From contig CAIZFE010000086.1 in assembly GCA_903932145.1 (NCBI GenBank), forward strand, positions 372,001-436,000: 64,000 bases of DNA. The letters run 5' to 3'. The translations under genes were made by a program, and so were the position numbers. The notes below the pieces were generated by a model, which worked only from the letters and a program-made list of their open reading frames with translations, did no database searches and was not told the DNA's origin. Shown here in pieces: positions 1 to 64,000 of the stretch (the stretch's first letter is position 1; the number at the start of each line of letters is the position of its first letter). Origin of the DNA: an uncultured Rhodopila sp. Lineage in GTDB: Bacteria > Pseudomonadota > Alphaproteobacteria > Acetobacterales > Acetobacteraceae.

Positions 1-3000
1 GTGAACACTACGACCGGCATCACCTATGTTCCGGTCTTGTATTCTCCATCCGTCGTCGCGGACGACCCAAAATCGTCCATCGACTTCGGTACCGCCGGCA
101 ACGCCGTGGTTGGAGCTCTGACCATCGATAGCGGCATCACGGCGAATTTCAGCGGCACGATCGATGGCAACGTCGTGGTCAACGGCACTCTGGCCGTCAC
201 CAACGCCGCACTGACCATCGCTCCGTTTGGATCGGCCGCCCCATCCGTCAGCGGGTCGGGAACGTTGCTCATCGGAGGCGGCGGTATATTGACGCTGACC
301 GGATCGGATAGCGCCGCGATCCAATTCGGAGGCGGGACCCTGGCCTTGGGCAGTACCCTGCCCGCCGCCACGATCTCGGGTTTCGCGGCCGGGGATGCGA
401 TTACCCTGACGAGGCTGGTGACCGGTCTGACCTACATGCAGACCGGCGCCGCCAACGGCACGCTGACCCTGCTCAGCGGAACCACCACGATCGGCACCCT
501 GAATTTGGCCGGCGCCTATACCGCGCAACAGTTTCGGGTGCAGTTCTCCGGCATCGGGACGTCAAGCAGCATCACCTATGCGGCAACGCCCGGCACCGGG
601 CAGGGGGGCCAGGTCAGCAGCACCGCGGATAGCTATGCTTGGACCAACGCCAGTGGCGGCAACTGGAACAGCCCCGGCAACTGGACCGATACGACGGCCG
701 GCGGCGCGGCTGTGACCGTGCCGGGGGCAGGCAACGCGGTTGTCATCCAGGACAACCCCGGCCCCGCAACGTCCCAGATCATCGCCGGCTCCGGTGCGGC
801 GACCTCGTTGTCGGTGTATGGTTCGGCCAGTTCGGTTTTCACCGGCACGATCGCGGTACTCCGCCAGTTTTATCTGGGCACCAATCCGTCGGCCGGGATT
901 GCTCTGACCGGCGGCGCCCGGTTCAGCGTCGGCACTCTGGCCGATTACGCCGCCCTGATCGTCTCGGCCGGCAGCGCATTGACCGAAACCGGACTGTCCG
1001 GCGGATCGGAAATTGTCGGCAGCCTGAGTGTGATCGCCGCCAGCACTGTCAAGGCCGCCGGCAGCTTCGACATCGGTGGCGGCATCGTCGCCGTGGATGC
1101 GGCGTCGGTGCTGGAACTCGGGGCGGCCGGCGGTGCGGCAACCGGCGCTTTGACGATCGACAACGGACAGGCGGTGTCGCTGGAAGAGAACGGGATCATC
1201 GAGGCTAAACTGACGGTGAACGGCATTTTGGCCGTCAGCAACGGGATACTGGAAGGCTTCGGCGGCACCGCCGGCTCGATCGGCGGCAGCGGCACGGTCC
1301 AGATCGGAGCCGGCCGGTTGACCTTGAACGCCACCGACAGCGCCGCCCTGGCATTCAGTCCGTCCGGCGTTGGCACCCTGGAAGTGCGCGGCCCGCTGCC
1401 GTCCGGCACGATCGGCGGTTTTGCAGCCGGCGACACGATTCAGATCGATCAGACCGTCACGGGCGCCAGCTTCATCCAGACCACAGCCACAACCGGCAGG
1501 CTGACGCTGACGGACGGCGCGGTGACGGTCGGGACGTTGGCGTTCGCGGGCAGCTTCGCCGGCGGCCTGTTTCAGGTGGACCCGGGCGCATCCAGCGGCG
1601 TGGCGACGATCTCCCTGCAAAGCGCGGCCACCGGCGCCGCAACCGCCACCACCAGCAGCAGCAGCCGGGACGCCTACACCTGGACCGGCGCCAGCGGTGG
1701 AAGCTGGTCCACAGCGTCGAACTGGACCGATGCGACCACCAACATCGTCGCGGCAACTCTGCCCGGCACCCTCGACCCGGTCACCATCAACGGCGGCAAC
1801 AGCCAATACATGACGATCGGAGGCACCGGACTCTGTGCCAGTCTGGCTGTCACAGGCTTGATTTTGCTGACCGGTCAGGTCACCTCGGCCGGGCAACTCG
1901 CACAAACGGGCCAAACCGCGTCGCTGGCGTTGGAGGCCGGAGCGAAAGTCACCGCCGCTTCAGCCACCCTGGCCGGCATTTGGGAGGTCGGGGGCGGCAG
2001 TTCCGCCACGATCGCCGGCACGGCCACTGTAAACGGCGGCGCACTGTTGGCGCTCAACAACGGCACCGTGCAATTAGGAGGCTTGATCGGCAACGACGTC
2101 ATCGCGATCGACGCCAGTTCCTCGATCCGGATCGGATCGGTCACCGGCGCCGCAGCCGGCGCCCTGACCCAGGCGGTCGGCGCCACGACCGCGCTGACCG
2201 GTTCGATCTTCGGCAATATCGTAGCCAACGGCACCCTGGCTGTCGCGGGCGGCGGTTCGCTGTTCATCGACATGACTGGCGGCGCGGCGAGCGACCCGTA
2301 TGAAACCACGTCATCGATCGGCGGTACCGGAACCCTCTCGATCACCGAGGGCGCGACGCTCGGCCTCGGCGCCATCGACAGCGCCCTGATCCAATTCGCT
2401 GGCCCGAATGCGACGCTGGTCCTCTCGGCGCTTCCGACTTACTTGATCAGGGGCTTTGTCGCGGGCGACGTGATCCAAATCGATCAGGCCGTGACCGGCC
2501 TGAGTTATACCCAGAGCGCTCCGAACCAGGGCTTACTGACGCTTCTCAACGGAGCAACAACGGTCGGAGTCCTCAAGTTGGCCGGTAGTTACACCAGCGC
2601 GACACCGTTCCACGTCGATTCCGCGCCCAACGGTGCGACCGCGACCATCACCCTACAGACGCTCGGTGCTGCGGCGGTGCAGCCGGCCCTCATCCAGGGC
2701 ACCATGGCCTCCGATCAACTGACTGCCACCGCGACCGGCCAGACGCTTGCTGGCCTGGGCGGCAATGACACACTCAACGGCGTCGGCTTCGCGTCGATCG
2801 CGTTCAAAGACCTGACCGCCAACATGAACGGAGACGTGATCCAGGGGTTCACAACCTCCGACTGGCTCGATTTCTCCGACATGAATCCGGCCGCCGCCAC
2901 GTTCCATTATGCCGGAGGCACCCTGTCCGTCACCGACGGCACGCACGCGGCCTCGCTCGGAGTAGGGTTCGCGGCACTACCGGCGACCGGCACTTTCCAT

Positions 3001-3045
3001 TCAGCCAGCGACGGAGTGGGCGGCAGCAAGCTAACCTGGTCGTAG
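1..3045 (+). CDS. Modular beta-strand repeat surface/secreted protein, probably 5'-truncated
   Basis: The frame is open from the first base (1014 codons). The protein is low in Cys and rich in Gly, Ala, Thr and Ser, as in secreted beta-solenoid or adhesin-like proteins. Three modules are visible. A GF(A/V)AGD motif recurs near residues 125, 471 and 816, each followed by a VTG..Y/F.Q...G.LTL segment. A W..ASGG.W....NWTD motif recurs near 212 and 559. The period is about 346 residues. The matching W motif of the first module would lie upstream of base 1, so the gene is probably cut by the window edge and the GTG at base 1 is not trusted as the start. The C-terminal 110 residues contain GLGGNDTLNG, an RTX-like glycine-rich turn, which fits type I secretion. 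Function is unknown; adhesion or a surface layer is an inference. Confidence 0.75.
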   Translation: MNTTTGITYVPVLYSPSVVADDPKSSIDFGTAGNAVVGALTIDSGITANFSGTIDGNVVVNGTLAVTNAALTIAPFGSAAPSVSGSGTLLIGGGGILTLTGSDSAAIQFGGGTLALGSTLPAATISGFAAGDAITLTRLVTGLTYMQTGAANGTLTLLSGTTTIGTLNLAGAYTAQQFRVQFSGIGTSSSITYAATPGTGQGGQVSSTADSYAWTNASGGNWNSPGNWTDTTAGGAAVTVPGAGNAVVIQDNPGPATSQIIAGSGAATSLSVYGSASSVFTGTIAVLRQFYLGTNPSAGIALTGGARFSVGTLADYAALIVSAGSALTETGLSGGSEIVGSLSVIAASTVKAAGSFDIGGGIVAVDAASVLELGAAGGAATGALTIDNGQAVSLEENGIIEAKLTVNGILAVSNGILEGFGGTAGSIGGSGTVQIGAGRLTLNATDSAALAFSPSGVGTLEVRGPLPSGTIGGFAAGDTIQIDQTVTGASFIQTTATTGRLTLTDGAVTVGTLAFAGSFAGGLFQVDPGASSGVATISLQSAATGAATATTSSSSRDAYTWTGASGGSWSTASNWTDATTNIVAATLPGTLDPVTINGGNSQYMTIGGTGLCASLAVTGLILLTGQVTSAGQLAQTGQTASLALEAGAKVTAASATLAGIWEVGGGSSATIAGTATVNGGALLALNNGTVQLGGLIGNDVIAIDASSSIRIGSVTGAAAGALTQAVGATTALTGSIFGNIVANGTLAVAGGGSLFIDMTGGAASDPYETTSSIGGTGTLSITEGATLGLGAIDSALIQFAGPNATLVLSALPTYLIRGFVAGDVIQIDQAVTGLSYTQSAPNQGLLTLLNGATTVGVLKLAGSYTSATPFHVDSAPNGATATITLQTLGAAAVQPALIQGTMASDQLTATATGQTLAGLGGNDTLNGVGFASIAFKDLTANMNGDVIQGFTTSDWLDFSDMNPAAATFHYAGGTLSVTDGTHAASLGVGFAALPATGTFHSASDGVGGSKLTWS

Positions 3046-3049
3046 CGCT

Positions 3050-3328
3050 TTAATGCTGGAGCACCGGCATCAAGATATGCATGGCGATCAGCACCAGGAT
3101 CAAAATCGCCGCGACGCGGACCAGACCGCCGAACAGCCGGAGGGACGCCACGATCAATAACACCGCGAGTGCCACCAGAATTGTCGTCTGTATGACCGGT
3201 GGCAAACCAAACCGCTCAAGTTGCGCACGCAGCCACACTTCGATCGCCACGATGCCGGCGACGATCAGGTCTCCGATCTGAATGAGAAGTGCCAGTATAG
3301 AGCCGATCGTCTGCCTGAAGCTGTCCAT
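3050..3328 (-). CDS. Small multi-pass membrane protein, unknown function
   Basis: This 92-residue protein has an ATG start preceded by a GGAGGGCACC ribosome site. It contains about three hydrophobic stretches (near residues 10-30, 45-65 and 68-88) separated by short polar loops, one with LRAQLERFG. It converges with the upstream surface protein gene, leaving only four bases between them. No family was recognised. The good ribosome site and the clean membrane pattern support a real gene. Confidence 0.6.
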   Translation of the reverse strand: MDSFRQTIGSILALLIQIGDLIVAGIVAIEVWLRAQLERFGLPPVIQTTILVALAVLLIVASLRLFGGLVRVAAILILVLIAMHILMPVLQH

Positions 3329-3411
3329 GGTGCCCTCCTGAAATCTGCTCGCGGGAACCGGAACGTCATCCTGCGCATCGACCCGTCACCAGGATAGCGG
3401 CGCCCATTCTG

Positions 3412-3438
3412 GTCCGGTTTTCGTTCAGCGAACCGGAC
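3412..3438. promoter_or_regulatory. 8-bp inverted repeat between divergent genes
   Basis: GTCCGGTT (3412-3419) is repeated inverted as AACCGGAC (3431-3438) with an 11-base loop. It lies about 100 bases upstream of the iron alcohol dehydrogenase gene and on the 5' side of the divergent small membrane protein gene. It could be an operator or an RNA hairpin. No promoter boxes could be assigned. Confidence 0.25.
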
Positions 3439-3534
3439 ATGTTACGTGGCATCATCCAATCCTGCTTTCAATGCCTCTGGCAAGCCATCCATCACTCGCG
3501 CTAAACCAGGGACATAAGACCGGAGGACACACCA

Positions 3535-4722
3535 ATGACTGCAATCAACATGAATTTTGCCTCGCCCCGCCTGCTGTTGGTCAGTGCGGGTGCTGTCCGT
3601 CAGATCGTGACCGTGATGGCGAAATTCGGCCTGTCGCGGCCTTTGGTGGTCACCGACCCGTTCATGGTCAGCTCCGGCCATGTACGAAACTGCCTTGATC
3701 CGTTGCTGGAAGCCGGGCTGGCGGTTTCAGTCTTCAGCGATACCGTCCCCGATCCCACCGACACGGTGATCGAGGCAGGCGTCGAAGAACTGAACAAGGG
3801 TGATTTCGACTGCCTGATCGGGTTCGGCGGGGGATCACCGATCGATACCGCCAAGGCGATGTCGATCCTGGCGGCGGGCGGCGGCAAGATGTGCGACTAC
3901 AAGGCACCCTTCGCGGCCGACAAGGGAGCGCTGCCGATCATCGCCATCCCAACCACAGCCGGCACCGGCAGCGAATGCACCCGCTTCACCGTCATCACTG
4001 ACACCGAACATGATGAGAAAATGTTGATCGCCGGCCTCGGCGCTCTGCCGTTGGCCGCATTGGTGGATTACGAACTGACCTACTCGGTGCCACCGCGCAC
4101 CACCGCCGACACCGGTATCGATAGCCTGACCCATGCACTGGAGGCCTATGTGTCCAAGCGCGCCAACCCGCTGTCGGACGCGCTGGCCCTGTCGGCGATG
4201 GCGTTGATTGGCGCCAATATCCGTATCGCCTACGCCGAACCCCGCAACGCCATCGCGCGCGAGGCAATGATGCTCGGTGCCACGGAGGCCGGGCTGGCGT
4301 TCTCCAACAGTTCGGTCGCCCTGGTGCACGGCATGTCGCGCCCGATTGGCGCGCATTTCCACGTGCCGCACGGGCTGTCGAACGCGATGCTGTTGCCCGC
4401 GATTACCCGTTTCTCGGTTCCAGGCGCTGAAAAACGCTACGCCGAGGCCGCCCGGCGGATCGGTTTCGCCGCGTTGACGGACAGCGACGGCGCGGCGGCG
4501 GCGAAGCTGGTCACCGGGTTGGAGACGCTGAACCGGGACCTGTCAGTGCCGAGCCCGGCCGATTACGGGATCGACGAGGCGACCTGGAACGGCAAAATGG
4601 CGCTGATGGCCGAACAGGCGCTGGCATCGGGAAGCCCGGCGAACAATCCGCGCGTCCCGACTGCCGCGGAGATCGTGGGATTGTATCGGGAGGTTTGGAC
4701 CGGCGCGGCGGCGAACCGATAA
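3535..4722 (+). CDS. Iron-containing alcohol dehydrogenase
   Basis: This is a cytoplasmic NAD(P)-dependent oxidoreductase of the Fe-ADH family, which interconverts alcohols and aldehydes or ketones. The 395 residues match the usual family length. The nucleotide-binding loop FGGGSPIDTAKAM is near residue 100 and PTTAGTGSE is near 140. The metal-ligand region TGIDSLTHALEAY is near 195-205, and the His-rich stretch ALVHGMSRPIGAHFHVPHG is near 265-285. The ATG follows GGAGGACACACCA, a strong ribosome site. The gene stands alone, divergent from a small membrane protein gene and convergent with a ferritin-like gene, so the substrate cannot be inferred from neighbours. Confidence 0.93.
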   Translation: MTAINMNFASPRLLLVSAGAVRQIVTVMAKFGLSRPLVVTDPFMVSSGHVRNCLDPLLEAGLAVSVFSDTVPDPTDTVIEAGVEELNKGDFDCLIGFGGGSPIDTAKAMSILAAGGGKMCDYKAPFAADKGALPIIAIPTTAGTGSECTRFTVITDTEHDEKMLIAGLGALPLAALVDYELTYSVPPRTTADTGIDSLTHALEAYVSKRANPLSDALALSAMALIGANIRIAYAEPRNAIAREAMMLGATEAGLAFSNSSVALVHGMSRPIGAHFHVPHGLSNAMLLPAITRFSVPGAEKRYAEAARRIGFAALTDSDGAAAAKLVTGLETLNRDLSVPSPADYGIDEATWNGKMALMAEQALASGSPANNPRVPTAAEIVGLYREVWTGAAANR

Positions 4723-4846
4723 GGCGCCGCCGGACGTCGGGTGCGGGCGCGCCATGTGGCAATCCCGCTCCCGATCGAAAGGCAAAACGTGTCACAAACC
4801 GGATAGAAAATCCCGGCCCGGACCCACCGCGCAACCGGCCGGATGC

Positions 4847-5416
4847 CTACGTTCCCTGATGGGCCTGCAGAAGATCCAGCATGTCGGTGGCGTGCTCTTC
4901 CTCGACCGAAAGGATGCTCTGCAGCATCACCCGGGTCGCCGGATCGTCATCGCCAAAAAACCGGATCAGTTCGCGGTAATGATCGACCGCGATACGTTCG
5001 GCGATCAGATTTTCCTTGATCATATCAACGAGGTTCTGCCCCTCGGCGTATTGAGAGGCAGAACGGCTCGCCAAACCTTCAGGATTGAAGTTGGGCTTGC
5101 CGCCAAGCTGGTCGATACGCTCAGCCACCGCCATCATATGCTGCTGTTCTTCTTTGGCATGCTGGGCAAATTCGTCCTTGATCGCCTCACTGGAAATGCC
5201 GGTCGCCGTGATGGCATGCACGGTATAGCGCAGCACGCAGACAATCTCGGTTGCCAGCACGGACTGTAAGATCTCAATCGTGCGATTGACATCACCGCCA
5301 TACGTCTTCGTTACGACCCCGTCGGAGAGATTCTGCCGGGCGCGTTCTCGCAATGTCTTGACGTCGGATAAGAATGGCTTTTCGGCCGATCCGGTGGTCG
5401 CTGTCGTGTTGCTCAC
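4847..5416 (-). CDS. Ferritin-like/bacterioferritin-type diiron protein
   Basis: This 189-residue protein has the four-helix ferritin pattern, with iron ligands visible as ATEI (near residue 60), KEEQQH (near 95), ENLIAERIA (near 143) and EEEH (near 175). Such proteins oxidise and store iron or protect against peroxide. The start chosen is a GTG at 5416 preceded by GGAAGGGAAC. A longer in-frame version beginning at 5551 lacks a ribosome site and adds a non-conserved leader. No N-terminal export signal is seen. Which subfamily it belongs to (Bfr, Dps-like or a bacterioferritin-like outlier) cannot be decided from the sequence alone. Confidence 0.85.
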   Translation of the reverse strand: MSNTTATTGSAEKPFLSDVKTLRERARQNLSDGVVTKTYGGDVNRTIEILQSVLATEIVCVLRYTVHAITATGISSEAIKDEFAQHAKEEQQHMMAVAERIDQLGGKPNFNPEGLASRSASQYAEGQNLVDMIKENLIAERIAVDHYRELIRFFGDDDPATRVMLQSILSVEEEHATDMLDLLQAHQGT

Positions 5417-5566
5417 GATATGTTCCCTTCCGATGATTGCTTGAGCCTCACGTAAGATCACCGCCTCGGTGTTGCCAGTCAGAAAAACCCTTTGTGTTCG
5501 AACGGCACTGGCTTGACATATGAGGCAGCCTGTTACCCGCTGGGCACACAATGGGGAAATGCAGAC

Positions 5567-5986
5567 GTGGAGATCGTGTTCAACCCACTACCGGATGATA
5601 CGCTGACCCGCCTTATCAGCGACCACGTCATTGGTATAAATTTCGCGCGGACAGGCGTCACCGATTGGCACCCCGTTAACTTTTTTCTGAAAAGCGCCCG
5701 AGGCGAGTGGCTTGGCGGCCTGACCGGCTATGTCTGGGGCGGCTGGTTGCACGTGAATTTTCTGTGGGTGACGGAATCTCTTCGTGGTCAGGGACACGGA
5801 ACCTGTTTGATGGACGCGGCGGAGGCAATGTCCAAGGAGCGTGGAGCCTTTGGGGCAACCCTGGAAACCCACACGTTCCAGGCTCCGGGATTCTACACGA
5901 AACGGGGATACACGGTGTTTGGCCGGATCGACGACTATCCGCCGGGTCACGGTAAGCTGTTTCTATCGAAACGGTTTGAAGTCTAG
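5567..5986 (+). CDS. GNAT-family N-acetyltransferase
   Basis: The 139-residue product has the GNAT core. The acetyl-CoA loop appears as LRGQGHGTCLMDAAE near residues 75-90, followed by ATLETHTFQAPGFYTKRGYTVFGRI, which is the family's beta5-alpha4 segment. A GTG start at 5567 with GGGGAAA upstream gives the normal small-GNAT length. An upstream TTG at 5492 would add 25 unconserved residues overlapping the neighbouring gene's 5' side. The acceptor is unknown. The gene is convergent with opgH. Confidence 0.82.
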   Translation: MEIVFNPLPDDTLTRLISDHVIGINFARTGVTDWHPVNFFLKSARGEWLGGLTGYVWGGWLHVNFLWVTESLRGQGHGTCLMDAAEAMSKERGAFGATLETHTFQAPGFYTKRGYTVFGRIDDYPPGHGKLFLSKRFEV

Positions 5987-6108
5987 TTCCGCATCACCGG
6001 CAGTTTCCTGGCGGCGGCCGGGTGCGCTACCGCTACGCTGGGCGTTCCAGGAATGCGCTGCGCAAATGGCGGTTGGAACGATGGCGGTTCGAGGATTTAG
6101 CCTTTCGG

Positions 6109-8244
6109 TCAGAACGGGCGGACCTTTGACGCGATCGCACTTATCGTCACCAGACGCTCCAGTGCCCGTCGATCGGACAGTACCGCGCGCTGTTCGGCCG
6201 CGTCCAGTGTCGGCCAGACCCGGGCCGCGCATTCTGATTCGGCGAGTTTGGCGGACCCGATCAGAAGTGGGACATTGAGCGGATCAATCCCCGGTCGTCG
6301 TCCGGGCGGCAGCATCTGCTGGTGCGCCGCCATGAACGCGGGGTCATTTAACAACCCGATTCCGCTTGCCACCACCGGGCTCGACGATTGCTGCCGGTAG
6401 AGAGCGGCCGTCCGCCGCAAGATCTCCGGCGGATGGGTTTCTTCCGGGATACGCAACAATCTGATCCGTCGCAACCAGATGCCCCAAGATCGCCGGCCGG
6501 TCCAGGAGGCCAGGGGCACCGCCAATGCCAAACCGAGCACAACCGGCAGCATCCATAATGCAAGGTAAACCGAGACCGCCCAAGCCCCAACGCCAAGCAA
6601 AACGCCCAAAATCGTATGGCGGCGATACAGCCGGACAATGTCGCGCAGCGGAATGCCCCCGTCGTCGCGGCGCTGCGCATTCCAGCCCGAATCCCGTCCC
6701 AGCAGGATTGCAACGACGTCGCTGGTTTGCGTCAGCATCACAACCGGCGCCAGTAGACCGGCAATTAGCGTTTCTAGTAACATACTGAATATCAGACCGA
6801 AGAAACCGCCGCAGCCGCGCCGCGCATCGCGATGCACCATGACGGTGATTATGCCCAATACCTTCGGCACCATCAGCAGTCCCATCGTTCCAATGAACAC
6901 CCACATTGCTCGGATTGGATCGATGACCGGCCATTGCGGGAACAAAGCCTTGCCGACATCCGGGAAATAGTCGGGTGGAATGAATCTGGCCTGTAGTGCG
7001 ATCAGCACGCCGCTCAGCAGAAACAACAGCCACAGCGGTGCGGTGATGTATGACCCGATGCCGGTCAGCAGATGCATGCGGCTGACCCAGTTTAGCCCGC
7101 GTGACGGCAGCACCGCGATATGTTGCAGGTTGCCCTGGCACCACCTGCGGTCACGCACTGCGAGATCCATCAGTGAGGGAGGACTTTCTTCGTAACTACC
7201 CTCCAGTCCCGGCATCATGTGGATAGCCCAGCCGCCGCGGCGCATCAGGGCGGCTTCGATAAAGTCGTGGCTCATGATATGGCCGCCGAACGGTTTGCGG
7301 CCGGGCAATTCGGGCAGACCGGCCTGTTCCGCGAACGCCCGGGTGCGGATCAGCGCATTGTGGCCCCAGTAGTTGCCCTCGGCGCCATGCCACCATGCGA
7401 TCCCATGGGCGATGACCGGACCATACACGCGCCCGGCGAATTGCTGCATCCGAGCAAAAACGGTGGAGCCCCCGGTGATGATAGGAAGCGTTTGGATCAG
7501 GCCCACGTCGGGATGCGCCTCCATCGCGCGGACCAGAGCGACCAGCGTGTCGCCGCGCATAACGCTGTCGGCGTCGAGGATCAGGAATTGCGGGTAGGCG
7601 CCACCGAACCGTTCGACCCATTCGGCAATGTTGCCGGACTTGCGTGCGGTGTTGTTGGCACGGTGACGATAGAAAATCCGGCTCGCCCCGTTGGTTCTGT
7701 CTCGCAGGTCGAGAAAGGCTTTTTCCTCCTCCAGCCAAACGTCCGGTTGCGTGGTGTCGCTCAGGATAAAGATATCGAAGGATTCGCCGGCGTGCAGACC
7801 TCGAAGTTCTTCATCGATTGCCTCCAGTCCCGCCATGATACGGGTCGGGGACTCGTTGTAGGTCGGCATCAACAGCGCGGTGCGGGAGGTTGGGAGGCCG
7901 GCCGGGGCCAGCAAACGACGGCCACCTCCGGCCATGACTGAAACAAACCCGGCGATCGCGCTGGTGAACGACAGCGCGATCCAGGCAAACAGCGCCACGA
8001 ACAGCGCGAGCATGAAGATGGCCAGCGGTGTCGCGCCGTTGACGGCCAGAACGCGATACATCTCGCGCGTGCCGAATCCCGTCAGCACAATCGCGCTGCC
8101 GATTACCAGCAGGCGTCGCAGACCCATGCCCCGAGGCGAGGATGGGAAACCGTGGCTCTTCGGGGGGCCTCGGCGCAACGACTGGGTCGGCATGGGCAGC
8201 GGTGCTTCCGCCGGCAGCGGGCGAAAACTCACCCCTTCGTCCAT
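6109..8244 (-). CDS. opgH: Glucan biosynthesis glucosyltransferase H
   Basis: OpgH (MdoH) is the inner-membrane glycosyltransferase that makes the beta-1,2-glucan backbone of osmoregulated periplasmic glucans from UDP-glucose. The 711-residue protein has N-terminal membrane segments, then a GT2 catalytic domain with LILDADSVMRGD (DxD), SHDFIEAALMRRGGW and RDRRWCQGNLQH (Q..RW-type motif). Several C-terminal membrane helices follow. The ATG at 8244 overlaps the end of opgG by 16 bases, which indicates translational coupling. A longer frame reaching 8349 would overlap opgG further and begins with unconserved residues. Confidence 0.95.
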   Translation of the reverse strand: MDEGVSFRPLPAEAPLPMPTQSLRRGPPKSHGFPSSPRGMGLRRLLVIGSAIVLTGFGTREMYRVLAVNGATPLAIFMLALFVALFAWIALSFTSAIAGFVSVMAGGGRRLLAPAGLPTSRTALLMPTYNESPTRIMAGLEAIDEELRGLHAGESFDIFILSDTTQPDVWLEEEKAFLDLRDRTNGASRIFYRHRANNTARKSGNIAEWVERFGGAYPQFLILDADSVMRGDTLVALVRAMEAHPDVGLIQTLPIITGGSTVFARMQQFAGRVYGPVIAHGIAWWHGAEGNYWGHNALIRTRAFAEQAGLPELPGRKPFGGHIMSHDFIEAALMRRGGWAIHMMPGLEGSYEESPPSLMDLAVRDRRWCQGNLQHIAVLPSRGLNWVSRMHLLTGIGSYITAPLWLLFLLSGVLIALQARFIPPDYFPDVGKALFPQWPVIDPIRAMWVFIGTMGLLMVPKVLGIITVMVHRDARRGCGGFFGLIFSMLLETLIAGLLAPVVMLTQTSDVVAILLGRDSGWNAQRRDDGGIPLRDIVRLYRRHTILGVLLGVGAWAVSVYLALWMLPVVLGLALAVPLASWTGRRSWGIWLRRIRLLRIPEETHPPEILRRTAALYRQQSSSPVVASGIGLLNDPAFMAAHQQMLPPGRRPGIDPLNVPLLIGSAKLAESECAARVWPTLDAAEQRAVLSDRRALERLVTISAIASKVRPF

Positions 8245-9746
8245 CGATAGATCCAGGTTTCCGAAAGCGGTTGGTCTCCCTGCATCATGCGGACATGCAA
8301 CTCGGCCAATGTGTTGTCCTCGGGGTCCAGTTGGATACTGACACGCCAACCACTGACATCGGGGTTTGGTTGCGTCACCGCGCTGATGATCTTTCCTTTA
8401 TCGGTGCCGACATCCAAGGTTGGCAGAGCCTCGGGTTTCAGCGCCTTCAAAGACTCACCCACGAAATCGATCACGAACTGCCGGTGTTTTTGGTCGAACG
8501 ACAAGCCACACCGGGTTTGCATGACCTGAGCCAGCTTGACTTCACCGGGGGGAGACCAGCCCCAGTGAAGCCGGTAGTTCAGCAGATATTCACCCTTGGC
8601 GCGTAACGGGTCATGCGGCCGCCAGAATGCAACCATGTTGTCATTGACCTCCCGATCGCTCGGGATTTCCACCAGTTCAACGACGCCCTGGCCCCAATCG
8701 CCGATCGGTTCGACCCATAGCGAGGGTCGCCTTTCGTAGCGGCTCTCCAGGTCCTGGTAATCGACGAAGGCGCGCTTACGCTGCATCAGGCCGAACCCGC
8801 GCGGGCTGGCGTCCTGGAACGAACTGATTTGCAGATCGCGCGGGTTGGTCAGTGGCCGCCAGATTGCCTCGTCGTGGCCGGTGCGCATCTGCAAGCCGTT
8901 CGAGTCATGCACCGCGGCGCGCCAGTCGTCGAACCGTATGCGGTCGTTGGAATCGAACAGGAACATGCTGGTCAGCGGCGCCAGGCCGGCTTGGGCGATG
9001 TCCACTCTGGGGTAGGTCGCGGTTTCGGTGTCGAAGACGGTGTCCTCGCCGGGCCGGATGGTGAACCGGAACGCGGCGGTCGCACTCGGGCTGTCCAGCA
9101 GTGCGTGGATGACAATCAGGTCAGCGCCCGGTGCGGGACGTTCCAACCAGAATGACCGAAAAACCGGAAATTCCTCGCCGCTGCCGTCGGCGGTCTTGAT
9201 CGCCAGTCCCCTTGCGGACAGACCGTATCCCTGGCCTTTTGCGACGGCCCTGAAATAGCTGGCGCCCAGGAAGGCGCAGACTTCATCAATGGGGTCCTGA
9301 TGGGTCAGGGGATAATGAATGCGAAATCCCGCGAAGCCCAGATCGCCGGTGCTGGCGGGTGTTTTGTCGAATGTGAACATGTCGGGGCTGTATTTGATCG
9401 GTTCCGCCTTGCCGTCGGCGACTTCGAAAATGGCCACTCGATCGTGGTAGATGTAGCCGCGGTGGAAGAACTGTGCGGTGAACCGCCGGCCCGAGCCGCG
9501 CCATAGCGATTTGGCCGGATCGAACCGGATGCCTTGATACGCTTCGAAGTCCAGGTCCTTAAAGGGCGCGGGCAGCGTGTCGTCAGGCGCCTTATACGGC
9601 TGCATGGCGAGCTGGCGCGCCATGGTGCGTACCGTCGCGGCGTCGAAAGAAGACGATTGCGCCACCGGTTCGGCCGCAAAGGCTCGGTTCGAGGCAGCGA
9701 GCAGCGGCAATGATGCGCTGGCACTCAGGAAAACGCGACGAAGCAA
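8229..9746 (-). CDS. opgG: Periplasmic glucan biosynthesis protein, OpgG/OpgD family
   Basis: This is a 505-residue exported protein of the MdoG family, needed for the branching or maturation of osmoregulated periplasmic glucans. The N-terminus LRRVFLSASASLPLLAAS resembles a twin-arginine signal (RRVFL), with AFA as the likely cleavage region. A twin-arginine signal is known for OpgD, so OpgD is an alternative name. The start is a TTG with AGGTGA four bases upstream. The family-typical KDLDFEAYQGIRF occurs near residue 65 and FWLERPAPGA near 200. The gene is followed directly by the overlapping opgH. Confidence 0.92.
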   Translation of the reverse strand: MLRRVFLSASASLPLLAASNRAFAAEPVAQSSSFDAATVRTMARQLAMQPYKAPDDTLPAPFKDLDFEAYQGIRFDPAKSLWRGSGRRFTAQFFHRGYIYHDRVAIFEVADGKAEPIKYSPDMFTFDKTPASTGDLGFAGFRIHYPLTHQDPIDEVCAFLGASYFRAVAKGQGYGLSARGLAIKTADGSGEEFPVFRSFWLERPAPGADLIVIHALLDSPSATAAFRFTIRPGEDTVFDTETATYPRVDIAQAGLAPLTSMFLFDSNDRIRFDDWRAAVHDSNGLQMRTGHDEAIWRPLTNPRDLQISSFQDASPRGFGLMQRKRAFVDYQDLESRYERRPSLWVEPIGDWGQGVVELVEIPSDREVNDNMVAFWRPHDPLRAKGEYLLNYRLHWGWSPPGEVKLAQVMQTRCGLSFDQKHRQFVIDFVGESLKALKPEALPTLDVGTDKGKIISAVTQPNPDVSGWRVSIQLDPEDNTLAELHVRMMQGDQPLSETWIYRWTKG

Positions 9747-9835
9747 GGCTCACCTATGGATTGGGATCCATCAGACATGGCATCGCATCGTCTCCGAACT
9801 GCGGCGGCAGCTCGCACGTTCGCGTGAGAACGCGC

Positions 9836-10201
9836 TTAGGCGGGGTCAATTTCCTGTTCGATAATCGCGGCCAGATCGCGTTCAGCGACGGCCAGATCGT
9901 AGCTGGCCTGGAGATCGACCCAGAACTTCGCCCCGGTGCCAAAATACCGGCCGAGCCGAAGGGCGGTTTCGGCAGTCAAGGCGCGGCGCCCGCGCACGAT
10001 GTCGCTGATACGGTTCGCCGGGACCCGCAGCTTCAGTGCCAGCGCGTTGGCGCTGAGACCGCGCGCGGCGAGTTCATCGGCCAGGGTGTCGCCGGGGTGG
10101 GACGGCGGCAGGGATATCCCGTCGGGGTAGTGGAAGACTTCGTCATCGTTGTCCGGCCGAGGGGCCGGAGAAGCAGCGCGCGTCATGACCATCTGATCCA
10201 T
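9836..10201 (-). CDS. higA: HigA-family antitoxin (XRE-type helix-turn-helix)
   Basis: The 121-residue antitoxin starts with the ATG one base after the higB stop (TGACATG). It contains the HigA signature [21 protein letters not shown], then the recognition-helix region VPANRISDIVRGRRALTAETALRLGRYFG. It should bind and neutralise HigB and repress the shared promoter. The toxin-first order is typical of higBA. The C-terminus is an acidic tail. Confidence 0.92.
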   Translation of the reverse strand: MDQMVMTRAASPAPRPDNDDEVFHYPDGISLPPSHPGDTLADELAARGLSANALALKLRVPANRISDIVRGRRALTAETALRLGRYFGTGAKFWVDLQASYDLAVAERDLAAIIEQEIDPA

Positions 10202-10202
10202 G

Positions 10203-10481
10203 TCAGTGCGGGTCCACGATATGAACGTCATGCTCGTCTCCTGCGTCGAAGCGAAAATGGATACGCCAGGGGCCGTTCACATCGACCGACCAGAAATCCC
10301 GCTTGTCGCCCTTCAGCTTATGCAGACCGACGCTGTTCAACCCGGCCAGAGCCTGGAGGTTGGACGCGGTGTTGATCTGCCGAAGCCGCCGGTGCGCAAG
10401 CGCGACGTCCATGCCGGAGAACCTGGACTTGCCTTGTTCGACGAACTGCCGCGTCGCGGAGCCCTTGATCGAGCGGATCAT
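10203..10481 (-). CDS. higB: HigB-family toxin (RelE/ParE superfamily)
   Basis: This 92-residue protein is typical in length and pattern of HigB ribosome-dependent mRNA interferases: LHKLKGDKRDFWSVDVNGPWRIHFRF in the centre and HDVHIVDPH at the C-terminus. The ATG is preceded by AAGGGGAT. It is cotranscribed with higA, which begins one base after its stop. The region upstream contains a matching promoter and dyad (10548-10596). Key basic residues are present and no frame damage is seen, so the toxin is probably active. Confidence 0.92.
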   Translation of the reverse strand: MIRSIKGSATRQFVEQGKSRFSGMDVALAHRRLRQINTASNLQALAGLNSVGLHKLKGDKRDFWSVDVNGPWRIHFRFDAGDEHDVHIVDPH

Positions 10482-10547
10482 GCGTATCCCCTTTCACCCC
10501 CGACCATGCACGTCAGAAGTTAAGAAAAGGTTTACATCCGCAAAAAG

Positions 10548-10596
10548 ATATTAGTATGGAACGCATAATATGTAAAGCGTATTATTCATCCCATAC
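10548..10596 (-). promoter_or_regulatory. higBA promoter overlapping a 43-bp interrupted operator dyad
   Basis: Read on the minus strand, a -35 box TTTACA (10576-10571) is separated by exactly 17 bases from a -10 box TAATAT (10553-10548), about 65 bases upstream of higB. An interrupted palindrome overlaps it. GTATGG (10554-10559) pairs with CCATAC (10591-10596), and ATAATA (10565-10570) pairs with TATTAT (10580-10585), all centred on 10575. This layout lets HigA bind across the -35 and spacer, as expected for toxin-antitoxin autoregulation. Confidence 0.75.
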
Positions 10597-10728
10597 GGCG
10601 TGCGATGACCGCAGGAAGCGCCAGCCCGTCCGGGCAGACGAATGGGTGGGACCTTTACCCGATCCGGGAAGAGCAACCGGACCGTTTCCCAAAGGCGCAA
10701 TGGCAGTTCTGTACCAAGCTGGTGATCG

Positions 10729-11307
10729 TCAGATCAGTTTCAGCACCACAAATCCTCCAACCACACCGAAGGCGACCGCGCTGGTTACCAGGGTCAGCCG
10801 CTTTTCGATAAACACGCGCACCGCATCGCCAAAGAAGTGTAACAGCGTCGCCACCAGGAAGAATCTGGCCCCTCGGGTCAGGACGCTCGCCATCATGAAC
10901 AGGGCGAAATCGAACCGTGCCGCGCCGGCGGATATTGTAACAATTTTGTAGGGGATCGGCGTCAGGCCTTTGATCAGGATGATCCACAGCCCGTATTCCT
11001 GGAACTTCGCCTGGAACGTCGCGAAAGCGGGGCCGTATCCGTAAAGGTTCAGGATCGGCCGGGCGACCTGATCGAAAACCGCATAGCCGATCAGGTAACC
11101 GAGCGCGCCGCCCGCCACACTGCCGGCGGTGCAAATCGCGGCGAACCGCCAGGCGGAGCGCGGCTTCGCAAGCGCCATCGGCACGAGCAGGGCATCGGGA
11201 GGGATCGGGAAGAAACTCGCCTCGGCAAACGCGATCAGCGCCAGCCACCATGCGGCGTTGCGGGAAGCGGCCAACGCCATGACGCGTGCGTAGAATCGAT
11301 GAAGCAT
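10729..11307 (-). CDS. YqaA/DedA-like (VTT domain) inner-membrane protein
   Basis: The 192-residue protein has four to five hydrophobic segments and the VTT/SNARE-associated pattern: FAEASFFPIPPDALLVPMAL near residues 27-47, the glycine-rich GSVAGGALGYLIGYAVF, and KGLTPIPYKIVTISAG near 112-127. Family members are proposed to move lipids or maintain the membrane gradient. The ATG at 11307 follows AAAGGACCACCC. A longer frame to 11343 adds twelve residues without support. It is divergent from the thiamine-diphosphate enzyme gene. Confidence 0.82.
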   Translation of the reverse strand: MLHRFYARVMALAASRNAAWWLALIAFAEASFFPIPPDALLVPMALAKPRSAWRFAAICTAGSVAGGALGYLIGYAVFDQVARPILNLYGYGPAFATFQAKFQEYGLWIILIKGLTPIPYKIVTISAGAARFDFALFMMASVLTRGARFFLVATLLHFFGDAVRVFIEKRLTLVTSAVAFGVVGGFVVLKLI

Positions 11308-11396
11308 GGGTGGTCCTTTAGCAGGCCGCGCCGCTCTGGTCACGCGCGCAACGTCATCCTATCGTCGGGGAAACCCAATAAGGAGACGTCCCCAAG

Positions 11397-13085
11397 ATGA
11401 CCACCACCACTGTCGCCCGCCTGCTGGCGGACACCCTGGAAGCCCACGATGTGGATCAAATTTTCTGCGTCCCGGGGGAGAGTTATGTCGGGCTGACCAG
11501 CGTGCTGACCGAACGGAACTCGATCCGGATGATCGTTTGCCGGCATGAGGGCGGGGCAGGGTTCATGGCGGTGGCCGATGGCCGGCTGCGCAACCGGGCG
11601 GGGGTTTGCATCGTATCGCGCGGGCCGGGGCTGTCGAATGCGATGGTGTCGCTGCACTCGGCGTTCCATGACGCGACGCCGATGGTGATGCTGGTCGGGC
11701 AGGTGGAACGCAAGGATTTCGGACGGCTGGCGTTGCAGGAGCAGAATTACTCGAAGCTGCTGTCCGACATCACCAAAAGCGTCATTGAAGTGAATGAGCC
11801 GGAGCAGGCGTCGGAAGCGATCGCGCGCGCCTTCCACATTGCCGAAAGCGGCACGCCGGGTCCGGTCGCGGTCATCCTGCCGGAGGACATTTTTGACGAA
11901 TCGACCGATGCGGAGGTGAATCTGCCGCGCCCCCGCGTCGTCGCCGGGCCGCGCCCGCAGGACCTGGATCAACTCGCCGCCATGCTGGCGAAAGCTGAAC
12001 GGCCGCTGATCCTGGTCGGCGGCGCTTTGCTGGCGGACAGCCTGCACGAGAAGGGGGTCTATGCCGATCTGCAACGTCTGTCGGAGGAGTGGGTTCTGCC
12101 CATCAACCCGACCCATCGCCGTCCGCAACTGTTCGATGCGCGTCATCCCAACTACGGCGGCTATATGGGTATTCGGGTTCCGCCGGCGCTGATCTCGGAG
12201 ATGAAGAAGGCGGATCTGATCGTCGCGTTGGGCGAACGCCTGACCGATACCGTGTCACAGTCCTATACGTTTCCGGCCGCGCCGCAGCCGCAACTTCCGG
12301 TGGTTCACATCTGGCCCGACCCGAATGAGGTTGGCCGGGTCTGGCGCGTCGATCTCGGCATGCCCTGCGATCCCTACGAGGTCATCAAGGGCCTGCTCGC
12401 TCGGTCGGCTCCGGCTGATGCGTCAAAGCGCCGCGGATGGGTGGATGGGCTGCATAAGATCCACCTGTCGCTGCTGGAGAAGACATGGGAGCCGACCACG
12501 GACGGCATCAACTTCGCGGCCATTGTCTGTGAGATCGACAAGCATCTGGCGGACGACGCTGTCATCACCTCGGACGCCGGCAATTTTGGATCGTATCTAC
12601 ATCGGTATATCGGCTTCAAGCCGGGCCAGGAGTTCCTGTCCTCTGTCGTCGGAGCCATGGGTTCCGGCATGCCGATGGCGGTCGCGGGCGCGCTGCGCCG
12701 GCCGGGCCGTCAGGTTGTGGCCTTCATGGGCGACGGCGGGGCACTGATGGCGGGGAATGAGATCGCGACGGCGTTCCAGTATGGGGCCAGCCCGATCATC
12801 ATCATCTCAGATAATTCCATGTATGGGACGATCGGGATGCACAGCTACGTGCGCTATCCGGATCGCAAATTCATGGACGCCACGCGGCTGACCAACCCGG
12901 ATTTCGCCGCCTGGGGCCGTTCGTTCGGCGCCGAGGGCATCACGATCCGCGACGAATCCGAGATCGCCGAGGGAATCGCCAGGGCGTTCGCGGTGAAGAC
13001 GAAGCCTGTGGTGGTACATTGCCTGACGTCGGCGCTGCAAATGAGTGCCTGGAGGACGTTCCAGGGTGGCTCGTCGCTGCCGTAG
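11397..13085 (+). CDS. Thiamine-diphosphate-dependent enzyme (acetolactate synthase-like)
   Basis: This 562-residue enzyme has the three-domain ThDP layout. The N-terminal PYR domain carries the catalytic-glutamate motif FCVPGESYVGL (near residue 24) and HEGGAGFMAVADG. A central domain is followed by a C-terminal PP domain with GDGGALMAGNEIAT (near 443) and SDNSMYGTIG, the Mg/ThDP-binding motif. Such enzymes decarboxylate 2-oxo acids. No small regulatory subunit lies next to it, so an acetolactate synthase-like carboligase or decarboxylase is likelier than the biosynthetic holoenzyme. The start has AAGGAGACG upstream. Confidence 0.88.
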   Translation: MTTTTVARLLADTLEAHDVDQIFCVPGESYVGLTSVLTERNSIRMIVCRHEGGAGFMAVADGRLRNRAGVCIVSRGPGLSNAMVSLHSAFHDATPMVMLVGQVERKDFGRLALQEQNYSKLLSDITKSVIEVNEPEQASEAIARAFHIAESGTPGPVAVILPEDIFDESTDAEVNLPRPRVVAGPRPQDLDQLAAMLAKAERPLILVGGALLADSLHEKGVYADLQRLSEEWVLPINPTHRRPQLFDARHPNYGGYMGIRVPPALISEMKKADLIVALGERLTDTVSQSYTFPAAPQPQLPVVHIWPDPNEVGRVWRVDLGMPCDPYEVIKGLLARSAPADASKRRGWVDGLHKIHLSLLEKTWEPTTDGINFAAIVCEIDKHLADDAVITSDAGNFGSYLHRYIGFKPGQEFLSSVVGAMGSGMPMAVAGALRRPGRQVVAFMGDGGALMAGNEIATAFQYGASPIIIISDNSMYGTIGMHSYVRYPDRKFMDATRLTNPDFAAWGRSFGAEGITIRDESEIAEGIARAFAVKTKPVVVHCLTSALQMSAWRTFQGGSSLP

Positions 13086-13135
13086 GCCTCGTTGAGTTTA
13101 ACCCGCGTTGAAACCTGCTCTGCACTATCCTCGCA

Positions 13136-13170
13136 GCCGTCCTCTCCCGACTTGATCGAGTGAGGACGGC
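13136..13170. terminator. Hairpin between convergent genes, possible terminator
   Basis: GCCGTCCTC (13136-13144) pairs perfectly with GAGGACGGC (13162-13170) around a 17-base loop. It lies about 50 bases after the stop of the thiamine-diphosphate enzyme gene. There is no T-run, so termination is only a possibility. Confidence 0.3.
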
Positions 13171-13190
13171 CGGACGATAGGCGTTCACCA

Positions 13191-13424
13191 TCACATTATG
13201 CCCAATCGCTCCTGTCGTTGCTCAGGCAACAGGGAATCCGGGACTTTTAAGATGCCGGTAACGCGCCGAAAGTTGCCTCCTTGATGCGTTAAACGGCGGA
13301 TTACGCGAAACGATCGCTCATGGAGTCGGAGGCGCGCATCCAATACCAGGATCATGTCGGCCAAAGATTCGTCTGCCTCGTCGGCGCGCTCCTCACCAGG
13401 CGAGCAAAGGTGCAGAGATGTCAA
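13191..13424 (-). CDS. Possible small acidic protein downstream of the TPR-methyltransferase
   Basis: A 77-codon frame starts with a TTG that overlaps the TGA stop of the upstream methyltransferase gene (TTGA). The product has an amphipathic, charged middle (EERADEADESLADMILVLD) that looks protein-like, but no family was recognised and the ribosome site is weak. Otherwise the 335-base stretch 13086-13420 holds only the hairpin at 13136. It could be a real cotranscribed gene of the flagellin island or a chance frame. Confidence 0.3.
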   Translation of the reverse strand: MTSLHLCSPGEERADEADESLADMILVLDARLRLHERSFRVIRRLTHQGGNFRRVTGILKVPDSLLPEQRQERLGIM

Positions 13425-14878
13425 GAGTCACGACGGACTGTCTCGATAGCCAGGAGCAGACCGGGAACCCCGGCATCGGCTTCCTGCCGAATCACCGGCC
13501 TTTCCATATGCACGATGCGAAATCCGGCGTTGCAAACAGCTTCGTAAACGTAGTGTTCAGCATGGACGTAGCGACCTTGTCGTTGCAGGGCCCAGTCGCC
13601 GTTTCCCGGAACGACCCCGTCATGGTCGGGTTCGATGCTCTCAACAGAGAACACAAACCACCCGCCCGGCTCCAGCCGCTGATGCACCCGGGCCAGAAGA
13701 TCCTCAAGGGCACCAAAATAACACAACACGTCGGCCGCTACGATCAACGGCCAGCGTTGTTCGTAGTGCATGAGATCGGAGACAATGTCGCTTTCGCGCA
13801 GGGTGCCGTACAAGCACTTTGCACGGGCATGCGCGAGCATTCGTGGAGACAAATCGACCCCGGTAAACGGCCCAAGCGGAAGATCCCCGATCACCAATGC
13901 AACCAGCCCCGTACCGCAGCCCAGGTCCAGGACAGGGCCGATACTCTGGCCTGCGGCAATCTTCGGATGGCCCTGAAGGATGGTGCGAATGGCTCCGGGA
14001 ATACGGTAGCCCAACTGGATGAGATGAGCTTCGAAGCGGTCGGCGTAATCGTCGAAGACAGTTCGGATATAACCCTCCGGCGCGCGTACTGAATTCGTCA
14101 TCAAGCCGGATGACATGACGAGGTGGCGTACATGCTCATCTTCCGGGCCAAGCTTCCGAGCTTCCTGGTAAGCGCTGGCTGCCTGGCTATGTTGCCCCAG
14201 ACTTGAAAGCGCATGACCTTGCATGCCGAATGTACTGGCATCGACGATGCCAAGAGACCGTGCCTCCTCCCCGAGACGTATGGCCTGATTGAAATCGCGT
14301 CGGCGTATACACAGCAAAATGGCAGCGTTACGCATGGTCACGCTGGTAGGGGATATGGCGATGCCGTCGATTAAGATCGCCAGGGCTCCATCTACATCGC
14401 CGCCCTTTTCCATGGCCGTGGCCAAAGCGTGACGGTAATCGAGGTTTGACGGTGCGCTTGTCAATGCTTCAGCCAGGCAAGCCGCCGCCTCGGCCGGACG
14501 CCTCAGATCCAGCATCACCGCGCCGAGGATGGCCTTTGCCTCCGGATCGGCCGGATCCAACATCATGGCCTCAGCGGCGTCGCGTGCCGCGCCATCCAGA
14601 TCACCGGTCCTTTGCCGCATGTTCGCTCTGCACTTACGCAACCCGGCGTGATCGGGTGCTGCCGCGATACCTTGGTCCAACTCAACAAGGCCCCGGTCAG
14701 ACGCGCCGCTGGCTGCCGCGAGGCGGGCACCGATCAGGCACAACTCTGGCGAGGGGGGCGCCAACGCTCGGGCGGCCGCCACAAGCGGGCGGGCAACACC
14801 TGGTCTGCCAAGGGAGATAAAATGTGCGGCGCGGTTTATTAAAGTCTCGGCGTCAGCCGTGACGTGGAGGCTCTCCAT
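13421..14878 (-). CDS. TPR-repeat protein with C-terminal SAM methyltransferase domain
   Basis: The protein has 485 residues. The N-terminal about 270 are tetratricopeptide repeats (for example AEAMMLDPADPEAKAILGAV and ALSSLGQHSQAASAYQEARKLGP). The C-terminus is a class I methyltransferase with motif I VLDLGCGTGLVALVIG and GVDLSPRMLAHARAKC. The ATG at 14878 follows AAGGAGCCTTAC. It is the last strong gene of a minus-strand run of flagellin, flbT remnant and flaF, which suggests, by context only, a role in modifying flagellin or another surface protein. Similar TPR-methyltransferases occur outside flagellar loci, so this is not certain. Confidence 0.85.
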   Translation of the reverse strand: MESLHVTADAETLINRAAHFISLGRPGVARPLVAAARALAPPSPELCLIGARLAAASGASDRGLVELDQGIAAAPDHAGLRKCRANMRQRTGDLDGAARDAAEAMMLDPADPEAKAILGAVMLDLRRPAEAAACLAEALTSAPSNLDYRHALATAMEKGGDVDGALAILIDGIAISPTSVTMRNAAILLCIRRRDFNQAIRLGEEARSLGIVDASTFGMQGHALSSLGQHSQAASAYQEARKLGPEDEHVRHLVMSSGLMTNSVRAPEGYIRTVFDDYADRFEAHLIQLGYRIPGAIRTILQGHPKIAAGQSIGPVLDLGCGTGLVALVIGDLPLGPFTGVDLSPRMLAHARAKCLYGTLRESDIVSDLMHYEQRWPLIVAADVLCYFGALEDLLARVHQRLEPGGWFVFSVESIEPDHDGVVPGNGDWALQRQGRYVHAEHYVYEAVCNAGFRIVHMERPVIRQEADAGVPGLLLAIETVRRDS

Positions 14879-15046
14879 GTAAGGCTCCTTTTGACCCGCG
14901 AAGAAACAGTTCGGGGAAAACATCCCACCCGTGCTCCGTTAAAGCGATAAGACGCGGCGTCTGCGACAGACGTCTATCCGAGGCGCGGTCGCCTGGCTCG
15001 ACCGCTCCAGAAAAATGCTCACGCGGCCCAGAGCCAAGCTCACCCA

Positions 15047-15394
15047 TCAGGGCCGAACAGCCAGGCCGGCGGTGATATTCTCGTTGATGGATATCAGGAA
15101 ATCGAAGTCCGGAATTTCCTTTTCAATCTCTTTCACTACCGTAAGTCCGACCGAGAGGATCGATGCCTTTAAAGGATCCGGCAGGCTATTGGCCGGGTTG
15201 CGCAGTAGATCTCCGACCATCAACCAGAGCCTGCGGTTATCTGCCAGAGCACGAATTTGCTGAATCGGCCCGCCATTCCTGGCCGCTTTCAGGGCTGCGG
15301 TAGCGTGACGGAACACATCGGCCTCTTGGTCGCGCTGCGATCGGTATTTGGATACGGCCCTGTAGGCCTGGATGGCGTCACTTGCCGTCAACAT
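15047..15394 (-). CDS. flaF: Flagellar biosynthesis regulator FlaF
   Basis: This 115-residue protein matches FlaF in length and pattern: AIQAYRAVSKYRSQRDQEADVFRHATAAL at the N-terminus, then NRRLWLMVGDLL and LPDPLKASILSVGLTVVKEIEKE. In Caulobacter, FlaF acts after transcription to permit flagellin production and export. The ATG at 15394 lies just after the remains of flbT, in the usual flagellin-flbT-flaF arrangement. The gene itself appears intact. Confidence 0.88.
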   Translation of the reverse strand: MLTASDAIQAYRAVSKYRSQRDQEADVFRHATAALKAARNGGPIQQIRALADNRRLWLMVGDLLRNPANSLPDPLKASILSVGLTVVKEIEKEIPDFDFLISINENITAGLAVRP

Positions 15395-15797
15395 GGCGAT
15401 TGCTACTTTCTGTTGGATTTGGAACGGTCGGCGTCGTCTCGGTTGCGGGTATTCGTGGTTAATAATGCGGCGTGCGCATTTGAGCGCCTGGTATCCATCG
15501 TCTGCTTTGGCCGCTACCAGGTTTCAAGCCAGGATGGAGCGGACAGTATCCGATGTCTTTGTGTATCGAAAATCAGCAATCCAGCTTCCCGTTCGCTTTC
15601 ACACCCGTATAGGCTGACGACAGCGCAAAATAGAAACGGCGTGCCGGCGTACGAGCCTGGTCCGGCCGCATGATCTGCTTACCCAAAAAGCGCGTTTTGG
15701 TTGTCACCGCGATGCGCGACTTTGTACACAAGCAAATTGGTGTGCTGTCGATGAACATGATTTCGCCCTGTCGAAATTCTGGAACGAGATTGGGCAC
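15395..15797 (-). pseudogene. flbT: flbT remnant with a frameshift and an internal stop
   Basis: FlbT is the flagellin mRNA repressor usually found beside flaF. From a GTG at 15797 (AAGGGGAA upstream) the frame reads a FlbT N-terminal half including SRIAV, TRFLGKQIM and TPARRFYFALSSAYTG, then stops at 15575-15573. A one-base shift near 15594-15603 restores FlbT-like sequence: TSDTVRSILA, a TGA at 15526-15524, then NLVAAKADDGYQALKCARRI and INHE. At least one frameshift and one nonsense codon therefore separate conserved halves. Two sequencing errors are the alternative. The remnant sits between flagellin and flaF. Confidence 0.8.
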
Positions 15798-15845
15798 GCG
15801 TTCCCCTTCGCCCTGAACTCGAACCAATCGGCGGCGGCTTGATAA

Positions 15846-16697
15846 TCACTTGAACAGACTCAGCAATGATTGGGGCGCCTGGTTCGCCAACGAGAGCGCT
15901 TGGGTTCCGAGCTGCTGACGGATTTGCAAAGCCGTGAGCTGGGCGGATGCTTGCGCCAGATTGGCGTCAACCAGTGATCCAAGTCCGCCGTTCAATGCGT
16001 CGATTTTGTCGGTGTTGTAAGTCGTCTGATTATTGACGTAGTTCACCGAACTGCCGATCGTGTTGAGTTCATTCCCGAGCGCGTTCTGTTGATTTATGAA
16101 AATGCCGGATGCGGTGATGAGCGCTGCGACGGTGGAAGCGCTGCTAAGCTGGGTCGTGGTGAAGCTTAGAGATCCGTAGAGCGCGGAACCGCTGAAAGTG
16201 GAAATGCCATAGGTCGAGCCGCTTTCATTACGCGTTACCGCGACCCGGCCAAAGGTTCCGGAGCTGCCTGTCAGGTCGCCGATCAATGTTTGGCCGTTGT
16301 AGTCGGCGTCCTGGACGAACGTTTTCACGTTGGCCAGCATTGATGTGTATTGCTGTTCGTAGTTTGTGCGGTCGTTGCCCTGCACGCTACTATCGGCAAG
16401 CTTGACGAGCACATCCCGCATGCTGCCCATCATCGTCGATATATTGTTCAGGCCCGATTGTGTCGTTGAAAGTAATCCCTGCACAGTCCCGAGCTGTTGG
16501 TTCGCGCTGGTCAGCGCTCCGACGCTGGCTCGGATGCCTTGCGCGATAGCATAGGCGGCGCCGTCATCGGAAGCATCGGCGACACGATATCCGGTGGATA
16601 TCTGTTTCTGCGTTACAGCGAGCTGTTGCTGTGTCGTTTCCAGGGATTGGAGCGCGACCATTGCGCCCATATTTGTATTCACTGATGTGAGGGACAT
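15846..16697 (-). CDS. Flagellin
   Basis: The 283-residue flagellin has the conserved N-terminal D0/D1 region (VNTNMGAMVALQSL, then QKQISTGYRVADASDDGAAYAIAQ) and the C-terminal D0 helix (LTALQIRQQLGTQALSLANQ, ending SLLSLFK). The central variable domain is short. It is exported by the flagellar type III system and polymerises into the filament. The ATG follows GAAAGGTAATACACT. No other flagellar structural gene is in the window, so this is a detached flagellin island with flbT, flaF and possibly the TPR-methyltransferase. Confidence 0.95.
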   Translation of the reverse strand: MSLTSVNTNMGAMVALQSLETTQQQLAVTQKQISTGYRVADASDDGAAYAIAQGIRASVGALTSANQQLGTVQGLLSTTQSGLNNISTMMGSMRDVLVKLADSSVQGNDRTNYEQQYTSMLANVKTFVQDADYNGQTLIGDLTGSSGTFGRVAVTRNESGSTYGISTFSGSALYGSLSFTTTQLSSASTVAALITASGIFINQQNALGNELNTIGSSVNYVNNQTTYNTDKIDALNGGLGSLVDANLAQASAQLTALQIRQQLGTQALSLANQAPQSLLSLFK

Positions 16698-17016
16698 AGT
16701 GTATTACCTTTCGTGTCCGGATTTGTGCGCCTATTTTTTGCAAGATCGAGGGGCATCATGACCGACAAAGGTTAACGGTTTATGAAGAAAAGAATTTATT
16801 TTTGGGCCAGGGGGAACTTTATGAGGGAAAGCCGCCCGGTCCTGATGGATCGGTCCAGACGGTTTCTGTTCTTGTTAGATGTTTTGCATTTTCCCGGTGA
16901 TCGTCCGCGCCCCAGGCCCAACGATCTTCGTTGCTGCCAGCCTGACCCGACGCCGAATGACATTTCGAGCAAGTATGGCAGCGTGGGTCATCCACTGGGG
17001 ACGGGTCTGATCGCTG
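16698..17016. other. AT-rich leader upstream of flagellin; no gene seen
   Basis: This 319-base stretch separates flagellin from the end of the ABC importer operon, both on the minus strand. The 100 bases nearest flagellin are AT-rich and should hold its promoter and 5' leader. No confident sigma-28 or sigma-54 promoter could be assigned. No convincing reading frame is present. Confidence 0.5.
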
Positions 17017-18123
17017 TCAGGCAATCCGGTCACCCGTCTCGGGGTCAAACAGGTTGATCTTCCGTGTGTCAGCCGCGAAACGGGCGGTTTCACCCAAACG
17101 GTAGTGGAGGTCCGGCGATACGCGCGCGAGCGCCCGCTCGTCTCCAATACGAAGCACGACAATGGTTTCCGCTCCGGTCGGTTCGATCACCTCCACCAAC
17201 GCGGCAATCATGACCGTGGCGCCCGGCGCGTCGCCGAAATACCGTGTTGGTTCGGCGATGCATTCCGGGCGAATGCCCAGCACGACCTGGCGGCCAATCC
17301 AGCTTGCCGCCGCCGCTGGCACCGGGAATCGGATCACCGTTTCACCGCCTCCGATGACCGCAACGGTACCGTCGGACGTCGCCTCCAATCGAGCGGAGAG
17401 CGTGTTCATGGGCGGCGCGCCCATGAATCGGGCGACGAACAGGTTGGCCGGCCGGTTGTAAACCGTTTCCGGGTCGTCGAACTGCAGAACGACGCCTTGC
17501 CGCATGACGGCGATGCGGGTGGCCAGCGTCATGGCTTCGATTTGGTCGTGCGTGACATAGACAATCGTGGAGCCGAGCCGCTGGTGCAATTGCTTGATTT
17601 CCATGCGCATCTCGGTGCGGAGTTGGGCATCGAGATTGGACAGCGGCTCATCGAACAGAAACAGCAACGGATCGCGCACCAGCGCTCGTCCCATCGCCAC
17701 CCGCTGACGTTGGCCGCCTGACAATTGGGCCGGCTTGCGATCGAGCATCGCCTCGATTTGCAGCAGCTTCGCGACCCGCGCGACCGCCTCATTCCGCTGT
17801 GCACGGGGAACGTTGCGGCATTCCATGCCGAACGTGATGTTCTGCCGCACGGTCATCGACGGATACAGTGCGTAGGACTGAAACACCATCGCGATGTCGC
17901 GGTCCTTGGGCGGGACATCGTTGACGACGCGGCCGCCGATCTCGATGGTGCCGGTGGTCTGTCGCTCAAGACCCGCGATGATATTGAGTAACGTGGATTT
18001 GCCGCAGCCCGACGGCCCGACCAGAACGGTGAACTCACCCGACGCGATGTCGAGATTGATTCCCGTCAGCACCTCGGCCGAACCGAATTGTTTGGTAACG
18101 TCACGCACCGTGAGAGCCGACAT
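17017..18123 (-). CDS. Sugar ABC transporter ATP-binding protein (UgpC/MalK type)
   Basis: The 368-residue ATPase has Walker A GPSGCGKST (residues 37-45), the signature LSGGQRQRVAMGRAL (near 134), Walker B LFLFDEPLSNLDAQLR and the switch VTHDQIEA. A C-terminal TOBE/MalK-type regulatory domain contains IRPECI. It powers import by the two permeases encoded just upstream. It is the last gene of the operon aldolase, binding protein, permease, permease, ATPase. The substrate is not determined; the subfamily takes up sugars, glycerol phosphate and related polyols. Confidence 0.93.
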   Translation of the reverse strand: MSALTVRDVTKQFGSAEVLTGINLDIASGEFTVLVGPSGCGKSTLLNIIAGLERQTTGTIEIGGRVVNDVPPKDRDIAMVFQSYALYPSMTVRQNITFGMECRNVPRAQRNEAVARVAKLLQIEAMLDRKPAQLSGGQRQRVAMGRALVRDPLLFLFDEPLSNLDAQLRTEMRMEIKQLHQRLGSTIVYVTHDQIEAMTLATRIAVMRQGVVLQFDDPETVYNRPANLFVARFMGAPPMNTLSARLEATSDGTVAVIGGGETVIRFPVPAAAASWIGRQVVLGIRPECIAEPTRYFGDAPGATVMIAALVEVIEPTGAETIVVLRIGDERALARVSPDLHYRLGETARFAADTRKINLFDPETGDRIA

Positions 18124-18132
18124 TCCGGTTTC

Positions 18133-18990
18133 CTACTTCACGGCGCCGGCGGTCAGACCGCGCACGAAATATCGCCCACCCAGCAGATAGACCAGCAAGG
18201 TTGGCAAGGCGGCGATCATCACCGCCGCGCTCTGCACGCCGTGCTGTGGCACGTCGGCGACGGCGGCGGACAGCGCGATAAGCGCGGCGGTGACCGGCTG
18301 CTGCTGGCCGGTGGTGAAGGTCACGCCATACAGAAACTCATTCCAAATGTGCGTGAACTGCCAGATCACGGTGACGATCAAGATCGGCGGCGACAGCGGC
18401 AGCACAATGCGCCGGAAGATGCGAAAGAAGCCCGCGCCGTCGATGCGCGCGGCGCCGATCAGCTCCCGCGGGATGGCGATGTAGTAGTTGCGGCAAAACA
18501 ACGTGGTGAAGGACAGACCCTGAATGCTGTGGATCAACACCAGGCCCGTGAGCGTGTTGATCAGACCCACGTCGCGCAAGACAATCGTCCAGGGCAACAG
18601 CCGCATCTGCTGGGGCAGAAACAGGCCCAGTGTGACGACGCCATAGATCCAGCGATCGCCGGGAAACCGCCACAACGAGACAGCGTATCCGGCGACCGCG
18701 CCGAACACCGTCGAAATGATGGTCGCGGGAATCGACACCAGCGCCGAGTTCAGCATGTACGGCCGAATACCGGCGCAGGTCTGCGCCACGCAGAAATCGG
18801 CCCAGGCGGTGCGATAGTTGTCCCAGGCCCAATGCTCCGGCCAGCCAATCATCGAGGTCTGCACGATCTCCTCTGCCGTGCGCACAGAATTCAGCATGAC
18901 GACGGCGAGCGGCACCAGCCAGGCCGCGGCAAGCGACCACACCGCGAGATAGATCAAGATGCGGCCCGGCGTGAAGGTGGTGTCACGCAC
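18133..18990 (-). CDS. Sugar ABC transporter permease (MalG type)
   Basis: This is an inner-membrane permease of about 285 residues with six hydrophobic segments. The EAA loop appears as IPRELIGAARIDGAGFFRIFRRIVLPLSPP. A GTG at 18990 overlapping the upstream permease stop by eight bases is preferred, with GAGGC upstream. An in-frame ATG at 19014 is also possible and would add eight residues. It pairs with the MalF-type permease and the ATPase nine bases downstream. Confidence 0.9.
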   Translation of the reverse strand: MRDTTFTPGRILIYLAVWSLAAAWLVPLAVVMLNSVRTAEEIVQTSMIGWPEHWAWDNYRTAWADFCVAQTCAGIRPYMLNSALVSIPATIISTVFGAVAGYAVSLWRFPGDRWIYGVVTLGLFLPQQMRLLPWTIVLRDVGLINTLTGLVLIHSIQGLSFTTLFCRNYYIAIPRELIGAARIDGAGFFRIFRRIVLPLSPPILIVTVIWQFTHIWNEFLYGVTFTTGQQQPVTAALIALSAAVADVPQHGVQSAAVMIAALPTLLVYLLGGRYFVRGLTAGAVK

Positions 18991-19900
18991 GGGCGGCTTG
19001 CCTCGCCTGCACATGCCGCCACGCCGCGTAGGGCAGCAACACGGCCAGCAGGGTCAGCAGCATAAGAACCGCCGCCGCCGCACCGCGCCCGAGCAGGCCG
19101 CGCTGGAACATGAAGTCATAGACGACAAGCGCCGGCAGCAGTGTGGCGATTCCCGGCCCTCCGCCCGTCAGCGCTCGGACCAGATCAAAGGTGGTGATGG
19201 CGAACTGCAACTGGATCACGACGACCGTCACCGTGATCGGCCACAGGGTCGGCAAAATCACACGCCGGTACAGGCGGAACGGTCCGGCACCATCGATTTG
19301 CGCTGCCTTGATCAGATCCGTGTCCACCGAACGCAGGCCGGCGAGGAACAGGGCCATGCCGAAGCCGGCTGACTGCCAGACAGCGGCCATGACGATGGTC
19401 CAGATCGCCATGTCGCGATTGATCAACCAGTCGAACCGAAATGACATCCAGCCGAAGTCGTTGACGAACTTCTGGACCCCAACGCCGGGATTGAGCAGCC
19501 AGCTCCAGACCGTCCCGGTGACAACGAAAGAGACCGCCATCGGATACAGGAAGATCGACCGCAGCACGTTCTCGCCCCGGATGCGCTGGTCGAGCAGGAT
19601 CGCGAGACCCAGTCCGGTCAGCAGGCTCAACACGACGAAGGCACTGCCGAACAGCAACAGATTGTCGAACGCGATGCGCCAGTTCCGTGTCGCCAGGACC
19701 GCGGTGTAGTTGTGCAACCCCACCCATCCGAATTCAGGGAGCAGGGTTGACGGCGTAAACGACACCCAGAGCGTCCACAGTGAGAACGAAACGATATGGC
19801 CGGCCGCCAGCAGCAGCGGTAGCCAGATCGTCAGGTGCTCCGGCAGGCGGCGCACCAAGCCAAACACTTTTGGCCGTCGCGCCGCGGCGGTTTCGCTCAA
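18983..19900 (-). CDS. Sugar ABC transporter permease (MalF type)
   Basis: The 305-residue permease has six membrane helices and an EAA motif seen as DTDLIKAAQIDGAGPFRLYRRVILPTLWP. A TTG at 19900 overlaps the stop of the binding-protein gene (ATTGA), indicating coupled translation. The same frame stays open to 20365, but that part lies inside the binding-protein gene and is a shadow. The N-terminus, about 25 residues before the first helix, is polar (ETAAARRP), as expected. Confidence 0.9.
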   Translation of the reverse strand: MSETAAARRPKVFGLVRRLPEHLTIWLPLLLAAGHIVSFSLWTLWVSFTPSTLLPEFGWVGLHNYTAVLATRNWRIAFDNLLLFGSAFVVLSLLTGLGLAILLDQRIRGENVLRSIFLYPMAVSFVVTGTVWSWLLNPGVGVQKFVNDFGWMSFRFDWLINRDMAIWTIVMAAVWQSAGFGMALFLAGLRSVDTDLIKAAQIDGAGPFRLYRRVILPTLWPITVTVVVIQLQFAITTFDLVRALTGGGPGIATLLPALVVYDFMFQRGLLGRGAAAAVLMLLTLLAVLLPYAAWRHVQARQAARA

Positions 19901-21177
19901 TGCGAACCCTCGACCGCCTCGTTGAGGCGAGACGCGGCTTCGTCCGGCGTGATCGTCTTGTCCTTCACATATTCCGTGATCACATCGATCATCGCGGCCG
20001 TCACGCCGTTCTGCTGCGCCATGTTGTGCGCCAGGCTGAGTACGGCCTGGTTGCTGGCAACCGCCTCTTTCAGCGCGGCGGCGGTGCGGCGTTGGCCGTC
20101 CGACCACCCGGGGCCGGACAGATCGACATCGGTGCGGACCGGTATCGATCCTGTGATCTGCGAGTACATGGTCTGAATCGCCGGGTCCATGACCAGTTGC
20201 GCCATCAGCGCCTGGCCGGCCTGCAGATCGGCCTCTTTGCGCTGCCAGAATATGAACGCGTCGGCGTTCAACAGGAACACCGGCTTGCCGTTGTCGGTCG
20301 GACCCGGCGCGATGATGAAGTCGTCGAGCTTGTACCCCGCGTTGAGCAGCACGCCCTGCGCCCAACCGCCCTGGATCATCATGCCCATATCGCCGGCGAC
20401 GAACCGTTTCAGGTTGGTCGAAAAGTGTTGCGCGGCGGTGTTAGGATCCATCCAGTCGGCGATCTTGCGCACCTGAACGAAGGCGGCTTTCACCTCCGGG
20501 CCTTTCAGGGCCGTCTCGTCGAGGTTCATGATGGCGGCGCGGTACGCGGTGGGGCTGATGCCGGCGAGCGAGGCCTCGAATTTTTGGCCGTCGTCGGGGC
20601 GGGTTCCGCCGTTGGCGATCGGGTAGGTGACACCGGCCGCCTTCATTTTTGCGGCGAGCGCGTTGAAGTCCGCCCAGGTGACCGGGATCTGGTCGGCCTT
20701 GGCCTTGTCCATCGCCCGTTTCGACAGAAACAGCATGTTGGTGCTGTAGATCTGTAGTGGCAACGAAATCCAGTGGCCGCCGGGCTTATGCAATCGCGCG
20801 AGATCCGGCGCGACGACCTTTTCATAGCCGGCGGCGGCGACGATGGCGTCCAGATCGGTGGTGGCGGCGATCTTCGACCACGCCGCGATCTCCGGTCCCT
20901 TCAACTGCGAACAGGCCGGCGGATCGCCCGCCATGATCTGGGCGCGCAGTTTGTTCATCATCTCGGTGGTGAACCCGGGCACCGGTGAGTGCTGCCAGAT
21001 GCCGCCCTTTTCCTCAAATTTCTTGCCGAGGGCGGTGATCGCCGCTCCGTCGCTTCCCGATGTCCATTGTGAGATCACCGTGAGGCGCGGCTTCACCGCC
21101 TGGGCTCGGGATTGATGCGGGACGGCGAGCAGACCGGCGGTTCCGGCGAGAACGGTGCGGCGGCGAAGATTGGTCAT
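19897..21177 (-). CDS. Sugar ABC transporter substrate-binding protein (family 1)
   Basis: This exported binding protein of 426 residues has a twin-arginine-like signal: MTNLRRRTVLAGTAGLLA with cleavage after SRAQA. The body is typical of extracellular solute-binding family 1, with WTSGSDGAAITALGKKFEEKGG near the start and VAGDMGMMIQGGWAQG in the middle. The ATG at 21177 follows AGGGAAACGAACC. It captures the ligand for the two permeases. The neighbouring HpcH/HpaI aldolase suggests that the ligand, or a product of it, is a sugar acid or polyol, but this is inference. Confidence 0.92.
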   Translation of the reverse strand: MTNLRRRTVLAGTAGLLAVPHQSRAQAVKPRLTVISQWTSGSDGAAITALGKKFEEKGGIWQHSPVPGFTTEMMNKLRAQIMAGDPPACSQLKGPEIAAWSKIAATTDLDAIVAAAGYEKVVAPDLARLHKPGGHWISLPLQIYSTNMLFLSKRAMDKAKADQIPVTWADFNALAAKMKAAGVTYPIANGGTRPDDGQKFEASLAGISPTAYRAAIMNLDETALKGPEVKAAFVQVRKIADWMDPNTAAQHFSTNLKRFVAGDMGMMIQGGWAQGVLLNAGYKLDDFIIAPGPTDNGKPVFLLNADAFIFWQRKEADLQAGQALMAQLVMDPAIQTMYSQITGSIPVRTDVDLSGPGWSDGQRRTAAALKEAVASNQAVLSLAHNMAQQNGVTAAMIDVITEYVKDKTITPDEAASRLNEAVEGSH

Positions 21178-21332
21178 TGGTTCGTTTCCCTGGTTCCGGC
21201 GTAGCGGGGGTCGAAGCAGGCAGCAGGCGGTTTTACGTTCGGACAACAAATCCACTGACCGGTCGTGGCCTTCGCGGTGGGCGCGACCGCCCCGGTTCGC
21301 GCCCACCGCCTCAGCGCCGAACGCCGCTTTCC

Positions 21333-22100
21333 TCAGGCCGTTTTGGATTTAAGCTCGTCGAGTTGCGCCCGCGCGCCGGCGGCCATGCAGGACGCATCGG
21401 ACGTCAGCATCACCATGTCGAAGCCGCGCTTGACCGCGCCCGCCGCGAACGGCGCGGCGGCACAATGCATGACGCACTTGATGCCGTGCTTATGCGCGAC
21501 TTCCAGGATTTTATCGCAGGTGGCGAGATGCAGCGGGTCGGGATTATCGGCGCGCGGGACCATACCCAGGGCGAACGACAGATCGGCCGGCCCGATATAG
21601 ACGGCATCGAGGCCGGGCGTGGCGCAGATGGCATCGAGGTTGGCGATGCCCTCTTTCGTCTCGATCATGGCCATAATGATGATTTCGTCGTTGGCGTTCG
21701 CCACGTAGTCGGCGCCGCTGTAGTGCACGGCGCGCACGGGGCCGTTGGAGCGCATGCCTGTGGGCGGATAGCGGCACGCGGCCACCGCCTTGGCGGCTTC
21801 CTCGGCGTTGTTGACCAGGGGCACGATGATGCACATCGCGCCAAGGTCGAGCGCTTTCATGATGGTCGCCGGCTCATTCCACGCGACCCGCACGACCGGG
21901 ACGGTGTCGGTTTGCGAGATCGCCTGCAGCATCGGCAGGACGTCGCCCATTTCGGCGGTGCCGTGCTGCAGGTCGATGCACAAGGCATCGAAGCCCTGGC
22001 GCGCCATGACCTCGGCGGTGAACCCGTGCGACACGGAGAGCCAGCCCAACGTCGCGCATTTTCCGTCGCGCCACATCTGTTTGATTCGGTTCGGTCGCAT
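21333..22100 (-). CDS. HpcH/HpaI-family aldolase
   Basis: The 255-residue class II pyruvate aldolase has ALCIDLQHGTAEMGD (near residue 40), VPVVRVAWNEP (near 67), MAMIETKEGIANLD (metal-binding Glu, near 144) and AVYIGPADLSFALG (metal-binding Asp, near 168). Members cleave 4-hydroxy-2-oxo acids such as 2-keto-3-deoxy sugar acids to pyruvate and an aldehyde. It is the first gene of the importer operon, 155 bases before the binding protein, and so may process the imported compound. The ATG follows GGGGAACGACC. Confidence 0.9.
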   Translation of the reverse strand: MRPNRIKQMWRDGKCATLGWLSVSHGFTAEVMARQGFDALCIDLQHGTAEMGDVLPMLQAISQTDTVPVVRVAWNEPATIMKALDLGAMCIIVPLVNNAEEAAKAVAACRYPPTGMRSNGPVRAVHYSGADYVANANDEIIIMAMIETKEGIANLDAICATPGLDAVYIGPADLSFALGMVPRADNPDPLHLATCDKILEVAHKHGIKCVMHCAAAPFAAGAVKRGFDMVMLTSDASCMAAGARAQLDELKSKTA

Positions 22101-22817
22101 GGTCGTTCCCCGTTGTCGTTCGTTGATCCCGGGGACAGATTACTCGCGATCCCTCTCAAACTCAAACGCGCGGCCTGCAAGAAGGGAAGCGCCGGCCCGG
22201 GCTTTCGCCATCAGGCCGAAGCCGCCGGCAGCCGGCGCCCCCCTGAACCTGTCCGGCACCAGGGCAATTGCATTTCAAATACTGGTCCTGCGACGGCACA
22301 TTATGAAGCGGCCGAAGGAGGCATTTTTTGAAGGTGGATGAACGCGACCGGACCCAACCGGAACGTTTTGGCCGGCAAACCGCGACCGGACAGCAGCTTC
22401 GGTCTTAATCTCACTACGGATTGGGCAACCGAATGTTGGTGGATACGGCCCCGGTGCGCTCGGTGTCGGGGCGGCATCTGGCCGATCTACCGGTCAAAGA
22501 ATCAATGATATCAAGGATGAAAAATGATAAGAGTCGGGGGCGAGCGGCTGCGTAGCTAAGGTTCGAACGTCTGCGATCATTTCGGCACACGAGCGGAGAG
22601 CGGTGCCGGTCATCATTTGCCATCCTTGATATCATTGATTCTTGATTACTTGATTGCTTGCCGATCGCGGCCCACGCTTCTGATTGGAACACGCCTCTCG
22701 GCAAGTGGCCCGGGGACACGATCCCCGGCAGGGTTGAACTCTTAAATGCGATAGCCCAGTGGCCGTCGCACGTCGTCCTCGACGCTTACGGGCAATCCGT
22801 GCGAATCTGTCACCGAA
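22101..22817. other. 717-base gene-poor stretch with inverted repeat
   Basis: No well-supported gene was found between the aldolase gene and the DNA methyltransferase. The stretch contains the aldolase promoter side at its left, short unsupported frames and the long inverted repeat at 22498-22642. A GGTTCGAAC at 22560-22568 is not part of a tRNA cloverleaf. The composition and lack of genes suggest a decayed or mobile-element-derived junction. Confidence 0.5.
22498..22642. repeat. 145-bp unit with 31-bp terminal inverted repeats
   Basis: Bases 22498-22528 are repeated inverted at 22612-22642. The outer 22 bases match perfectly (both contain GATATC), then two mismatches, then AAATGAT matches again. 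The arms are separated by 83 bases with no gene. The unit resembles a small non-autonomous inverted-repeat element or could form a long RNA stem. No target duplication is evident. Confidence 0.7.
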
Positions 22818-24065
22818 ATGTCGGAAATCGCCGTAAGTCCCTGGTCTGTTGCGGATTTCTTCTCGTGCGGAGGTGGCACGAGTGCCGGATTCGCGCGGCG
22901 TCCGGAGTTCCGCATCGTCGGCGCCGTCGATCTTGAACTGGCCAAGCCATCCGGCGGCGAGGGCGCGTCGGACTGTAACGCCACCTACCAGGCGAACCAC
23001 GCGGTTACCCCGATGAACCGTGACATGATGATTTTTGCGCCCGGGGAATTCGCCCGGGCGGCCGGGATCAAGCCCGGCGACCTCAATGTGATGATCTCGT
23101 GTGCCCCGTGCACCCATCTGTCGCGCGCCAATCCGAATAATCATCTCGAAGACCGGCCGGAAAATTCGCTGATTGGCCGCAGCGGCGAGTTCGTTACGCA
23201 TCTGCTGCCAGAGATCTTCTTTATGGAGAACGCCCGTGAGTTGATCATGGGCAACTACAAACATCACCATACCGCGCTGGTGAAGCAGCTAACGCAGGCC
23301 GGTTATCAGGTCCGCTCGGAGATCCATTGTCTTGACCGCTTCGGCCTGCCCCAGGTGCGGGAGCGCGCGCTTGTGGTGGCCTCCCGGATTGGCGCGGTGC
23401 GCACGCTTGAGGATTTGTGGGAAGGATGGTCGATCCGTCCAGAAGCCGTAACGGTTCGCTCGGCCCTGGCACGTCTCGCCGTATGGAAAGCGGACCATAC
23501 CGACGATCTCGAAGGGGATGTTTACCCGGGCATGGGGCCGGCGGTGCTGCAACGGCTGGAGGCAACGCCTCATGACGGGGGCGGCTGGGTCGATGTCGCG
23601 CGTGACGCGACCACACGGGGGCTGCTGACCAGGGATTGCCTGCGTCGCTGGACGTCGGGCGATCTCGGTTCGCATCCGGACGTGTACGGACGCATGGCCT
23701 GGAACAAGCCGGCGCCCACGATCAAGCGGGAGTGTGCCCATATCGGCAACGGCCGCTACGCCCACCCGGAGGAAGACCGGCTTCTGACGGTTCGGGAAAT
23801 GGCGACTTTGCAGGGTTTTCCGTTCGATTACCGCTTTCCGGCGCGGGCGGTTTCGAACCGTTATCGCCACATTGGCGATGCGGTGCCGCCGATCATCGCC
23901 TATCAAATGGCGGCCTTGGCCAAGTGGATGCAAACCGGGGTGCGACCGGAGCCGATGGATTGTGTGATGCCTGATACGGCGCTACGGATTGAAGACATTG
24001 TTCCGTCGTCTCGCGAAGAGATGAGCGGACGCTCGGGGACCAGTGGGCATGCATACAGTCCATAA
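22818..24065 (+). CDS. DNA (cytosine-5) methyltransferase, solitary
   Basis: The 415-residue enzyme shows the C5 motif order: motif I ADFFSCGGGTSAGF (near residue 12), motif IV SCAPCTHLS with the catalytic Cys (near 95), motif VI FMENARELI (near 138), motif VIII VRERALVVASR (near 180), motif IX PAPTIKRE (near 300) and motif X NRYRHIGDAVPPIIAYQMA (near 350). It methylates cytosine in a sequence defined by the region between VIII and IX. No restriction endonuclease is adjacent, so it is an orphan or regulatory enzyme in this window. The ribosome site before the ATG is weak. Two very small membrane-protein genes overlap its 3' end. Confidence 0.92.
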   Translation: MSEIAVSPWSVADFFSCGGGTSAGFARRPEFRIVGAVDLELAKPSGGEGASDCNATYQANHAVTPMNRDMMIFAPGEFARAAGIKPGDLNVMISCAPCTHLSRANPNNHLEDRPENSLIGRSGEFVTHLLPEIFFMENARELIMGNYKHHHTALVKQLTQAGYQVRSEIHCLDRFGLPQVRERALVVASRIGAVRTLEDLWEGWSIRPEAVTVRSALARLAVWKADHTDDLEGDVYPGMGPAVLQRLEATPHDGGGWVDVARDATTRGLLTRDCLRRWTSGDLGSHPDVYGRMAWNKPAPTIKRECAHIGNGRYAHPEEDRLLTVREMATLQGFPFDYRFPARAVSNRYRHIGDAVPPIIAYQMAALAKWMQTGVRPEPMDCVMPDTALRIEDIVPSSREEMSGRSGTSGHAYSP

Positions 24066-24258
24066 TGCCCGTGTCCAGTTGCTCGCGACGATGGTCAACA
24101 ACATTGCGGTGGCGTTCGTGGTGGCTGGCTTTGTTGCGCCCGCCGTGACCGGGCAGTTGCCGGATGCCGGTCGAGCGGTGGTGACACTGGCTTGGATCGG
24201 GACCGGCATTGCATTACATTTTATCGCGCATCTGGTGCTCGGGAGGCTCCGGCAATGA
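24049..24258 (+). CDS. 69-residue two-helix membrane protein overlapping the methyltransferase
   Basis: An ATG at 24049 lies inside the last codons of the methyltransferase gene (17-base overlap). The product has two hydrophobic helices (NNIAVAFVVAGFVAP near residues 17-31 and AVVTLAWIGTGIALHFIAHLVLG near 43-65). An in-frame GTG lies six bases earlier. No family was recognised. The overlaps on both sides indicate translational coupling with the methyltransferase and with the next micro-gene. Confidence 0.65.
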   Translation: MHTVHNARVQLLATMVNNIAVAFVVAGFVAPAVTGQLPDAGRAVVTLAWIGTGIALHFIAHLVLGRLRQ

Positions 24259-24353
24259 CATGGGATCAGATCGTGGTTTGGCTGATAGTACCGGCGGTCG
24301 GGGCCATCGTTATCGGGGGCGGGGCGATATGGCTGTCGCGGTATATTCCGTAG
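24255..24353 (+). CDS. 32-residue single-helix membrane micro-protein
   Basis: The ATG at 24255 overlaps the previous stop (ATGA). It encodes 32 residues: a short polar start MTWDQ, one hydrophobic helix (VVWLIVPAVGAIVIGGGAIWL) and a basic end SRYIP. It is too short for ordinary gene finding, but the coupling and the clean transmembrane pattern argue that it is translated. Function is unknown. Confidence 0.5.
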   Translation: MTWDQIVVWLIVPAVGAIVIGGGAIWLSRYIP

Positions 24354-24459
24354 ATGAGCAGTGGTAGCGTGACTCAATTCGCTCACCGCAACATTTTGTT
24401 GTTATTTGGATACTGACTGTAATCCCGAATGGCATGGTCGGGTTCGCCTTGCGATGACC

Positions 24460-25221
24460 TTACCAATCCATATGCGCCAGCACATTCTCCACCGGCCAAC
24501 TGGAAATCCGCATCACCCCATCCAACGGCCGGTCCATTTCCAAAATCAGGAAGATCGAGCCGCCGATCGCCAGCGAGCAAATCAGGAACGCCGCCACCAC
24601 CGTCCCATTGCGGGGCGCATTCAGGCCGAAACTGGCGAAAATCACGGTGACCCAAGACACCAGCACCAGCAGCACGACCCGCTGCACGCTGGGTCCCTGT
24701 TGCTCGATCAGCAGCCAGCGCTGACGCAGCAGGTTCATGTTGATCGTTACCGCCTGCACCTGTAGCGCCTCTTGCCCCTTATCCACCGGCTTCAGGGCTC
24801 GGATCGACTCGCGGACATGCTCCAGCAGCACCCGGGTTTTTTCGTCGTCGTCGATGGCGACGTGTTTGCCGTCTTGCGGCCAGCCCTCGGCCAGGAAGCC
24901 CCGCGTGTAGTCGCGCAGCAAATCCCGCGGCACCGACGCGACCCCGCCGTAGTCGCGCAGCGTCTCGTTCAGCAGCGCCAACTCGGCGGCGTAGTTTCGA
25001 ATGGCCTGATCGGTCGAATCGTATGACGTCTTGGCCGTCGCAATCAGCAAACCGAGCACCAGGGATGCCAGGACGGACAGCATGCCGACGCCGAGTTTGA
25101 TGACGTCTTGCGTCTCGCGTGTCAGATGCTCGCGGGGCAGGAGGCGGTGCAGAAACAACCCGCCGACGCCGCCCGCGAAGATGCAGCCGGCAACCAGCAG
25201 GCTGATGCCGATGCTGTTCAT
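24460..25221 (-). CDS. DUF4239-family membrane protein (bestrophin-like domain)
   Basis: The 253-residue protein has two membrane segments at the N-terminus, a helical soluble middle and two membrane segments at the C-terminus. The family pattern TRETQDVIKLGVGMLSVLASLVLGLLIATAK occurs near residues 35-65, and VSWVTVIFASFGLNAPRNGTV near 200-220. Members are uncharacterised and resemble bestrophin channels in topology. The start is uncertain: ATG at 25221 has no clear ribosome site and a GTG fifteen bases upstream is an alternative. Confidence 0.75.
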   Translation of the reverse strand: MNSIGISLLVAGCIFAGGVGGLFLHRLLPREHLTRETQDVIKLGVGMLSVLASLVLGLLIATAKTSYDSTDQAIRNYAAELALLNETLRDYGGVASVPRDLLRDYTRGFLAEGWPQDGKHVAIDDDEKTRVLLEHVRESIRALKPVDKGQEALQVQAVTINMNLLRQRWLLIEQQGPSVQRVVLLVLVSWVTVIFASFGLNAPRNGTVVAAFLICSLAIGGSIFLILEMDRPLDGVMRISSWPVENVLAHMDW

Positions 25222-25457
25222 GGGCTGATCACGCACGTCGATGCCCCGGGCGGGTGGTCCCGGGTTTCCCGGTGGTGTGACCTTGCCAGCGTCCGTCGAA
25301 TGGATTGAAGTCTTATGCTCTGCATCGCCACTCCATACTCCATCCTGAGCGATCACGCGACCGCACAGGGAACGCCGTCAGCCTACCCGCCAATGCGCGG
25401 GATCAAATCCAACAGGCCGCTACAGCCGAACACCGGTCGACCACGAGGTATCCGCAA

Positions 25458-25646
25458 ATGCCGATCCAGCGAGAATGTGGGCGCGACGCATCCGAATGTA
25501 TCGTTTATGTCTTCACAGCCCCGGAATTACAGGGTGAACGGGCCGGCATACTTGTGCGCGAAGACGACGAAACCGAGGAACGCTATGCAAGTCGAGTTGA
25601 AACCCTGCTGACCCTGCTGGGCATCGGCTGGCATCCGCCTGCATGA
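25458..25646 (+). CDS. Possible 62-residue acidic protein
   Basis: A short frame from ATG 25458 encodes a protein-like sequence with ECIVYVFTAPELQGERAGIL and REDDETEERYASRVETLLTLL. No family was recognised, and the ribosome site is poor. It lies between the divergent DUF4239 gene and the next plus-strand gene. It could be real or chance. Confidence 0.35.
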   Translation: MPIQRECGRDASECIVYVFTAPELQGERAGILVREDDETEERYASRVETLLTLLGIGWHPPA

Positions 25647-25764
25647 TCCGTCCTTCCGGGACCGCCGCCCTCTGTCCTCCGGGTCATTGGAGAGGAAATA
25701 AATCTTGACAGAATGATGTGAACAAAGATAGAACTTGCGGCCACATCATCGAAGGCCGGGCGGC

Positions 25765-26559
25765 ATGAGCAAGACTGTGACACACCCCAATCCAGCCACC
25801 GGGGGCGTAACCGGCCTTCTGGTCACCATGATCATCACCTTCCTGGCGCCGATGTTTCTGGCCGACAGCGGCGGTGACGTTGCCATCGCGCGCATGGCGG
25901 CGGCGCAAACCCTGAATGTCTATTGTGCACGAAACGACGAGGAGATGATCTCGATCGCGCAGATCATTGCGTTCGGTTTCGCCGCCCTGATGTCGCTCAG
26001 CCGGGCGATGGAGGACGACGTGTCCGTGGTGATGATGCTGCGCCTGCATGGCAACGCCAATGCGTGCAACCGTTCCGCCGAACATAACCGGCGCGCGCTG
26101 CGCGACAGCCGGGCGCGGGTGATCGTTGCGCCCGCCCCGGTCGTGCCGGATGTGCCGGACGATGACTACGACCAGACAGAATTGAACGCCGTCGTGGCCT
26201 CGGCTTTGGAACGCACCGGACAAGCTGCGCCGGCACAGCAGGCGCCGGTCCAACCGGTCGAAACTCCGGCCCCCGCGGCGCCGGTTGCCAGCCCGAACGC
26301 CGCTGTTATGCCGGCACTGTCGGTCACCGCGACCGCTGAACGGCAAAATCAGGTCACCTGGGCCACCGGAATGGCTCTGGTAGCGGCGCAATATGCGGCC
26401 GATTTGCCCAATCTTTCGCCCCGGGAACGGAGTGAGAATGCGGTATGGGCAGAGGCGCTGAGTACCTGTGCGCACGAGTTGATGGACGGGAAGGCCGCAC
26501 CGCGTCCAAGGCCGGGCGACCTGGCCGGACTCATCGGGCGTCCAGCGGCGCAATCGTGA
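25765..26559 (+). CDS. Hypothetical membrane protein with Pro/Ala-rich tail
   Basis: The 264-residue protein begins MSKTVTHPNPATGGV and has two hydrophobic stretches (near residues 15-33 and 65-80). A polar region rich in charged residues follows, then a Pro-Ala-Gln linker (APAQQAPVQPVETPAPAAPV). The C-terminus has TWATGMALVAAQYAADLPNLSPRERSENAVWAEAL. The start chosen removes ten residues of the open frame that have no support. No family was recognised. A membrane anchor with a flexible linker is what can be seen. Confidence 0.6.
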   Translation: MSKTVTHPNPATGGVTGLLVTMIITFLAPMFLADSGGDVAIARMAAAQTLNVYCARNDEEMISIAQIIAFGFAALMSLSRAMEDDVSVVMMLRLHGNANACNRSAEHNRRALRDSRARVIVAPAPVVPDVPDDDYDQTELNAVVASALERTGQAAPAQQAPVQPVETPAPAAPVASPNAAVMPALSVTATAERQNQVTWATGMALVAAQYAADLPNLSPRERSENAVWAEALSTCAHELMDGKAAPRPRPGDLAGLIGRPAAQS

Positions 26560-26595
26560 CAAATTCGGTCCAAATTGCAGCCCCGGTATGCGTGG

Positions 26596-26856
26596 TCAGT
26601 CTTCAATAGTCTCTCGGCCGACATCCGGGTCCCGGTCGTAGACGCTGGCATACTGCGCCCGCCATTCCCGCGGTGATTTCCCGGCAAACAGTTCTTCCGT
26701 CGTGTAGCGCGGTTTGGCGCACCGAATGACGATCGGCTCCGGTTCGGATGCGACCTCGACCCCGTCGCCTGCGTTGGAGATTTCATTGGGAAAGCGACGG
26801 GCCAGACTCTTGCCCCGGCGTCCGACGATGACATGAGCCGTGGATGCGGTCCAAAC
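26596..26856 (-). CDS. Orphan MazE/AbrB-like antitoxin, possibly decayed at its start
   Basis: The C-terminal 70 residues match MazE-type antitoxins: GRRGKSLARRFPNEI (swapped-hairpin AbrB fold), IVIRCAKPRYTTEELFAG and the terminal DVGRETI that binds the toxin. The frame is open far upstream, but the first plausible start is a TTG at 26856, giving 86 residues. There is no ATG or GTG near the expected position. No MazF-like toxin follows: the next gene, on the other strand, ends 36 bases away. It is probably a relic or a lone antitoxin. Confidence 0.6.
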   Translation of the reverse strand, partial: VWTASTAHVIVGRRGKSLARRFPNEISNAGDGVEVASEPEPIVIRCAKPRYTTEELFAGKSPREWRAQYASVYDRDPDVGRETIED

Positions 26857-26962
26857 CCGAACAGAGACAGTCTCAACGTATCGCAACCCCGTGGCAATCC
26901 AAAGGGCTTCCCCGACCGCCACATTCCGCGCCAATATCCTGCCAGAAACCCGGGAGGTCCGC

Positions 26963-28300
26963 ATGGACGCACTGCCGTTCGAACACGCCCTTGACCAGAA
27001 AACGGCCGAAATCCTGTCACGCTGCACGAATTGCGGCGCCTGCGCCGAGGTGTGCCCGATGCCGGCGCCGGCCGGATTGGACATCTCCCAACCCACCGCC
27101 CTGACCGCCGGCATTCTGACACTGCTGCGCGGCGGCTCACATCTCGAGGCGCAGCGCTGGGCGGAGGTCTGCTCCGGCAGTGGCCACTGCATCCCGGCCT
27201 GCCAGCACGGCGTGAATCCGCGGCTGATGCTGGCCCTGGCGCGCGTCGCCGTGCAGGATCGAACCGCCGTGGCCGAGAAACGCCAGTCCGGGTTCAGCAA
27301 ATTCGGCGCGATGACGAAGGGAGTCCGCGTCCTCTCCCGCCTGCAATTGTCGCCGGAGACGCTGTCCCGCTTCAGCAACAAGGACGACACGGCGTCCCCT
27401 GATGTCGTGTTCTACACCGGCTGCAACGTGCTGAAGACGCCGCATATCGTGTTGCTGGCGCTGGATATCATGGATGCGATGGGCATCACCTACCGGGTTA
27501 TGGGCGGTCCGTCCGCGTGCTGCGGCGTGCTGCAATTCGGGGCAGGGGACCTGGCCACATCCGGCCGCGTTGCCGGCCGCACCATCGACCGTCTCGCCGC
27601 CGCCGCACCGCGCGCGCTGTCCTGGTGTCCGACGTGTCAGATCCAGTTGACCGAAGTTGCAGCCCTGGCGAGCGGCGCCAACCTGGACATGGCACCGTTC
27701 GTCCGCTTCCTCGCCGAACGGCTGGACACGTTGAAACCATTGCTGAAACACCGCGTCGAGCAGCGGGTCGGCCTGCACGAACATCCCGGTAATCCCGGCG
27801 TCCCCGAGGCCGCGCAGGCCATTTTGCGCGCCATTCCGGGTCTGGATTTCGTCGATCTCGAACAGCCCCGCGTTGGCTATATGTGTAACAAACTCGCCCC
27901 GCTGCCGGCGTTCAAGCAGGATGTCCACCGCAACCAGCTACAGGCCGCCGCCGACGCCCGAGTGACCACGCTCGCCGGTATCTACCACGCCTGCCACCGC
28001 GATCTGTGCGCGCACGAGCGCGACTGGCCGTTCCAGGTCGTGAACTTCCTGGAGCTTGTCGGCGAAAGCATGGGCCTGCACCGTCCGGACCTGTTTAAGC
28101 GCCTGAAGATCATGCAGGACGTGGATGCGATCCTACTCGATACCGCGCCGATGATCGAAACCAACCACCTGGACTTCGACGAGGCCCGCGACGTCATCCT
28201 GCGCGATATGCTGGGTGAGCAACCATTGCCGCTTATTCGTGGTCAAACGGGGCAGGGCAGTGTATCGGGTCCGCATTATGATCCACTTAAAGGTAACTGA
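26963..28300 (+). CDS. Iron-sulfur (Fe-S)-binding oxidoreductase with CCG domains
   Basis: The 445-residue protein is related to GlcF/HdrD-type subunits. The N-terminus has a complete 4Fe-4S motif CTNCGACAEVCP (near residue 20). A second, CSGSGHCIPACQHG (near 71), lacks one of the usual four cysteines. Cysteine-rich CCG-type regions follow: YTGCNVLK with GGPSACCGVLQFG (near 150-190), LSWCPTCQIQ and YHACHRDLCAHE. Such proteins pass electrons between a dehydrogenase and quinone or disulfide partners. The ATG follows GGGAGGTCCGC. No partner flavoprotein is adjacent. Confidence 0.85.
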   Translation: MDALPFEHALDQKTAEILSRCTNCGACAEVCPMPAPAGLDISQPTALTAGILTLLRGGSHLEAQRWAEVCSGSGHCIPACQHGVNPRLMLALARVAVQDRTAVAEKRQSGFSKFGAMTKGVRVLSRLQLSPETLSRFSNKDDTASPDVVFYTGCNVLKTPHIVLLALDIMDAMGITYRVMGGPSACCGVLQFGAGDLATSGRVAGRTIDRLAAAAPRALSWCPTCQIQLTEVAALASGANLDMAPFVRFLAERLDTLKPLLKHRVEQRVGLHEHPGNPGVPEAAQAILRAIPGLDFVDLEQPRVGYMCNKLAPLPAFKQDVHRNQLQAAADARVTTLAGIYHACHRDLCAHERDWPFQVVNFLELVGESMGLHRPDLFKRLKIMQDVDAILLDTAPMIETNHLDFDEARDVILRDMLGEQPLPLIRGQTGQGSVSGPHYDPLKGN

Positions 28301-28327
28301 ATTGCGTAATTTGCTGGCGGTGGCGCG

Positions 28328-29617
28328 TTGACCCCCTCCGCCCGGATCGCCGCCGCGATCGATTTGCTGGAGATCATCGAGGGCGCCCCGAAGCGCCCGG
28401 CCGATGCGGTCGCCAACGATTTCTTCCGGTCGCACCGCTACATCGGCTCCGGTGACCGCCGAGCGGTGTCGGATCGCGTGTGGAGCGTGCTGCGCGCGCG
28501 CCGCAAGATTGGCTGGTGGCTGGGCGATGCGCCGCAGACCGCGCGCTTGCTGGTGGCCGCGTCGCTGATGCTGGAAGGCTGGACCAAGGCCGGCGTGCAG
28601 CAAAGTTTTTCGGGCGGTCAGTTCGCCGCTCCGCCGCTGAAAGGTGGCGAGTCCAGCGTGTTGACGCGGATGGAGGGCCATACGCTCGATCATCCGACGA
28701 TGCCCGAGGCGATCCGGCTGGAGATCCCGGATTGGCTGCTGCCGCACCTGTCCGCCCGTTTTGGCAGCAGTCTGCACGCCGAGATGACCGCCCTGTCGCA
28801 GCCTGCGTCGCTGGATATGCGGGTCAATTTGCTGAAGGGCGATCGCGAGGCCGGTCGCGCGGCCCTGGCCGCCGAAGGGTGGGAGGCGGATCGGACCAAA
28901 CTGTCTCCATGGGGGCTGCGACTGGATGGCCGTCGCCCGATCACCAGCGGTCCGGCTTTCCAAACCGGCCTGATTGAAATCCAGGATGAAGGTAGCCAGC
29001 TTGTAGCCGTCATGGTCGGCGCAGTGCCGGGTATGCGTGTGGTGGATTGGTGCGCGGGGGCCGGTGGCAAGACGCTGGCACTGGCGGGAGCGATGGAAAA
29101 CCGCGGCCAGATCGTGGCGTGCGATGTGTCCGCGCCTCGGCTGGAGGGCGCGGTTCGCCGTTTGCGCCGTGCCGGGGTCCACAATGTGGAACGGCATCTG
29201 GTCGAAGCCGGCGACAAATGGCTGAAACGTCGCGCTGGCACGTTCGATCGCGTGCTGGTTGACGCGCCCTGCACCGGAACCGGCACATGGCGGCGCAACC
29301 CGGACGCCCGTCTGCGGTTAAAGGAGATTGACCTGTCCGAGTTGCTGCCCAAACAGGCCGGCATTCTCGATACGGCGCAGAGTTTAGTTCGCAAGGGCGG
29401 GCGTTTGATCTACGCTACGTGTTCGTTGCTGGCAGAGGAAAATGAGGCTCAGGTGACCGCGTTCCTGTACCGCCATCCGGAGTTCGTGGTGATCCCGCTG
29501 GCCAAGGCGTGGCCACTGGACATCCCGCCGCCCAATTCCGGCGACTTCCTGTCGCTGACACCCGCTCGGCATGGGACGGACGGGTTCTTCACCGCGGTGC
29601 TGGAGCGCGTGGGGTGA
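28328..29617 (+). CDS. rsmB: RsmB/NOP-family RNA (cytosine-5) methyltransferase
   Basis: The 429-residue SAM-dependent enzyme has an N-terminal RNA-binding helical domain and a C-terminal catalytic domain. Motifs seen are VVDWCAGAGGKTLALAGAM (SAM site, near 240), VLVDAPCTGTGTWRRNPDAR (PCTG, motif IV, near 315) and LIYATCSLLAEENEAQV (catalytic Cys, motif VI, near 362). It most resembles RsmB, which methylates C967 of 16S rRNA, but other family members cannot be excluded. The start is a TTG at 28328, 27 bases after the iron-sulfur protein. The stop overlaps the next gene (GTGA). Confidence 0.85.
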   Translation: MTPSARIAAAIDLLEIIEGAPKRPADAVANDFFRSHRYIGSGDRRAVSDRVWSVLRARRKIGWWLGDAPQTARLLVAASLMLEGWTKAGVQQSFSGGQFAAPPLKGGESSVLTRMEGHTLDHPTMPEAIRLEIPDWLLPHLSARFGSSLHAEMTALSQPASLDMRVNLLKGDREAGRAALAAEGWEADRTKLSPWGLRLDGRRPITSGPAFQTGLIEIQDEGSQLVAVMVGAVPGMRVVDWCAGAGGKTLALAGAMENRGQIVACDVSAPRLEGAVRRLRRAGVHNVERHLVEAGDKWLKRRAGTFDRVLVDAPCTGTGTWRRNPDARLRLKEIDLSELLPKQAGILDTAQSLVRKGGRLIYATCSLLAEENEAQVTAFLYRHPEFVVIPLAKAWPLDIPPPNSGDFLSLTPARHGTDGFFTAVLERVG

Positions 29618-30300
29618 TCTCACTGCGCAAAGCGCGTGTCGCCGATGCGATCGCGATAGGCGCGGTCCATGTCGCCGCGTGGCGCAGCACCTACCCCGGT
29701 ATTCTGCCGGACACGTTCCTGGCCAAACTGTCGGTGTCGCGGCAGGCGGCCTATTATGAGGCGGCGATTCGCGGTGGCACCGGCGTGACGGTGGCGACGG
29801 CGTCCGGGGTGGATGTGCCCGCCGGCAGCCAGCCTCGCATCATCGGGTTCTCCACTGCCGGGCGCGCCAGGCATGTTGAAGTGGCCGGCAAGCGATTGGC
29901 GGAGGGCGAAGTCGAGACGTTGTACGTTCTGGACGACTGGCGGGAACGCGGCGTCGGCCGCAAGCTGATGCGGGCCTCGGCAGGGCACCTGATTGAAATC
30001 GGGTGCAAGTCGGCGTTCGTGTGGGTGTTGCGCGACAATCCCAGCCGGTGGTTCTACCAACGCCTGGGCGGCAAGGCGGCGGCGGAGCAAACGATCCAGA
30101 TCGCTGGCGAAACCGTCGCGCAGACCGCATTCATCTGGAACCCGATCGAGTTGCTGCTGACCGCGTCCCCGCAGGCTCTCGTAGAGCCTTCGTTGTTGAG
30201 TGCCAGAAGGCGGCCGAGGCTGTGTCCTACATCGTGCGCCGAACATCACCGCCGCCGTCGAACAGTGCCATGGAGCCACCCAGTGTGGACAAGCGCCTGA
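29614..30300 (+). CDS. GNAT-family N-acetyltransferase with unusual C-terminal extension
   Basis: A GTG at 29614 overlaps the stop of the rsmB-like gene, so the two are coupled. The GNAT core is clear: ARVADAIAIGAVHVAAWRSTYPGILP, VETLYVLDDWRERGVGRKLM (acetyl-CoA loop, near 105-125) and VLRDNPSRWFYQRLGG. The fold should end near residue 185. The frame continues about 40 basic residues (ARRRPRLCP, EHHRRRRT) that overlap the convergent gene at 30227-30562. This tail looks like read-through of a lost stop. Confidence 0.82.
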   Translation: MISLRKARVADAIAIGAVHVAAWRSTYPGILPDTFLAKLSVSRQAAYYEAAIRGGTGVTVATASGVDVPAGSQPRIIGFSTAGRARHVEVAGKRLAEGEVETLYVLDDWRERGVGRKLMRASAGHLIEIGCKSAFVWVLRDNPSRWFYQRLGGKAAAEQTIQIAGETVAQTAFIWNPIELLLTASPQALVEPSLLSARRRPRLCPTSCAEHHRRRRTVPWSHPVWTSA

Positions 30301-30562
30301 CGCCTTCTTCGACCCGGGTCACGCGGGTTACCGCGTCCGAGACCACTGCACTGGCGATCAACGCCGCCGCTCCGGTGGCCGCGCTTTTGGCCTCACTGAC
30401 GACCTGTCCTTGTTCGGCTTCCATCCGGATGATCCGATTTTCCACCGTGCGAAGCCGGTCATCCAGTGCGGAAACGGTCTCTTTCATCGTCACATGCAGA
30501 TGGTACAGATCCTGCGTATCCCGTGCGAACTTGAACAACTGCCAGAGTGAGGGCAACCCCAT
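30227..30562 (-). CDS. Small helical (coiled-coil-like) protein, unknown function
   Basis: The 111-residue protein begins MGLPSLWQLFKFARDTQDLYHLHVTMKETVSALDDRLRTVE in translation order, shown here only to indicate the heptad-like helix. A central Ala-rich helix follows. The ATG shares a base with the stop of the upstream small gene (TGATG), so the pair is translationally coupled. No family was recognised. Its 3' end overlaps the tail of the convergent acetyltransferase frame by 74 bases. Confidence 0.6.
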   Translation of the reverse strand: MGLPSLWQLFKFARDTQDLYHLHVTMKETVSALDDRLRTVENRIIRMEAEQGQVVSEAKSAATGAAALIASAVVSDAVTRVTRVEEGVRRLSTLGGSMALFDGGGDVRRTM

Positions 30563-30801
30563 CACCCCAAGCCCGGCCTGCGGGCGCGGGCAAGCAAGGC
30601 GTTCAGGTCGCGCTGTAGCAGGGGTATGTCCCGTGCCAGTTGGTCGTGGATATCGTCGATCTGTGCCGACACGCTGGCGTCTTCGGCACAAGGCGGACGG
30701 AGGTCGAACAGCGTCATGCTTTCGCCAAGCTGGCGGTATGGACGATGAGTATCGTCGGGAGCGGGGTATTCGAAATTGGCCGGACCAACATGTTCAGACA
30801 T
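30562..30801 (-). CDS. Small soluble protein, unknown function
   Basis: The 79-residue protein starts MSEHVGPANFEYPAPDD, with a GGAGGCAATC ribosome site just before the ATG. The C-terminal half is helical and charged (SVSAQIDDIHDQLARDIPLLQRDLNALLARA). It is the first gene of a coupled pair. It lies 92 bases after hpnJ on the same strand, but behind a probable terminator, so it is likely a separate unit. Confidence 0.6.
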   Translation of the reverse strand: MSEHVGPANFEYPAPDDTHRPYRQLGESMTLFDLRPPCAEDASVSAQIDDIHDQLARDIPLLQRDLNALLARARRPGLG

Positions 30802-30860
30802 GATTGCCTCCGAAGTTCGGTGGCTAAACCTATGTCAAAACCCGAGCGTGAGCAAGAACA

Positions 30861-30886
30861 AACGGGCACACAACAGTATGCCCGTT
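30861..30886 (-). terminator. Probable terminator after hpnJ
   Basis: On the minus strand, eight bases after the hpnJ stop, AACGGGCA pairs with TGCCCGTT around a ten-base loop and is followed by TGTTCTT. The position at the end of the ispA-to-hpnJ run supports intrinsic termination, although the T-tract is imperfect. Confidence 0.5.
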
Positions 30887-30893
30887 CGCCGGT

Positions 30894-32321
30894 TCAAGCA
30901 GCGTGACGGCGTTCCCGCAGGAACTGGAAGAATTCCACGCCCTCGCGCAGCCGGCGTTTCATCATCTGCGGGCTGCGCACCATCTCGTTGACGATGGAGG
31001 CAATCTTCGGCGCGCGGAAGTAGAATCGCTTGTAGAACACCTCCACGTTATCGAATATCTCCGTATGCGACAGATGCGGATAGTGCAGGGGGGCGATCTG
31101 CACGCCGCTGTCATCGATCAGTTCGGCGTGTTCGAGATCCAGCCAGCCGTTCTCCACCGCCTGCTTATACAGGAACGTGCCAGGATATGGCGCCGCCAGC
31201 GAAACCTGGACTGTATGCGGGTTGATATCCACCGCGAACTTGATGGTTTCCTCGATCGTTTCTTTGGTCTCGCCTGGCAGGCCCAGAATGAACGTGCCGT
31301 GGATCTTGATGCCGAGATCGTGGCAATCCTGCGTGAACTTGCGGGCCGTCTCGATCCGCATGCCCTTCTTGATGTTGTGCAGGATCTGCTGATTGCCGCT
31401 CTCGTAACCCACAAGCAACAAGCGCAGCCCATTGGCTTTCAACACCTCAAGCGTCTTGCGCGGCACATTCGCCTTGGCGTTGCAGGACCACACCACACCC
31501 ATCTTTCCAAGCTCGCGCGCAATCGCCTCGGCGCGGGGCAGATTGTCGGTGAACGTATCGTCGTCGAAGAAGAATTCCTTCACTTGCGGCCACATCTTCT
31601 TGGCCTGGCGGATTTCCTCGGCGACGTGCTCTGGCGAGCGAACCCGGTAGTTGTGTCCGCCGACGGTCTGTGGCCACAGGCAGAACGTGCAATGCGATTT
31701 GCAGCCGCGCCCGGTGTACAAAGAAACATACGGGTGCATCAGATACCCGATGAAGTAATCCTCGATACGCAGGTCGCGCTTATACACGTCAGTCACAAAC
31801 GGGAGCTGGTCCATATCCGCCAGGATCTCGCGATCCTTGTTGTGGATAATGACGCCAGCCTCGTTACGGAACGAAATGCCATCGACCGAACCCCACTCGC
31901 GGCCCTCGGCGATTTCCTTGATGGTGAAATCGAACTCGTTGCGCGCCACGAAGTCGATGACCGCACCCTGGGCCAGGCTCTCGGCCGGCTGTACCGCGAC
32001 CTTGGCGCCGACCATGCCGATCTTCAGCGACGGGTTGGCCTTCTTCAGCGCCTCCGCCACCTTCACGTCCGACGCGAACGACGGGGTGGAGGTGTGGATG
32101 ATGCACAACTCATACTCGCCGATCTGGCGGACGACTTCTTCCAATCCGATCCGCGCCGGCGGGGCGTCGATCAGCTTGCTGCCGGGCACCAGGGCCGCCG
32201 GCTGGGCGAGCCATGTCGGAAACCAGAACGACTTGATCTCCCGCTTCGCCTGATAGCGTGAACCGGCGCCGCCGTCGAAACCGTCGAAGGAGGGCGGCTG
32301 CAGGAACAAGGTCTTCATCAT
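30894..32321 (-). CDS. hpnJ: Hopanoid biosynthesis radical SAM protein HpnJ
   Basis: HpnJ is a B12-binding-domain radical SAM enzyme that makes the cyclitol ether of bacteriohopanetetrol from the glucosamine derivative. The 475-residue protein has the N-terminal cobalamin-type domain (start MKTLFLQPPSFDGFDGG). The radical SAM cysteines are in GRGCKSHCTFCLWPQ (CxxxCxxC, near residue 200), followed by EFFFDDDTFTDN and LLVGYESGNQQIL. The start codons ATGATG overlap the hpnI stop. It is the last gene of the isoprenoid-hopanoid run. Confidence 0.93.
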   Translation of the reverse strand: MMKTLFLQPPSFDGFDGGAGSRYQAKREIKSFWFPTWLAQPAALVPGSKLIDAPPARIGLEEVVRQIGEYELCIIHTSTPSFASDVKVAEALKKANPSLKIGMVGAKVAVQPAESLAQGAVIDFVARNEFDFTIKEIAEGREWGSVDGISFRNEAGVIIHNKDREILADMDQLPFVTDVYKRDLRIEDYFIGYLMHPYVSLYTGRGCKSHCTFCLWPQTVGGHNYRVRSPEHVAEEIRQAKKMWPQVKEFFFDDDTFTDNLPRAEAIARELGKMGVVWSCNAKANVPRKTLEVLKANGLRLLLVGYESGNQQILHNIKKGMRIETARKFTQDCHDLGIKIHGTFILGLPGETKETIEETIKFAVDINPHTVQVSLAAPYPGTFLYKQAVENGWLDLEHAELIDDSGVQIAPLHYPHLSHTEIFDNVEVFYKRFYFRAPKIASIVNEMVRSPQMMKRRLREGVEFFQFLRERRHAA

Positions 32322-33556
32322 CGCGCGTGGTTTCCCTCGGTGGGCAGGCTGGTAATGGGGGGTGGCGTGTCCGCTTGCAAGCTCTGGCCGCGCCAATCGA
32401 CCTGGCGCCCGCCATAGCTGGCCAGCAGCACGACCACGGAAAAGATGTCTCTCAGCGGCAGAAGCCAGACCGGACAGCAGAAAGCAAGTGCGGCGTTGTC
32501 ATTGCTGCCGCGTTCTGCGGCGGTACGCAGGTCGCTGTTCGTCCACAATGGCGCCAGCGCGCTGTCCACGCCCAGAGCGGCGACCGACCGTAACACCCAC
32601 GCGATCAGCAACAGCCCGATCGACCATGCGGCGCCCCCAGCCAGGGCAACCGTCAGCAGCGCCCACGCCAACGAATACTGTAGCACCGACGCCGCAAACC
32701 CAACCGGCTCCAGCGCTCGGATTGTCCGCGCCCAGCGCAACTCGTGACGAAACAGGGCGTTCAAGTCTGGTTCGGGGACTGTCGTCAGCACGACAGTGTC
32801 GGCCAGGGCCACCCGCAACCCAAGCCCGATAATCCGGCGGCCGAGCACGTTATCGTCGGCAAGGTGATCGGCCAGGGAGTGAAATCCGCCGATGCGCTCC
32901 AGGTCACTCCGGCGCAGGCACATCGTCGCGCCCAGGCAGTCCTGCCGTCCCAGGGCACGCGACAGCAGCGCTCCGGGCAGGAAGCCGTGCGTGATCTGCG
33001 TGGTGCCGAGTCGAGCGGCAAGGTCTCTCCCACCGGTCCGGACCGGCAATCCCGCGTACAGCGTCGTCACCAGCCCAACACTCTGCCCTTGCAACGCCGC
33101 AACCAACCGATCCAGGTAATCCGGCCGCACATGCACGTCGGAGTCGGCGATCACCAGCACGTCGTGCCGGGCAGCCGACAGCATGTTGATCAGGTTGCCG
33201 ACCTTGTGGTTTTGCCCATGCAAGGCCGGATCGGTCACCAATGCCATGTCCAGATCCGGAAACCGCGCCTGTAGCCGCCGCACCACAGCGACCGCCGGGT
33301 CCGCCGCGTTGTGCACGCCAAACACGATCTGAAACGCCGGATAGGCCTGGCGGCACAGTGTGCCCAAGGCTTCCTCCAACAACGGCTCGTCGCCGTGCAA
33401 CGGTTTCAACACCGTCACTGCCGGCCGAGCTCCGGGCTGAACCCATTCAGCCTGACGAGCCTTCCTCGCGAATGACGTGACGAGACGCGAACCCACCAGC
33501 GCCTGTGCCACACCGACACCGGCCAGCGCCGTGGTCAGCCCGGCCAGAAAAATCAC
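32318..33556 (-). CDS. hpnI: Hopanoid glycosyltransferase HpnI
   Basis: HpnI is a GT2/ceramide-glucosyltransferase-like enzyme that adds N-acetylglucosamine to bacteriohopanetetrol. The 412 residues include an N-terminal membrane helix, PAVTVLKPLHGDEPLLEEAL, DVLVIADSDVHVRPDYLDRL (DxD, near 140), GATMCLRRSDLERIGGF and the acceptor motif RHELRWARTIRA (near 270). C-terminal membrane helices follow. It overlaps hpnJ by four bases. The deacetylase hpnK that acts between HpnI and HpnJ is not present here. Confidence 0.93.
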   Translation of the reverse strand: MIFLAGLTTALAGVGVAQALVGSRLVTSFARKARQAEWVQPGARPAVTVLKPLHGDEPLLEEALGTLCRQAYPAFQIVFGVHNAADPAVAVVRRLQARFPDLDMALVTDPALHGQNHKVGNLINMLSAARHDVLVIADSDVHVRPDYLDRLVAALQGQSVGLVTTLYAGLPVRTGGRDLAARLGTTQITHGFLPGALLSRALGRQDCLGATMCLRRSDLERIGGFHSLADHLADDNVLGRRIIGLGLRVALADTVVLTTVPEPDLNALFRHELRWARTIRALEPVGFAASVLQYSLAWALLTVALAGGAAWSIGLLLIAWVLRSVAALGVDSALAPLWTNSDLRTAAERGSNDNAALAFCCPVWLLPLRDIFSVVVLLASYGGRQVDWRGQSLQADTPPPITSLPTEGNHAR

Positions 33557-33569
33557 GAAGACACCCTCA

Positions 33570-34190
33570 TCAGGAACTCAGGGCGCCGTCCGACAGGTCG
33601 GCAATCTTGCGCTGTAGGCTGGCGATCAGAGCGTCGGCATCGCCGCCCGCCAGGAGTTTCCGAAAATCCGAACGCTGCACGGCCACGCGGCTGATGGTGC
33701 CTTCCAAAAGCACATCAACCGCGCGCCAGACCCCGTTGCCGTCGCGCATGACATAGTCCAGCCGCAGATGCTGGCCGCCGCTGACGATTTCCGTTCCAAC
33801 GATCCGGTCGGTTCCGAAATCCCGCGCACCCGGCAGGATTTGGAAGCGCTCGCCGTCGTATTTATCGAAATTGGCGACATAGGTCGCAATCGTGAAGCGC
33901 CGGAATGCCTGCAGCAGGCGGGCGCGCACGTCGGGGGCCATAGCGTCCCACCGCAATCCAACCGAGACCTTCAGCACCGTTTCCAGGTCGAACGCCTGAT
34001 CGACAGCAGGCGCCAGAACATCAAAGCGCTGCGGAAACGGCGTCCTCTGACCGGCCCGCATCGTCGTTTCCAGTGCGGCGTACAGCGCCTTGAGCGGCTC
34101 GTCCAATGGGCCGATCTCTGCCGCACGCGCGGCGCCTGCCAGGAAAGCCCCGGCCAGCGGCAGAAGGGCACGTCGAGTCAATCGTATCAT
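33570..34190 (-). CDS. hpnM: HpnM (MlaC/Ttg2D-like periplasmic lipid carrier)
   Basis: The 206-residue exported protein has a signal peptide ([23 protein letters not shown], cleaved before AEIGPLDE; shown in part). The body is of the toluene-tolerance/MlaC fold, with [22 protein letters not shown] near residues 98-118 and [27 protein letters not shown] near 145-170. HpnM is proposed to help move hopanoids between membranes with HpnN. Its start overlaps the dxs stop (ATGA), and it lies 13 bases before hpnI. Confidence 0.9.
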
Positions 34191-36157
34191 CGTGCGGTCG
34201 TCACCTTGTTCGGTCCGCGAACCGGTACTTCAATGCCGACGGCGGCCAGAGCGACCGCCACGATATCGCGCGCGGACAACCCTGCCTGAGCGAGTTGTTT
34301 AGCCTGCGAGTCGTGATCGATATACAGGTCGGGCATCACCATCGGTCGAATCTTCAGACCCGAGTCCAGCAAGCCTTTCCAGGCCAGATGCTGCATGACC
34401 TGTGCGCTGAAGCCGCCGATCGAGGCTTCCTCAATGGTGATCAGGACTTCGTGATTGCGTGCCAGTTGCTCCACCAGCGCGGTGTCGATCGGCTTGGCGA
34501 AGCGCGCATCGGCGACGGTTGTCGGGAACCCGCGCGCGGCCAGTTCATCGGCTGCTTTCAGTGCATCGCCCAGCCGTGTGCCGAGCGACAGGATCGCGAT
34601 GTTGGTGCCTTCACGAAGGATACGGCCCTTGCCAATCGACAAGATTTCACCGGCGGTTGGCAGAACGACGCCGGTGCCCTCGCCGCGCGGATAGCGGAAG
34701 GCGCTCGGCCGGTCGTCGATGGATGCTGCCGTGGCGACCACATGCATCAGTTCGGCCTCATCCGACGGTGCCATGATGACCATGTTTGGCAGACAGCCGA
34801 GGTAGGACAGGTCGAAGCTGCCGGCATGGGTGGCGCCATCGGCTCCGACATAGCCGGCACGGTCCATCGCGAAGCGCACCGGCAGCGATTGCAGTGCCAC
34901 ATCGTGAACGATCTGATCGTAGGCGCGCTGCAGGAACGTCGAGTAGATGGCGCAGAACGGCTTCATCCCCTCGGTCGCCATGCCCGCGGCGAACGTCACC
35001 GCATGCTGTTCGGCGATGCCGACGTCGAACGTCCGATCCGGGAACATTTTCGCGAACTTATCCAGGCCGGTGCCCGACGGCATCGCCGCGTTGATGGCGA
35101 CGATCCGGTGATCCTTCTGCGCCTCGGCGATCAGCGATGCCGCGAACACATTGGTGTAGCTGGGCGGACCGGGAGGCGCCTTGGCCTGTTCACCGGTGAT
35201 CACGTTGAACTTCGACACACCGTGATACTTGTCGGCCGAGGCCTCGGCCGGCGCGTATCCCTTGCCCTTCTGGGTGATCACATGCACCAGGATCGGGCCG
35301 GCTTCCTCGGCCTCGCGCACATTGCGCAACACCGGCAGCAGGTGGTCCAGGTTATGGCCGTCGATCGGGCCGACATAATAGAAGCCGAGTTCCTCGAACA
35401 ACGTACCGCCGGTCAGCATGCCGCGGGCGTATTCCTCGGCCCGCCGCGCCGTGCGTTCGATCCCCTTGGGGAAGTGCTTCGCCATCCGGCCGGCGAGGTC
35501 ACGCAGCGACAGGAAGCTGTGCGACGACATCAGGCGCGACAGATAGGCGCTCATCGCACCCACGGGCGGCGCGATCGACATGTCGTTGTCATTCAGGATG
35601 ACGATCAGCCGCGAGTGTAACGCACCAGCGTTGTTCATCGCCTCGTAGGCCATGCCGGCGCTCATGGCGCCGTCGCCAATCACGGCGATCACGTTACGAT
35701 CTTCGGGCTTCGGGCCGGACGGATCAGCGGCGTAGTGTGCGGCCTTTAGATCGCGCGCCACGGCCATGCCCAGGCCGGCCGAGATCGAGGTGGAGGAATG
35801 CGCCGCGCCGAACGGGTCGTACTCGCTCTCCGACCGTTTGGTGAAGCCGGACAAACCCCCGGGTTGCCGCAGCGTACGCATTTGGTCGCGCCGCCCGGTC
35901 AAAATCTTGTGCGGATAGGCCTGGTGTCCGACATCCCACAACAGCCTGTCAGTCGGCGTGTCGAAGATCGCATGGATGGCGACCGTCAGTTCCACCACAC
36001 CCAGTGACGCGCCCAGATGGCCGCCGGTCGCGGACACCGCATCGATGGTTTCCGCGCGCAACTCATCCGCTAATTGCCGCAACTGCTCTGGCGAGAAGTT
36101 ACGCAGGTCGGCCGGAAAACGAACCCGGTCGAGTAACGGAGTCGTAATTGGGCTCAT
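34187..36157 (-). CDS. dxs: 1-deoxy-D-xylulose-5-phosphate synthase
   Basis: Dxs condenses pyruvate and glyceraldehyde-3-phosphate, the first step of the MEP isoprenoid pathway. The full 656-residue length is present. The thiamine-diphosphate motif is [20 protein letters not shown] with [13 protein letters not shown] (near residues 150-195). [18 protein letters not shown] lies near the start and [17 protein letters not shown] near 370. It lies between ispA and hpnM with short or overlapping spacing, so hopanoid export and isoprenoid supply share an operon. Confidence 0.97.
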
Positions 36158-36175
36158 CAGATCTCCTGTTCCGCT

Positions 36176-37087
36176 TCAGCTTCGCCGACCAACGACGAAC
36201 GCAGCCAAGGCACGCAAGTTGTCGGCCCGCTCACCGAACCCGTCGAGATGGGCGGCGGCTTGCCTTGCCAGCATATCGGCATGGGCGCGGGCGCGTTCCA
36301 AACCCAATACCGCGACCATGGTCGCTTTGCCGGCGGCTTCATCCTTCCCTGCGGTTTTGCCGAGGGCGGCGGCATCGCCCTCCACGTCCAACACGTCGTC
36401 TGCAATTTGAAACGCCGCACCCAAATCGCGCCCGTATGCGGCCAAAAGATGGCGTTGGTGCGATGCGGCACGACCCAGGATGGCGCCAGCCTCGGCACTG
36501 TATTGGATCAGCCGCCCGGTCTTCAGCGCCTGCAGGCGGGTAACGGCGGGGGCATCCAAGGTCTGGCCTTCAGCGACCATGTCGATCATTTGACCGCCCG
36601 CCATGCCGCGCGCGCCAGCCGCCGCGCCGAGTGCCACCACCAGTTCGCAGCGGGCCTGTGGGTCAGAATGGGTATCGTGTTCGCCCAGAATCTCAAATGC
36701 CCGGCATTGCAGGGCGTCACCCGCCAGGATCGCGGTCGCCTCATCAAACTGCTTGTGCGCGCTCGGTTTACCGCGTCGCAGATCGTCATCGTCCATCGCC
36801 GGCAGATCGTCATGCACAAGAGAATAGGCATGCAGCATCTCGACCGAGGCGGCGACGCGGGCGGCACAGGTTTGGTTGACGCCGAACAGGCCGGCGCTTT
36901 CCATCACCAGGAACGCCCGTAACCGCTTGCCGCCACCGAGTGTGGCATAGCGCATGGCTTCGGCCAGCCGGCCCTCGGCGCCTTCGACCGCGGGAAGCAA
37001 CGCCTCCAGCGCTTGTTCGACGGTAGCGGCTGCCCGGGCCATTTCCCGGGGAAGGTCGATTGGGGGAACGGAACCAGGGGACGCCAC
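36176..37087 (-). CDS. ispA: Farnesyl diphosphate synthase (polyprenyl synthetase)
   Basis: IspA joins C5 units to make farnesyl diphosphate, the precursor of squalene and hopanoids. Of 303 residues, LGGGKRLRAFLV is near 48 and the first aspartate-rich motif LVHDDLPAMDDDDLRRGKPSAH is near 95. The second, IADDVLDVEGD, is near 235. A GTG at 37087 with GAGG upstream is chosen. A second start at the ATG fifteen codons later is possible. The frame is open further upstream, but those residues are not family-like. It is the first gene of the minus-strand run. Confidence 0.93.
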   Translation of the reverse strand: MASPGSVPPIDLPREMARAAATVEQALEALLPAVEGAEGRLAEAMRYATLGGGKRLRAFLVMESAGLFGVNQTCAARVAASVEMLHAYSLVHDDLPAMDDDDLRRGKPSAHKQFDEATAILAGDALQCRAFEILGEHDTHSDPQARCELVVALGAAAGARGMAGGQMIDMVAEGQTLDAPAVTRLQALKTGRLIQYSAEAGAILGRAASHQRHLLAAYGRDLGAAFQIADDVLDVEGDAAALGKTAGKDEAAGKATMVAVLGLERARAHADMLARQAAAHLDGFGERADNLRALAAFVVGRRS

Positions 37088-37457
37088 AACAGCCTCGCAA
37101 CCAGAGACTCCACCCGATGGGAGCCAAGTTTTACGCCGATAACACGTTCGACGCTGTTGCGCACTGTAACCCAATCGCGATCTGTTCGAGTGTTGCCGAT
37201 TTGCCACAATTGCAGTCGGTTGAAGCCGGACCTGCGTTGGATCGTAAGACGTGTGGCGACGCGGCAGCCGTCCTGACCTATGACCGGCCAACGAATAAGG
37301 TGCTCGATGGCATGCGGTCATGCGATTGCGCGGCTGGGGCATGTGTACCACACGCTTCAAATTGAGATCTGCCCTGCGCTATGCCGCGTTGCGGCATAAG
37401 CCGCGACCTGCCATATCCAGACCTGTCAGGTCCGGTATTACTTCGGAGAGTGTCTGT
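37088..37457. promoter_or_regulatory. Divergent ispA/ispH control region with two palindromes
   Basis: No gene is seen in these 370 bases between the divergent starts. Two dyads lie close to ispH: TATGCCGC-GTT-GCGGCATA (37380-37398) and the 13-base palindrome GACCTGTCAGGTC (37420-37432), the latter ending 25 bases before the ispH start. They could be operators or RNA structures coordinating both isoprenoid operons. No promoter boxes were assigned with confidence. Confidence 0.4.
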
Positions 37458-38387
37458 ATGATTCGCGTCGTCCTCGCCCAACCCCGCGGCTTCTGTGCCG
37501 GTGTGGAGCGGGCCATTGAGATCGTCGAACGCGCGCTCAAAAAATATGGCCCACCGATCTATGTCCGTCACGAGATTGTGCATAACCGCCACGTTGTGGA
37601 GGACCTACGCACCCGTGGCGCCGTGTTCGTCGATGAACTGGACGAAATCCCGCCGGGCGCGATGACAGTGTTCTCGGCGCACGGCGTCGCCAAACGGGTC
37701 GAACAAGCGGCGTCCGAACGTGGCCTGCCGGTGATCGACGCGACCTGTCCGTTGGTCGCGAAAGTGCATAACGAAGGCCGCCGCTACGCCCGTCAGGATC
37801 GAGAAATCGTGTTGGTCGGGCATGCCGGCCACGCCGAGGTTGAGGGCACGATCGGTCAGGTACCGGCCAAGGTCCACCTTGTGCAAACCGTCGCGGATGT
37901 GGCGCTGCTGGATGTCAAAGACCCTGAGAAGCTGGCCTACATCACCCAAACGACCCTGTCCGTTGATGATACGCGCGGCATCATCTCTGCTTTGACGGCA
38001 CGCTTCCCGACCATCGTCGGGCCGGATGTGCGCGACATTTGCTATGCGACGCAGAACCGCCAGCAGGCGGTGCGCGATCTGGCGCATCAGGTCGATATGA
38101 TCCTGGTCGTGGGCTCACGCAATTCCTCCAATTCCAATCGCCTGCGCGAAATCGGCGAGGAACTCGGCAAGCCGTCCTACCTGATCGATGATGCCGGATC
38201 GCTTCGGGCCGAATGGTTCGAGGGGATCGCCTCGGTCGGCCTGACCGCCGGGGCATCCGCGCCGGAGACCTTGGTTCAGGGCGTGCTGGACGGTCTCCGC
38301 CAGTTCGGCACCCTGGACATTTCCACCCAGGATGGCGTCGCCGAGGACGTCAAATTCCGCTTTCCCGCGCAACTCGCGGACGCATAA
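37458..38387 (+). CDS. ispH: 4-hydroxy-3-methylbut-2-enyl diphosphate reductase
   Basis: IspH (LytB) is the iron-sulfur enzyme for the last MEP-pathway step, producing IPP and DMAPP. The 309 residues include the three cluster cysteines in [12 protein letters not shown] (near 12), [12 protein letters not shown] (near 96) and [13 protein letters not shown] (near 195). The substrate motifs [13 protein letters not shown] and [10 protein letters not shown] are also present. The ATG at 37458 has GGAGAG upstream. It is followed 14 bases later by hpnH. Confidence 0.96.
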
Positions 38388-38401
38388 GGATACTGTTGCA
38401 T

Positions 38402-39559
38402 ATGTCCGTTCCGTTGAATCAGGTGCTGCGTGTCGGCGCCTATGTTGTGAAACAGCATCTGATCGGTAACAAGCGGTATCCGCTGGTGCTGATGTTGGAG
38501 CCTTTGTTCCGCTGCAACTTGGCCTGTGCCGGCTGTGGTAAGATCGACTACCCGGCTGAAATCCTGAACCAGCGCCTGTCAGTCGCGGAATGCCTGCAAG
38601 CCGTGGACGAATGCGGCGCGCCCGTCGTGGTGATCGCGGGCGGCGAACCGCTGCTGCACAAGGAAATCGCCGAGATCGTCGATGGTGCCATCGCGCGCAA
38701 GAAGTTCGTCATTGTTTGCACGAATGCCCTGCTACTTGAGAAAAAGATGGACCTGTTCAAACCGTCCAAGTGGTTCTCCTGGTCGGTGCATCTGGATGGC
38801 GGCAAGACCGAACACGATATCTCGGTCTGCCAGGACGGCGTGTACGACCGGGCGGTCGCGGCGATCGCCGAGTCGAAGCGTCGTGGCTTCCGCACCATCA
38901 TCAACGCCACGCTGTTCAACAACGCCGAACCCGAGAAGGTCGCGACCTTCTTCGACGACGTGATGAAAATGGGCGTGGACGGGATTTCGGTTTCCCCCGG
39001 TTATGCGTACGAGCGCGCGCCGGACCAGCAGCACTTCCTCAACCGCGCCAAGACGAAAGAGCTGTTCCGCGGCATTTTCAGCCGGCAAGGGAAGGGGACC
39101 TGGAAGAAAAACTGGTCGTTCAACCAGTCGTCGATGTTCCTGGACTTCCTGGCCGGTAATCAGACCTTCCATTGCACGCCCTGGGGTAACCCGACCCGCA
39201 CGTATTTCGGCTGGCAGCGCCCTTGCTACCTGCTGGGTGAAGGCTACGCGAAGACTTACAAGGAACTGATGGAAACCACTGAGTGGGACAAATACGGCAC
39301 CGGTAACTACGAAAAATGCGCCGATTGCATGGTCCATTCCGGGTATGAGGCCAGCGCCGTGGCGGAGTCCGTCCGCAAGCCCTGGCGTGCCGCGGCGCAG
39401 GTGATGCGCGGTATTCGCACCACCGGCCCAATGGCGCCCGACGTCTCGCTGGCCAATCAGCGGCCAGCCGAATACGTCTTCAGCCGGCATGTGGAAACGG
39501 CCCTGAAAAGCATCCGTTCCCGTAAGAAGCCGGCCGAAGTCGCCGACGCCGCCGATTGA
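38402..39559 (+). CDS. hpnH: Adenosyl-hopene transferase HpnH
   Basis: HpnH is a radical SAM enzyme that joins a 5'-deoxyadenosyl group to diploptene, the first step of hopanoid side-chain extension. The 385-residue protein has the CxxxCxxC motif in LFRCNLACAGCGK (near residue 43), then VVVIAGGEPLLHKEI and VHLDGGKTEHD. A C-terminal SPASM-like region has PCYLLGEGYAKTYKEL and YEKCADCMVHSGYEA. It is cotranscribed with ispH. HpnG, the next pathway enzyme, is not in the window. Confidence 0.95.
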   Translation: MSVPLNQVLRVGAYVVKQHLIGNKRYPLVLMLEPLFRCNLACAGCGKIDYPAEILNQRLSVAECLQAVDECGAPVVVIAGGEPLLHKEIAEIVDGAIARKKFVIVCTNALLLEKKMDLFKPSKWFSWSVHLDGGKTEHDISVCQDGVYDRAVAAIAESKRRGFRTIINATLFNNAEPEKVATFFDDVMKMGVDGISVSPGYAYERAPDQQHFLNRAKTKELFRGIFSRQGKGTWKKNWSFNQSSMFLDFLAGNQTFHCTPWGNPTRTYFGWQRPCYLLGEGYAKTYKELMETTEWDKYGTGNYEKCADCMVHSGYEASAVAESVRKPWRAAAQVMRGIRTTGPMAPDVSLANQRPAEYVFSRHVETALKSIRSRKKPAEVADAAD

Positions 39560-39671
39560 TGTGACGATCGCCAGGACGTTTTCCCGCCGGGAGACGTCAA
39601 AGGCGCGTGTTGCTATTGTCAGTTCATGCTTTGCGGGTCTTGGGACTCAGCGAAAGTCCCCGGTGGCACCG

Positions 39672-39863
39672 TTACGGCGAACCGTCAGCCGTTGACGCCA
39701 CCGACCCAACCATGCGTCCACCCTCCCATACCTCGAATCCCGCCGGTCGCCTGAGTATCGCCGATGCCTGCTCGAGCGCATGCTCGTCGTCATGGCATTC
39801 GACATCCAACCGAGCGTTGATGTGACCGTCCGTGTCGAGGAAAAAAAACTTGTAATGGGCCAC
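39672..39863 (-). CDS. Small DUF6894-like protein
   Basis: The 63-residue protein begins at a GTG (39863) with GAGG upstream. It has the pattern YKFFFLDTDGHINARLDVEC, then DDEHALEQASAIL and FEVWEGGRMV, as in short alphaproteobacterial DUF6894-type proteins of unknown function. An FNR-like palindrome (39916-39929) lies 53 bases upstream, so oxygen-dependent control is possible. Confidence 0.65.
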   Translation of the reverse strand: MAHYKFFFLDTDGHINARLDVECHDDEHALEQASAILRRPAGFEVWEGGRMVGSVASTADGSP

Positions 39864-40184
39864 GAGCCTAACCTCTAAAGTGGGGCCAATTTTGAGATTG
39901 TGTGGTATTCTTTCATTGACCTAAATCAAGCTCCAGCCTCCCTCCATCGGGGATAGGCACAGGATTGGCCTTGCCGGGCGCGATCAGGGGAAGCCCGCCA
40001 TCCATTCAGCATACGCACTCATTCGGTGGTACGACCACCGTCACCAGATACCAATTCGGGTTTACGAACATTTCGGGATGGGCTGGCTGATGGGTGGCGA
40101 CGCGGTGCAAAACTCGCAAACGCCACGCCAGTGGAAACATTCGCCGCCTCGTCGCGTTGTAGTCTCCACACACTGGAGGTTTCG
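39864..40184. other. 321-base intergenic stretch
   Basis: This divergent region separates the DUF6894-like gene and the glycine-zipper gene. Apart from the FNR-like box at 39916-39929, no gene or strong structure is seen. The part next to 39863 is AT-rich, consistent with promoters. Confidence 0.45.
39916..39929. promoter_or_regulatory. FNR/Anr-like box
   Basis: TTGACCTAAATCAA matches the FNR half-site palindrome TTGAT-N4-ATCAA at nine of ten positions. It is centred about 60 bases before the GTG of the minus-strand DUF6894-like gene, a distance compatible with a -41.5 activation site. It is about 256 bases from the plus-strand gene at 40185. Confidence 0.45.
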
Positions 40185-40406
40185 ATGCGTCGCATTATTC
40201 TCGCCGCCTTATTCGTGGGCGCAACATTCGCGGCACAGGCCGCTGACGACACCGACAAAAAGCCGGCCGGCACCGCCAAGGGCGCGGCCGTAGGCGCCCT
40301 CGCTGGTCATGAGGTCGGCAGCGGGCACGCGGTCGCCGGCGCCGCAGCCGGGGCCGCGATCGGACATCACCAGACGAAAAAGGCCGAGGAACAGAAATCC
40401 CAGTAA
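40185..40406 (+). CDS. Small exported glycine-zipper protein
   Basis: The 73-residue protein has a signal peptide (MRRIILAALFVGATFAAQA) followed by DDTDKKPAGTAKGAAVGALAG and VAGAAAGAAIGHH, a glycine-zipper pattern seen in small periplasmic or outer-membrane-associated proteins. The end is Lys/Glu-rich. The ATG has GGAGG six bases upstream. Function is unknown. Confidence 0.75.
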   Translation: MRRIILAALFVGATFAAQAADDTDKKPAGTAKGAAVGALAGHEVGSGHAVAGAAAGAAIGHHQTKKAEEQKSQ

Positions 40407-40480
40407 TATCGGGAACCGGACAATTGCCGCGCGCACCACTGCGTTATAGGAGGATGCAAAGCCTGTAGGGAAACGCCGCC

Positions 40481-41494
40481 ATGACCGCCGCAACCGTTCT
40501 GTATTCGGAAAACAACTACCCGGACGACAGCGTCGAGCGGCGGATTTACGGACCCGACGTCCGGATCATCGTCCCGGCAACGTCCGCATCACTGGCCGAT
40601 CTTTCCGATGCGGACTGCGCCGCGGCCGAGGGGCTGATGATCCTGCGCTTCAAGGTCAATGCCAATGACCTGAAGCGATTCCCTCGTCTGCGGGCCATCT
40701 GCCGGATGGGTGTCGGCTACGACAACCTTGACCGGGTTGCCGCGGCGGAACGCCAGATCATGATCTTGAACGTGCCCGATTACGGCACCACGGAGGTCGC
40801 CGATCACGCCATGGCACTCGCTCTGTCACTGCGCCGTGGCTTGCTGCTGCATCACGAGACCCAACGCGCCACGCCGCCGGCGGCTTGGCGCTACATCAAC
40901 GATCCGCTGGTCAAGCGGTCCTCGGTGCAGACGTTCGGCCTCGTCGGCATGGGCCGCATCGCCACCGCCGTCGCACTGCGCGCCAAGGCGTTCGGATTCC
41001 GCGTGGTATTCTTCGACCCGCATTTGCCGAATGGAGTCGAACTCGGGCTGGGCATTGAGCGTGCCGCGACGCTGGAAGAGTTACTGCGTCAGACCGATAC
41101 GCTGTCTGTCCACACCCCGCTGACCCGCGAAACCCGCAACCTGCTCGGTCTCACGGAACTGTCCTGGCTGCCGCGTGGTTCGGTGGTGGTGAATACGGCC
41201 CGAGGCCCGATTATCGACATCGACGCGTTGGCGACATTGCTCAAAAGCGGTCACCTGGCCGGGGTCGGGCTTGATGTCGTGCCGGTGGAGCCGCCGGTCG
41301 AGCCGGTGTCCGAACTGATGCGCGCCTATCGAGCCCGCGAGGATTGGACGCTCGGCCGGCTGATCATCACGCCGCATTCGGCCTTTTACACCCCGCAGGC
41401 CTGGGACGACATCCGATCCAAATCCGCCGAAACGATGCGCGCGGCGCTGCTGGGTCCGAAACCGCAAAACGTGATTCCGCCGGAAAGCGACTGA
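40481..41494 (+). CDS. D-isomer-specific 2-hydroxyacid dehydrogenase
   Basis: The 337-residue NAD-dependent enzyme has the nucleotide-binding motif GLVGMGRIATAVALRAKAFG (near residue 150). The catalytic Arg is in VVNTARGPIID (near 240), an acidic residue in DVVPVEPPVEP and the catalytic His in IITPHSAFYTP (near 300). It reduces 2-oxo acids or oxidises D-2-hydroxyacids. The pattern resembles CtBP-like and phosphoglycerate-dehydrogenase-related members, so the substrate is open. The ATG follows GGGAAACGCCGCC. Confidence 0.9.
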   Translation: MTAATVLYSENNYPDDSVERRIYGPDVRIIVPATSASLADLSDADCAAAEGLMILRFKVNANDLKRFPRLRAICRMGVGYDNLDRVAAAERQIMILNVPDYGTTEVADHAMALALSLRRGLLLHHETQRATPPAAWRYINDPLVKRSSVQTFGLVGMGRIATAVALRAKAFGFRVVFFDPHLPNGVELGLGIERAATLEELLRQTDTLSVHTPLTRETRNLLGLTELSWLPRGSVVVNTARGPIIDIDALATLLKSGHLAGVGLDVVPVEPPVEPVSELMRAYRAREDWTLGRLIITPHSAFYTPQAWDDIRSKSAETMRAALLGPKPQNVIPPESD

Positions 41495-41658
41495 TCCCGG
41501 GAGGCAACGGATCCGGGCGAAGTCGGAGCCGCCGATCCGCGAAATGTGCTGATTCACTCGTTATCCGTTGCAAAGCATTGCGGGGGCGAAAGCGGTTGCG
41601 GTATGTCAGTGCCGCGTGGTCGCCGATCAGGCGTGCGCAAGGCTCAAGGACAACCAAG

Positions 41659-42765
41659 GTGGCAGTGGCAGCCAAACCGACACGCGATGGCAAACCGGCT
41701 CCGCTGGTCGTGCATGTGTTTCCGACCTTCGCGGTGGGCGGGTCGCAGGTGCGTTTCGCCGCCGTCGCCAATCATTTTGGCAACGCCTTCCGTCATATCA
41801 TTGTGTCGCTGGACGGCAATCTGGCCTGTAGGGAGCGGTTGAACCCCGGCCTGGACGCCATCTTCCCGGCGATCACCGCGACGAAGAACGCCATGCTGGC
41901 GAACGCATGGCGGTTCCGCAAACACCTGAAGGCCTGGCAACCGGACGTCCTGGTCACCTGTAATTGGGGCGCCATCGAGTTCGCCCTCGCCAATATCGTG
42001 CCGGTCACCCGCCATATGCATGTCGTGGACGGCTTCGGACCGGAAGAACGCAACACGCAGATCCCGCGCCGGGTCAGTGTCCGGCGCCTGGCGCTGAGCC
42101 GTACGCCGGTCGTGCTGCCGTCGCGCAATCTGGTCCGTATCGCCACCGACATCTGGACTCTGCCGCCGAAGGTGATCCGGTATGTGCCGAACGGTATCGA
42201 CCTCGCGCGCTTTGCCAGCGACGGGTCGCTGCGGGGAACCGCCGAACTGGTGATCGGCACGGTTGCGGCGCTGCGCGAGGAGAAGAACATCTCCCGGCTG
42301 GTACGGGCCTTCGCGATGCTGCCATCCGGCAGGCTGGTGATCGTCGGGGATGGGCCGGAACGCCCGAAGCTGGAAGCCCTGGCCGCCGAACTGGGTGTTG
42401 CCAACCGGGTCGAATTCGCCGGTCATCACCAGGACACGGCACCGTTCTATGCTCGGTTCGACATCTTCGCGCTGTCCTCGGACACCGAACAAATGCCGCT
42501 GACGATGATCGAGGCGATGGCAAGCGGCTTGCCCGTCGTGTCCACCGATGTCGGCGATGTCCGGCTGATGGTGACACCGGACAACGTCGATCTGATCACG
42601 CCAAAGGACGATGCCGCCCTGGCCGCCGCGCTGATGCGCCTGAGTGAAGATGCCGGTTACCGTCAACGAATCGGCCTCGCAAACCTGGCCAAGGCCGAAC
42701 GCGACTTCGGTCAGGCCGCGATGTTCGCCGCCCACGGTGCCTTGTGGCGCGGGGAAGACATCTGA
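41659..42765 (+). CDS. GT4-family glycosyltransferase
   Basis: The 368-residue enzyme shows the GT-B fold of family GT4: VHVFPTFAVGGSQVR at the N-terminus, GTVAALREEKNISRLVRAF and LVIVGDGPERPKLEALA in the C-domain, and the sugar-nucleotide motif TEQMPLTMIEAMASGLPVV (near residue 275). It transfers a sugar to a surface glycan or lipid. A GTG at 41659 with AAGGA upstream is chosen; the frame is open further upstream inside the preceding gene. The FemAB/BioF2-like gene starts five bases after its stop, so both probably act in one surface-polysaccharide pathway. Confidence 0.88.
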   Translation: MAVAAKPTRDGKPAPLVVHVFPTFAVGGSQVRFAAVANHFGNAFRHIIVSLDGNLACRERLNPGLDAIFPAITATKNAMLANAWRFRKHLKAWQPDVLVTCNWGAIEFALANIVPVTRHMHVVDGFGPEERNTQIPRRVSVRRLALSRTPVVLPSRNLVRIATDIWTLPPKVIRYVPNGIDLARFASDGSLRGTAELVIGTVAALREEKNISRLVRAFAMLPSGRLVIVGDGPERPKLEALAAELGVANRVEFAGHHQDTAPFYARFDIFALSSDTEQMPLTMIEAMASGLPVVSTDVGDVRLMVTPDNVDLITPKDDAALAAALMRLSEDAGYRQRIGLANLAKAERDFGQAAMFAAHGALWRGEDI

Positions 42766-42769
42766 CCAA

Positions 42770-43840
42770 GTGATCACGGTCCAGGTCACCGGGGTTAACG
42801 ACTTCGCCGCCCTTGGCAGGCGCTGGCGCGATCTCGAGTCCCGAACCAACGGCTCGTTCTTCCAAAGCTGGACCTGGACAGGCTGCCTGGCGGAGGAGCG
42901 ATTTCCCGATCCCATTCTGGTTGAAGCCACGAGCGACGGACGAACAATGGCCCTGGCCCTGTTCAATCGCGTGCGCCGCCGGTGGGGACCGCCGGTTCTC
43001 CATCTGGGAGAAAGCGGCAACCCCGAACTGGATTGTCCATACATCGAACAAAACGGCGTTCTCGCCGAAACCGGAAACGAGGCGGAATTGACGGTGCGAT
43101 GCCTGCGCGAAGTGGCATCCCGATTTGAACTGGTGTTGTCTGGTATCAGCCCGACGGTGTTCGAAGCCACCCTTCACGCAGCGAGTTTGGTGCTGAACGG
43201 CCGCTCACAGGCCTCCCCCACCGTCGATCTTGCCGCGCTCAGGGCGAGCGGGACTGACTACCTGTCACGTCGCAGCGCCAACACGCGTCAACAGATCCGC
43301 CGATCCGATCGGTTTTATCTCCAGGCAGGACCGATCAAGCTGCAACGCGCCGGTTCGGTGGCCGAGGCGCATAGTATGCTGGACCAGATGGCCATTCTGC
43401 ATCAGGCGACCTGGACTGCACGGGGGCGCCCCGGCAGCTTCGCGCGGCCATTCTTCAAGCGGTTCCACCAGGCGTTGATCGAGTCGGCGCTGCCGCGCGG
43501 CGAGGCAGACCTGATGCAAATATCATCTGGGGATACGATAATCGGAATTTTATACAATTTTGTCCATGCGGGCCGCTCGTTGGCCTATCAAAGCGGTTTC
43601 GCCTATCAGCCCGGCGCATCGGCCGCGAAGCCAGGTCTGACCTGCCATGCCAGGGCGATCCAGGATGCGCTGGACGCCGGCCTGGACGTTTACGATTTTC
43701 TCGCTGGTGAAGACCGCTATAAGCGTAGCCTCGCCGCTCTGTCGCACCAGCAGATATGGACGCGAGCGGGGCCGCTTTGCTCGCCGTCGCTGTTGATTCG
43801 CCGAACGGTGGAGGCGCTGCGCCAGGGCGTGCCGGGGTAA
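42770..43840 (+). CDS. BioF2-like (CelD/BcsL, FemAB-related) acyltransferase
   Basis: The 356-residue protein has the double-GNAT-like Acetyltransf_6 pattern: FFQSWTWTGCLAEE near residue 30, STNTRQQIRRS-like RRSANTRQQIRRSDRF near 165, ILHQATWTARGRPGSF and FDFLAGEDRYKR-like YDFLAGEDRYKRSLA near 305. Such proteins are common in exopolysaccharide and PEP-CTERM/exosortase loci. The GTG start lies five bases after the glycosyltransferase. A second member of the family is encoded at 45694-46746. Confidence 0.85.
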   Translation: MITVQVTGVNDFAALGRRWRDLESRTNGSFFQSWTWTGCLAEERFPDPILVEATSDGRTMALALFNRVRRRWGPPVLHLGESGNPELDCPYIEQNGVLAETGNEAELTVRCLREVASRFELVLSGISPTVFEATLHAASLVLNGRSQASPTVDLAALRASGTDYLSRRSANTRQQIRRSDRFYLQAGPIKLQRAGSVAEAHSMLDQMAILHQATWTARGRPGSFARPFFKRFHQALIESALPRGEADLMQISSGDTIIGILYNFVHAGRSLAYQSGFAYQPGASAAKPGLTCHARAIQDALDAGLDVYDFLAGEDRYKRSLAALSHQQIWTRAGPLCSPSLLIRRTVEALRQGVPG

Positions 43841-43971
43841 TGTCAGACTTTGTCATTGTATCATCTGATTCGAATGACAACATTATGTTAGCAAAAGGAT
43901 ATAGCTTCCGGTATGACCCGGAGGCGCGTATGATACGGCTGCAAATGCACGCATGGGTAAGTGCTGTTTAA
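43840..43971 (+). CDS. Possible 43-residue coupled small protein
   Basis: An ATG overlaps the stop of the acyltransferase gene (TAATG) and opens a 43-codon frame (MSDFVIVSSDSNDNI and FRYDPEARMIRLQM). The base composition drops sharply here compared with the neighbours. It may be a real coupled gene or a fragment. No family was recognised. Confidence 0.35.
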   Translation: MSDFVIVSSDSNDNIMLAKGYSFRYDPEARMIRLQMHAWVSAV

Positions 43972-44034
43972 AAAAATATATTGCTGATCGTTAAAAGTTA
44001 CGCTATTTTCGTCACGATAAGGTAGGGCTTCAGC

Positions 44035-45684
44035 TTGCGATCGTCACTGGCATCCGCGACCTCGTTGTTGGCACTTCTCCTGCTGGATGGGCGGGGGGCG
44101 TACGCCACTGTGTCCGTCACCACGGCCCAGCCAGCCTCCTTCGGTGACGTCCTGGTCGGCACGACAACGACCGCCCACACTGCGCTGGTCACCGTTAGCG
44201 GCCAAACCAGCGGCACCGCCCTGACCGTTGGCGCCGGCGCGGCACCGTTTAATGGCAGCGCGATCAGCTCGACCACCGGCTCCACGACGACCAGCGTGAC
44301 GGCGTCGTTCACATTTTCGCCAGCCTCCACCGGGACCTTCAGCCAGGTCGATGTCGCCACCGACACAACCGGCGGCAGCAATTCCGTGTCGATAACCCTG
44401 ACCGGCACCGGCGTGGCCCCGCTGGCCAGCATTACGAGTACCTCTGCCGGATACGTTCTGGTCGGCTCCAGTGCGACGGCCACCGTGACGGTCGCCAATA
44501 CGGGTAACGCCTACCTGATCGAAACGGCGGGCAGCCGGACGGTCAATAACACGGCCTACAACCTGAACGGGTCGATCACTGGCGGCAATTCGGTGTTCGT
44601 CGGCACCGCCTCGTCCATCGCCTTGCAGGATTCCAACTATACCGGGGCCGGTGCCAAAAGTTCGGCCAGCTACGCCTACACCTTCAAGCCGACCGTTATG
44701 GGCGCCGCCAGCACCACCATCGTAACCAGCCTCTCCGACGGTGTCGGGGCGACCAACGTGGCGGGCAGCATCACAACGACCGTGACCGGCACCGGCGTTG
44801 CGGCCGTCGAGTCGGTGTCGAACTCTGTGATCTATGGCCGTCTGGGTTCAGGTTCGGTCAGCAACGGGGCCATCACCGTCGCCAATATTGGTAACGCCAA
44901 TCTTGCCGGCACCGGCACTGCCTATAACCTGAACGGCAGCGTCGCCGCCGTCAGCAGTGGTGCGTTCAGTGTGTCGGCCGCGTCGATCAGCCTGGCGAGT
45001 AATGCCATCGGTTCGACGTCGAGCACGGCGACCTCCACGCTGGGGTACACCTACACCCCGGGCAGCGCTCGCGCCACGACATCGACAACGGCAACCATTG
45101 CCTTCACCGACGGCAATTCCGCCGGGACGAACCTGTCCCAGTCGGTCGCCGCGACCATCACCGGATCGGCCGTCGGCCCGACCTATCAAAGCTCGATCCG
45201 CGGTGGAGCGGTCGATACGCCAACCGTGAAGGGCACCAGCGGTTCGGTGGCGTCCGCCGGATCAACGATCAGTTTCGGCACGGTCGGCAAATCGCAGTCC
45301 CAGACCGTCTATCTGGCCCTGCAAAACACCACCACCGATGCAAACGGCGGCAACGCGCTGCTGACCGACCTGACGATCGACAAATATACCATCACCGGCG
45401 TGAACGCGTCGGCGTTCTCGATCTCCTCGATCGGCGGTTCGGTGATCACCGAGGGCGGTATGTTGCTGGTGCCGATCACGGTTACCGGCACGTCGCTGGT
45501 TGGCACGCTGAACTCCACACTGACGATCTTCACCGACGAATCAGTGGCCCTGGGTGGCGCCGGCGATACGTTCACCTACGCCCTGACCGCTTACAGCGTC
45601 CCCGAACCGACGTCGCTTGCGGTGCTGGGCGCGGGATTGGCCGGTCTCGCCAGCTTCAGGCGCCGGCGCACACCGCGCGGATAA
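44035..45684 (+). CDS. PEP-CTERM-anchored choice-of-anchor repeat protein
   Basis: The 549-residue exported protein starts with a TTG and a signal peptide (LLALLLLDGRGAYA). It consists of Thr/Ser/Gly-rich beta-type repeats with recurring VTGTGVA, VANTGNA and VANIGNA units and AYNLNGS segments. It ends with the sorting signal VPEPTSLAVLGAGLAGLA followed by FRRRRTPRG, that is PEP motif, hydrophobic helix and basic tail. Exosortase cleaves such signals and the proteins often enter the biofilm matrix. No exosortase gene is in the window, but polysaccharide genes flank it. Confidence 0.88.
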   Translation: MRSSLASATSLLALLLLDGRGAYATVSVTTAQPASFGDVLVGTTTTAHTALVTVSGQTSGTALTVGAGAAPFNGSAISSTTGSTTTSVTASFTFSPASTGTFSQVDVATDTTGGSNSVSITLTGTGVAPLASITSTSAGYVLVGSSATATVTVANTGNAYLIETAGSRTVNNTAYNLNGSITGGNSVFVGTASSIALQDSNYTGAGAKSSASYAYTFKPTVMGAASTTIVTSLSDGVGATNVAGSITTTVTGTGVAAVESVSNSVIYGRLGSGSVSNGAITVANIGNANLAGTGTAYNLNGSVAAVSSGAFSVSAASISLASNAIGSTSSTATSTLGYTYTPGSARATTSTTATIAFTDGNSAGTNLSQSVAATITGSAVGPTYQSSIRGGAVDTPTVKGTSGSVASAGSTISFGTVGKSQSQTVYLALQNTTTDANGGNALLTDLTIDKYTITGVNASAFSISSIGGSVITEGGMLLVPITVTGTSLVGTLNSTLTIFTDESVALGGAGDTFTYALTAYSVPEPTSLAVLGAGLAGLASFRRRRTPRG

Positions 45685-45693
45685 ACGCGGCCG

Positions 45694-46746
45694 TTACGAC
45701 ACCGCCGCCCGAATGCGTCCGGCTGCATGGCGCAGAAGCGCGATTGCCCCGGCCAACCGCCACGGATTAACCAGCAGTAGACCAATCCGCTGACGGCGCT
45801 GCGTCGCCCACCCTTGCTTGTAGCCGTCGTCGCCACGGCCGAAATCGATCTGCGTCACATGCTCCTGGTCCAGCAGGTGCCGCAGCATCAGCGCGGTCAG
45901 CACCGTTCCGGGCGAGTGCGTCTTGTACGCCTCATCATGCGCCAGTTTCAGCACGATAGCCTTGCCCGCCCGCACCACCCATAGCTGCACAGCGACCGGC
46001 TCCGTGCCGATCGACCACACGCCCAAACGCAGCCCGCCATCCAGCGCCATCGTCCGCATCAGCGCGACATTGAACGTCGGGAACGGTTCGGCGTCCTTCC
46101 AGCTTCTGGCATAGACCGATTCGAATGCCTCGGCCGCCCGGTCCATCTCCGCCGGTTGGGTGAACAGGTCGAACCGGACACCGGCAATTTTTTCGGCGCG
46201 GCGGAGCCGGCGACGGATGGTTTCGCGCAACGCGCCCGTCCGTCCCAGCAGGTAGGCCGGCCAATCGAGGCCGGCGACATCCTCATACCAATTGCCAAAA
46301 TGGTCGAAGCGCAGGGGATACAGGCTGGCCTGTCGCACGCCTGCTTCCAGATCGGCCATACCGTCCCATTCAGCCGGCAGCGAATCCAGCCGTACCACGC
46401 CGTGGTGGCGGCAAAACCGGCCGAACGCGGCCATCGCGGCGACTCGCGTCGCATGATCCGCACCAGCGGCGAGCAACGGCGCATAATCGCAGGTATAGGG
46501 CGTGGTCAGCCCAGCCAGCCGCTCGCCCGTTCGCAGCATCGGGACCAACGCGACGATCACCCCGGCTACCCGAACCGTGACAAAGGACGCGGCCGACCCC
46601 GCCGGTATCGCATGGGCCAGAACCAGGTCCCACCATGTCCGACCCGCGAAAATACCGGCGGCCCGGGTCAGAAAAGCCTGGCAATCGGGCGGCAGCAGCG
46701 CGGGCGAGGAAAACTCCGTGATTTCAGTGCTGCTCGTACCACACAT
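45694..46746 (-). CDS. BioF2-like (FemAB-related) acyltransferase
   Basis: The 350-residue protein belongs to the Acetyltransf_6/BioF2 group: AFLTRAAGIFAGRTWWD near the start, the RETIRRRLRRAEKIAG motif near residue 165, ESVYARSWKDAEPFP and the HVTQIDFGRGDDGYKQGW motif near 315. It is the last gene of a minus-strand run with ydcF and the sugar epimerase and overlaps ydcF by 23 bases. A role in a surface glycan or PEP-CTERM system is inferred from context and from the second family member at 42770. Confidence 0.85.
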   Translation of the reverse strand: MCGTSSTEITEFSSPALLPPDCQAFLTRAAGIFAGRTWWDLVLAHAIPAGSAASFVTVRVAGVIVALVPMLRTGERLAGLTTPYTCDYAPLLAAGADHATRVAAMAAFGRFCRHHGVVRLDSLPAEWDGMADLEAGVRQASLYPLRFDHFGNWYEDVAGLDWPAYLLGRTGALRETIRRRLRRAEKIAGVRFDLFTQPAEMDRAAEAFESVYARSWKDAEPFPTFNVALMRTMALDGGLRLGVWSIGTEPVAVQLWVVRAGKAIVLKLAHDEAYKTHSPGTVLTALMLRHLLDQEHVTQIDFGRGDDGYKQGWATQRRQRIGLLLVNPWRLAGAIALLRHAAGRIRAAVS

Positions 46747-47458
46747 AACCGATCCATTCGTGCAGCGCGAAATAGCCGGTCTGCCAGACGCCGGCACGCG
46801 GTAGGAAGTCGCCCAGTTCGGGGCGAACCGGTTCGTCGAGCGACGTCGGCGCGGCGGTGACGATCAGCCCGGTGTCCTTGAACGCCAGTAAAGCCCGGCG
46901 CATGTGCCATGCGTGGGTCACCACATAGACCGAGGTGATCCCCTGCGCGCGCAAGATGTCGGCGCTCAAATGGGCATTCTGCCAGGTATTGAGGGATTTC
47001 GGCTCCACCCACTTCGGCGGTGTCTGGAAATCGTCGATCAGGCTGTGCGCCATGACCAGGGCAACGGCGGGCGTGTTGGGTTGCGTAGTCCCTCCGGTCA
47101 CCAGGATCGGCAGGCCGGTGCGGCGTTGCAACGCCGCACCGGTACGCAGACGGTCCAGTGTCAGCAGGCCGGGCCTGATCCCCAGTCGCTCATGTTGGGC
47201 CCTGATCACCTCCCCGCCGAGGATGATGATCGCCTGCGGTGGGTGATCGACCGGGGGTACCATCGGCAGGTCGGCTTCCAGCGCCACCAGCATGCTGTAG
47301 GACACCACCGGCATGCCAAACACGATCAGCGCGATCAGGGATGCCCAGGTCAACCGGCGGCCGGCGCGGTGCCAACGTCCGCGCATCAGCAACCCGATCA
47401 CGACCAGCACGATGAAGCCGGTCGGCGGCAACACCAGGGTAACCAGAAAACCCTTCAT
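46724..47458 (-). CDS. YdcF/DUF218-family membrane-associated protein
   Basis: The 244-residue protein has two N-terminal membrane helices, then the DUF218 pattern: AIIILGGEVIRA (near 85), GLPILVTGGTTQ (near 115), EPKSLNTWQNAHLSADIL (near 160) and VYVVTHAWHMRRALLAFKDTG. Family members include ElyC/YdcF, linked to envelope polysaccharide or peptidoglycan metabolism. It lies seven bases after the epimerase and overlaps the acyltransferase gene. Confidence 0.85.
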   Translation of the reverse strand: MKGFLVTLVLPPTGFIVLVVIGLLMRGRWHRAGRRLTWASLIALIVFGMPVVSYSMLVALEADLPMVPPVDHPPQAIIILGGEVIRAQHERLGIRPGLLTLDRLRTGAALQRRTGLPILVTGGTTQPNTPAVALVMAHSLIDDFQTPPKWVEPKSLNTWQNAHLSADILRAQGITSVYVVTHAWHMRRALLAFKDTGLIVTAAPTSLDEPVRPELGDFLPRAGVWQTGYFALHEWIGYVWYEQH

Positions 47459-47465
47459 GCGGTGT

Positions 47466-48389
47466 TTAGCCGGCCATCCAGGTTAGCACGTTCCCCAAAC
47501 CGGTCCGGAGAGGCACGCGACCGGGAATACCGAGAACGGTATCCGCGAGGGTCGGCACACCCAGCGAATGGCGGATTTCTCCGTTACGCGGGGGCTGCGT
47601 TTGTGCGTTCAGATTCTTGCCCGCCAGTTCGGCGATCAATCTCGCCAATGCCTCGACCGAGGTCGGCACGCCGGTGCAAACATTGAACACCGGCGAATCG
47701 ACCGGTCGCAGCCCCATGCCGGCGAGCAACGCCCGCACCACATCGGCGACATAAACAAAGTCCCGGGTCTGCTGGCCGTCGCCGAAAATGCTGATTGGCA
47801 GACCAGCGGAGATTCGTTCGCAGAAGATCGAGATCACACCGGAATACGGCGATTTCGGGTCCTGACGCGGCCCGTAAACGTTGAAGAACCGCAGCCCGAC
47901 GGTGGGAATGCCATGCACATGGCTGGCGACGCGGGCATGTAGTTCACACCCGTATTTATCCGCCCCATACGCCGATAGCGGCGTCCGCGGTTCGGTTTCC
48001 GCGATCGGCACCGTGGCCGCGTCGCCATAAACGGCGGCCGATGACGCGTACACCACCGGGATTTTCGACCCCTGCCGGCGGATCGCGTCGAACACGGTGA
48101 TGGTGCCGGTGATGTTGGCGTTATGCGTGCCCAGCCAATCGGTGATCCCCTTTTCGACCGACGCGATGGCGGCGAGGTGAAAGCATCCGTCCACGCCCTC
48201 CATCGCTTCGGCGACGGCGACCGGATCGGCCACGTCGCCGACGATCAGCGCCACGTCTTCCGGCAGATTACGGCGATGCCCGGTAGACAGGTTGTCGATC
48301 ACCCGCACCGTGTCGCCGCGCGCGACCAGGGCGTCGCACAGGTGCGAACCGATGAACCCGGCGCCCCCGGTAACGAGATAAGTGCTCAC
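47466..48389 (-). CDS. NAD-dependent sugar epimerase/dehydratase
   Basis: The 307-residue extended short-chain dehydrogenase has GGAGFIGSHLCDAL at the N-terminus (NAD site), VYASSAAVYGD and the catalytic YxxxK in SAYGADKYGCEL (near residue 150). The sequence resembles UDP-glucose or UDP-GlcNAc 4-epimerases. It provides activated sugars for surface glycans, in line with the glycosyltransferase nearby. It sits nine bases after the zinc dehydrogenase and seven before ydcF. Confidence 0.9.
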   Translation of the reverse strand: MSTYLVTGGAGFIGSHLCDALVARGDTVRVIDNLSTGHRRNLPEDVALIVGDVADPVAVAEAMEGVDGCFHLAAIASVEKGITDWLGTHNANITGTITVFDAIRRQGSKIPVVYASSAAVYGDAATVPIAETEPRTPLSAYGADKYGCELHARVASHVHGIPTVGLRFFNVYGPRQDPKSPYSGVISIFCERISAGLPISIFGDGQQTRDFVYVADVVRALLAGMGLRPVDSPVFNVCTGVPTSVEALARLIAELAGKNLNAQTQPPRNGEIRHSLGVPTLADTVLGIPGRVPLRTGLGNVLTWMAG

Positions 48390-48398
48390 GCGGCACCA

Positions 48399-49529
48399 TC
48401 AGGCGTGTGGTTGCAGGACCTGGCGCAGGACGGATCCGTCGGACAGCCGGTCGAAGCCCTCGTTGATTTCATCAAAACGAATGTATCCCGTCCGCAATTT
48501 TTCCACCGGCAGTTTGCCACGTTGATACAGCGCGATGAAACGGGGAATATCGCGTTTCGGCACACAACCGCCCATATAAGATCCAAGTATGCTTTTCCCC
48601 TCGCTCACCAGGGCGGAGTGCAGATACGAAAACTGCGCCGTTGAGGCCGGCAACCCGGCACTGACCACCATCCCACCCCGAGCGGTGATCGCATAAGCCA
48701 GGTTCATCGCCGGAATAGAACCTGCGGTTTCAATGACATAATCCAGCCCGCCGCCGGTCGCCTGACGGATTTCCTCCACCACGTCGGCATTGCCGGCCAG
48801 AAACGTGTCGGTGGCCCCGAGTTCGCGGGCCAGCCGCAGTTTATCCGCGTTCAGATCGACCGCGACGATGCGTTCGGCGCCGGCCACGACTCCACCGAGC
48901 AGGGCGTTCATGCCGACTCCGCCGAGACCGACCACGGCCATCTGGCCGCCGGGAGGCACCTTCGCGGTGTTCAACACGGCGCCGACTCCGGTGACGACCG
49001 CGCAGCCGAAGATCGTGGCGTCCTCCAACGGCACCTCCTTCGGGATTTTGATCAATGCGTTCTGCGACACGACTGCATACTGCGCGAATACCGACAGCCC
49101 GCTGTAGTGGTAGATCGGCTCCCCATTCAGCGACAGCCGCCGGGCGCCGGAGATCAGCGTGCCGTTGGTGCGCGAGGTGTTGGAGCTTTGGCACAGATTC
49201 GGCCGGCCGCCATTGCAGTACCGGCATTCATTGCAGCTTGTGACGAACACGCTGATGACATGATCGCCGGGCTTCAGGCTGGTGACGCCGGGGCCGACTT
49301 CCTCGACGATACCCGCCGCCTCGTGCCCCGGGATGGTCGGCAGCTTGCGCGGCCGCAGGTTCTCGATGGTGGACAGGTCGGAGTGACACAGGCCGGCGCC
49401 GATAATTTTATACAGGACCTCGCCGGGGCCGGGCGGATCGAGATCGACGGTTTCAATCGTCATCGGTTGGCTGATGGCGTAGGGGCGGGGTTTGCCCTGT
49501 TCGCGCAGCACGGCGGCTTTCATCTGCAT
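48399..49529 (-). CDS. Zinc-dependent alcohol dehydrogenase
   Basis: The 376-residue enzyme has the catalytic-zinc motifs GLCHSDLST and GHEAAGIVEEVG (near 45-80). The structural-zinc cysteines are in CNECRYCNGGRPNLC (near 105), and the NAD fold is at VVGLGGVGMNALLGG (near 205). It oxidises alcohols or reduces aldehydes. The family layout is close to class III/aryl-alcohol types. It is ten bases after the DUF2147 gene and nine before the epimerase, so it is probably cotranscribed, although its link to glycan synthesis is unclear. Confidence 0.9.
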   Translation of the reverse strand: MQMKAAVLREQGKPRPYAISQPMTIETVDLDPPGPGEVLYKIIGAGLCHSDLSTIENLRPRKLPTIPGHEAAGIVEEVGPGVTSLKPGDHVISVFVTSCNECRYCNGGRPNLCQSSNTSRTNGTLISGARRLSLNGEPIYHYSGLSVFAQYAVVSQNALIKIPKEVPLEDATIFGCAVVTGVGAVLNTAKVPPGGQMAVVGLGGVGMNALLGGVVAGAERIVAVDLNADKLRLARELGATDTFLAGNADVVEEIRQATGGGLDYVIETAGSIPAMNLAYAITARGGMVVSAGLPASTAQFSYLHSALVSEGKSILGSYMGGCVPKRDIPRFIALYQRGKLPVEKLRTGYIRFDEINEGFDRLSDGSVLRQVLQPHA

Positions 49530-49539
49530 GACGTGGTCC

Positions 49540-50025
49540 TCAATGGCGTTTTGTCATTGTGCCTGACTGCGGCCGATCGGCAAGGTTTGGATTGGGGACG
49601 ATACGGCAGTTCGCCGGGACGCTGCCCGTAAAGCGGGTCCATGTCTGGGTTTCCCCGAGCAACGGAATGCCGAGGAAGCCTCGCACCGCGAGGTTGTCGT
49701 TCGAATCGAGGTGCAGTTCAACGCCGTACAGCGTGCCGTTGCGCGGGTCGAGAATGTGGCCCTTCCAAAGGTTGGGCTCGATCTGCCGCGCATCGGTGAT
49801 CAGCGGCAGATCGCACTGCGACAGGCCGCGATAATCGAGCGGCATCGGATCGGCCGGCCGATCCAGAAACATGCCCACGATGCGCGCGCACAGCCGTTCC
49901 TCGCACGGTGAGACGGCAATGACGCCATCCCGGTCCTGCGTTAGCCACAAACCCGCCAAAGGCGCGGCCGCTCGGGATGGAGCGGCGAGCACGATCACGA
50001 GGGCCAGCGTAAGAGACCAAATCAT
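49540..50025 (-). CDS. DUF2147-family exported protein
   Basis: The 161-residue protein has a signal peptide (MIWSLTLALVIVLAAPSRAAA). The DUF2147 pattern follows: GLWLTQDRDGVIAVSPCEERLCARIVGM, then LWKGHILDPRNGTLYGVELHL and LAVRGFLGIPLLGETQTWTR. It is periplasmic or secreted, of unknown function. The start is an ATG with a weak ribosome site; the frame is open upstream without family resemblance. It precedes the zinc dehydrogenase by ten bases. Confidence 0.85.
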   Translation of the reverse strand: MIWSLTLALVIVLAAPSRAAAPLAGLWLTQDRDGVIAVSPCEERLCARIVGMFLDRPADPMPLDYRGLSQCDLPLITDARQIEPNLWKGHILDPRNGTLYGVELHLDSNDNLAVRGFLGIPLLGETQTWTRFTGSVPANCRIVPNPNLADRPQSGTMTKRH

Positions 50026-50095
50026 AGGAGCCCGATGAAGCCCGATCGACGGCGAAAGGGTCGAATCCGGGTCAACTGTCGCCACGGACGCCACG

Positions 50096-50431
50096 TCACG
50101 CGTGTTGAAGGTCCGGCTCGGCGTGAACCGAAATGCGCACACCAGCGCTTCGACCGACGGCTTTCAGGATAGCAGAAAGGTTACCCGCGCGAGGGTTTCC
50201 GGTGTCGCTCAACATCCGCATCAGGCTGGTCTTTGGGATTTTCGTTTCGGCCGCAAGTGCGTCGAACCCCATTGTCGCGTTGACGACATCGCGTATCTGG
50301 CCAAGGGCGGTTTCGATATCCCCGTCCATAACGTTACGCGCGGCCTCTTCGACCAGGGCGACAAGAAACGCGGGGTCTTCCCGCACATGCTTTACAACCG
50401 TTTCCCGGAAACTCCGTGTCAGTGCCATCAT
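50096..50431 (-). CDS. Helix-turn-helix protein of the addiction-module antidote type
   Basis: The 111-residue protein has an N-terminal helix (FRETVVKHVREDPAFLVAL) and a compact HTH (GFDALAAETKIPKTSLMRML, then NPRAGNLSAILKAV) like HI1420-type antitoxins, usually paired with a HigB-like toxin. No toxin gene is beside it. The ATG at 50431 (a second ATG follows) has AAAGGAG upstream. A transposon-like cassette begins 55 bases upstream of the start, separating it from a likely promoter at 52001-52029. Confidence 0.78.
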   Translation of the reverse strand: MMALTRSFRETVVKHVREDPAFLVALVEEAARNVMDGDIETALGQIRDVVNATMGFDALAAETKIPKTSLMRMLSDTGNPRAGNLSAILKAVGRSAGVRISVHAEPDLQHA

Positions 50432-50494
50432 AAACTCCTTTCTGCCACCGAACCCGCGGCAGCGGGCCGGGTTTAGGATGCCCCTCGGCAGGGG

Positions 50495-50523
50495 GCCAGC
50501 CACTAGCTTAATCTGTTGACGGC
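50495..50523 (+). repeat. Left terminal inverted repeat of the cassette
   Basis: These 29 bases, beginning GCCAGCCACTAGC and ending TGTTGACGGC, are the exact reverse complement of 51897-51925. They lie next to the target duplication GGCAGGGG. Confidence 0.92.
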
Positions 50524-50553
50524 CGTACCGGAGATCGATCTACTTCGGTTCCA

Positions 50554-51135
50554 GTGCGGCCGTCGGCAAATTTGGGCATGTTGATGAATATGGAATGCAA
50601 AGGGAACGCTGATACCGGGCCAGCGGAAGCTGACAATACTGGAAACCACTCTGCGGGAGAACGCCCCGTAAGTAGAGTTCGGCCAATTCCGGAGGCTTGC
50701 CGGAACGTCCAGGTCAACTTCTGCAACGCGCCGGGCTGTCCGAACCTATGCGTCCAGCCGCTTCTCGGTCGCATCCGCACTGGGTGGTCAAACGAATCCG
50801 ACGGCTACCGGGTCAGTGGCGCCGGGACTGAATCCGCCCTCCTGTGTACCTATTGCGGCGTCGAGAGTCGCATCAAGTCCAACCAGGCCATCCATGAGGA
50901 GGCCCAGCGCCAGGCTGCGCATATTTTTGCGCCGTCGCCGCTGGTTTGCCCCCAGGGATGCCAATCCGGTCCCCGCCATCCCACAAAGGCGTACCAGAGG
51001 TTCGGTAAAAGCGACGCAGGGTCGCTTCGCTTCCGCTTTCGGTCATGCAAGGCGACATTCTCGATTCCCGGCCCTACCGCTCGCCAGCGCCGCGCGCGAG
51101 CCAACACGCCTGTGTTCGCCAGGATTACATCGTGA
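50554..51135 (+). pseudogene. Transposase-like N-terminal zinc-finger fragment
   Basis: A 193-codon frame begins at a GTG. From residue 54 it carries cysteine pairs like zinc-ribbon N-termini of DDE transposases: FCNAPGCPNLC, LLCTYCG, SNQAIHEEAQRQ, CPQGCQS, YQRFGKSDAGS and RSCKATFSI, then GPTARQRRARANT. One position expected to be Cys in the last ribbon is Phe (RFRFRSC). The similarity ends near base 51125 just after VFARI, where the rest of a transposase would begin. The assignment is from pattern only, and an intact family member was not compared. Confidence 0.55.
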
Positions 51136-51185
51136 ACTGGGGCAGCCGGACCTTTCGAAACAAGAGTTACCCATTGGAGATCACT

Positions 51186-51824
51186 ATGCGCTCAGCACGC
51201 TTCATGAGCCTGTTTGCGGTGCTGACTGCGGTGGGGCTCACCTGTTCATTTGACTCTGCCGAAGGACGCGATGTGCCTTGGGCGAGGCCGCCTGAGGGCT
51301 TTGACGTCGAGCATCTTTTCCCGTTGTTGCCACCGCCAAACGTCGAGACTGAATGTCGAATGATTAAAGAGAGTTCTTTCGCCATGAAACACCCTGACGA
51401 TGGTAGGGAGAAACACGTGCATGAATCTGGGAGGAACAATCCAGAGAATTTTCGTAATGAGACCTATCGAATTGATAAAAGTGATTGGGATTACCGCGTA
51501 AAATTTAGGGTAGAAAATTATAAACCATTTATCAGAACCTATTCAAAGACGTATGGAGGCCCGACGACAATTATAGACTTCAATTCCGATCCAAATATCG
51601 GAAATTTCTGGATAAACGATTATGTAGAATTCAGCAATACAATCGGAGTTATCAGGATTTTTAACGAAGGAATCGAGATATTTACATTCCAATTGGATAA
51701 AGATGGAACTGGAGATTTGATGAATTATTTTTCTCAGCAGAACATGGAAAGACCTGTCAGCAGCTTCAGACATTTGAAGTGCTGGAAAAACTGGTCGTTT
51801 AAGACCAAGTGGGACGTAGAGTGA
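51186..51824 (+). CDS. AT-rich passenger gene: exported protein, unknown function
   Basis: The 212-residue protein has a signal peptide (MRSARFMSLFAVLTAVGLTCSF, cleavage near EGRD). The body is rich in Asn, Tyr, Phe and Lys, with RYTYSKTYGG-like FIRTYSKTYGG, TIIDFNSDPNIGNFWINDYVEF and FTFQLDKDGTGDLMNYF. It has two Cys. The codon use and AT content of 51430-51780 differ strongly from every neighbour, showing foreign origin. It lies inside the inverted-repeat cassette and has GGAGATC upstream of the ATG. No family was recognised. Confidence 0.75.
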   Translation: MRSARFMSLFAVLTAVGLTCSFDSAEGRDVPWARPPEGFDVEHLFPLLPPPNVETECRMIKESSFAMKHPDDGREKHVHESGRNNPENFRNETYRIDKSDWDYRVKFRVENYKPFIRTYSKTYGGPTTIIDFNSDPNIGNFWINDYVEFSNTIGVIRIFNEGIEIFTFQLDKDGTGDLMNYFSQQNMERPVSSFRHLKCWKNWSFKTKWDVE

Positions 51825-51896
51825 CCGGGGTAGCTGTAGGCGCTCTCAATCATCGGGGCGCGTAGGGCCGTACATCACGGCTATACTACCATTCCC

Positions 51897-51925
51897 GCCG
51901 TCAACAGATTAAGCTAGTGGCTGGC
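51897..51925 (-). repeat. Right terminal inverted repeat of the cassette
   Basis: Exact inverted copy of 50495-50523, followed at 51926 by GGCAGGGG, the same eight bases that precede the left repeat. Confidence 0.92.
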
Positions 51926-52000
51926 GGCAGGGGGCGGGGCGTTTTTCAAAGGGCGGCTGTCATCCAGCCGAACGTATTGAGGAGCTTCAGGTATTTTTGA

Positions 52001-52029
52001 ATGGTAACGTATGTGGTATTTTATGTCAA
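52001..52029 (-). promoter_or_regulatory. Probable promoter facing the cassette and HTH gene
   Basis: On the minus strand TTGACA (52029-52024) and TACCAT (52006-52001) are separated by 17 bases. The -35 is perfect and the -10 matches four of six. The next minus-strand gene is the HTH gene at 50431, now 1.6 kb away because of the inserted cassette. Without it the start would be about 140 bases downstream. Confidence 0.55.
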
Positions 52030-52132
52030 GGTGATGAGTGCCCGGTTGGCTGGATCAGTCTGTTGCGCGCTTTGCGTCAGGCGCAGGCCCTCCATGTGAC
52101 GTCGGAAGTACGGTCAGAAGCTGGAGTTGCCG

Positions 52133-52789
52133 TTATCCCGCGTTTGTAAGCAAAGCCCGGCTGTCCACGAATGTAACCCCAAGCCCGGTCAACCGATCCC
52201 GCGTCTCGTCCATTGTGGTCCGGCCATCCGACGTCGTCAGCCCGATCCCCCGGCACGCATCTTCTATGACAACCACGCTAAACCCCAACCCGGCCGCATC
52301 CTCGGCCGACCAGCCGACGCAGAAATCGGTGGCCAAACCACACAGAAACACACGGGAGAATCCGCGCTGCCGGAGCCAGCCCTCCAGCCCGGTCGGCGTC
52401 TCCCGGTCATTCTCGAAGAACGCCGAATAGCTGTCCAACTCAGGCCGGAACCCCTTGCGGATAACCGCCTCGATCCGGGTCTGGTCGATGTCCGGATGGA
52501 TCGCCGCCGATGCCGTCCCGGCGACTCCATGATCCGGCCACAGGACCTGCTGCCCGTACGGCATCCCGATCGATTCGTACGCCTGCCGTCCCGGATGCGC
52601 GCTGGCGAACGACGCATGGCCGGCCGGGTGCCAGTCCTGGGTGGCGAAGGCATGCCCGAACCGCCGCAGCAGCCGGTTAATCACCGGCACGACCCCGTCG
52701 CCATCCGCCACCGGTAACTCCCCACCCGGCATAAACGTCGGCTGCGCGTCGATTATTCCGAGGATATCGCGGTTTGGATCGATTTGCAT
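52133..52789 (-). CDS. pncA: Nicotinamidase (isochorismatase fold)
   Basis: PncA hydrolyses nicotinamide to nicotinate in NAD recycling. The 218-residue enzyme has the catalytic Asp in IIDAQPTFMPGGELPV (near residue 12), metal ligands in ATQDWHPAGHASF (near 50), a Lys in VIRKGF (near 110) and the catalytic Cys in LCGLATDFCVGWSAEDA (near 158). The ATG at 52789 fits GGGAG upstream better than a GTG six bases earlier. It is divergent from the binding-protein gene at 52875. Confidence 0.93.
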   Translation of the reverse strand: MQIDPNRDILGIIDAQPTFMPGGELPVADGDGVVPVINRLLRRFGHAFATQDWHPAGHASFASAHPGRQAYESIGMPYGQQVLWPDHGVAGTASAAIHPDIDQTRIEAVIRKGFRPELDSYSAFFENDRETPTGLEGWLRQRGFSRVFLCGLATDFCVGWSAEDAAGLGFSVVVIEDACRGIGLTTSDGRTTMDETRDRLTGLGVTFVDSRALLTNAG

Positions 52790-52874
52790 CGGCACACTCC
52801 CTGTTCAGACCGGTTCAGCCGGTTTAGCGTCGCACGGTTGGGTTAAGCTGAAAAGAATTCCAGGAGCACACCGT

Positions 52875-54443
52875 ATGCGTTTCCCGCTCACCGTCCTCGC
52901 CTTGCTGGCCACCCTATCAACTGCCCCGGCCAACGCCGTGACCTTTCGTTGGGCGAACGACGGCGATGTGAATGCCATGGATCCGGTGACGCGGCAGGAG
53001 ACCGTGCAGCTCAGCTTCCTGGCGAACATCTACGAACCGCTGGTCCGCCGTAACCGCGACCTGGGACTGGATCCTGCTTTGGCAATCTCCTGGGAGCAGA
53101 CCTCTCCCACCGTCTGGCGGTTTCACCTGCGCCAGGGCGTGAAATTCCAGGATGGCTCGCCGTTTACCGCCGACGATGTGGTGTTCACGCTGAAGCGCTT
53201 CCAGAAGCCCAATTCGTCCATGCGCGCACCGATGTCGCCGGTGAAAGACGTGGTCAAGATCGACGACTTCACCGTCGATTTCGAAACCACCATCCCCGAC
53301 CCGATCTTCCTGCAAGAGCAGACCAACCTGCTGATCATGTCGAAAGCCTGGTGCGAGGCGCATAACACCGTCGAGCCGGTCGTGATCGGCAAGGACGATA
53401 CCTACGCGCTGCATTACGCCATGGGCACCGGCCCGTTCAGCCAGGTCTCGCGGGAGCCGGATCGCAAGACCGTCCTGGAGAAGAACCCGCTATGGTGGGA
53501 CAAGCCCGAACACAACATCGACCGCGTTGAGTTCAACGTCATCTCCTCCGCGCCAACCCGCGTCGCGGCGTTGCTGTCCGGAGAGGTCGATATGATCTAC
53601 AGCGTGCCGCCGCAGGACATCGCTCGGATCAAGCAGACCGAGGGCCTGAAGCTGTGGCAAACCCCCGAATTGCGCACCATCTTCCTGGCCTTCAACCTCA
53701 GCCGCGATGAACTGCCGAGCTCCGACATCAAGGGCAAGAACCCGCTGCGCGACGTCCGGGTGCGGGAAGCCGTTGCGCTTGCCATCGACGAGCCCACCAT
53801 CGCCACCCGCGTCATGCTCGGTCTCGGCCACCCGACCGCCGAGATGTGGGGACCGGGCGTCAACGGTTATAATGCGGCCCTGGATGTCCGCGCGAAGCCC
53901 GACCCCGCCAAGGCCAAACAACTGATGGCCGACGCCGGTTATCCGAACGGATTTAAACTTGGCTTAGACTGCCCGAACGACCGCTATGTGATGGATGAGC
54001 AGATCTGCACCGCGATCGTGCCGATGCTGGCGCGTATCGGCATCAAGATCGATCTGAACGCGCAGACCAAAACGAAGTTCTTCACCAAGATCAATTACCC
54101 CAACTACGACAGCGATTTCTACATGCTGGGTTGGACGCCGGCGACGTATGACGCACATAACGTGCTGTATACGCTGTTGGGCACCCGGAACGGCAAACGC
54201 GGTGAGGTCAACGACGGCGGTTACTCGAACCCGGTTTTGGACGATCTGATCGATAAGATCGGTGTCGAAACGGACGTGCCGAAGCGGGCCGCGATGCTGC
54301 ACCAATCGATTGAAATCCTTGAGAAGGATATGCCGACGATTCCGCTGCATCAGCAGGTGATCGTGTGGGCGTCGAAGACCAACGTGGAACTGGCCCAGCC
54401 CGCCGACAATTTCTTCCCGTTCCGTTTCGTTCGTATGCAGTGA
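52875..54443 (+). CDS. Peptide/opine-type ABC substrate-binding protein (family 5)
   Basis: The 522-residue exported protein has a signal peptide (MRFPLTVLALLATLSTAPANA) and the SBP family 5 pattern: YEPLVRRNRDLGLDPALAISWE, VKFQDGSPFTADDVVFTLKR, MGTGPFSQVSREPDR and PLRDVRVREAVALAIDEPTI. The ATG follows CAGGAGCACACCGT. No permease or ATPase gene follows; instead a DapA-family gene starts seven bases after the stop. It must use a transporter encoded elsewhere or act in sensing. Confidence 0.92.
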   Translation: MRFPLTVLALLATLSTAPANAVTFRWANDGDVNAMDPVTRQETVQLSFLANIYEPLVRRNRDLGLDPALAISWEQTSPTVWRFHLRQGVKFQDGSPFTADDVVFTLKRFQKPNSSMRAPMSPVKDVVKIDDFTVDFETTIPDPIFLQEQTNLLIMSKAWCEAHNTVEPVVIGKDDTYALHYAMGTGPFSQVSREPDRKTVLEKNPLWWDKPEHNIDRVEFNVISSAPTRVAALLSGEVDMIYSVPPQDIARIKQTEGLKLWQTPELRTIFLAFNLSRDELPSSDIKGKNPLRDVRVREAVALAIDEPTIATRVMLGLGHPTAEMWGPGVNGYNAALDVRAKPDPAKAKQLMADAGYPNGFKLGLDCPNDRYVMDEQICTAIVPMLARIGIKIDLNAQTKTKFFTKINYPNYDSDFYMLGWTPATYDAHNVLYTLLGTRNGKRGEVNDGGYSNPVLDDLIDKIGVETDVPKRAAMLHQSIEILEKDMPTIPLHQQVIVWASKTNVELAQPADNFFPFRFVRMQ

Positions 54444-54450
54444 ATTACAC

Positions 54451-55308
54451 ATGATTTCGGGTCTTTGGGCTGCCTCCGCCACACCGGTTCAGGCAGATGG
54501 ATCGGTCGATCACGCGGCTTTCGCCAACCACGCCCATCGATTGCTGGTGCGTGGCTGCGACGGCCTGGTGTTGTTCGGAACCTCGGGTGAGGGACCGTCG
54601 TTTTCTATCGCGCAACGACTGGCGGCGGTGGAATTCGTGCTGCGATCCGGCGTGGCGGCGGAACAACTGGCGGTGGGAACCGGGTGTCCGGCGGTTGTCG
54701 ATACGATCGCCATGACGCGTGCCTGCCTGGCGCTGGGCATCACGCGGGCGATGATCCTGCCGCCGTTCTACTTTGCCGGCGCCCCGGATGCGGGCATCGA
54801 GGACGCCTTTGCCGAGGTTATCGACGGTGTCGCGGATCAGCGTTTGTCGGCCTGTCTGTATCACATTCCGCAGGTCAGCGGCGTCGGCGTGCCGGCGGCG
54901 GTGCTGGGACGGTTACGCGCGCGGTACGGCGCCGTCGTGGCCGGGGTGAAGGACAGCACCGGCGATTTCGACAGCTTCCTGGCCTTCCGCCGCGAGGCGC
55001 CCGATGCCGCCGTGCTGGTCGGCGCGGAGGTTCTCATCGCTCGGGCATTGGCTCAGGGCGGGGCAGGGACGATCTGCGGGATGGCGAATCTGGTGCCGGG
55101 CCTCGTGCGCCGGATGTTCGACGGGACCGAGGCGCAACGGGATATGGAGGCGGCCTGCACTCAGGTCACCAACATTCCTATGATGAAAGCAGTCCTGGCG
55201 GCGATGGAAGACGAACCAATCTGGCGCCGGATGCGGCCGCCGTTGCGTTCGGCTGACGAAACCGAGGCTAAACGGGCAGCGAGCGTGCTGGCGCGGTTGG
55301 AGGGGTAG
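54451..55308 (+). CDS. DapA-family aldolase/lyase (dihydrodipicolinate synthase-like)
   Basis: The 285-residue class I pyruvate-type lyase has GLVLFGTSGEGPSFS (near residue 38), ILPPFYFAGAPDAGI, the catalytic Tyr in LSACLYHIPQVSGVGVP (near 137) and the Schiff-base Lys in VAGVKDSTGDFDSF (near 168). Such enzymes act on 2-keto sugar acids, N-acetylneuraminate or dihydrodipicolinate. The GTSGEGPS variant and the adjacent binding protein favour a catabolic role over lysine synthesis. It is probably cotranscribed with the binding protein. Confidence 0.88.
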   Translation: MISGLWAASATPVQADGSVDHAAFANHAHRLLVRGCDGLVLFGTSGEGPSFSIAQRLAAVEFVLRSGVAAEQLAVGTGCPAVVDTIAMTRACLALGITRAMILPPFYFAGAPDAGIEDAFAEVIDGVADQRLSACLYHIPQVSGVGVPAAVLGRLRARYGAVVAGVKDSTGDFDSFLAFRREAPDAAVLVGAEVLIARALAQGGAGTICGMANLVPGLVRRMFDGTEAQRDMEAACTQVTNIPMMKAVLAAMEDEPIWRRMRPPLRSADETEAKRAASVLARLEG

Positions 55309-55350
55309 GGCGACGAATTTCGGTAGCCCGGCTTTCATTCTCCCGTCGTC

Positions 55351-55425
55351 ATGGTGCGCGACGGCGCACCATCCACGTCTTTGTTTTCAACAATGAAAGA
55401 CGTGGATGCCGACCTTCGTCGGCAT
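55351..55425. repeat. Array of three hairpins between convergent genes (REP-like)
   Basis: Three palindromes abut: ATGGTGCGC/GCGCACCAT (55351-55372, 4-base loop), ATCCACGTCTTT/AAAGACGTGGAT (55371-55407, 13-base loop) and ATGCCGAC/GTCGGCAT (55406-55425, 4-base loop). Adjacent stems share bases at their junctions. The array lies between the stops of the DapA-like and AtuA genes. The last stem resembles dispersed alphaproteobacterial extragenic repeats. It may also terminate transcription or protect mRNA ends. Confidence 0.7.
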
Positions 55426-55489
55426 GCCGGTATGCTCTGACGGAGAGTCGGCCGCAACGGCGGTTGTTATTAGCGTGGACTGTCGTGAG

Positions 55490-56884
55490 TCACACCGTTT
55501 CAATCTCCACCGGAAACAACGTGTCCGCATCATCGACGTGCAGCAGATGGTAAACGTTGAACCGGTACGCCGGCCCAAGCGAGACCTCCGGCGGCGTAAA
55601 CGGAAATGCAATGTTCCCGGCAGTGGACAAGCGTCCCGGATAGCCGAAATGCAGCAGGAACTGCTTACAGGTCCGCACCACCTCGGACGCGCGTTCCCGT
55701 GTCGGCGCGATGCATTCACCCATGATGAACACCTCGCCGGGCGGCGGTTCGTTCTCCGGCACCACCATGCGCACGCCGTCGATGCCATACACACGGAACC
55801 GCAACGTGTAATCCATCGGCTGCTCCTCGCAAACCAGGCTTTCCACAAGGTCCGCCACCTTTGGCAGCAGCCCCTTGCATTGCGCGATGAACCGAGGATC
55901 CGCTGACCCGCACAGCAAAACCGCGCGTTCGCCAACCTTGATCGCGCCTTCCAGCTTGATCGTCGGTGCCGTCGTGTCGCGCCACGTCGCGCCGCTGACA
56001 CGGGCGCGCCGGTCGTCCACCGCTTCGTATTGCGCCCGCGACAAATCCAGCGTGCCGTCCGGTTCCTGCATGGTGAACGGGTCTGATTGTTCGTATAAAC
56101 TATGTGCTGCCACCGAAATGGGAGTCGCCCGCCGCTCCGGATTCATGCTTTCCAGAACGAAACCATCGTGATCGAGTTCCGCCAGGATCGGATCGCGTCC
56201 GCCCGGAACGCAGCATAACGACCCGCACTCGATGATCTTCGCCATGTGCATCGCGAGCCCAATCGGGAATCCCAAAAGCGCGGGCAGAGACGCGAAAATC
56301 GCCGTATCGCAGGCGCGCCCCGCCACGATCACATCGACATCCGCCGCCAGGGCATGCCTGAACGGTCCCATGCCCATTTGCCCGACGATGTGCGACGCTT
56401 CGGTCACGTCCTCCTCGGTCAGGTCCGGCATGCCGTCGAAGCTTGTCACTTTCCCGGAATGGACGGCCTGTAGCAGAACCGGCCGGGGAATATCCGCCCG
56501 CATCACCGCCATCCGGAAACTCAGCCCATCGGCATGCGCAATGTCGCGAATCATCGCCAGCGTGGCGTCCAAATGCGGTCCCGCGCCGGCCGACCCGGCC
56601 GTCCCGATCACCAGCGGCACATCCAGGCCGCGTGCGGCCAGCAACACGCGGCGCAAATCCCGTCGCGTGGCCTCGGGCGAGGTCGCCATCTCGCCTTTGC
56701 CCAGATAAGTTGGGCCGATGTCGATCGACCCCATGTCGCAACCGATCAGATCAGGTTTGCGCGCAACACCGGCTCTGAACGATGCGGCCGGAATGCCATA
56801 CCCGAGCTGGCCCGAAGCCCCGAGCAGACGGATCGGGCGAGGCGAGCGGCGGAATTCTGCGATGATGCGTCCGGAGGCGCTCAT
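55490..56884 (-). CDS. AtuA-family (DUF1446) protein
   Basis: The 464-residue protein has the acyclic-terpene-utilisation AtuA pattern: RLLGASGQLGYGIP, LIGCDMGSIDIGPTYLG (near residue 47), LVIGTAGSAGAGPHLD (near 90), DVIVAGRACDTAIFASLPAL and CVPGGRDPILAELDHDGF. AtuA-type proteins occur in degradation pathways for terpenoid or other carboxylic acids; their biochemical role is unclear. The ATG overlaps the DUF4387 stop by four bases. The two families commonly occur together. Confidence 0.87.
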   Translation of the reverse strand: MSASGRIIAEFRRSPRPIRLLGASGQLGYGIPAASFRAGVARKPDLIGCDMGSIDIGPTYLGKGEMATSPEATRRDLRRVLLAARGLDVPLVIGTAGSAGAGPHLDATLAMIRDIAHADGLSFRMAVMRADIPRPVLLQAVHSGKVTSFDGMPDLTEEDVTEASHIVGQMGMGPFRHALAADVDVIVAGRACDTAIFASLPALLGFPIGLAMHMAKIIECGSLCCVPGGRDPILAELDHDGFVLESMNPERRATPISVAAHSLYEQSDPFTMQEPDGTLDLSRAQYEAVDDRRARVSGATWRDTTAPTIKLEGAIKVGERAVLLCGSADPRFIAQCKGLLPKVADLVESLVCEEQPMDYTLRFRVYGIDGVRMVVPENEPPPGEVFIMGECIAPTRERASEVVRTCKQFLLHFGYPGRLSTAGNIAFPFTPPEVSLGPAYRFNVYHLLHVDDADTLFPVEIETV

Positions 56885-57183
56885 ATCTCGATCCCCAGTA
56901 ACGGCGCGTGTTGTTGCGCCCCGTAAACATCCAGATCGCCCGGATCGCCTGCCATGATCGCGCGCGCCATCACGATCTTGATCGCCCGTCCAACCGGGTA
57001 AGGAATGATCGTCACCTGATCCGCCGGCACGCGGTACAGCCGCCCGATATTCTCAGCCCCCAAACCGGGAGACTGCGCCACACGCTGATAATCCGCATCC
57101 GATCCGAAAATGATATCCAGTGTCAGCCGCCGAGGCCCCGCATTTTTGCTGCGGATCACCCGCGCGATGTCGGATAGTTTCAT
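56881..57183 (-). CDS. DUF4387-family protein
   Basis: The 100-residue protein matches DUF4387: LSDIARVIRSKNAGPRRLTLDIIF at the N-terminus and VTIIPYPVGRAIKIVMARAIMAGDPGDLDVYGAQQHAPLL at the C-terminus (shown in pieces of the whole). It overlaps the amidohydrolase stop upstream and the AtuA start downstream, both by four bases, so the three proteins are coupled and probably act together, possibly as a complex. Confidence 0.85.
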   Translation of the reverse strand: MKLSDIARVIRSKNAGPRRLTLDIIFGSDADYQRVAQSPGLGAENIGRLYRVPADQVTIIPYPVGRAIKIVMARAIMAGDPGDLDVYGAQQHAPLLGIEI

Positions 57184-58397
57184 GGCGTGTGCAACTCCGC
57201 CCGTGGCCGCGTCACTGTGCGCAGGCCCTTCCTGAACACCACCAAAGGCCCGCGAACTTCCGCAATGGCTTCCTCGGGTGTCGCCGCATCGAATATGACA
57301 ATATCGGCCGGATTGCCAACCGCGATCCCGTAGTCGGACAAGTTCATCAACCGGGCAGACCGGTCTGTCAGCATCGAAAAGCAGTCGCGCAACCGATGCG
57401 CCTCACCGATCTGACACACATTGGCCTGCAGATTGGCGATCCGGATCAGGTTGCCATCGCCCAGCGGCGTAAACGGATTGAGAATGTTATTCGAAGAGAT
57501 CGAACAGTTCACCCCGTTCTCGACCAGCGCATTGGCATCCGCCACGCCACGCCGCACGCTATGATCCTGATCGCGCCCCATCATATACAAATCCGTCGCC
57601 GGCAGCACTGTCACAGCCACGCCGGCATCAGCGATTTCAGCCGCCAGCGCCTGCAAATCCCGCGGCGGTAACGTCGAATACTTGCAGCCATGCCCGACCG
57701 CGACCCGGCCGCCCAGGCCGTATTGCTTGGTCAACGCACACACAAGATGGATATCCATGTCCGCGGAAGAATTGCCGGAGTCCAAATGCATGTCGATATC
57801 GACATCGTACTCCCGCGCCAGAGCGAAAATCCGATGAATCTGTCCCGCCTTATCCGGATCGTAATTCGGCGCCGCCCCGATCACCCGCGCCCCACGTTTC
57901 AACGCCATCACCAGCAGTTCGTCCGACCGGGGATTGTTCGTAAGCCCTTCCTGAGGGAACACGCACAACTCGATGTCGATCGCCCAGGCATAATCCCGCC
58001 GCAACCGGTCCAGCGCGTCGTAGCTGCGCATCTCAACGCCCGAATCCAGTTCGACGTGGGTGCGCATTCGGGTGGTACCGTGCCTGATGCAGTTCTCCAG
58101 GGTCACGCTGGCGCGCTGATAGACGTCCGCCTCGGTAAACGTCGCTTTCACCGCCGCGACGCGAGGCACCGCGTTGGCATTGCGGCCATCCTCCGGCGGG
58201 CACCGGTCGATGATCCGGGTCTTGTCCAGATGAATGTGCGTTTCGACCAGGCCGGCACACGCCAAATGCCCAGCCGCATTATAGGCGGGCGCATCGGTCG
58301 CCAGGTTCGGCTTAATCGCGACAATCCGGCCGCCCGCGATACCGATATCGACCGGGGCCTCACCAAAGATGCGTGCGTTGCGGATAACGAGGTCCAT
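57180..58397 (-). CDS. Amidohydrolase-family metal-dependent hydrolase (cytosine deaminase-like)
   Basis: The 405-residue protein has the metal motif LVETHIHLDKTRIID (HxH, near residue 56), a conserved His in DIDMHLDSGNS (near 200), VAVGHGCKYS (near 240) and VTVLPATDLYMMGRDQD with the metal Asp (near 280). The HLDKT signature is typical of CodA/AtzC-type deaminases and hydrolases of ring amides. It is cotranscribed with DUF4387 and AtuA and lies 57 bases after crcB. The substrate is unknown; a heterocyclic or amide compound is inferred. Confidence 0.88.
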   Translation of the reverse strand: MDLVIRNARIFGEAPVDIGIAGGRIVAIKPNLATDAPAYNAAGHLACAGLVETHIHLDKTRIIDRCPPEDGRNANAVPRVAAVKATFTEADVYQRASVTLENCIRHGTTRMRTHVELDSGVEMRSYDALDRLRRDYAWAIDIELCVFPQEGLTNNPRSDELLVMALKRGARVIGAAPNYDPDKAGQIHRIFALAREYDVDIDMHLDSGNSSADMDIHLVCALTKQYGLGGRVAVGHGCKYSTLPPRDLQALAAEIADAGVAVTVLPATDLYMMGRDQDHSVRRGVADANALVENGVNCSISSNNILNPFTPLGDGNLIRIANLQANVCQIGEAHRLRDCFSMLTDRSARLMNLSDYGIAVGNPADIVIFDAATPEEAIAEVRGPLVVFRKGLRTVTRPRAELHTP

Positions 58398-58454
58398 GCC
58401 GTCCCCTTTTGTGCCGCTGGCACCGTGCCAGCCCGGGGGCGGGGCTGTAAAGCG

Positions 58455-58832
58455 TCAGAGGCGCCCGAGCAGCCAGCCGCAATAGGTCGCGATGACACAC
58501 AGCACGACGGAACCAACGGCATAGCCGAACGCCGGCACCACATCGCCGTTCTGCAGCAACTCCAGCGTCTGCAAGCTGAATGCCGAGAATGTCGTGAACC
58601 CACCACAGATCCCGGTCATCAGGAAAATTCGGATATCCGGATGCATCCCAACCCGCGCCGGGGTCAGCGTTACCCCGGCGACCAGTCCAATAACGAACGA
58701 CCCCAGCACGTTAATCAGCAGCGTGCCCCACGGGAATCGAGGCCCCGTCAGCGCCGTTATCGCCCCAGCCATCCAGAAGCGGGCGAGGCTCCCCATCGCA
58801 CCGCCCGCCGCCACCGCGACCCATGCCCCCAT
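58455..58832 (-). CDS. crcB: Fluoride channel CrcB/FluC
   Basis: The 125-residue four-helix membrane protein has the family motifs GGAMGSLARFWM (near residue 10), WGTLLINVLGSFVIGLV (near 35-52) and GICGGFTTFSAFSLQTLELL (near 73-92). CrcB dimers export fluoride ions. The gene starts six bases after the stop of the binding-protein gene and precedes the amidohydrolase, so it lies inside a catabolic operon. There is no leader long enough for its own fluoride riboswitch. Confidence 0.93.
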   Translation of the reverse strand: MGAWVAVAAGGAMGSLARFWMAGAITALTGPRFPWGTLLINVLGSFVIGLVAGVTLTPARVGMHPDIRIFLMTGICGGFTTFSAFSLQTLELLQNGDVVPAFGYAVGSVVLCVIATYCGWLLGRL

Positions 58833-58838
58833 ATCCGG

Positions 58839-60413
58839 CTACGCCTTCTCTATGTTCCAGAACACGGGCACCGGTCCCTTGAGTTGCCCGGTCACCGTCT
58901 TGCGCCAGGCGGTCGGCGGGAAATACTGCCCCAGCGGAACATAGGGCACGTCAGTCAGCACCTCATCCTGAATGGCGGACGCCAAACGTTTCTGTTCAGC
59001 GACATCGCCGCTGTCGATCCACTGGTCATGCAAGGTCTCCAACTTCGCGTCGTCCGGCCAGCCAAACCAGGCCTTGACGCCATTTCCGCGGGCCGCCGGC
59101 GTGGCGAGCGGATTGAGGTGGTCCACCGCCGGGAACGACGCGCAAAAGATCGACCAACCGCCCTTATCGATCGGCTCCTTACTCGCCCGGCGTTGCACCA
59201 CGGTGCCCCAGTCCATCGACTGGTCATCCACGTTGATGCCGATCGCTTTCATCCGCGCCGCGATCACCTGGCACATCGCATCGTAAAACGTCTGGTCCGT
59301 CGGATGCAGCAGCACGACCTTTTCGCCGTTGTAGCCAGCGGCTTTCAGCATCGACCGCAGCTCATCCGGAGACTTCTTGCCGCCCAGCCGATCCATCCCA
59401 ACGGTGCTGGCGCTATCGGTCCCCGGCAGGAACACCCCAACCGGCGCGTTATACCCCGTCGCGTCCTCACCCATCACCGCCTGCATGACCTCGACCTGAT
59501 CGATCGCCGCCAGGATGGCCTGTCGCACGCCAATATTGGCGGTCGGTCCTTGCAGCGAGTTCAACCGAGCCACAGGATACAGCCCGTACTGGTCCAACCG
59601 ATCCACCACCACGTCCTTGTTCTTGCGAAGCAGCGGCAACAGGTCGGGCAGGGGGGCCTCCAACCAGTCAATCTCCCCATTCTGCAACGCATTCGCCGCG
59701 GTCGATGCGTCCGGCACGATCCGCCACTCCACCCGCTCGACCAGCGCGCGCTTGGCCCCGGACGTAAAGTCGGGCGTTTCCGACCGAGGCACATACCCCG
59801 TCGCCTTCGAAAACACCGCTCGGCTGCCCGAGACATACTCGGAAGGCTCAAACCGGAACGGCCCGCTGCCCACGACTTCAGCGATCTGCTTATACGGATC
59901 GGTCACCGCGATACGCGCCGGCATGATCACCGGTGGGCTGGGCTGGGAGCGCGCCAAAGCGAAGGGCAGCGCTGCAAAAGGCTTCTTCAGCCGGAATACC
60001 AACGTGCGATCGTCCGGTGCCTCCAGCGCATCCAGGCGATCCGCCAGAATCTGCCCGACCGCATCGCGTTTCATCCAGCGCTGCAGCGAAGGCACGCAGT
60101 CACTGGCCAGAACCTTGGCGCCATCATGGAACACCAGTCCGTCACGCAGCTTGATCGTCCAGCGCTTGCCGTCGTCCTCGACAACATGCCCCTCGGCCAT
60201 CTGCGGATGCGGATTCAGCTTCGAATCCAACCCGTAGAGCGTCTCGAACACCAGGAACGCGTAATTCCGGGTCACCGTGGCGGTCGTCCAGATCGGATCC
60301 AGGCTGGTCAGATTCGCCTGAGGGACAAAGATCAGCGGCTTCACGCCCTGCGCAATGGCCGGCCGGGCCAGGGTCACCGCGGCCGAGGCCGCCAGAAAGT
60401 CGCGCCGTTTCAT
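58839..60413 (-). CDS. Peptide/opine-type ABC substrate-binding protein (family 5)
   Basis: The 524-residue exported protein has a signal peptide (MKRRDFLAASAAVTLARPAIA, with RRDFL resembling a twin-arginine signal). Family 5 features follow: LFETLYG-like VFETLYGLDSKLNP, IKLRDGLVFHDGAKVLASD, VGSGPFRFEPSEYV, NIGVRQAILAAIDQVEVM and the C-terminal QDEVLTDVPYVPLGQYFPP. It is the first gene of the operon with crcB, amidohydrolase, DUF4387 and AtuA. No permease is encoded nearby. Confidence 0.92.
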   Translation of the reverse strand: MKRRDFLAASAAVTLARPAIAQGVKPLIFVPQANLTSLDPIWTTATVTRNYAFLVFETLYGLDSKLNPHPQMAEGHVVEDDGKRWTIKLRDGLVFHDGAKVLASDCVPSLQRWMKRDAVGQILADRLDALEAPDDRTLVFRLKKPFAALPFALARSQPSPPVIMPARIAVTDPYKQIAEVVGSGPFRFEPSEYVSGSRAVFSKATGYVPRSETPDFTSGAKRALVERVEWRIVPDASTAANALQNGEIDWLEAPLPDLLPLLRKNKDVVVDRLDQYGLYPVARLNSLQGPTANIGVRQAILAAIDQVEVMQAVMGEDATGYNAPVGVFLPGTDSASTVGMDRLGGKKSPDELRSMLKAAGYNGEKVVLLHPTDQTFYDAMCQVIAARMKAIGINVDDQSMDWGTVVQRRASKEPIDKGGWSIFCASFPAVDHLNPLATPAARGNGVKAWFGWPDDAKLETLHDQWIDSGDVAEQKRLASAIQDEVLTDVPYVPLGQYFPPTAWRKTVTGQLKGPVPVFWNIEKA

Positions 60414-60536
60414 CGTTATTTCCTCCGCACAAGCGCGCGGCCATAGCCGATTTTTCGGAATTGCTCAAAGCCGTGTCAGAAAACCGCCGGATAGCCGCGT
60501 TGCACACCGCGCATGGCAATCGCACTGGCATCCATA

Positions 60537-60557
60537 TGATAACGTCGCTTATTATCA
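60537..60557. promoter_or_regulatory. Candidate MarR operator
   Basis: TGATAA (60537-60542) and TTATCA (60552-60557) form a 21-base interrupted palindrome in the divergent region, ending 23 bases before the marR start. The position fits an autoregulatory operator controlling the efflux operon and perhaps the divergent binding-protein gene. Confidence 0.5.
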
Positions 60558-60580
60558 GCTCTACAATTTAGGACGCCCTC

Positions 60581-61060
60581 TTGGACGAGTTCCGCCGCGA
60601 TCTGCTGTTTCTGCTGCACGATGTGGCCCGCCTTCTGCGCGTCGATGCGGACAAGCGGGCTCGTCTGCACGGCATGACGCGGGCGCAGTGGGCGATCCTG
60701 ATCTGGCTGCAACGCCAACCCGGCCTGTCCCAAAAAGAACTGTCCGAATTCCTGGAAGTCGAGCCGATCACGGTCGCCCGTTTGATCGACCGGCTGGAAA
60801 CGCGCGGCATGGTCGAACGCCGGCCCGACCCGCGCGATCGCCGCATCTGGCGTCTGCATCTGCTGCCGCCCGCCTGCGATGTCCTGGGCGAAATCGATGA
60901 ACAACGAGCCGACATGACCCGCATGGTCAGCGCCGGCATCGACGAAAACTCCATAGAAATCATGACCGAGGCATTGATGCGGATGAAAGCGACCCTGACC
61001 CAAGAGGCTCACGCATCCCGAAACCGGCCAGAGCCTGCCGACGTTCGGGAGACCGTCTGA
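60581..61060 (+). CDS. MarR-family transcriptional regulator
   Basis: The 159-residue regulator has the winged-helix pattern: MTRAQWAILIWLQRQPGLSQKELSEFLEVEPITVARLIDRLE near residues 32-72 in pieces, with the wing ERRPDPRDRRIWRLHL. It probably represses the emrA-emrB genes that follow and responds to a toxic or phenolic ligand. The TTG at 60581 has AGGA upstream. The stop overlaps the next start (TGATG). Confidence 0.9.
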   Translation: MDEFRRDLLFLLHDVARLLRVDADKRARLHGMTRAQWAILIWLQRQPGLSQKELSEFLEVEPITVARLIDRLETRGMVERRPDPRDRRIWRLHLLPPACDVLGEIDEQRADMTRMVSAGIDENSIEIMTEALMRMKATLTQEAHASRNRPEPADVRETV

Positions 61061-62142
61061 TGTCCCAGGCGACAATGGCGCCCCGCGTCACCGGCTCACC
61101 CGCCCGCGCCCGCATCGGCCGCAGCCTCGTGCGTCCGATCCTCATGCTGGGTGGCATCGCCGTGGTGATCGTCGGCGTGGCGTATTACTGGCTGACCGGC
61201 GGCCGGATCGTCTCGATCGACGACGCCTACGTGCGGGCTGCCAAGGAAATCATCGCGACGGACGTATCCGGCATCGTCGCCTCCGTGCCGGTGCATGAGG
61301 GCCAGCGGGTCAAACAGGGTGATGTGCTGCTCCGCCTTGATCCCAAACCGTTCGAGATCGCCCTGGCCGGTGCCACGGCCAACCGCAACGGCATGGTCTC
61401 GACGCTGAACGCCATGAAGCTGGAATACCAGCGCATGCTGCGCGACGTGGACGTCAAGCAGGCGCAGATGGAATCCGATCAGGCGAGCTACGAGCGTTAC
61501 GCCGGCCTGATCAAAAGCGGCGGCGTGACGCGGGCCGATTACGACAACGCCCGCTTTCTATTGATGGCCGACAAGCAGTCCATTGGCGCTCTGAAAGTGG
61601 CCGCCGCCGTGCAGTTGGCGCGGCTGGGCGGCGATCCGGATGTCGATGTCACCACCATGGCCGATTACCTTCAGGCTCAGGCCCGGGTCGATGAGGCCAA
61701 ACGGCAACTCGATCACACCGTGATCCACGCCCCGTTCAGCGGCATCGTGACGCAGGTGGAAACCGTGCAGCCCGGCATGTACCTGGCTGCGGCGACGGCG
61801 GCGTTCGGCCTGGTTTCGACCGACAACGTGTGGATCGAAGCCAACCCCAAGGAAACCGAACTGACCAACGTCAAGGCCGGCGATCCGGTGAACGTCACGA
61901 TCGACACCTATCCCGGCCTGACCTGGAAGGCCGAGGTCCAGGCCATCGCCCCCAACAGCGGTTCGGAATTCTCCGTCCTGCCCGCCCAGAACACCTCGGG
62001 TAACTGGGTCAAGGTCGTGCAGCGTATCCCGGTGCGCATCAAGATTGAGCACAAGGACGGCGATCCGGATCTGCGCGCGGGCATGAGTGTCATCGCCGAT
62101 ATCGACACCGGCCATCATCGCACCTGGCACGACCTGTTCTAG
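61060..62142 (+). CDS. emrA: EmrA/HlyD-family efflux periplasmic adaptor
   Basis: The 360-residue adaptor has one N-terminal membrane helix (ILMLGGIAVVIVGVAYYWL), then DDAYVRAAKEIIATDVSGIVASV (lipoyl half), a coiled-coil hairpin and LDHTVIHAPFSGIVTQVETVQPGMYL (second lipoyl half). A beta-barrel with EANPKETELTNVKAGDPV follows. It links an inner-membrane MFS pump to an outer-membrane channel. It overlaps the marR stop and precedes emrB by three bases. Confidence 0.93.
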   Translation: MSQATMAPRVTGSPARARIGRSLVRPILMLGGIAVVIVGVAYYWLTGGRIVSIDDAYVRAAKEIIATDVSGIVASVPVHEGQRVKQGDVLLRLDPKPFEIALAGATANRNGMVSTLNAMKLEYQRMLRDVDVKQAQMESDQASYERYAGLIKSGGVTRADYDNARFLLMADKQSIGALKVAAAVQLARLGGDPDVDVTTMADYLQAQARVDEAKRQLDHTVIHAPFSGIVTQVETVQPGMYLAAATAAFGLVSTDNVWIEANPKETELTNVKAGDPVNVTIDTYPGLTWKAEVQAIAPNSGSEFSVLPAQNTSGNWVKVVQRIPVRIKIEHKDGDPDLRAGMSVIADIDTGHHRTWHDLF

Positions 62143-62145
62143 ACC

Positions 62146-63705
62146 ATGGCCACAAGCCCGCAGTTGAAGACGGCGTCGGACCCGGTCCCGCATCGGCTGA
62201 TCATCACGTTGTGCACGGTTGGCGCGACGTTGATGCAGGCGCTGGACCAGACGATCGCCAACGTGGCGCTGCCCTACATGCAGGGCAGCCTGTCCGCGAC
62301 CTATGATGAGATCACCTGGGTCCTGACCTCCTACATCACCGCCGCCGCCATCATGACGGCGCCGGTGGGGTGGCTGGCGTCGCGGTTCGGCCGTAAATAT
62401 CTGTTCATCACCTGCCTTGCCGGCTTCACCCTCACATCGATGATGTGCGGCGCGGCGCAATCGCTGACGCAAATGGTGGTCTTCCGGCTGCTGCAGGGCG
62501 TGTTCGGCGCCGCGTTGGTGCCGCTGTCGCAATCCACCATGATGGACATTTATCCGATCGAGCAGCGCGGCAAGGCGATGGCGATCTGGGGCGTCGGCGT
62601 CATGGTCGGGCCGATCCTGGGGCCGACCCTCGGCGGCTATCTGACCGAGATGTACAACTGGCGCTACGTTTTCTACATCAACCTTCCGTTCGGCATCCTG
62701 GCGATCCTGGGCCTGACCTTCTTCATGCCGCGGTCGTTCGGCAACTTCAACCTGCGCTTCGACTGGTTGGGTTTTGGCGTCCTGTCGCTGGGCATAGGCG
62801 GCCTGCAGATGATGCTGGACCGCGGCCAGGACCAGGACTGGTTCAACTCCCGCGAAGTCATCATCGAGGCCGTGCTCGGTGGTCTGGGCGTCTATCTGTT
62901 CATCGTCCACATGTGCACCGCGAAGAAGCCGTTCATTCCGGTGCTGCTGTTCAAGGACCGGAACTTCGCCGCCGGCCTGGTGCTGATGGCCGCCACCGGA
63001 ACGATCCTGGTCTCCAGTTCGTCGCTGATGGCGCCCTGGCTGCAAAATCTTGCCAACTACCCGGTTGAGGCGGCCGGCCTGATCATGGCTCCGCGCGGCA
63101 TCGGCACCATGACCGCCATGCTGACCGGCGGCCGCCTGTCCGCCAAGATCGATCCGCGCAAGCTGATGGCTTGCGGCATCCTGATGCTGGCCTGGTCGAT
63201 GTGGGAGATGACGCGCTGGACTCCCGACATCGCGCAATGGACGATCGTGGTGACGATCATGATCCAGGGCGCCGGCCTGGGGTTCGTCTTCCTGCCGCTG
63301 CAGGTGCTGGCGTTCGCGACCCTGCCGCCGCAATACCGCACCGATGGCGCCTCGCTGTTCAGCCTGTTCCGCAACATTGGCGCGGCGGTCGGGGTGTCGG
63401 TGACCTCCGCGATGCTGTCGCACAACACGCAGGTGTTGCACGAGGAAATCGGTGCGTCGGTCACGCCGTTCAACCGAGCGCTACAGGGCGGCGGGGCGGT
63501 GAGCCATATGTGGAATCCGATGCAGGCGCATGGCGCGGCGGCGTTGGACCACATCGTGAACCAGCAGGCGCAGATTACCGCGTATATCGACGATTACTGG
63601 ATGATGGTGTTCACCACGCTGCCGTCATTGGCCCTGCTTTTGTTGCTACGTCGGCCGAAGATGACGTCCGCGCCGCCGGCCGAGGTCCACGCGGCGATGG
63701 ATTAG
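62146..63705 (+). CDS. emrB: DHA2-family MFS drug exporter (EmrB/QacA type)
   Basis: The 519-residue pump has about 14 membrane helices. The family motif LDQTIANVALPYMQGSLSATYDEITWVLTSYI is near residues 35-65 and motif A GWLASRFGRKYLF near 80. The helix-5 motif C is seen as VGVMVGPILGPTLGGYLTE. With EmrA it would export hydrophobic toxic compounds using the proton gradient. The ATG lies three bases after the emrA stop. No TolC homologue is adjacent. Confidence 0.95.
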   Translation: MATSPQLKTASDPVPHRLIITLCTVGATLMQALDQTIANVALPYMQGSLSATYDEITWVLTSYITAAAIMTAPVGWLASRFGRKYLFITCLAGFTLTSMMCGAAQSLTQMVVFRLLQGVFGAALVPLSQSTMMDIYPIEQRGKAMAIWGVGVMVGPILGPTLGGYLTEMYNWRYVFYINLPFGILAILGLTFFMPRSFGNFNLRFDWLGFGVLSLGIGGLQMMLDRGQDQDWFNSREVIIEAVLGGLGVYLFIVHMCTAKKPFIPVLLFKDRNFAAGLVLMAATGTILVSSSSLMAPWLQNLANYPVEAAGLIMAPRGIGTMTAMLTGGRLSAKIDPRKLMACGILMLAWSMWEMTRWTPDIAQWTIVVTIMIQGAGLGFVFLPLQVLAFATLPPQYRTDGASLFSLFRNIGAAVGVSVTSAMLSHNTQVLHEEIGASVTPFNRALQGGGAVSHMWNPMQAHGAAALDHIVNQQAQITAYIDDYWMMVFTTLPSLALLLLLRRPKMTSAPPAEVHAAMD

Positions 63706-63933
63706 GCCGATTGCGCCAGTAATGTGTGTTGACCGGGATGCCTCCATCGTTGTCACGGCGCCGGTTGTCCAGGCTACCTATCGCGGCATGGCGGTCGGAT
63801 AGTTTGTAGCGTCCTTGGGCGAAGAAGGATGCAGGCCGGGGGCCTTGCCGTTGGGTTGGGTAAGCGTCTAAGTAAGATGCGATGTGGCAAAGAAGCCCTC
63901 CACAGTTTGTCGTCAGCAATGGCCGGAGATACC

Positions 63934-64000
63934 ATGATGCCCGCCCGGGAACGTCCCTACTTTGTCGGGTGGATCGCAATATTAGCTGCCCTGCCGATCC
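63934..64000 (+). CDS. Probable MFS transporter, truncated by the window end
   Basis: From ATG 63934 (GGAGATACC upstream; a second ATG follows) the open frame reads MMPARERPYFVGWIAILAALPI to the window edge, a pattern typical of the first helix of major facilitator transporters. Only 22 codons are visible, so the family is tentative. The 228 bases before it hold no other gene. Confidence 0.4.
   Translation, partial: MMPARERPYFVGWIAILAALPI

Follow-up and report, generated by a model that had tools for sequence, protein, structure and literature searches.

An old flbT pseudogene beside a constrained flagellin gene in an Acetobacteraceae genome, and a leader hairpin associated with adjacent flbT

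The 5′ UTRs of flagellins are reported to be bound by FlbT (PMC3930126, PMC4347634). In Caulobacter it acts as a repressor up to completion of the hook-basal body, the flagellin FljJ being its partner and FlaF a secretion chaperone (PMC3930126, PMC4347634, PMC8781033, PMC7591256). The Caulobacter protein promotes degradation of its target mRNA, whereas the Brucella FlbT has been proposed to be an activator, and the same source counts the mechanism of FlbT among unsettled questions (PMC4347634). The gene was also recovered in a motility-gene screen in Agrobacterium (PMC9812332), and two functional flagellar systems are described in Rhodobacter sphaeroides (PMC7277832). The locus analyzed here resembles the FlbT/FlaF control system of Caulobacter crescentus in its gene families (flagellin, FlbT and FlaF) and in the logic of their neighbourhood. 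It differs in that its own flbT is dead, and in that the candidate target in its relatives, a hairpin with an A-rich loop (the A-loop hairpin), comes from comparison alone. Like R. sphaeroides, the genome carries two flagellar gene sets, but its native set is incomplete, consisting of a constrained flagellin and basal-body genes with no hook genes found. In itself the flbT pseudogene is ordinary; the main interest lies in a constrained flagellin without local FlbT, together with a leader hairpin tied to flbT.

The window, by which we mean the whole 64,000-nucleotide stretch that was analyzed (C86:372001-436000), belongs to a host assembly of 6.66 Mb in 115 contigs. On its minus strand lie, in this order, a flagellin gene (16697-15846), the flbT remnant (15797-15395), flaF (15394-15047) and a TPR-methyltransferase gene (14923-13421). 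The original prediction described a broken flbT between an intact flagellin and an intact flaF, and this description holds. The flagellin gene (283 aa) contains N- and C-terminal flagellin domains within one open frame, both above Pfam cut-offs (PF00669, 74.3 bits; PF00700, 37.8 bits), and is under purifying selection. The flaF gene (115 aa) is likewise open, with a full-length match to PF07309 above cut-off (75.5 bits, profile positions 2-113 of 113); it scores 62 bits against the NCBIfam FlaF model, under that model's cut-off of 91, and is relaxed on the window branch. The TPR-methyltransferase gene, which has matches to PF13489 and TPR profiles, belongs to the same cluster, is syntenic in relatives and is also relaxed on the window branch. 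An ABC transporter lies upstream of the flagellin locus, and a C-5 cytosine DNA methylase gene (22818-24065; PF00145, 114 bits) is found nearby. Near matches to the flagellin in the GTDB collection come from MAGs labelled Rhodopila, Acetobacteraceae and others, and from Acidisphaera sp. S103; its nearest relative, at 90% identity, is that of genome G011 (locus L125).

Two lesions had been reported in flbT, and both are real: the one-base frameshift placed near 15594-15603 is a 1-bp deletion at 15603/15602, and the TGA at 15526-15524 lies in the relatives' frame. That list was incomplete, however, as alignment to intact relatives also reveals a 3-bp deletion at 15684/15683, a 22-bp deletion at 15581/15580, a second 1-bp deletion at 15449/15448, and GTG in place of the ATG start at 15797. 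The flbT genes of seven relatives translate free of stops. No single open frame of the window flbT spans the Pfam FlbT profile (PF07378); instead there are two pieces in different frames, an N-terminal one matching profile positions 4-64 (37.9 bits, cut-off 27) and a C-terminal one that matches positions 102-121 weakly (12.6 bits, E 0.14). The reading frames of flbT and flaF share about 32 bases in close relatives (220-681 and 650-994 in L064; 8974-9435 and 9404-9748 in L121), which suggests a translational coupling of the two genes that would be gone from the window. The half flbT in G011 was considered as a further case of this kind and discarded, since a contig end falls inside the gene; in that genome C52 at its end overlaps C130 at its start by 417 bp at 93.8%.

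The age of the loss was assessed from branch-unique changes, assigned by parsimony with seven outgroups for flagellin and flaF and six for the TPR-methyltransferase gene and flbT. For flbT the window branch shows 54 nonsynonymous and 24 synonymous changes, and the G011 branch 6 and 9 (Fisher p 0.04); on the window branch the substitutions fall evenly on the three codon positions (28/23/27). By these counts, purifying selection on the window flbT was not detected. Of 63 residues conserved without exception in seven relatives, 23 are altered. Omega before and after the first frameshift is about 0.75 and 0.74 on the window branch and 0.17 and 0.26 on the sister branch; a working truncated N-terminal FlbT peptide is ruled out, as the sequence ahead of the frameshift has drifted no less than what follows it. 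The neighbouring flagellin has 13 nonsynonymous and 32 synonymous changes on the window branch and 11 and 25 on the G011 branch (Fisher p 1.0), and flbT differs sharply from it on the window branch (Fisher p 2.7e-5). Relaxation is seen in flaF (16/15 on the window branch vs 2/15 on that of G011; Fisher p 0.011) and in the TPR-methyltransferase gene (62/57 vs 28/55; Fisher p 0.014), and the difference between flbT and flaF on the window branch is not significant (Fisher p 0.12). That a sequencing or assembly error merely makes flbT look broken has a probability close to nil and was ruled out, given four deletions, a stop, the altered invariant residues and the even codon spread beside a clean flagellin. 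The original prediction had read the damage as recent inactivation; because of the four deletions, the stop and the near-neutral drift, the data point instead to an old pseudogene, inactivated early on the window branch. As a rough inference, assuming an omega of 1 under drift and of about 0.15-0.2 for a working gene, some two thirds of the branch would have passed without flbT function.

In relatives the gene order is flgE-flgK-flgL-flagellin-flbT-flaF, followed by a TPR-methyltransferase and a TPR-glycosyltransferase gene, with a DUF1217 gene ahead of these two in some relatives (flgL is named from its place and its flagellin-type ends, and the families were checked on the genes of G012). 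The window keeps only the flagellin, the flbT pseudogene, flaF and the TPR-methyltransferase gene of that cluster. The last codons of flgL are probably still visible ahead of the flagellin leader, at 16808-16860 on the minus strand, where a local alignment to G011 scores 23 and the best of 200 shuffles 21. No native flgE or flgK was found across the assembly with the PF06429 profile and a G011 FlgK query. That profile occurs at eight places, assigned from position and frame length to two FlgG, two FlgF, two FlgC, one FlgE and one FlgK, with FlgE, FlgK and FlgG confirmed separately; the sole FlgE and the sole FlgK are both on contig C4, and the C4 gene is the only match to the G011 FlgK query (40-42% identity). 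A main flagellar cluster, which the original prediction had proposed to look for, exists in the genome. Native genes lie on several contigs: fliG and flhA on C47, fliF on C86 and flgG on C101. Omega for fliG, flhA, fliF and flgG is about 0.13, 0.23, 0.23 and 0.07 on the window branch and 0.08, 0.17, 0.21 and 0.05 on the sister branch (5, 6, 3 and 3 outgroups, respectively; FlgF was left out as a wrong-frame ORF). A transposase suspected by eye ahead of fliG on C47 was rejected, as two ORFs there are blank in Pfam. From these comparisons the native basal body and the flagellin look to be in use, without detectable native hook genes or local FlbT. The earlier proposal of an island starting to decay thus fits the loss of flgE-flgK-flgL and flbT and the relaxation of flaF and the TPR-methyltransferase gene, but not the constraint on flagellin and on the native fliF, fliG, flhA and flgG.

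The second flagellar system lies on C4 and includes FlhA, FliG, FliF, FlgD, FliK, FlgE, FlgK, an FlgL-like gene, FlaF and DUF1217, with a flagellin of 451 aa. It also supplies the second flbT whose existence had been raised as a question: an intact gene, encoded between flgK and flgL, whose product scores 93.6 bits and shares about 54-56% identity with native-type FlbT. A system of this kind is also present in G020 (FlhA 88%, FliG 93% and FlbT 85% identical), with flbT in the same place. In both genomes this second-system flbT (L038 9105-9479, equivalent to G000:C4:331104-331478; L167 8621-9004, in G020:C29) sits away from its own flagellin and flaF, which are some 15 kb off in the window genome.

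Where flbT is the next gene after the flagellin, the leader contains a short stem capped by a loop rich in A, usually CCCGC-AAAAA-GCGGG. Under one fixed criterion the A-loop hairpin is present at 73 of the 79 distinct loci where flbT is adjacent (in some of the 73 it is a different hairpin of that stretch that qualifies) and at 11 of the 34 that have no intact flbT next to the flagellin; mononucleotide shuffles, which keep base composition only, satisfied it in 9% and 5% of cases, respectively. Ancestry explains part of this contrast, because most of the 34 loci are distant paralogues. At flagellin identities of 70% or more, the hairpin occurs at 24/24 loci with adjacent flbT and at 1/5 without (L120). 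Pairing between the arms was evaluated by an anchored permutation of arms in a custom script, from which the covariation claim entirely derives. All five pairs form in 45 of 79 own-arm combinations, compared with a permuted mean of 33 (0 of 2000 permutations as high), and at least four pairs form in 72 of 79 (a value reached by 1 of 2000 permutations). Among the double changes are CCCAC/GTGGG, CCTGC/GCAGG, CAGGG/CCCTG, CCCGG/CCGGG and TTCGC/GCGAA. RNAalifold returned no pairs from a plain MAFFT alignment of 59 leaders. The comparison thereby supplies a concrete candidate for the FlbT site, a short A-rich-loop hairpin with covarying arms before flagellin-flbT, and from the co-occurrence of this hairpin with adjacent flbT we infer that FlbT binds it.

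The exact hairpin pattern is not supported as a genome-wide motif, as it has 31 matches in 33 genomes compared with 36 for a reversed control. Nineteen of the 31 lie 0.95-1.15 kb ahead of an intact flbT on the same strand, the position that the flagellin leader occupies. Of the 19, at least 13 were confirmed on leader sequences and the others are from position only. The window genome has no match to the exact pattern. The flg-Rhizobiales RNA motif sits before flagellar genes. It is a candidate structured alphaproteobacterial RNA with stem-loops (RF01736; PMC2864571, PMC3765529). When all Rfam families, RF01736 included, were scanned as covariance models over 11 loci (45,686 bases), there was no match up to E 0.5, and a known Rfam family was therefore rejected as the identity of the hairpin in these loci. 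In the mainly open-access literature that was searched, no element of this sort was encountered for Acetobacteraceae.

Close flagellins that lack an adjacent flbT occur naturally in the window, at L120 and L123 (both in one genome), at L122 and in G021; in the last four the flagellin is 75-83% identical to that of the window and is followed by flaF with no flbT between. No flbT match was obtained anywhere in G021, which is rated 99% complete (flagellin-flaF locus L187, L282, G021:C2), and none was found in the genome of L120, taken to be G019, which is rated 86% complete. In the L122 genome a single flbT is located away from this locus, between flgK and flgL like the C4 copy; two more distant loci, L142 and L143, also have no adjacent flbT and one elsewhere in the genome. 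In G005 (L279, C36) and G017 (L280, C335), native-type flgK-flgL genes have no flagellin after them; there was no flbT match in either genome, and the sole Flagellin_N match is an flgL-type gene.

Fold energies were compared among these leaders. With adjacent flbT, all 22 leaders of flagellins at least 72% identical fall between -4.9 and -11.1 kcal/mol. The five without have -0.1 (window), -0.8 (L122), -3.6 (L123), -5.0 (L120) and -6.7 kcal/mol (G021, its segment chosen by hand), so that two of the five, L120 and G021, lie within the normal range. The G021 leader has retained its arms (1 of 11 positions altered) and lost the A-loop (5 of 5 altered, CGGTT instead). In the window the remnant at 16726-16746 on the minus strand has kept the A-run of the loop and has 6 of 11 arm positions altered vs 17 of 66 elsewhere in the leader, an excess that is not significant (p 0.076). 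The window hairpin seems to have decayed alongside the inactivated flbT.

Based on these results we lean, at slightly better than even confidence, towards a long-inactive flbT pseudogene in what is left of a native flagellin cluster, whose flagellin is in use and freed of FlbT control in a Rhodopila-like genome with a second system. The A-loop hairpin would then be the place where FlbT acts on flagellin mRNA in Acetobacteraceae relatives, and the window flagellin would have lost FlbT control through both the regulator (flbT) and the target (the hairpin). It would now be produced independently of FlbT and may assemble on the hook of the second system. This reading is tempered by L120 and G021, whose leaders fold normally despite having no flbT alongside, by the arm changes that fall short of significance and by the blank RNAalifold result. 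A good deal more doubtful is the combined reading in which the hairpin is the RNA element read by FlbT in the Acetobacteraceae, the window is a natural double mutant, and its flagellin, under normal selection, has escaped FlbT and outlived its own hook genes in a mosaic flagellum that uses those of the second system. As first suggested, flagellin production could plausibly be uncoupled from assembly, but no direction can be assigned to this, because FlbT promotes mRNA degradation in Caulobacter and is proposed to activate in Brucella (PMC4347634) and because an intact second-system FlbT is present.

That intact FlbT is also what argues against production independent of FlbT, as it could act in trans. 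The C4 protein would then control the window flagellin, the redundant local copy would have decayed and flagellin would still be coupled to assembly. The intact C4 flbT agrees with such control, as does the L122 genome, in which a flagellin-flaF pair without flbT likewise coexists with one flbT between flgK and flgL; yet the window leader hairpin no longer folds, C4 FlbT shares only about 54-56% of its residues with the native type, and G021 has flagellin-flaF with no flbT found anywhere. We regard trans control as rather unlikely. Alternatively, the whole native system may be dying after displacement by the second, and its apparent constraint may mean that too little time has elapsed. While the lost flgE-flgK-flgL and flbT and the relaxed flaF and TPR-methyltransferase genes are what a dying system would leave, flbT has drifted over much of the branch and flagellin (13/32), fliF, fliG, flhA and flgG show no comparable relaxation, which makes this explanation improbable as well.

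Two further structures were observed in flagellin leaders. Just upstream of the A-loop hairpin, many leaders contain another inverted repeat, whose arms vary strongly around a CAnnAT core (alignment A1; examples at L212:327-396, L224:337-406 and L226:388-457). A different leader hairpin, GGTCCCGG-ACGA-CCGGGGCC, is common to flagellin genes of distant genera without adjacent flbT (L254, L255, L257, L264, L265, L266 and L269).
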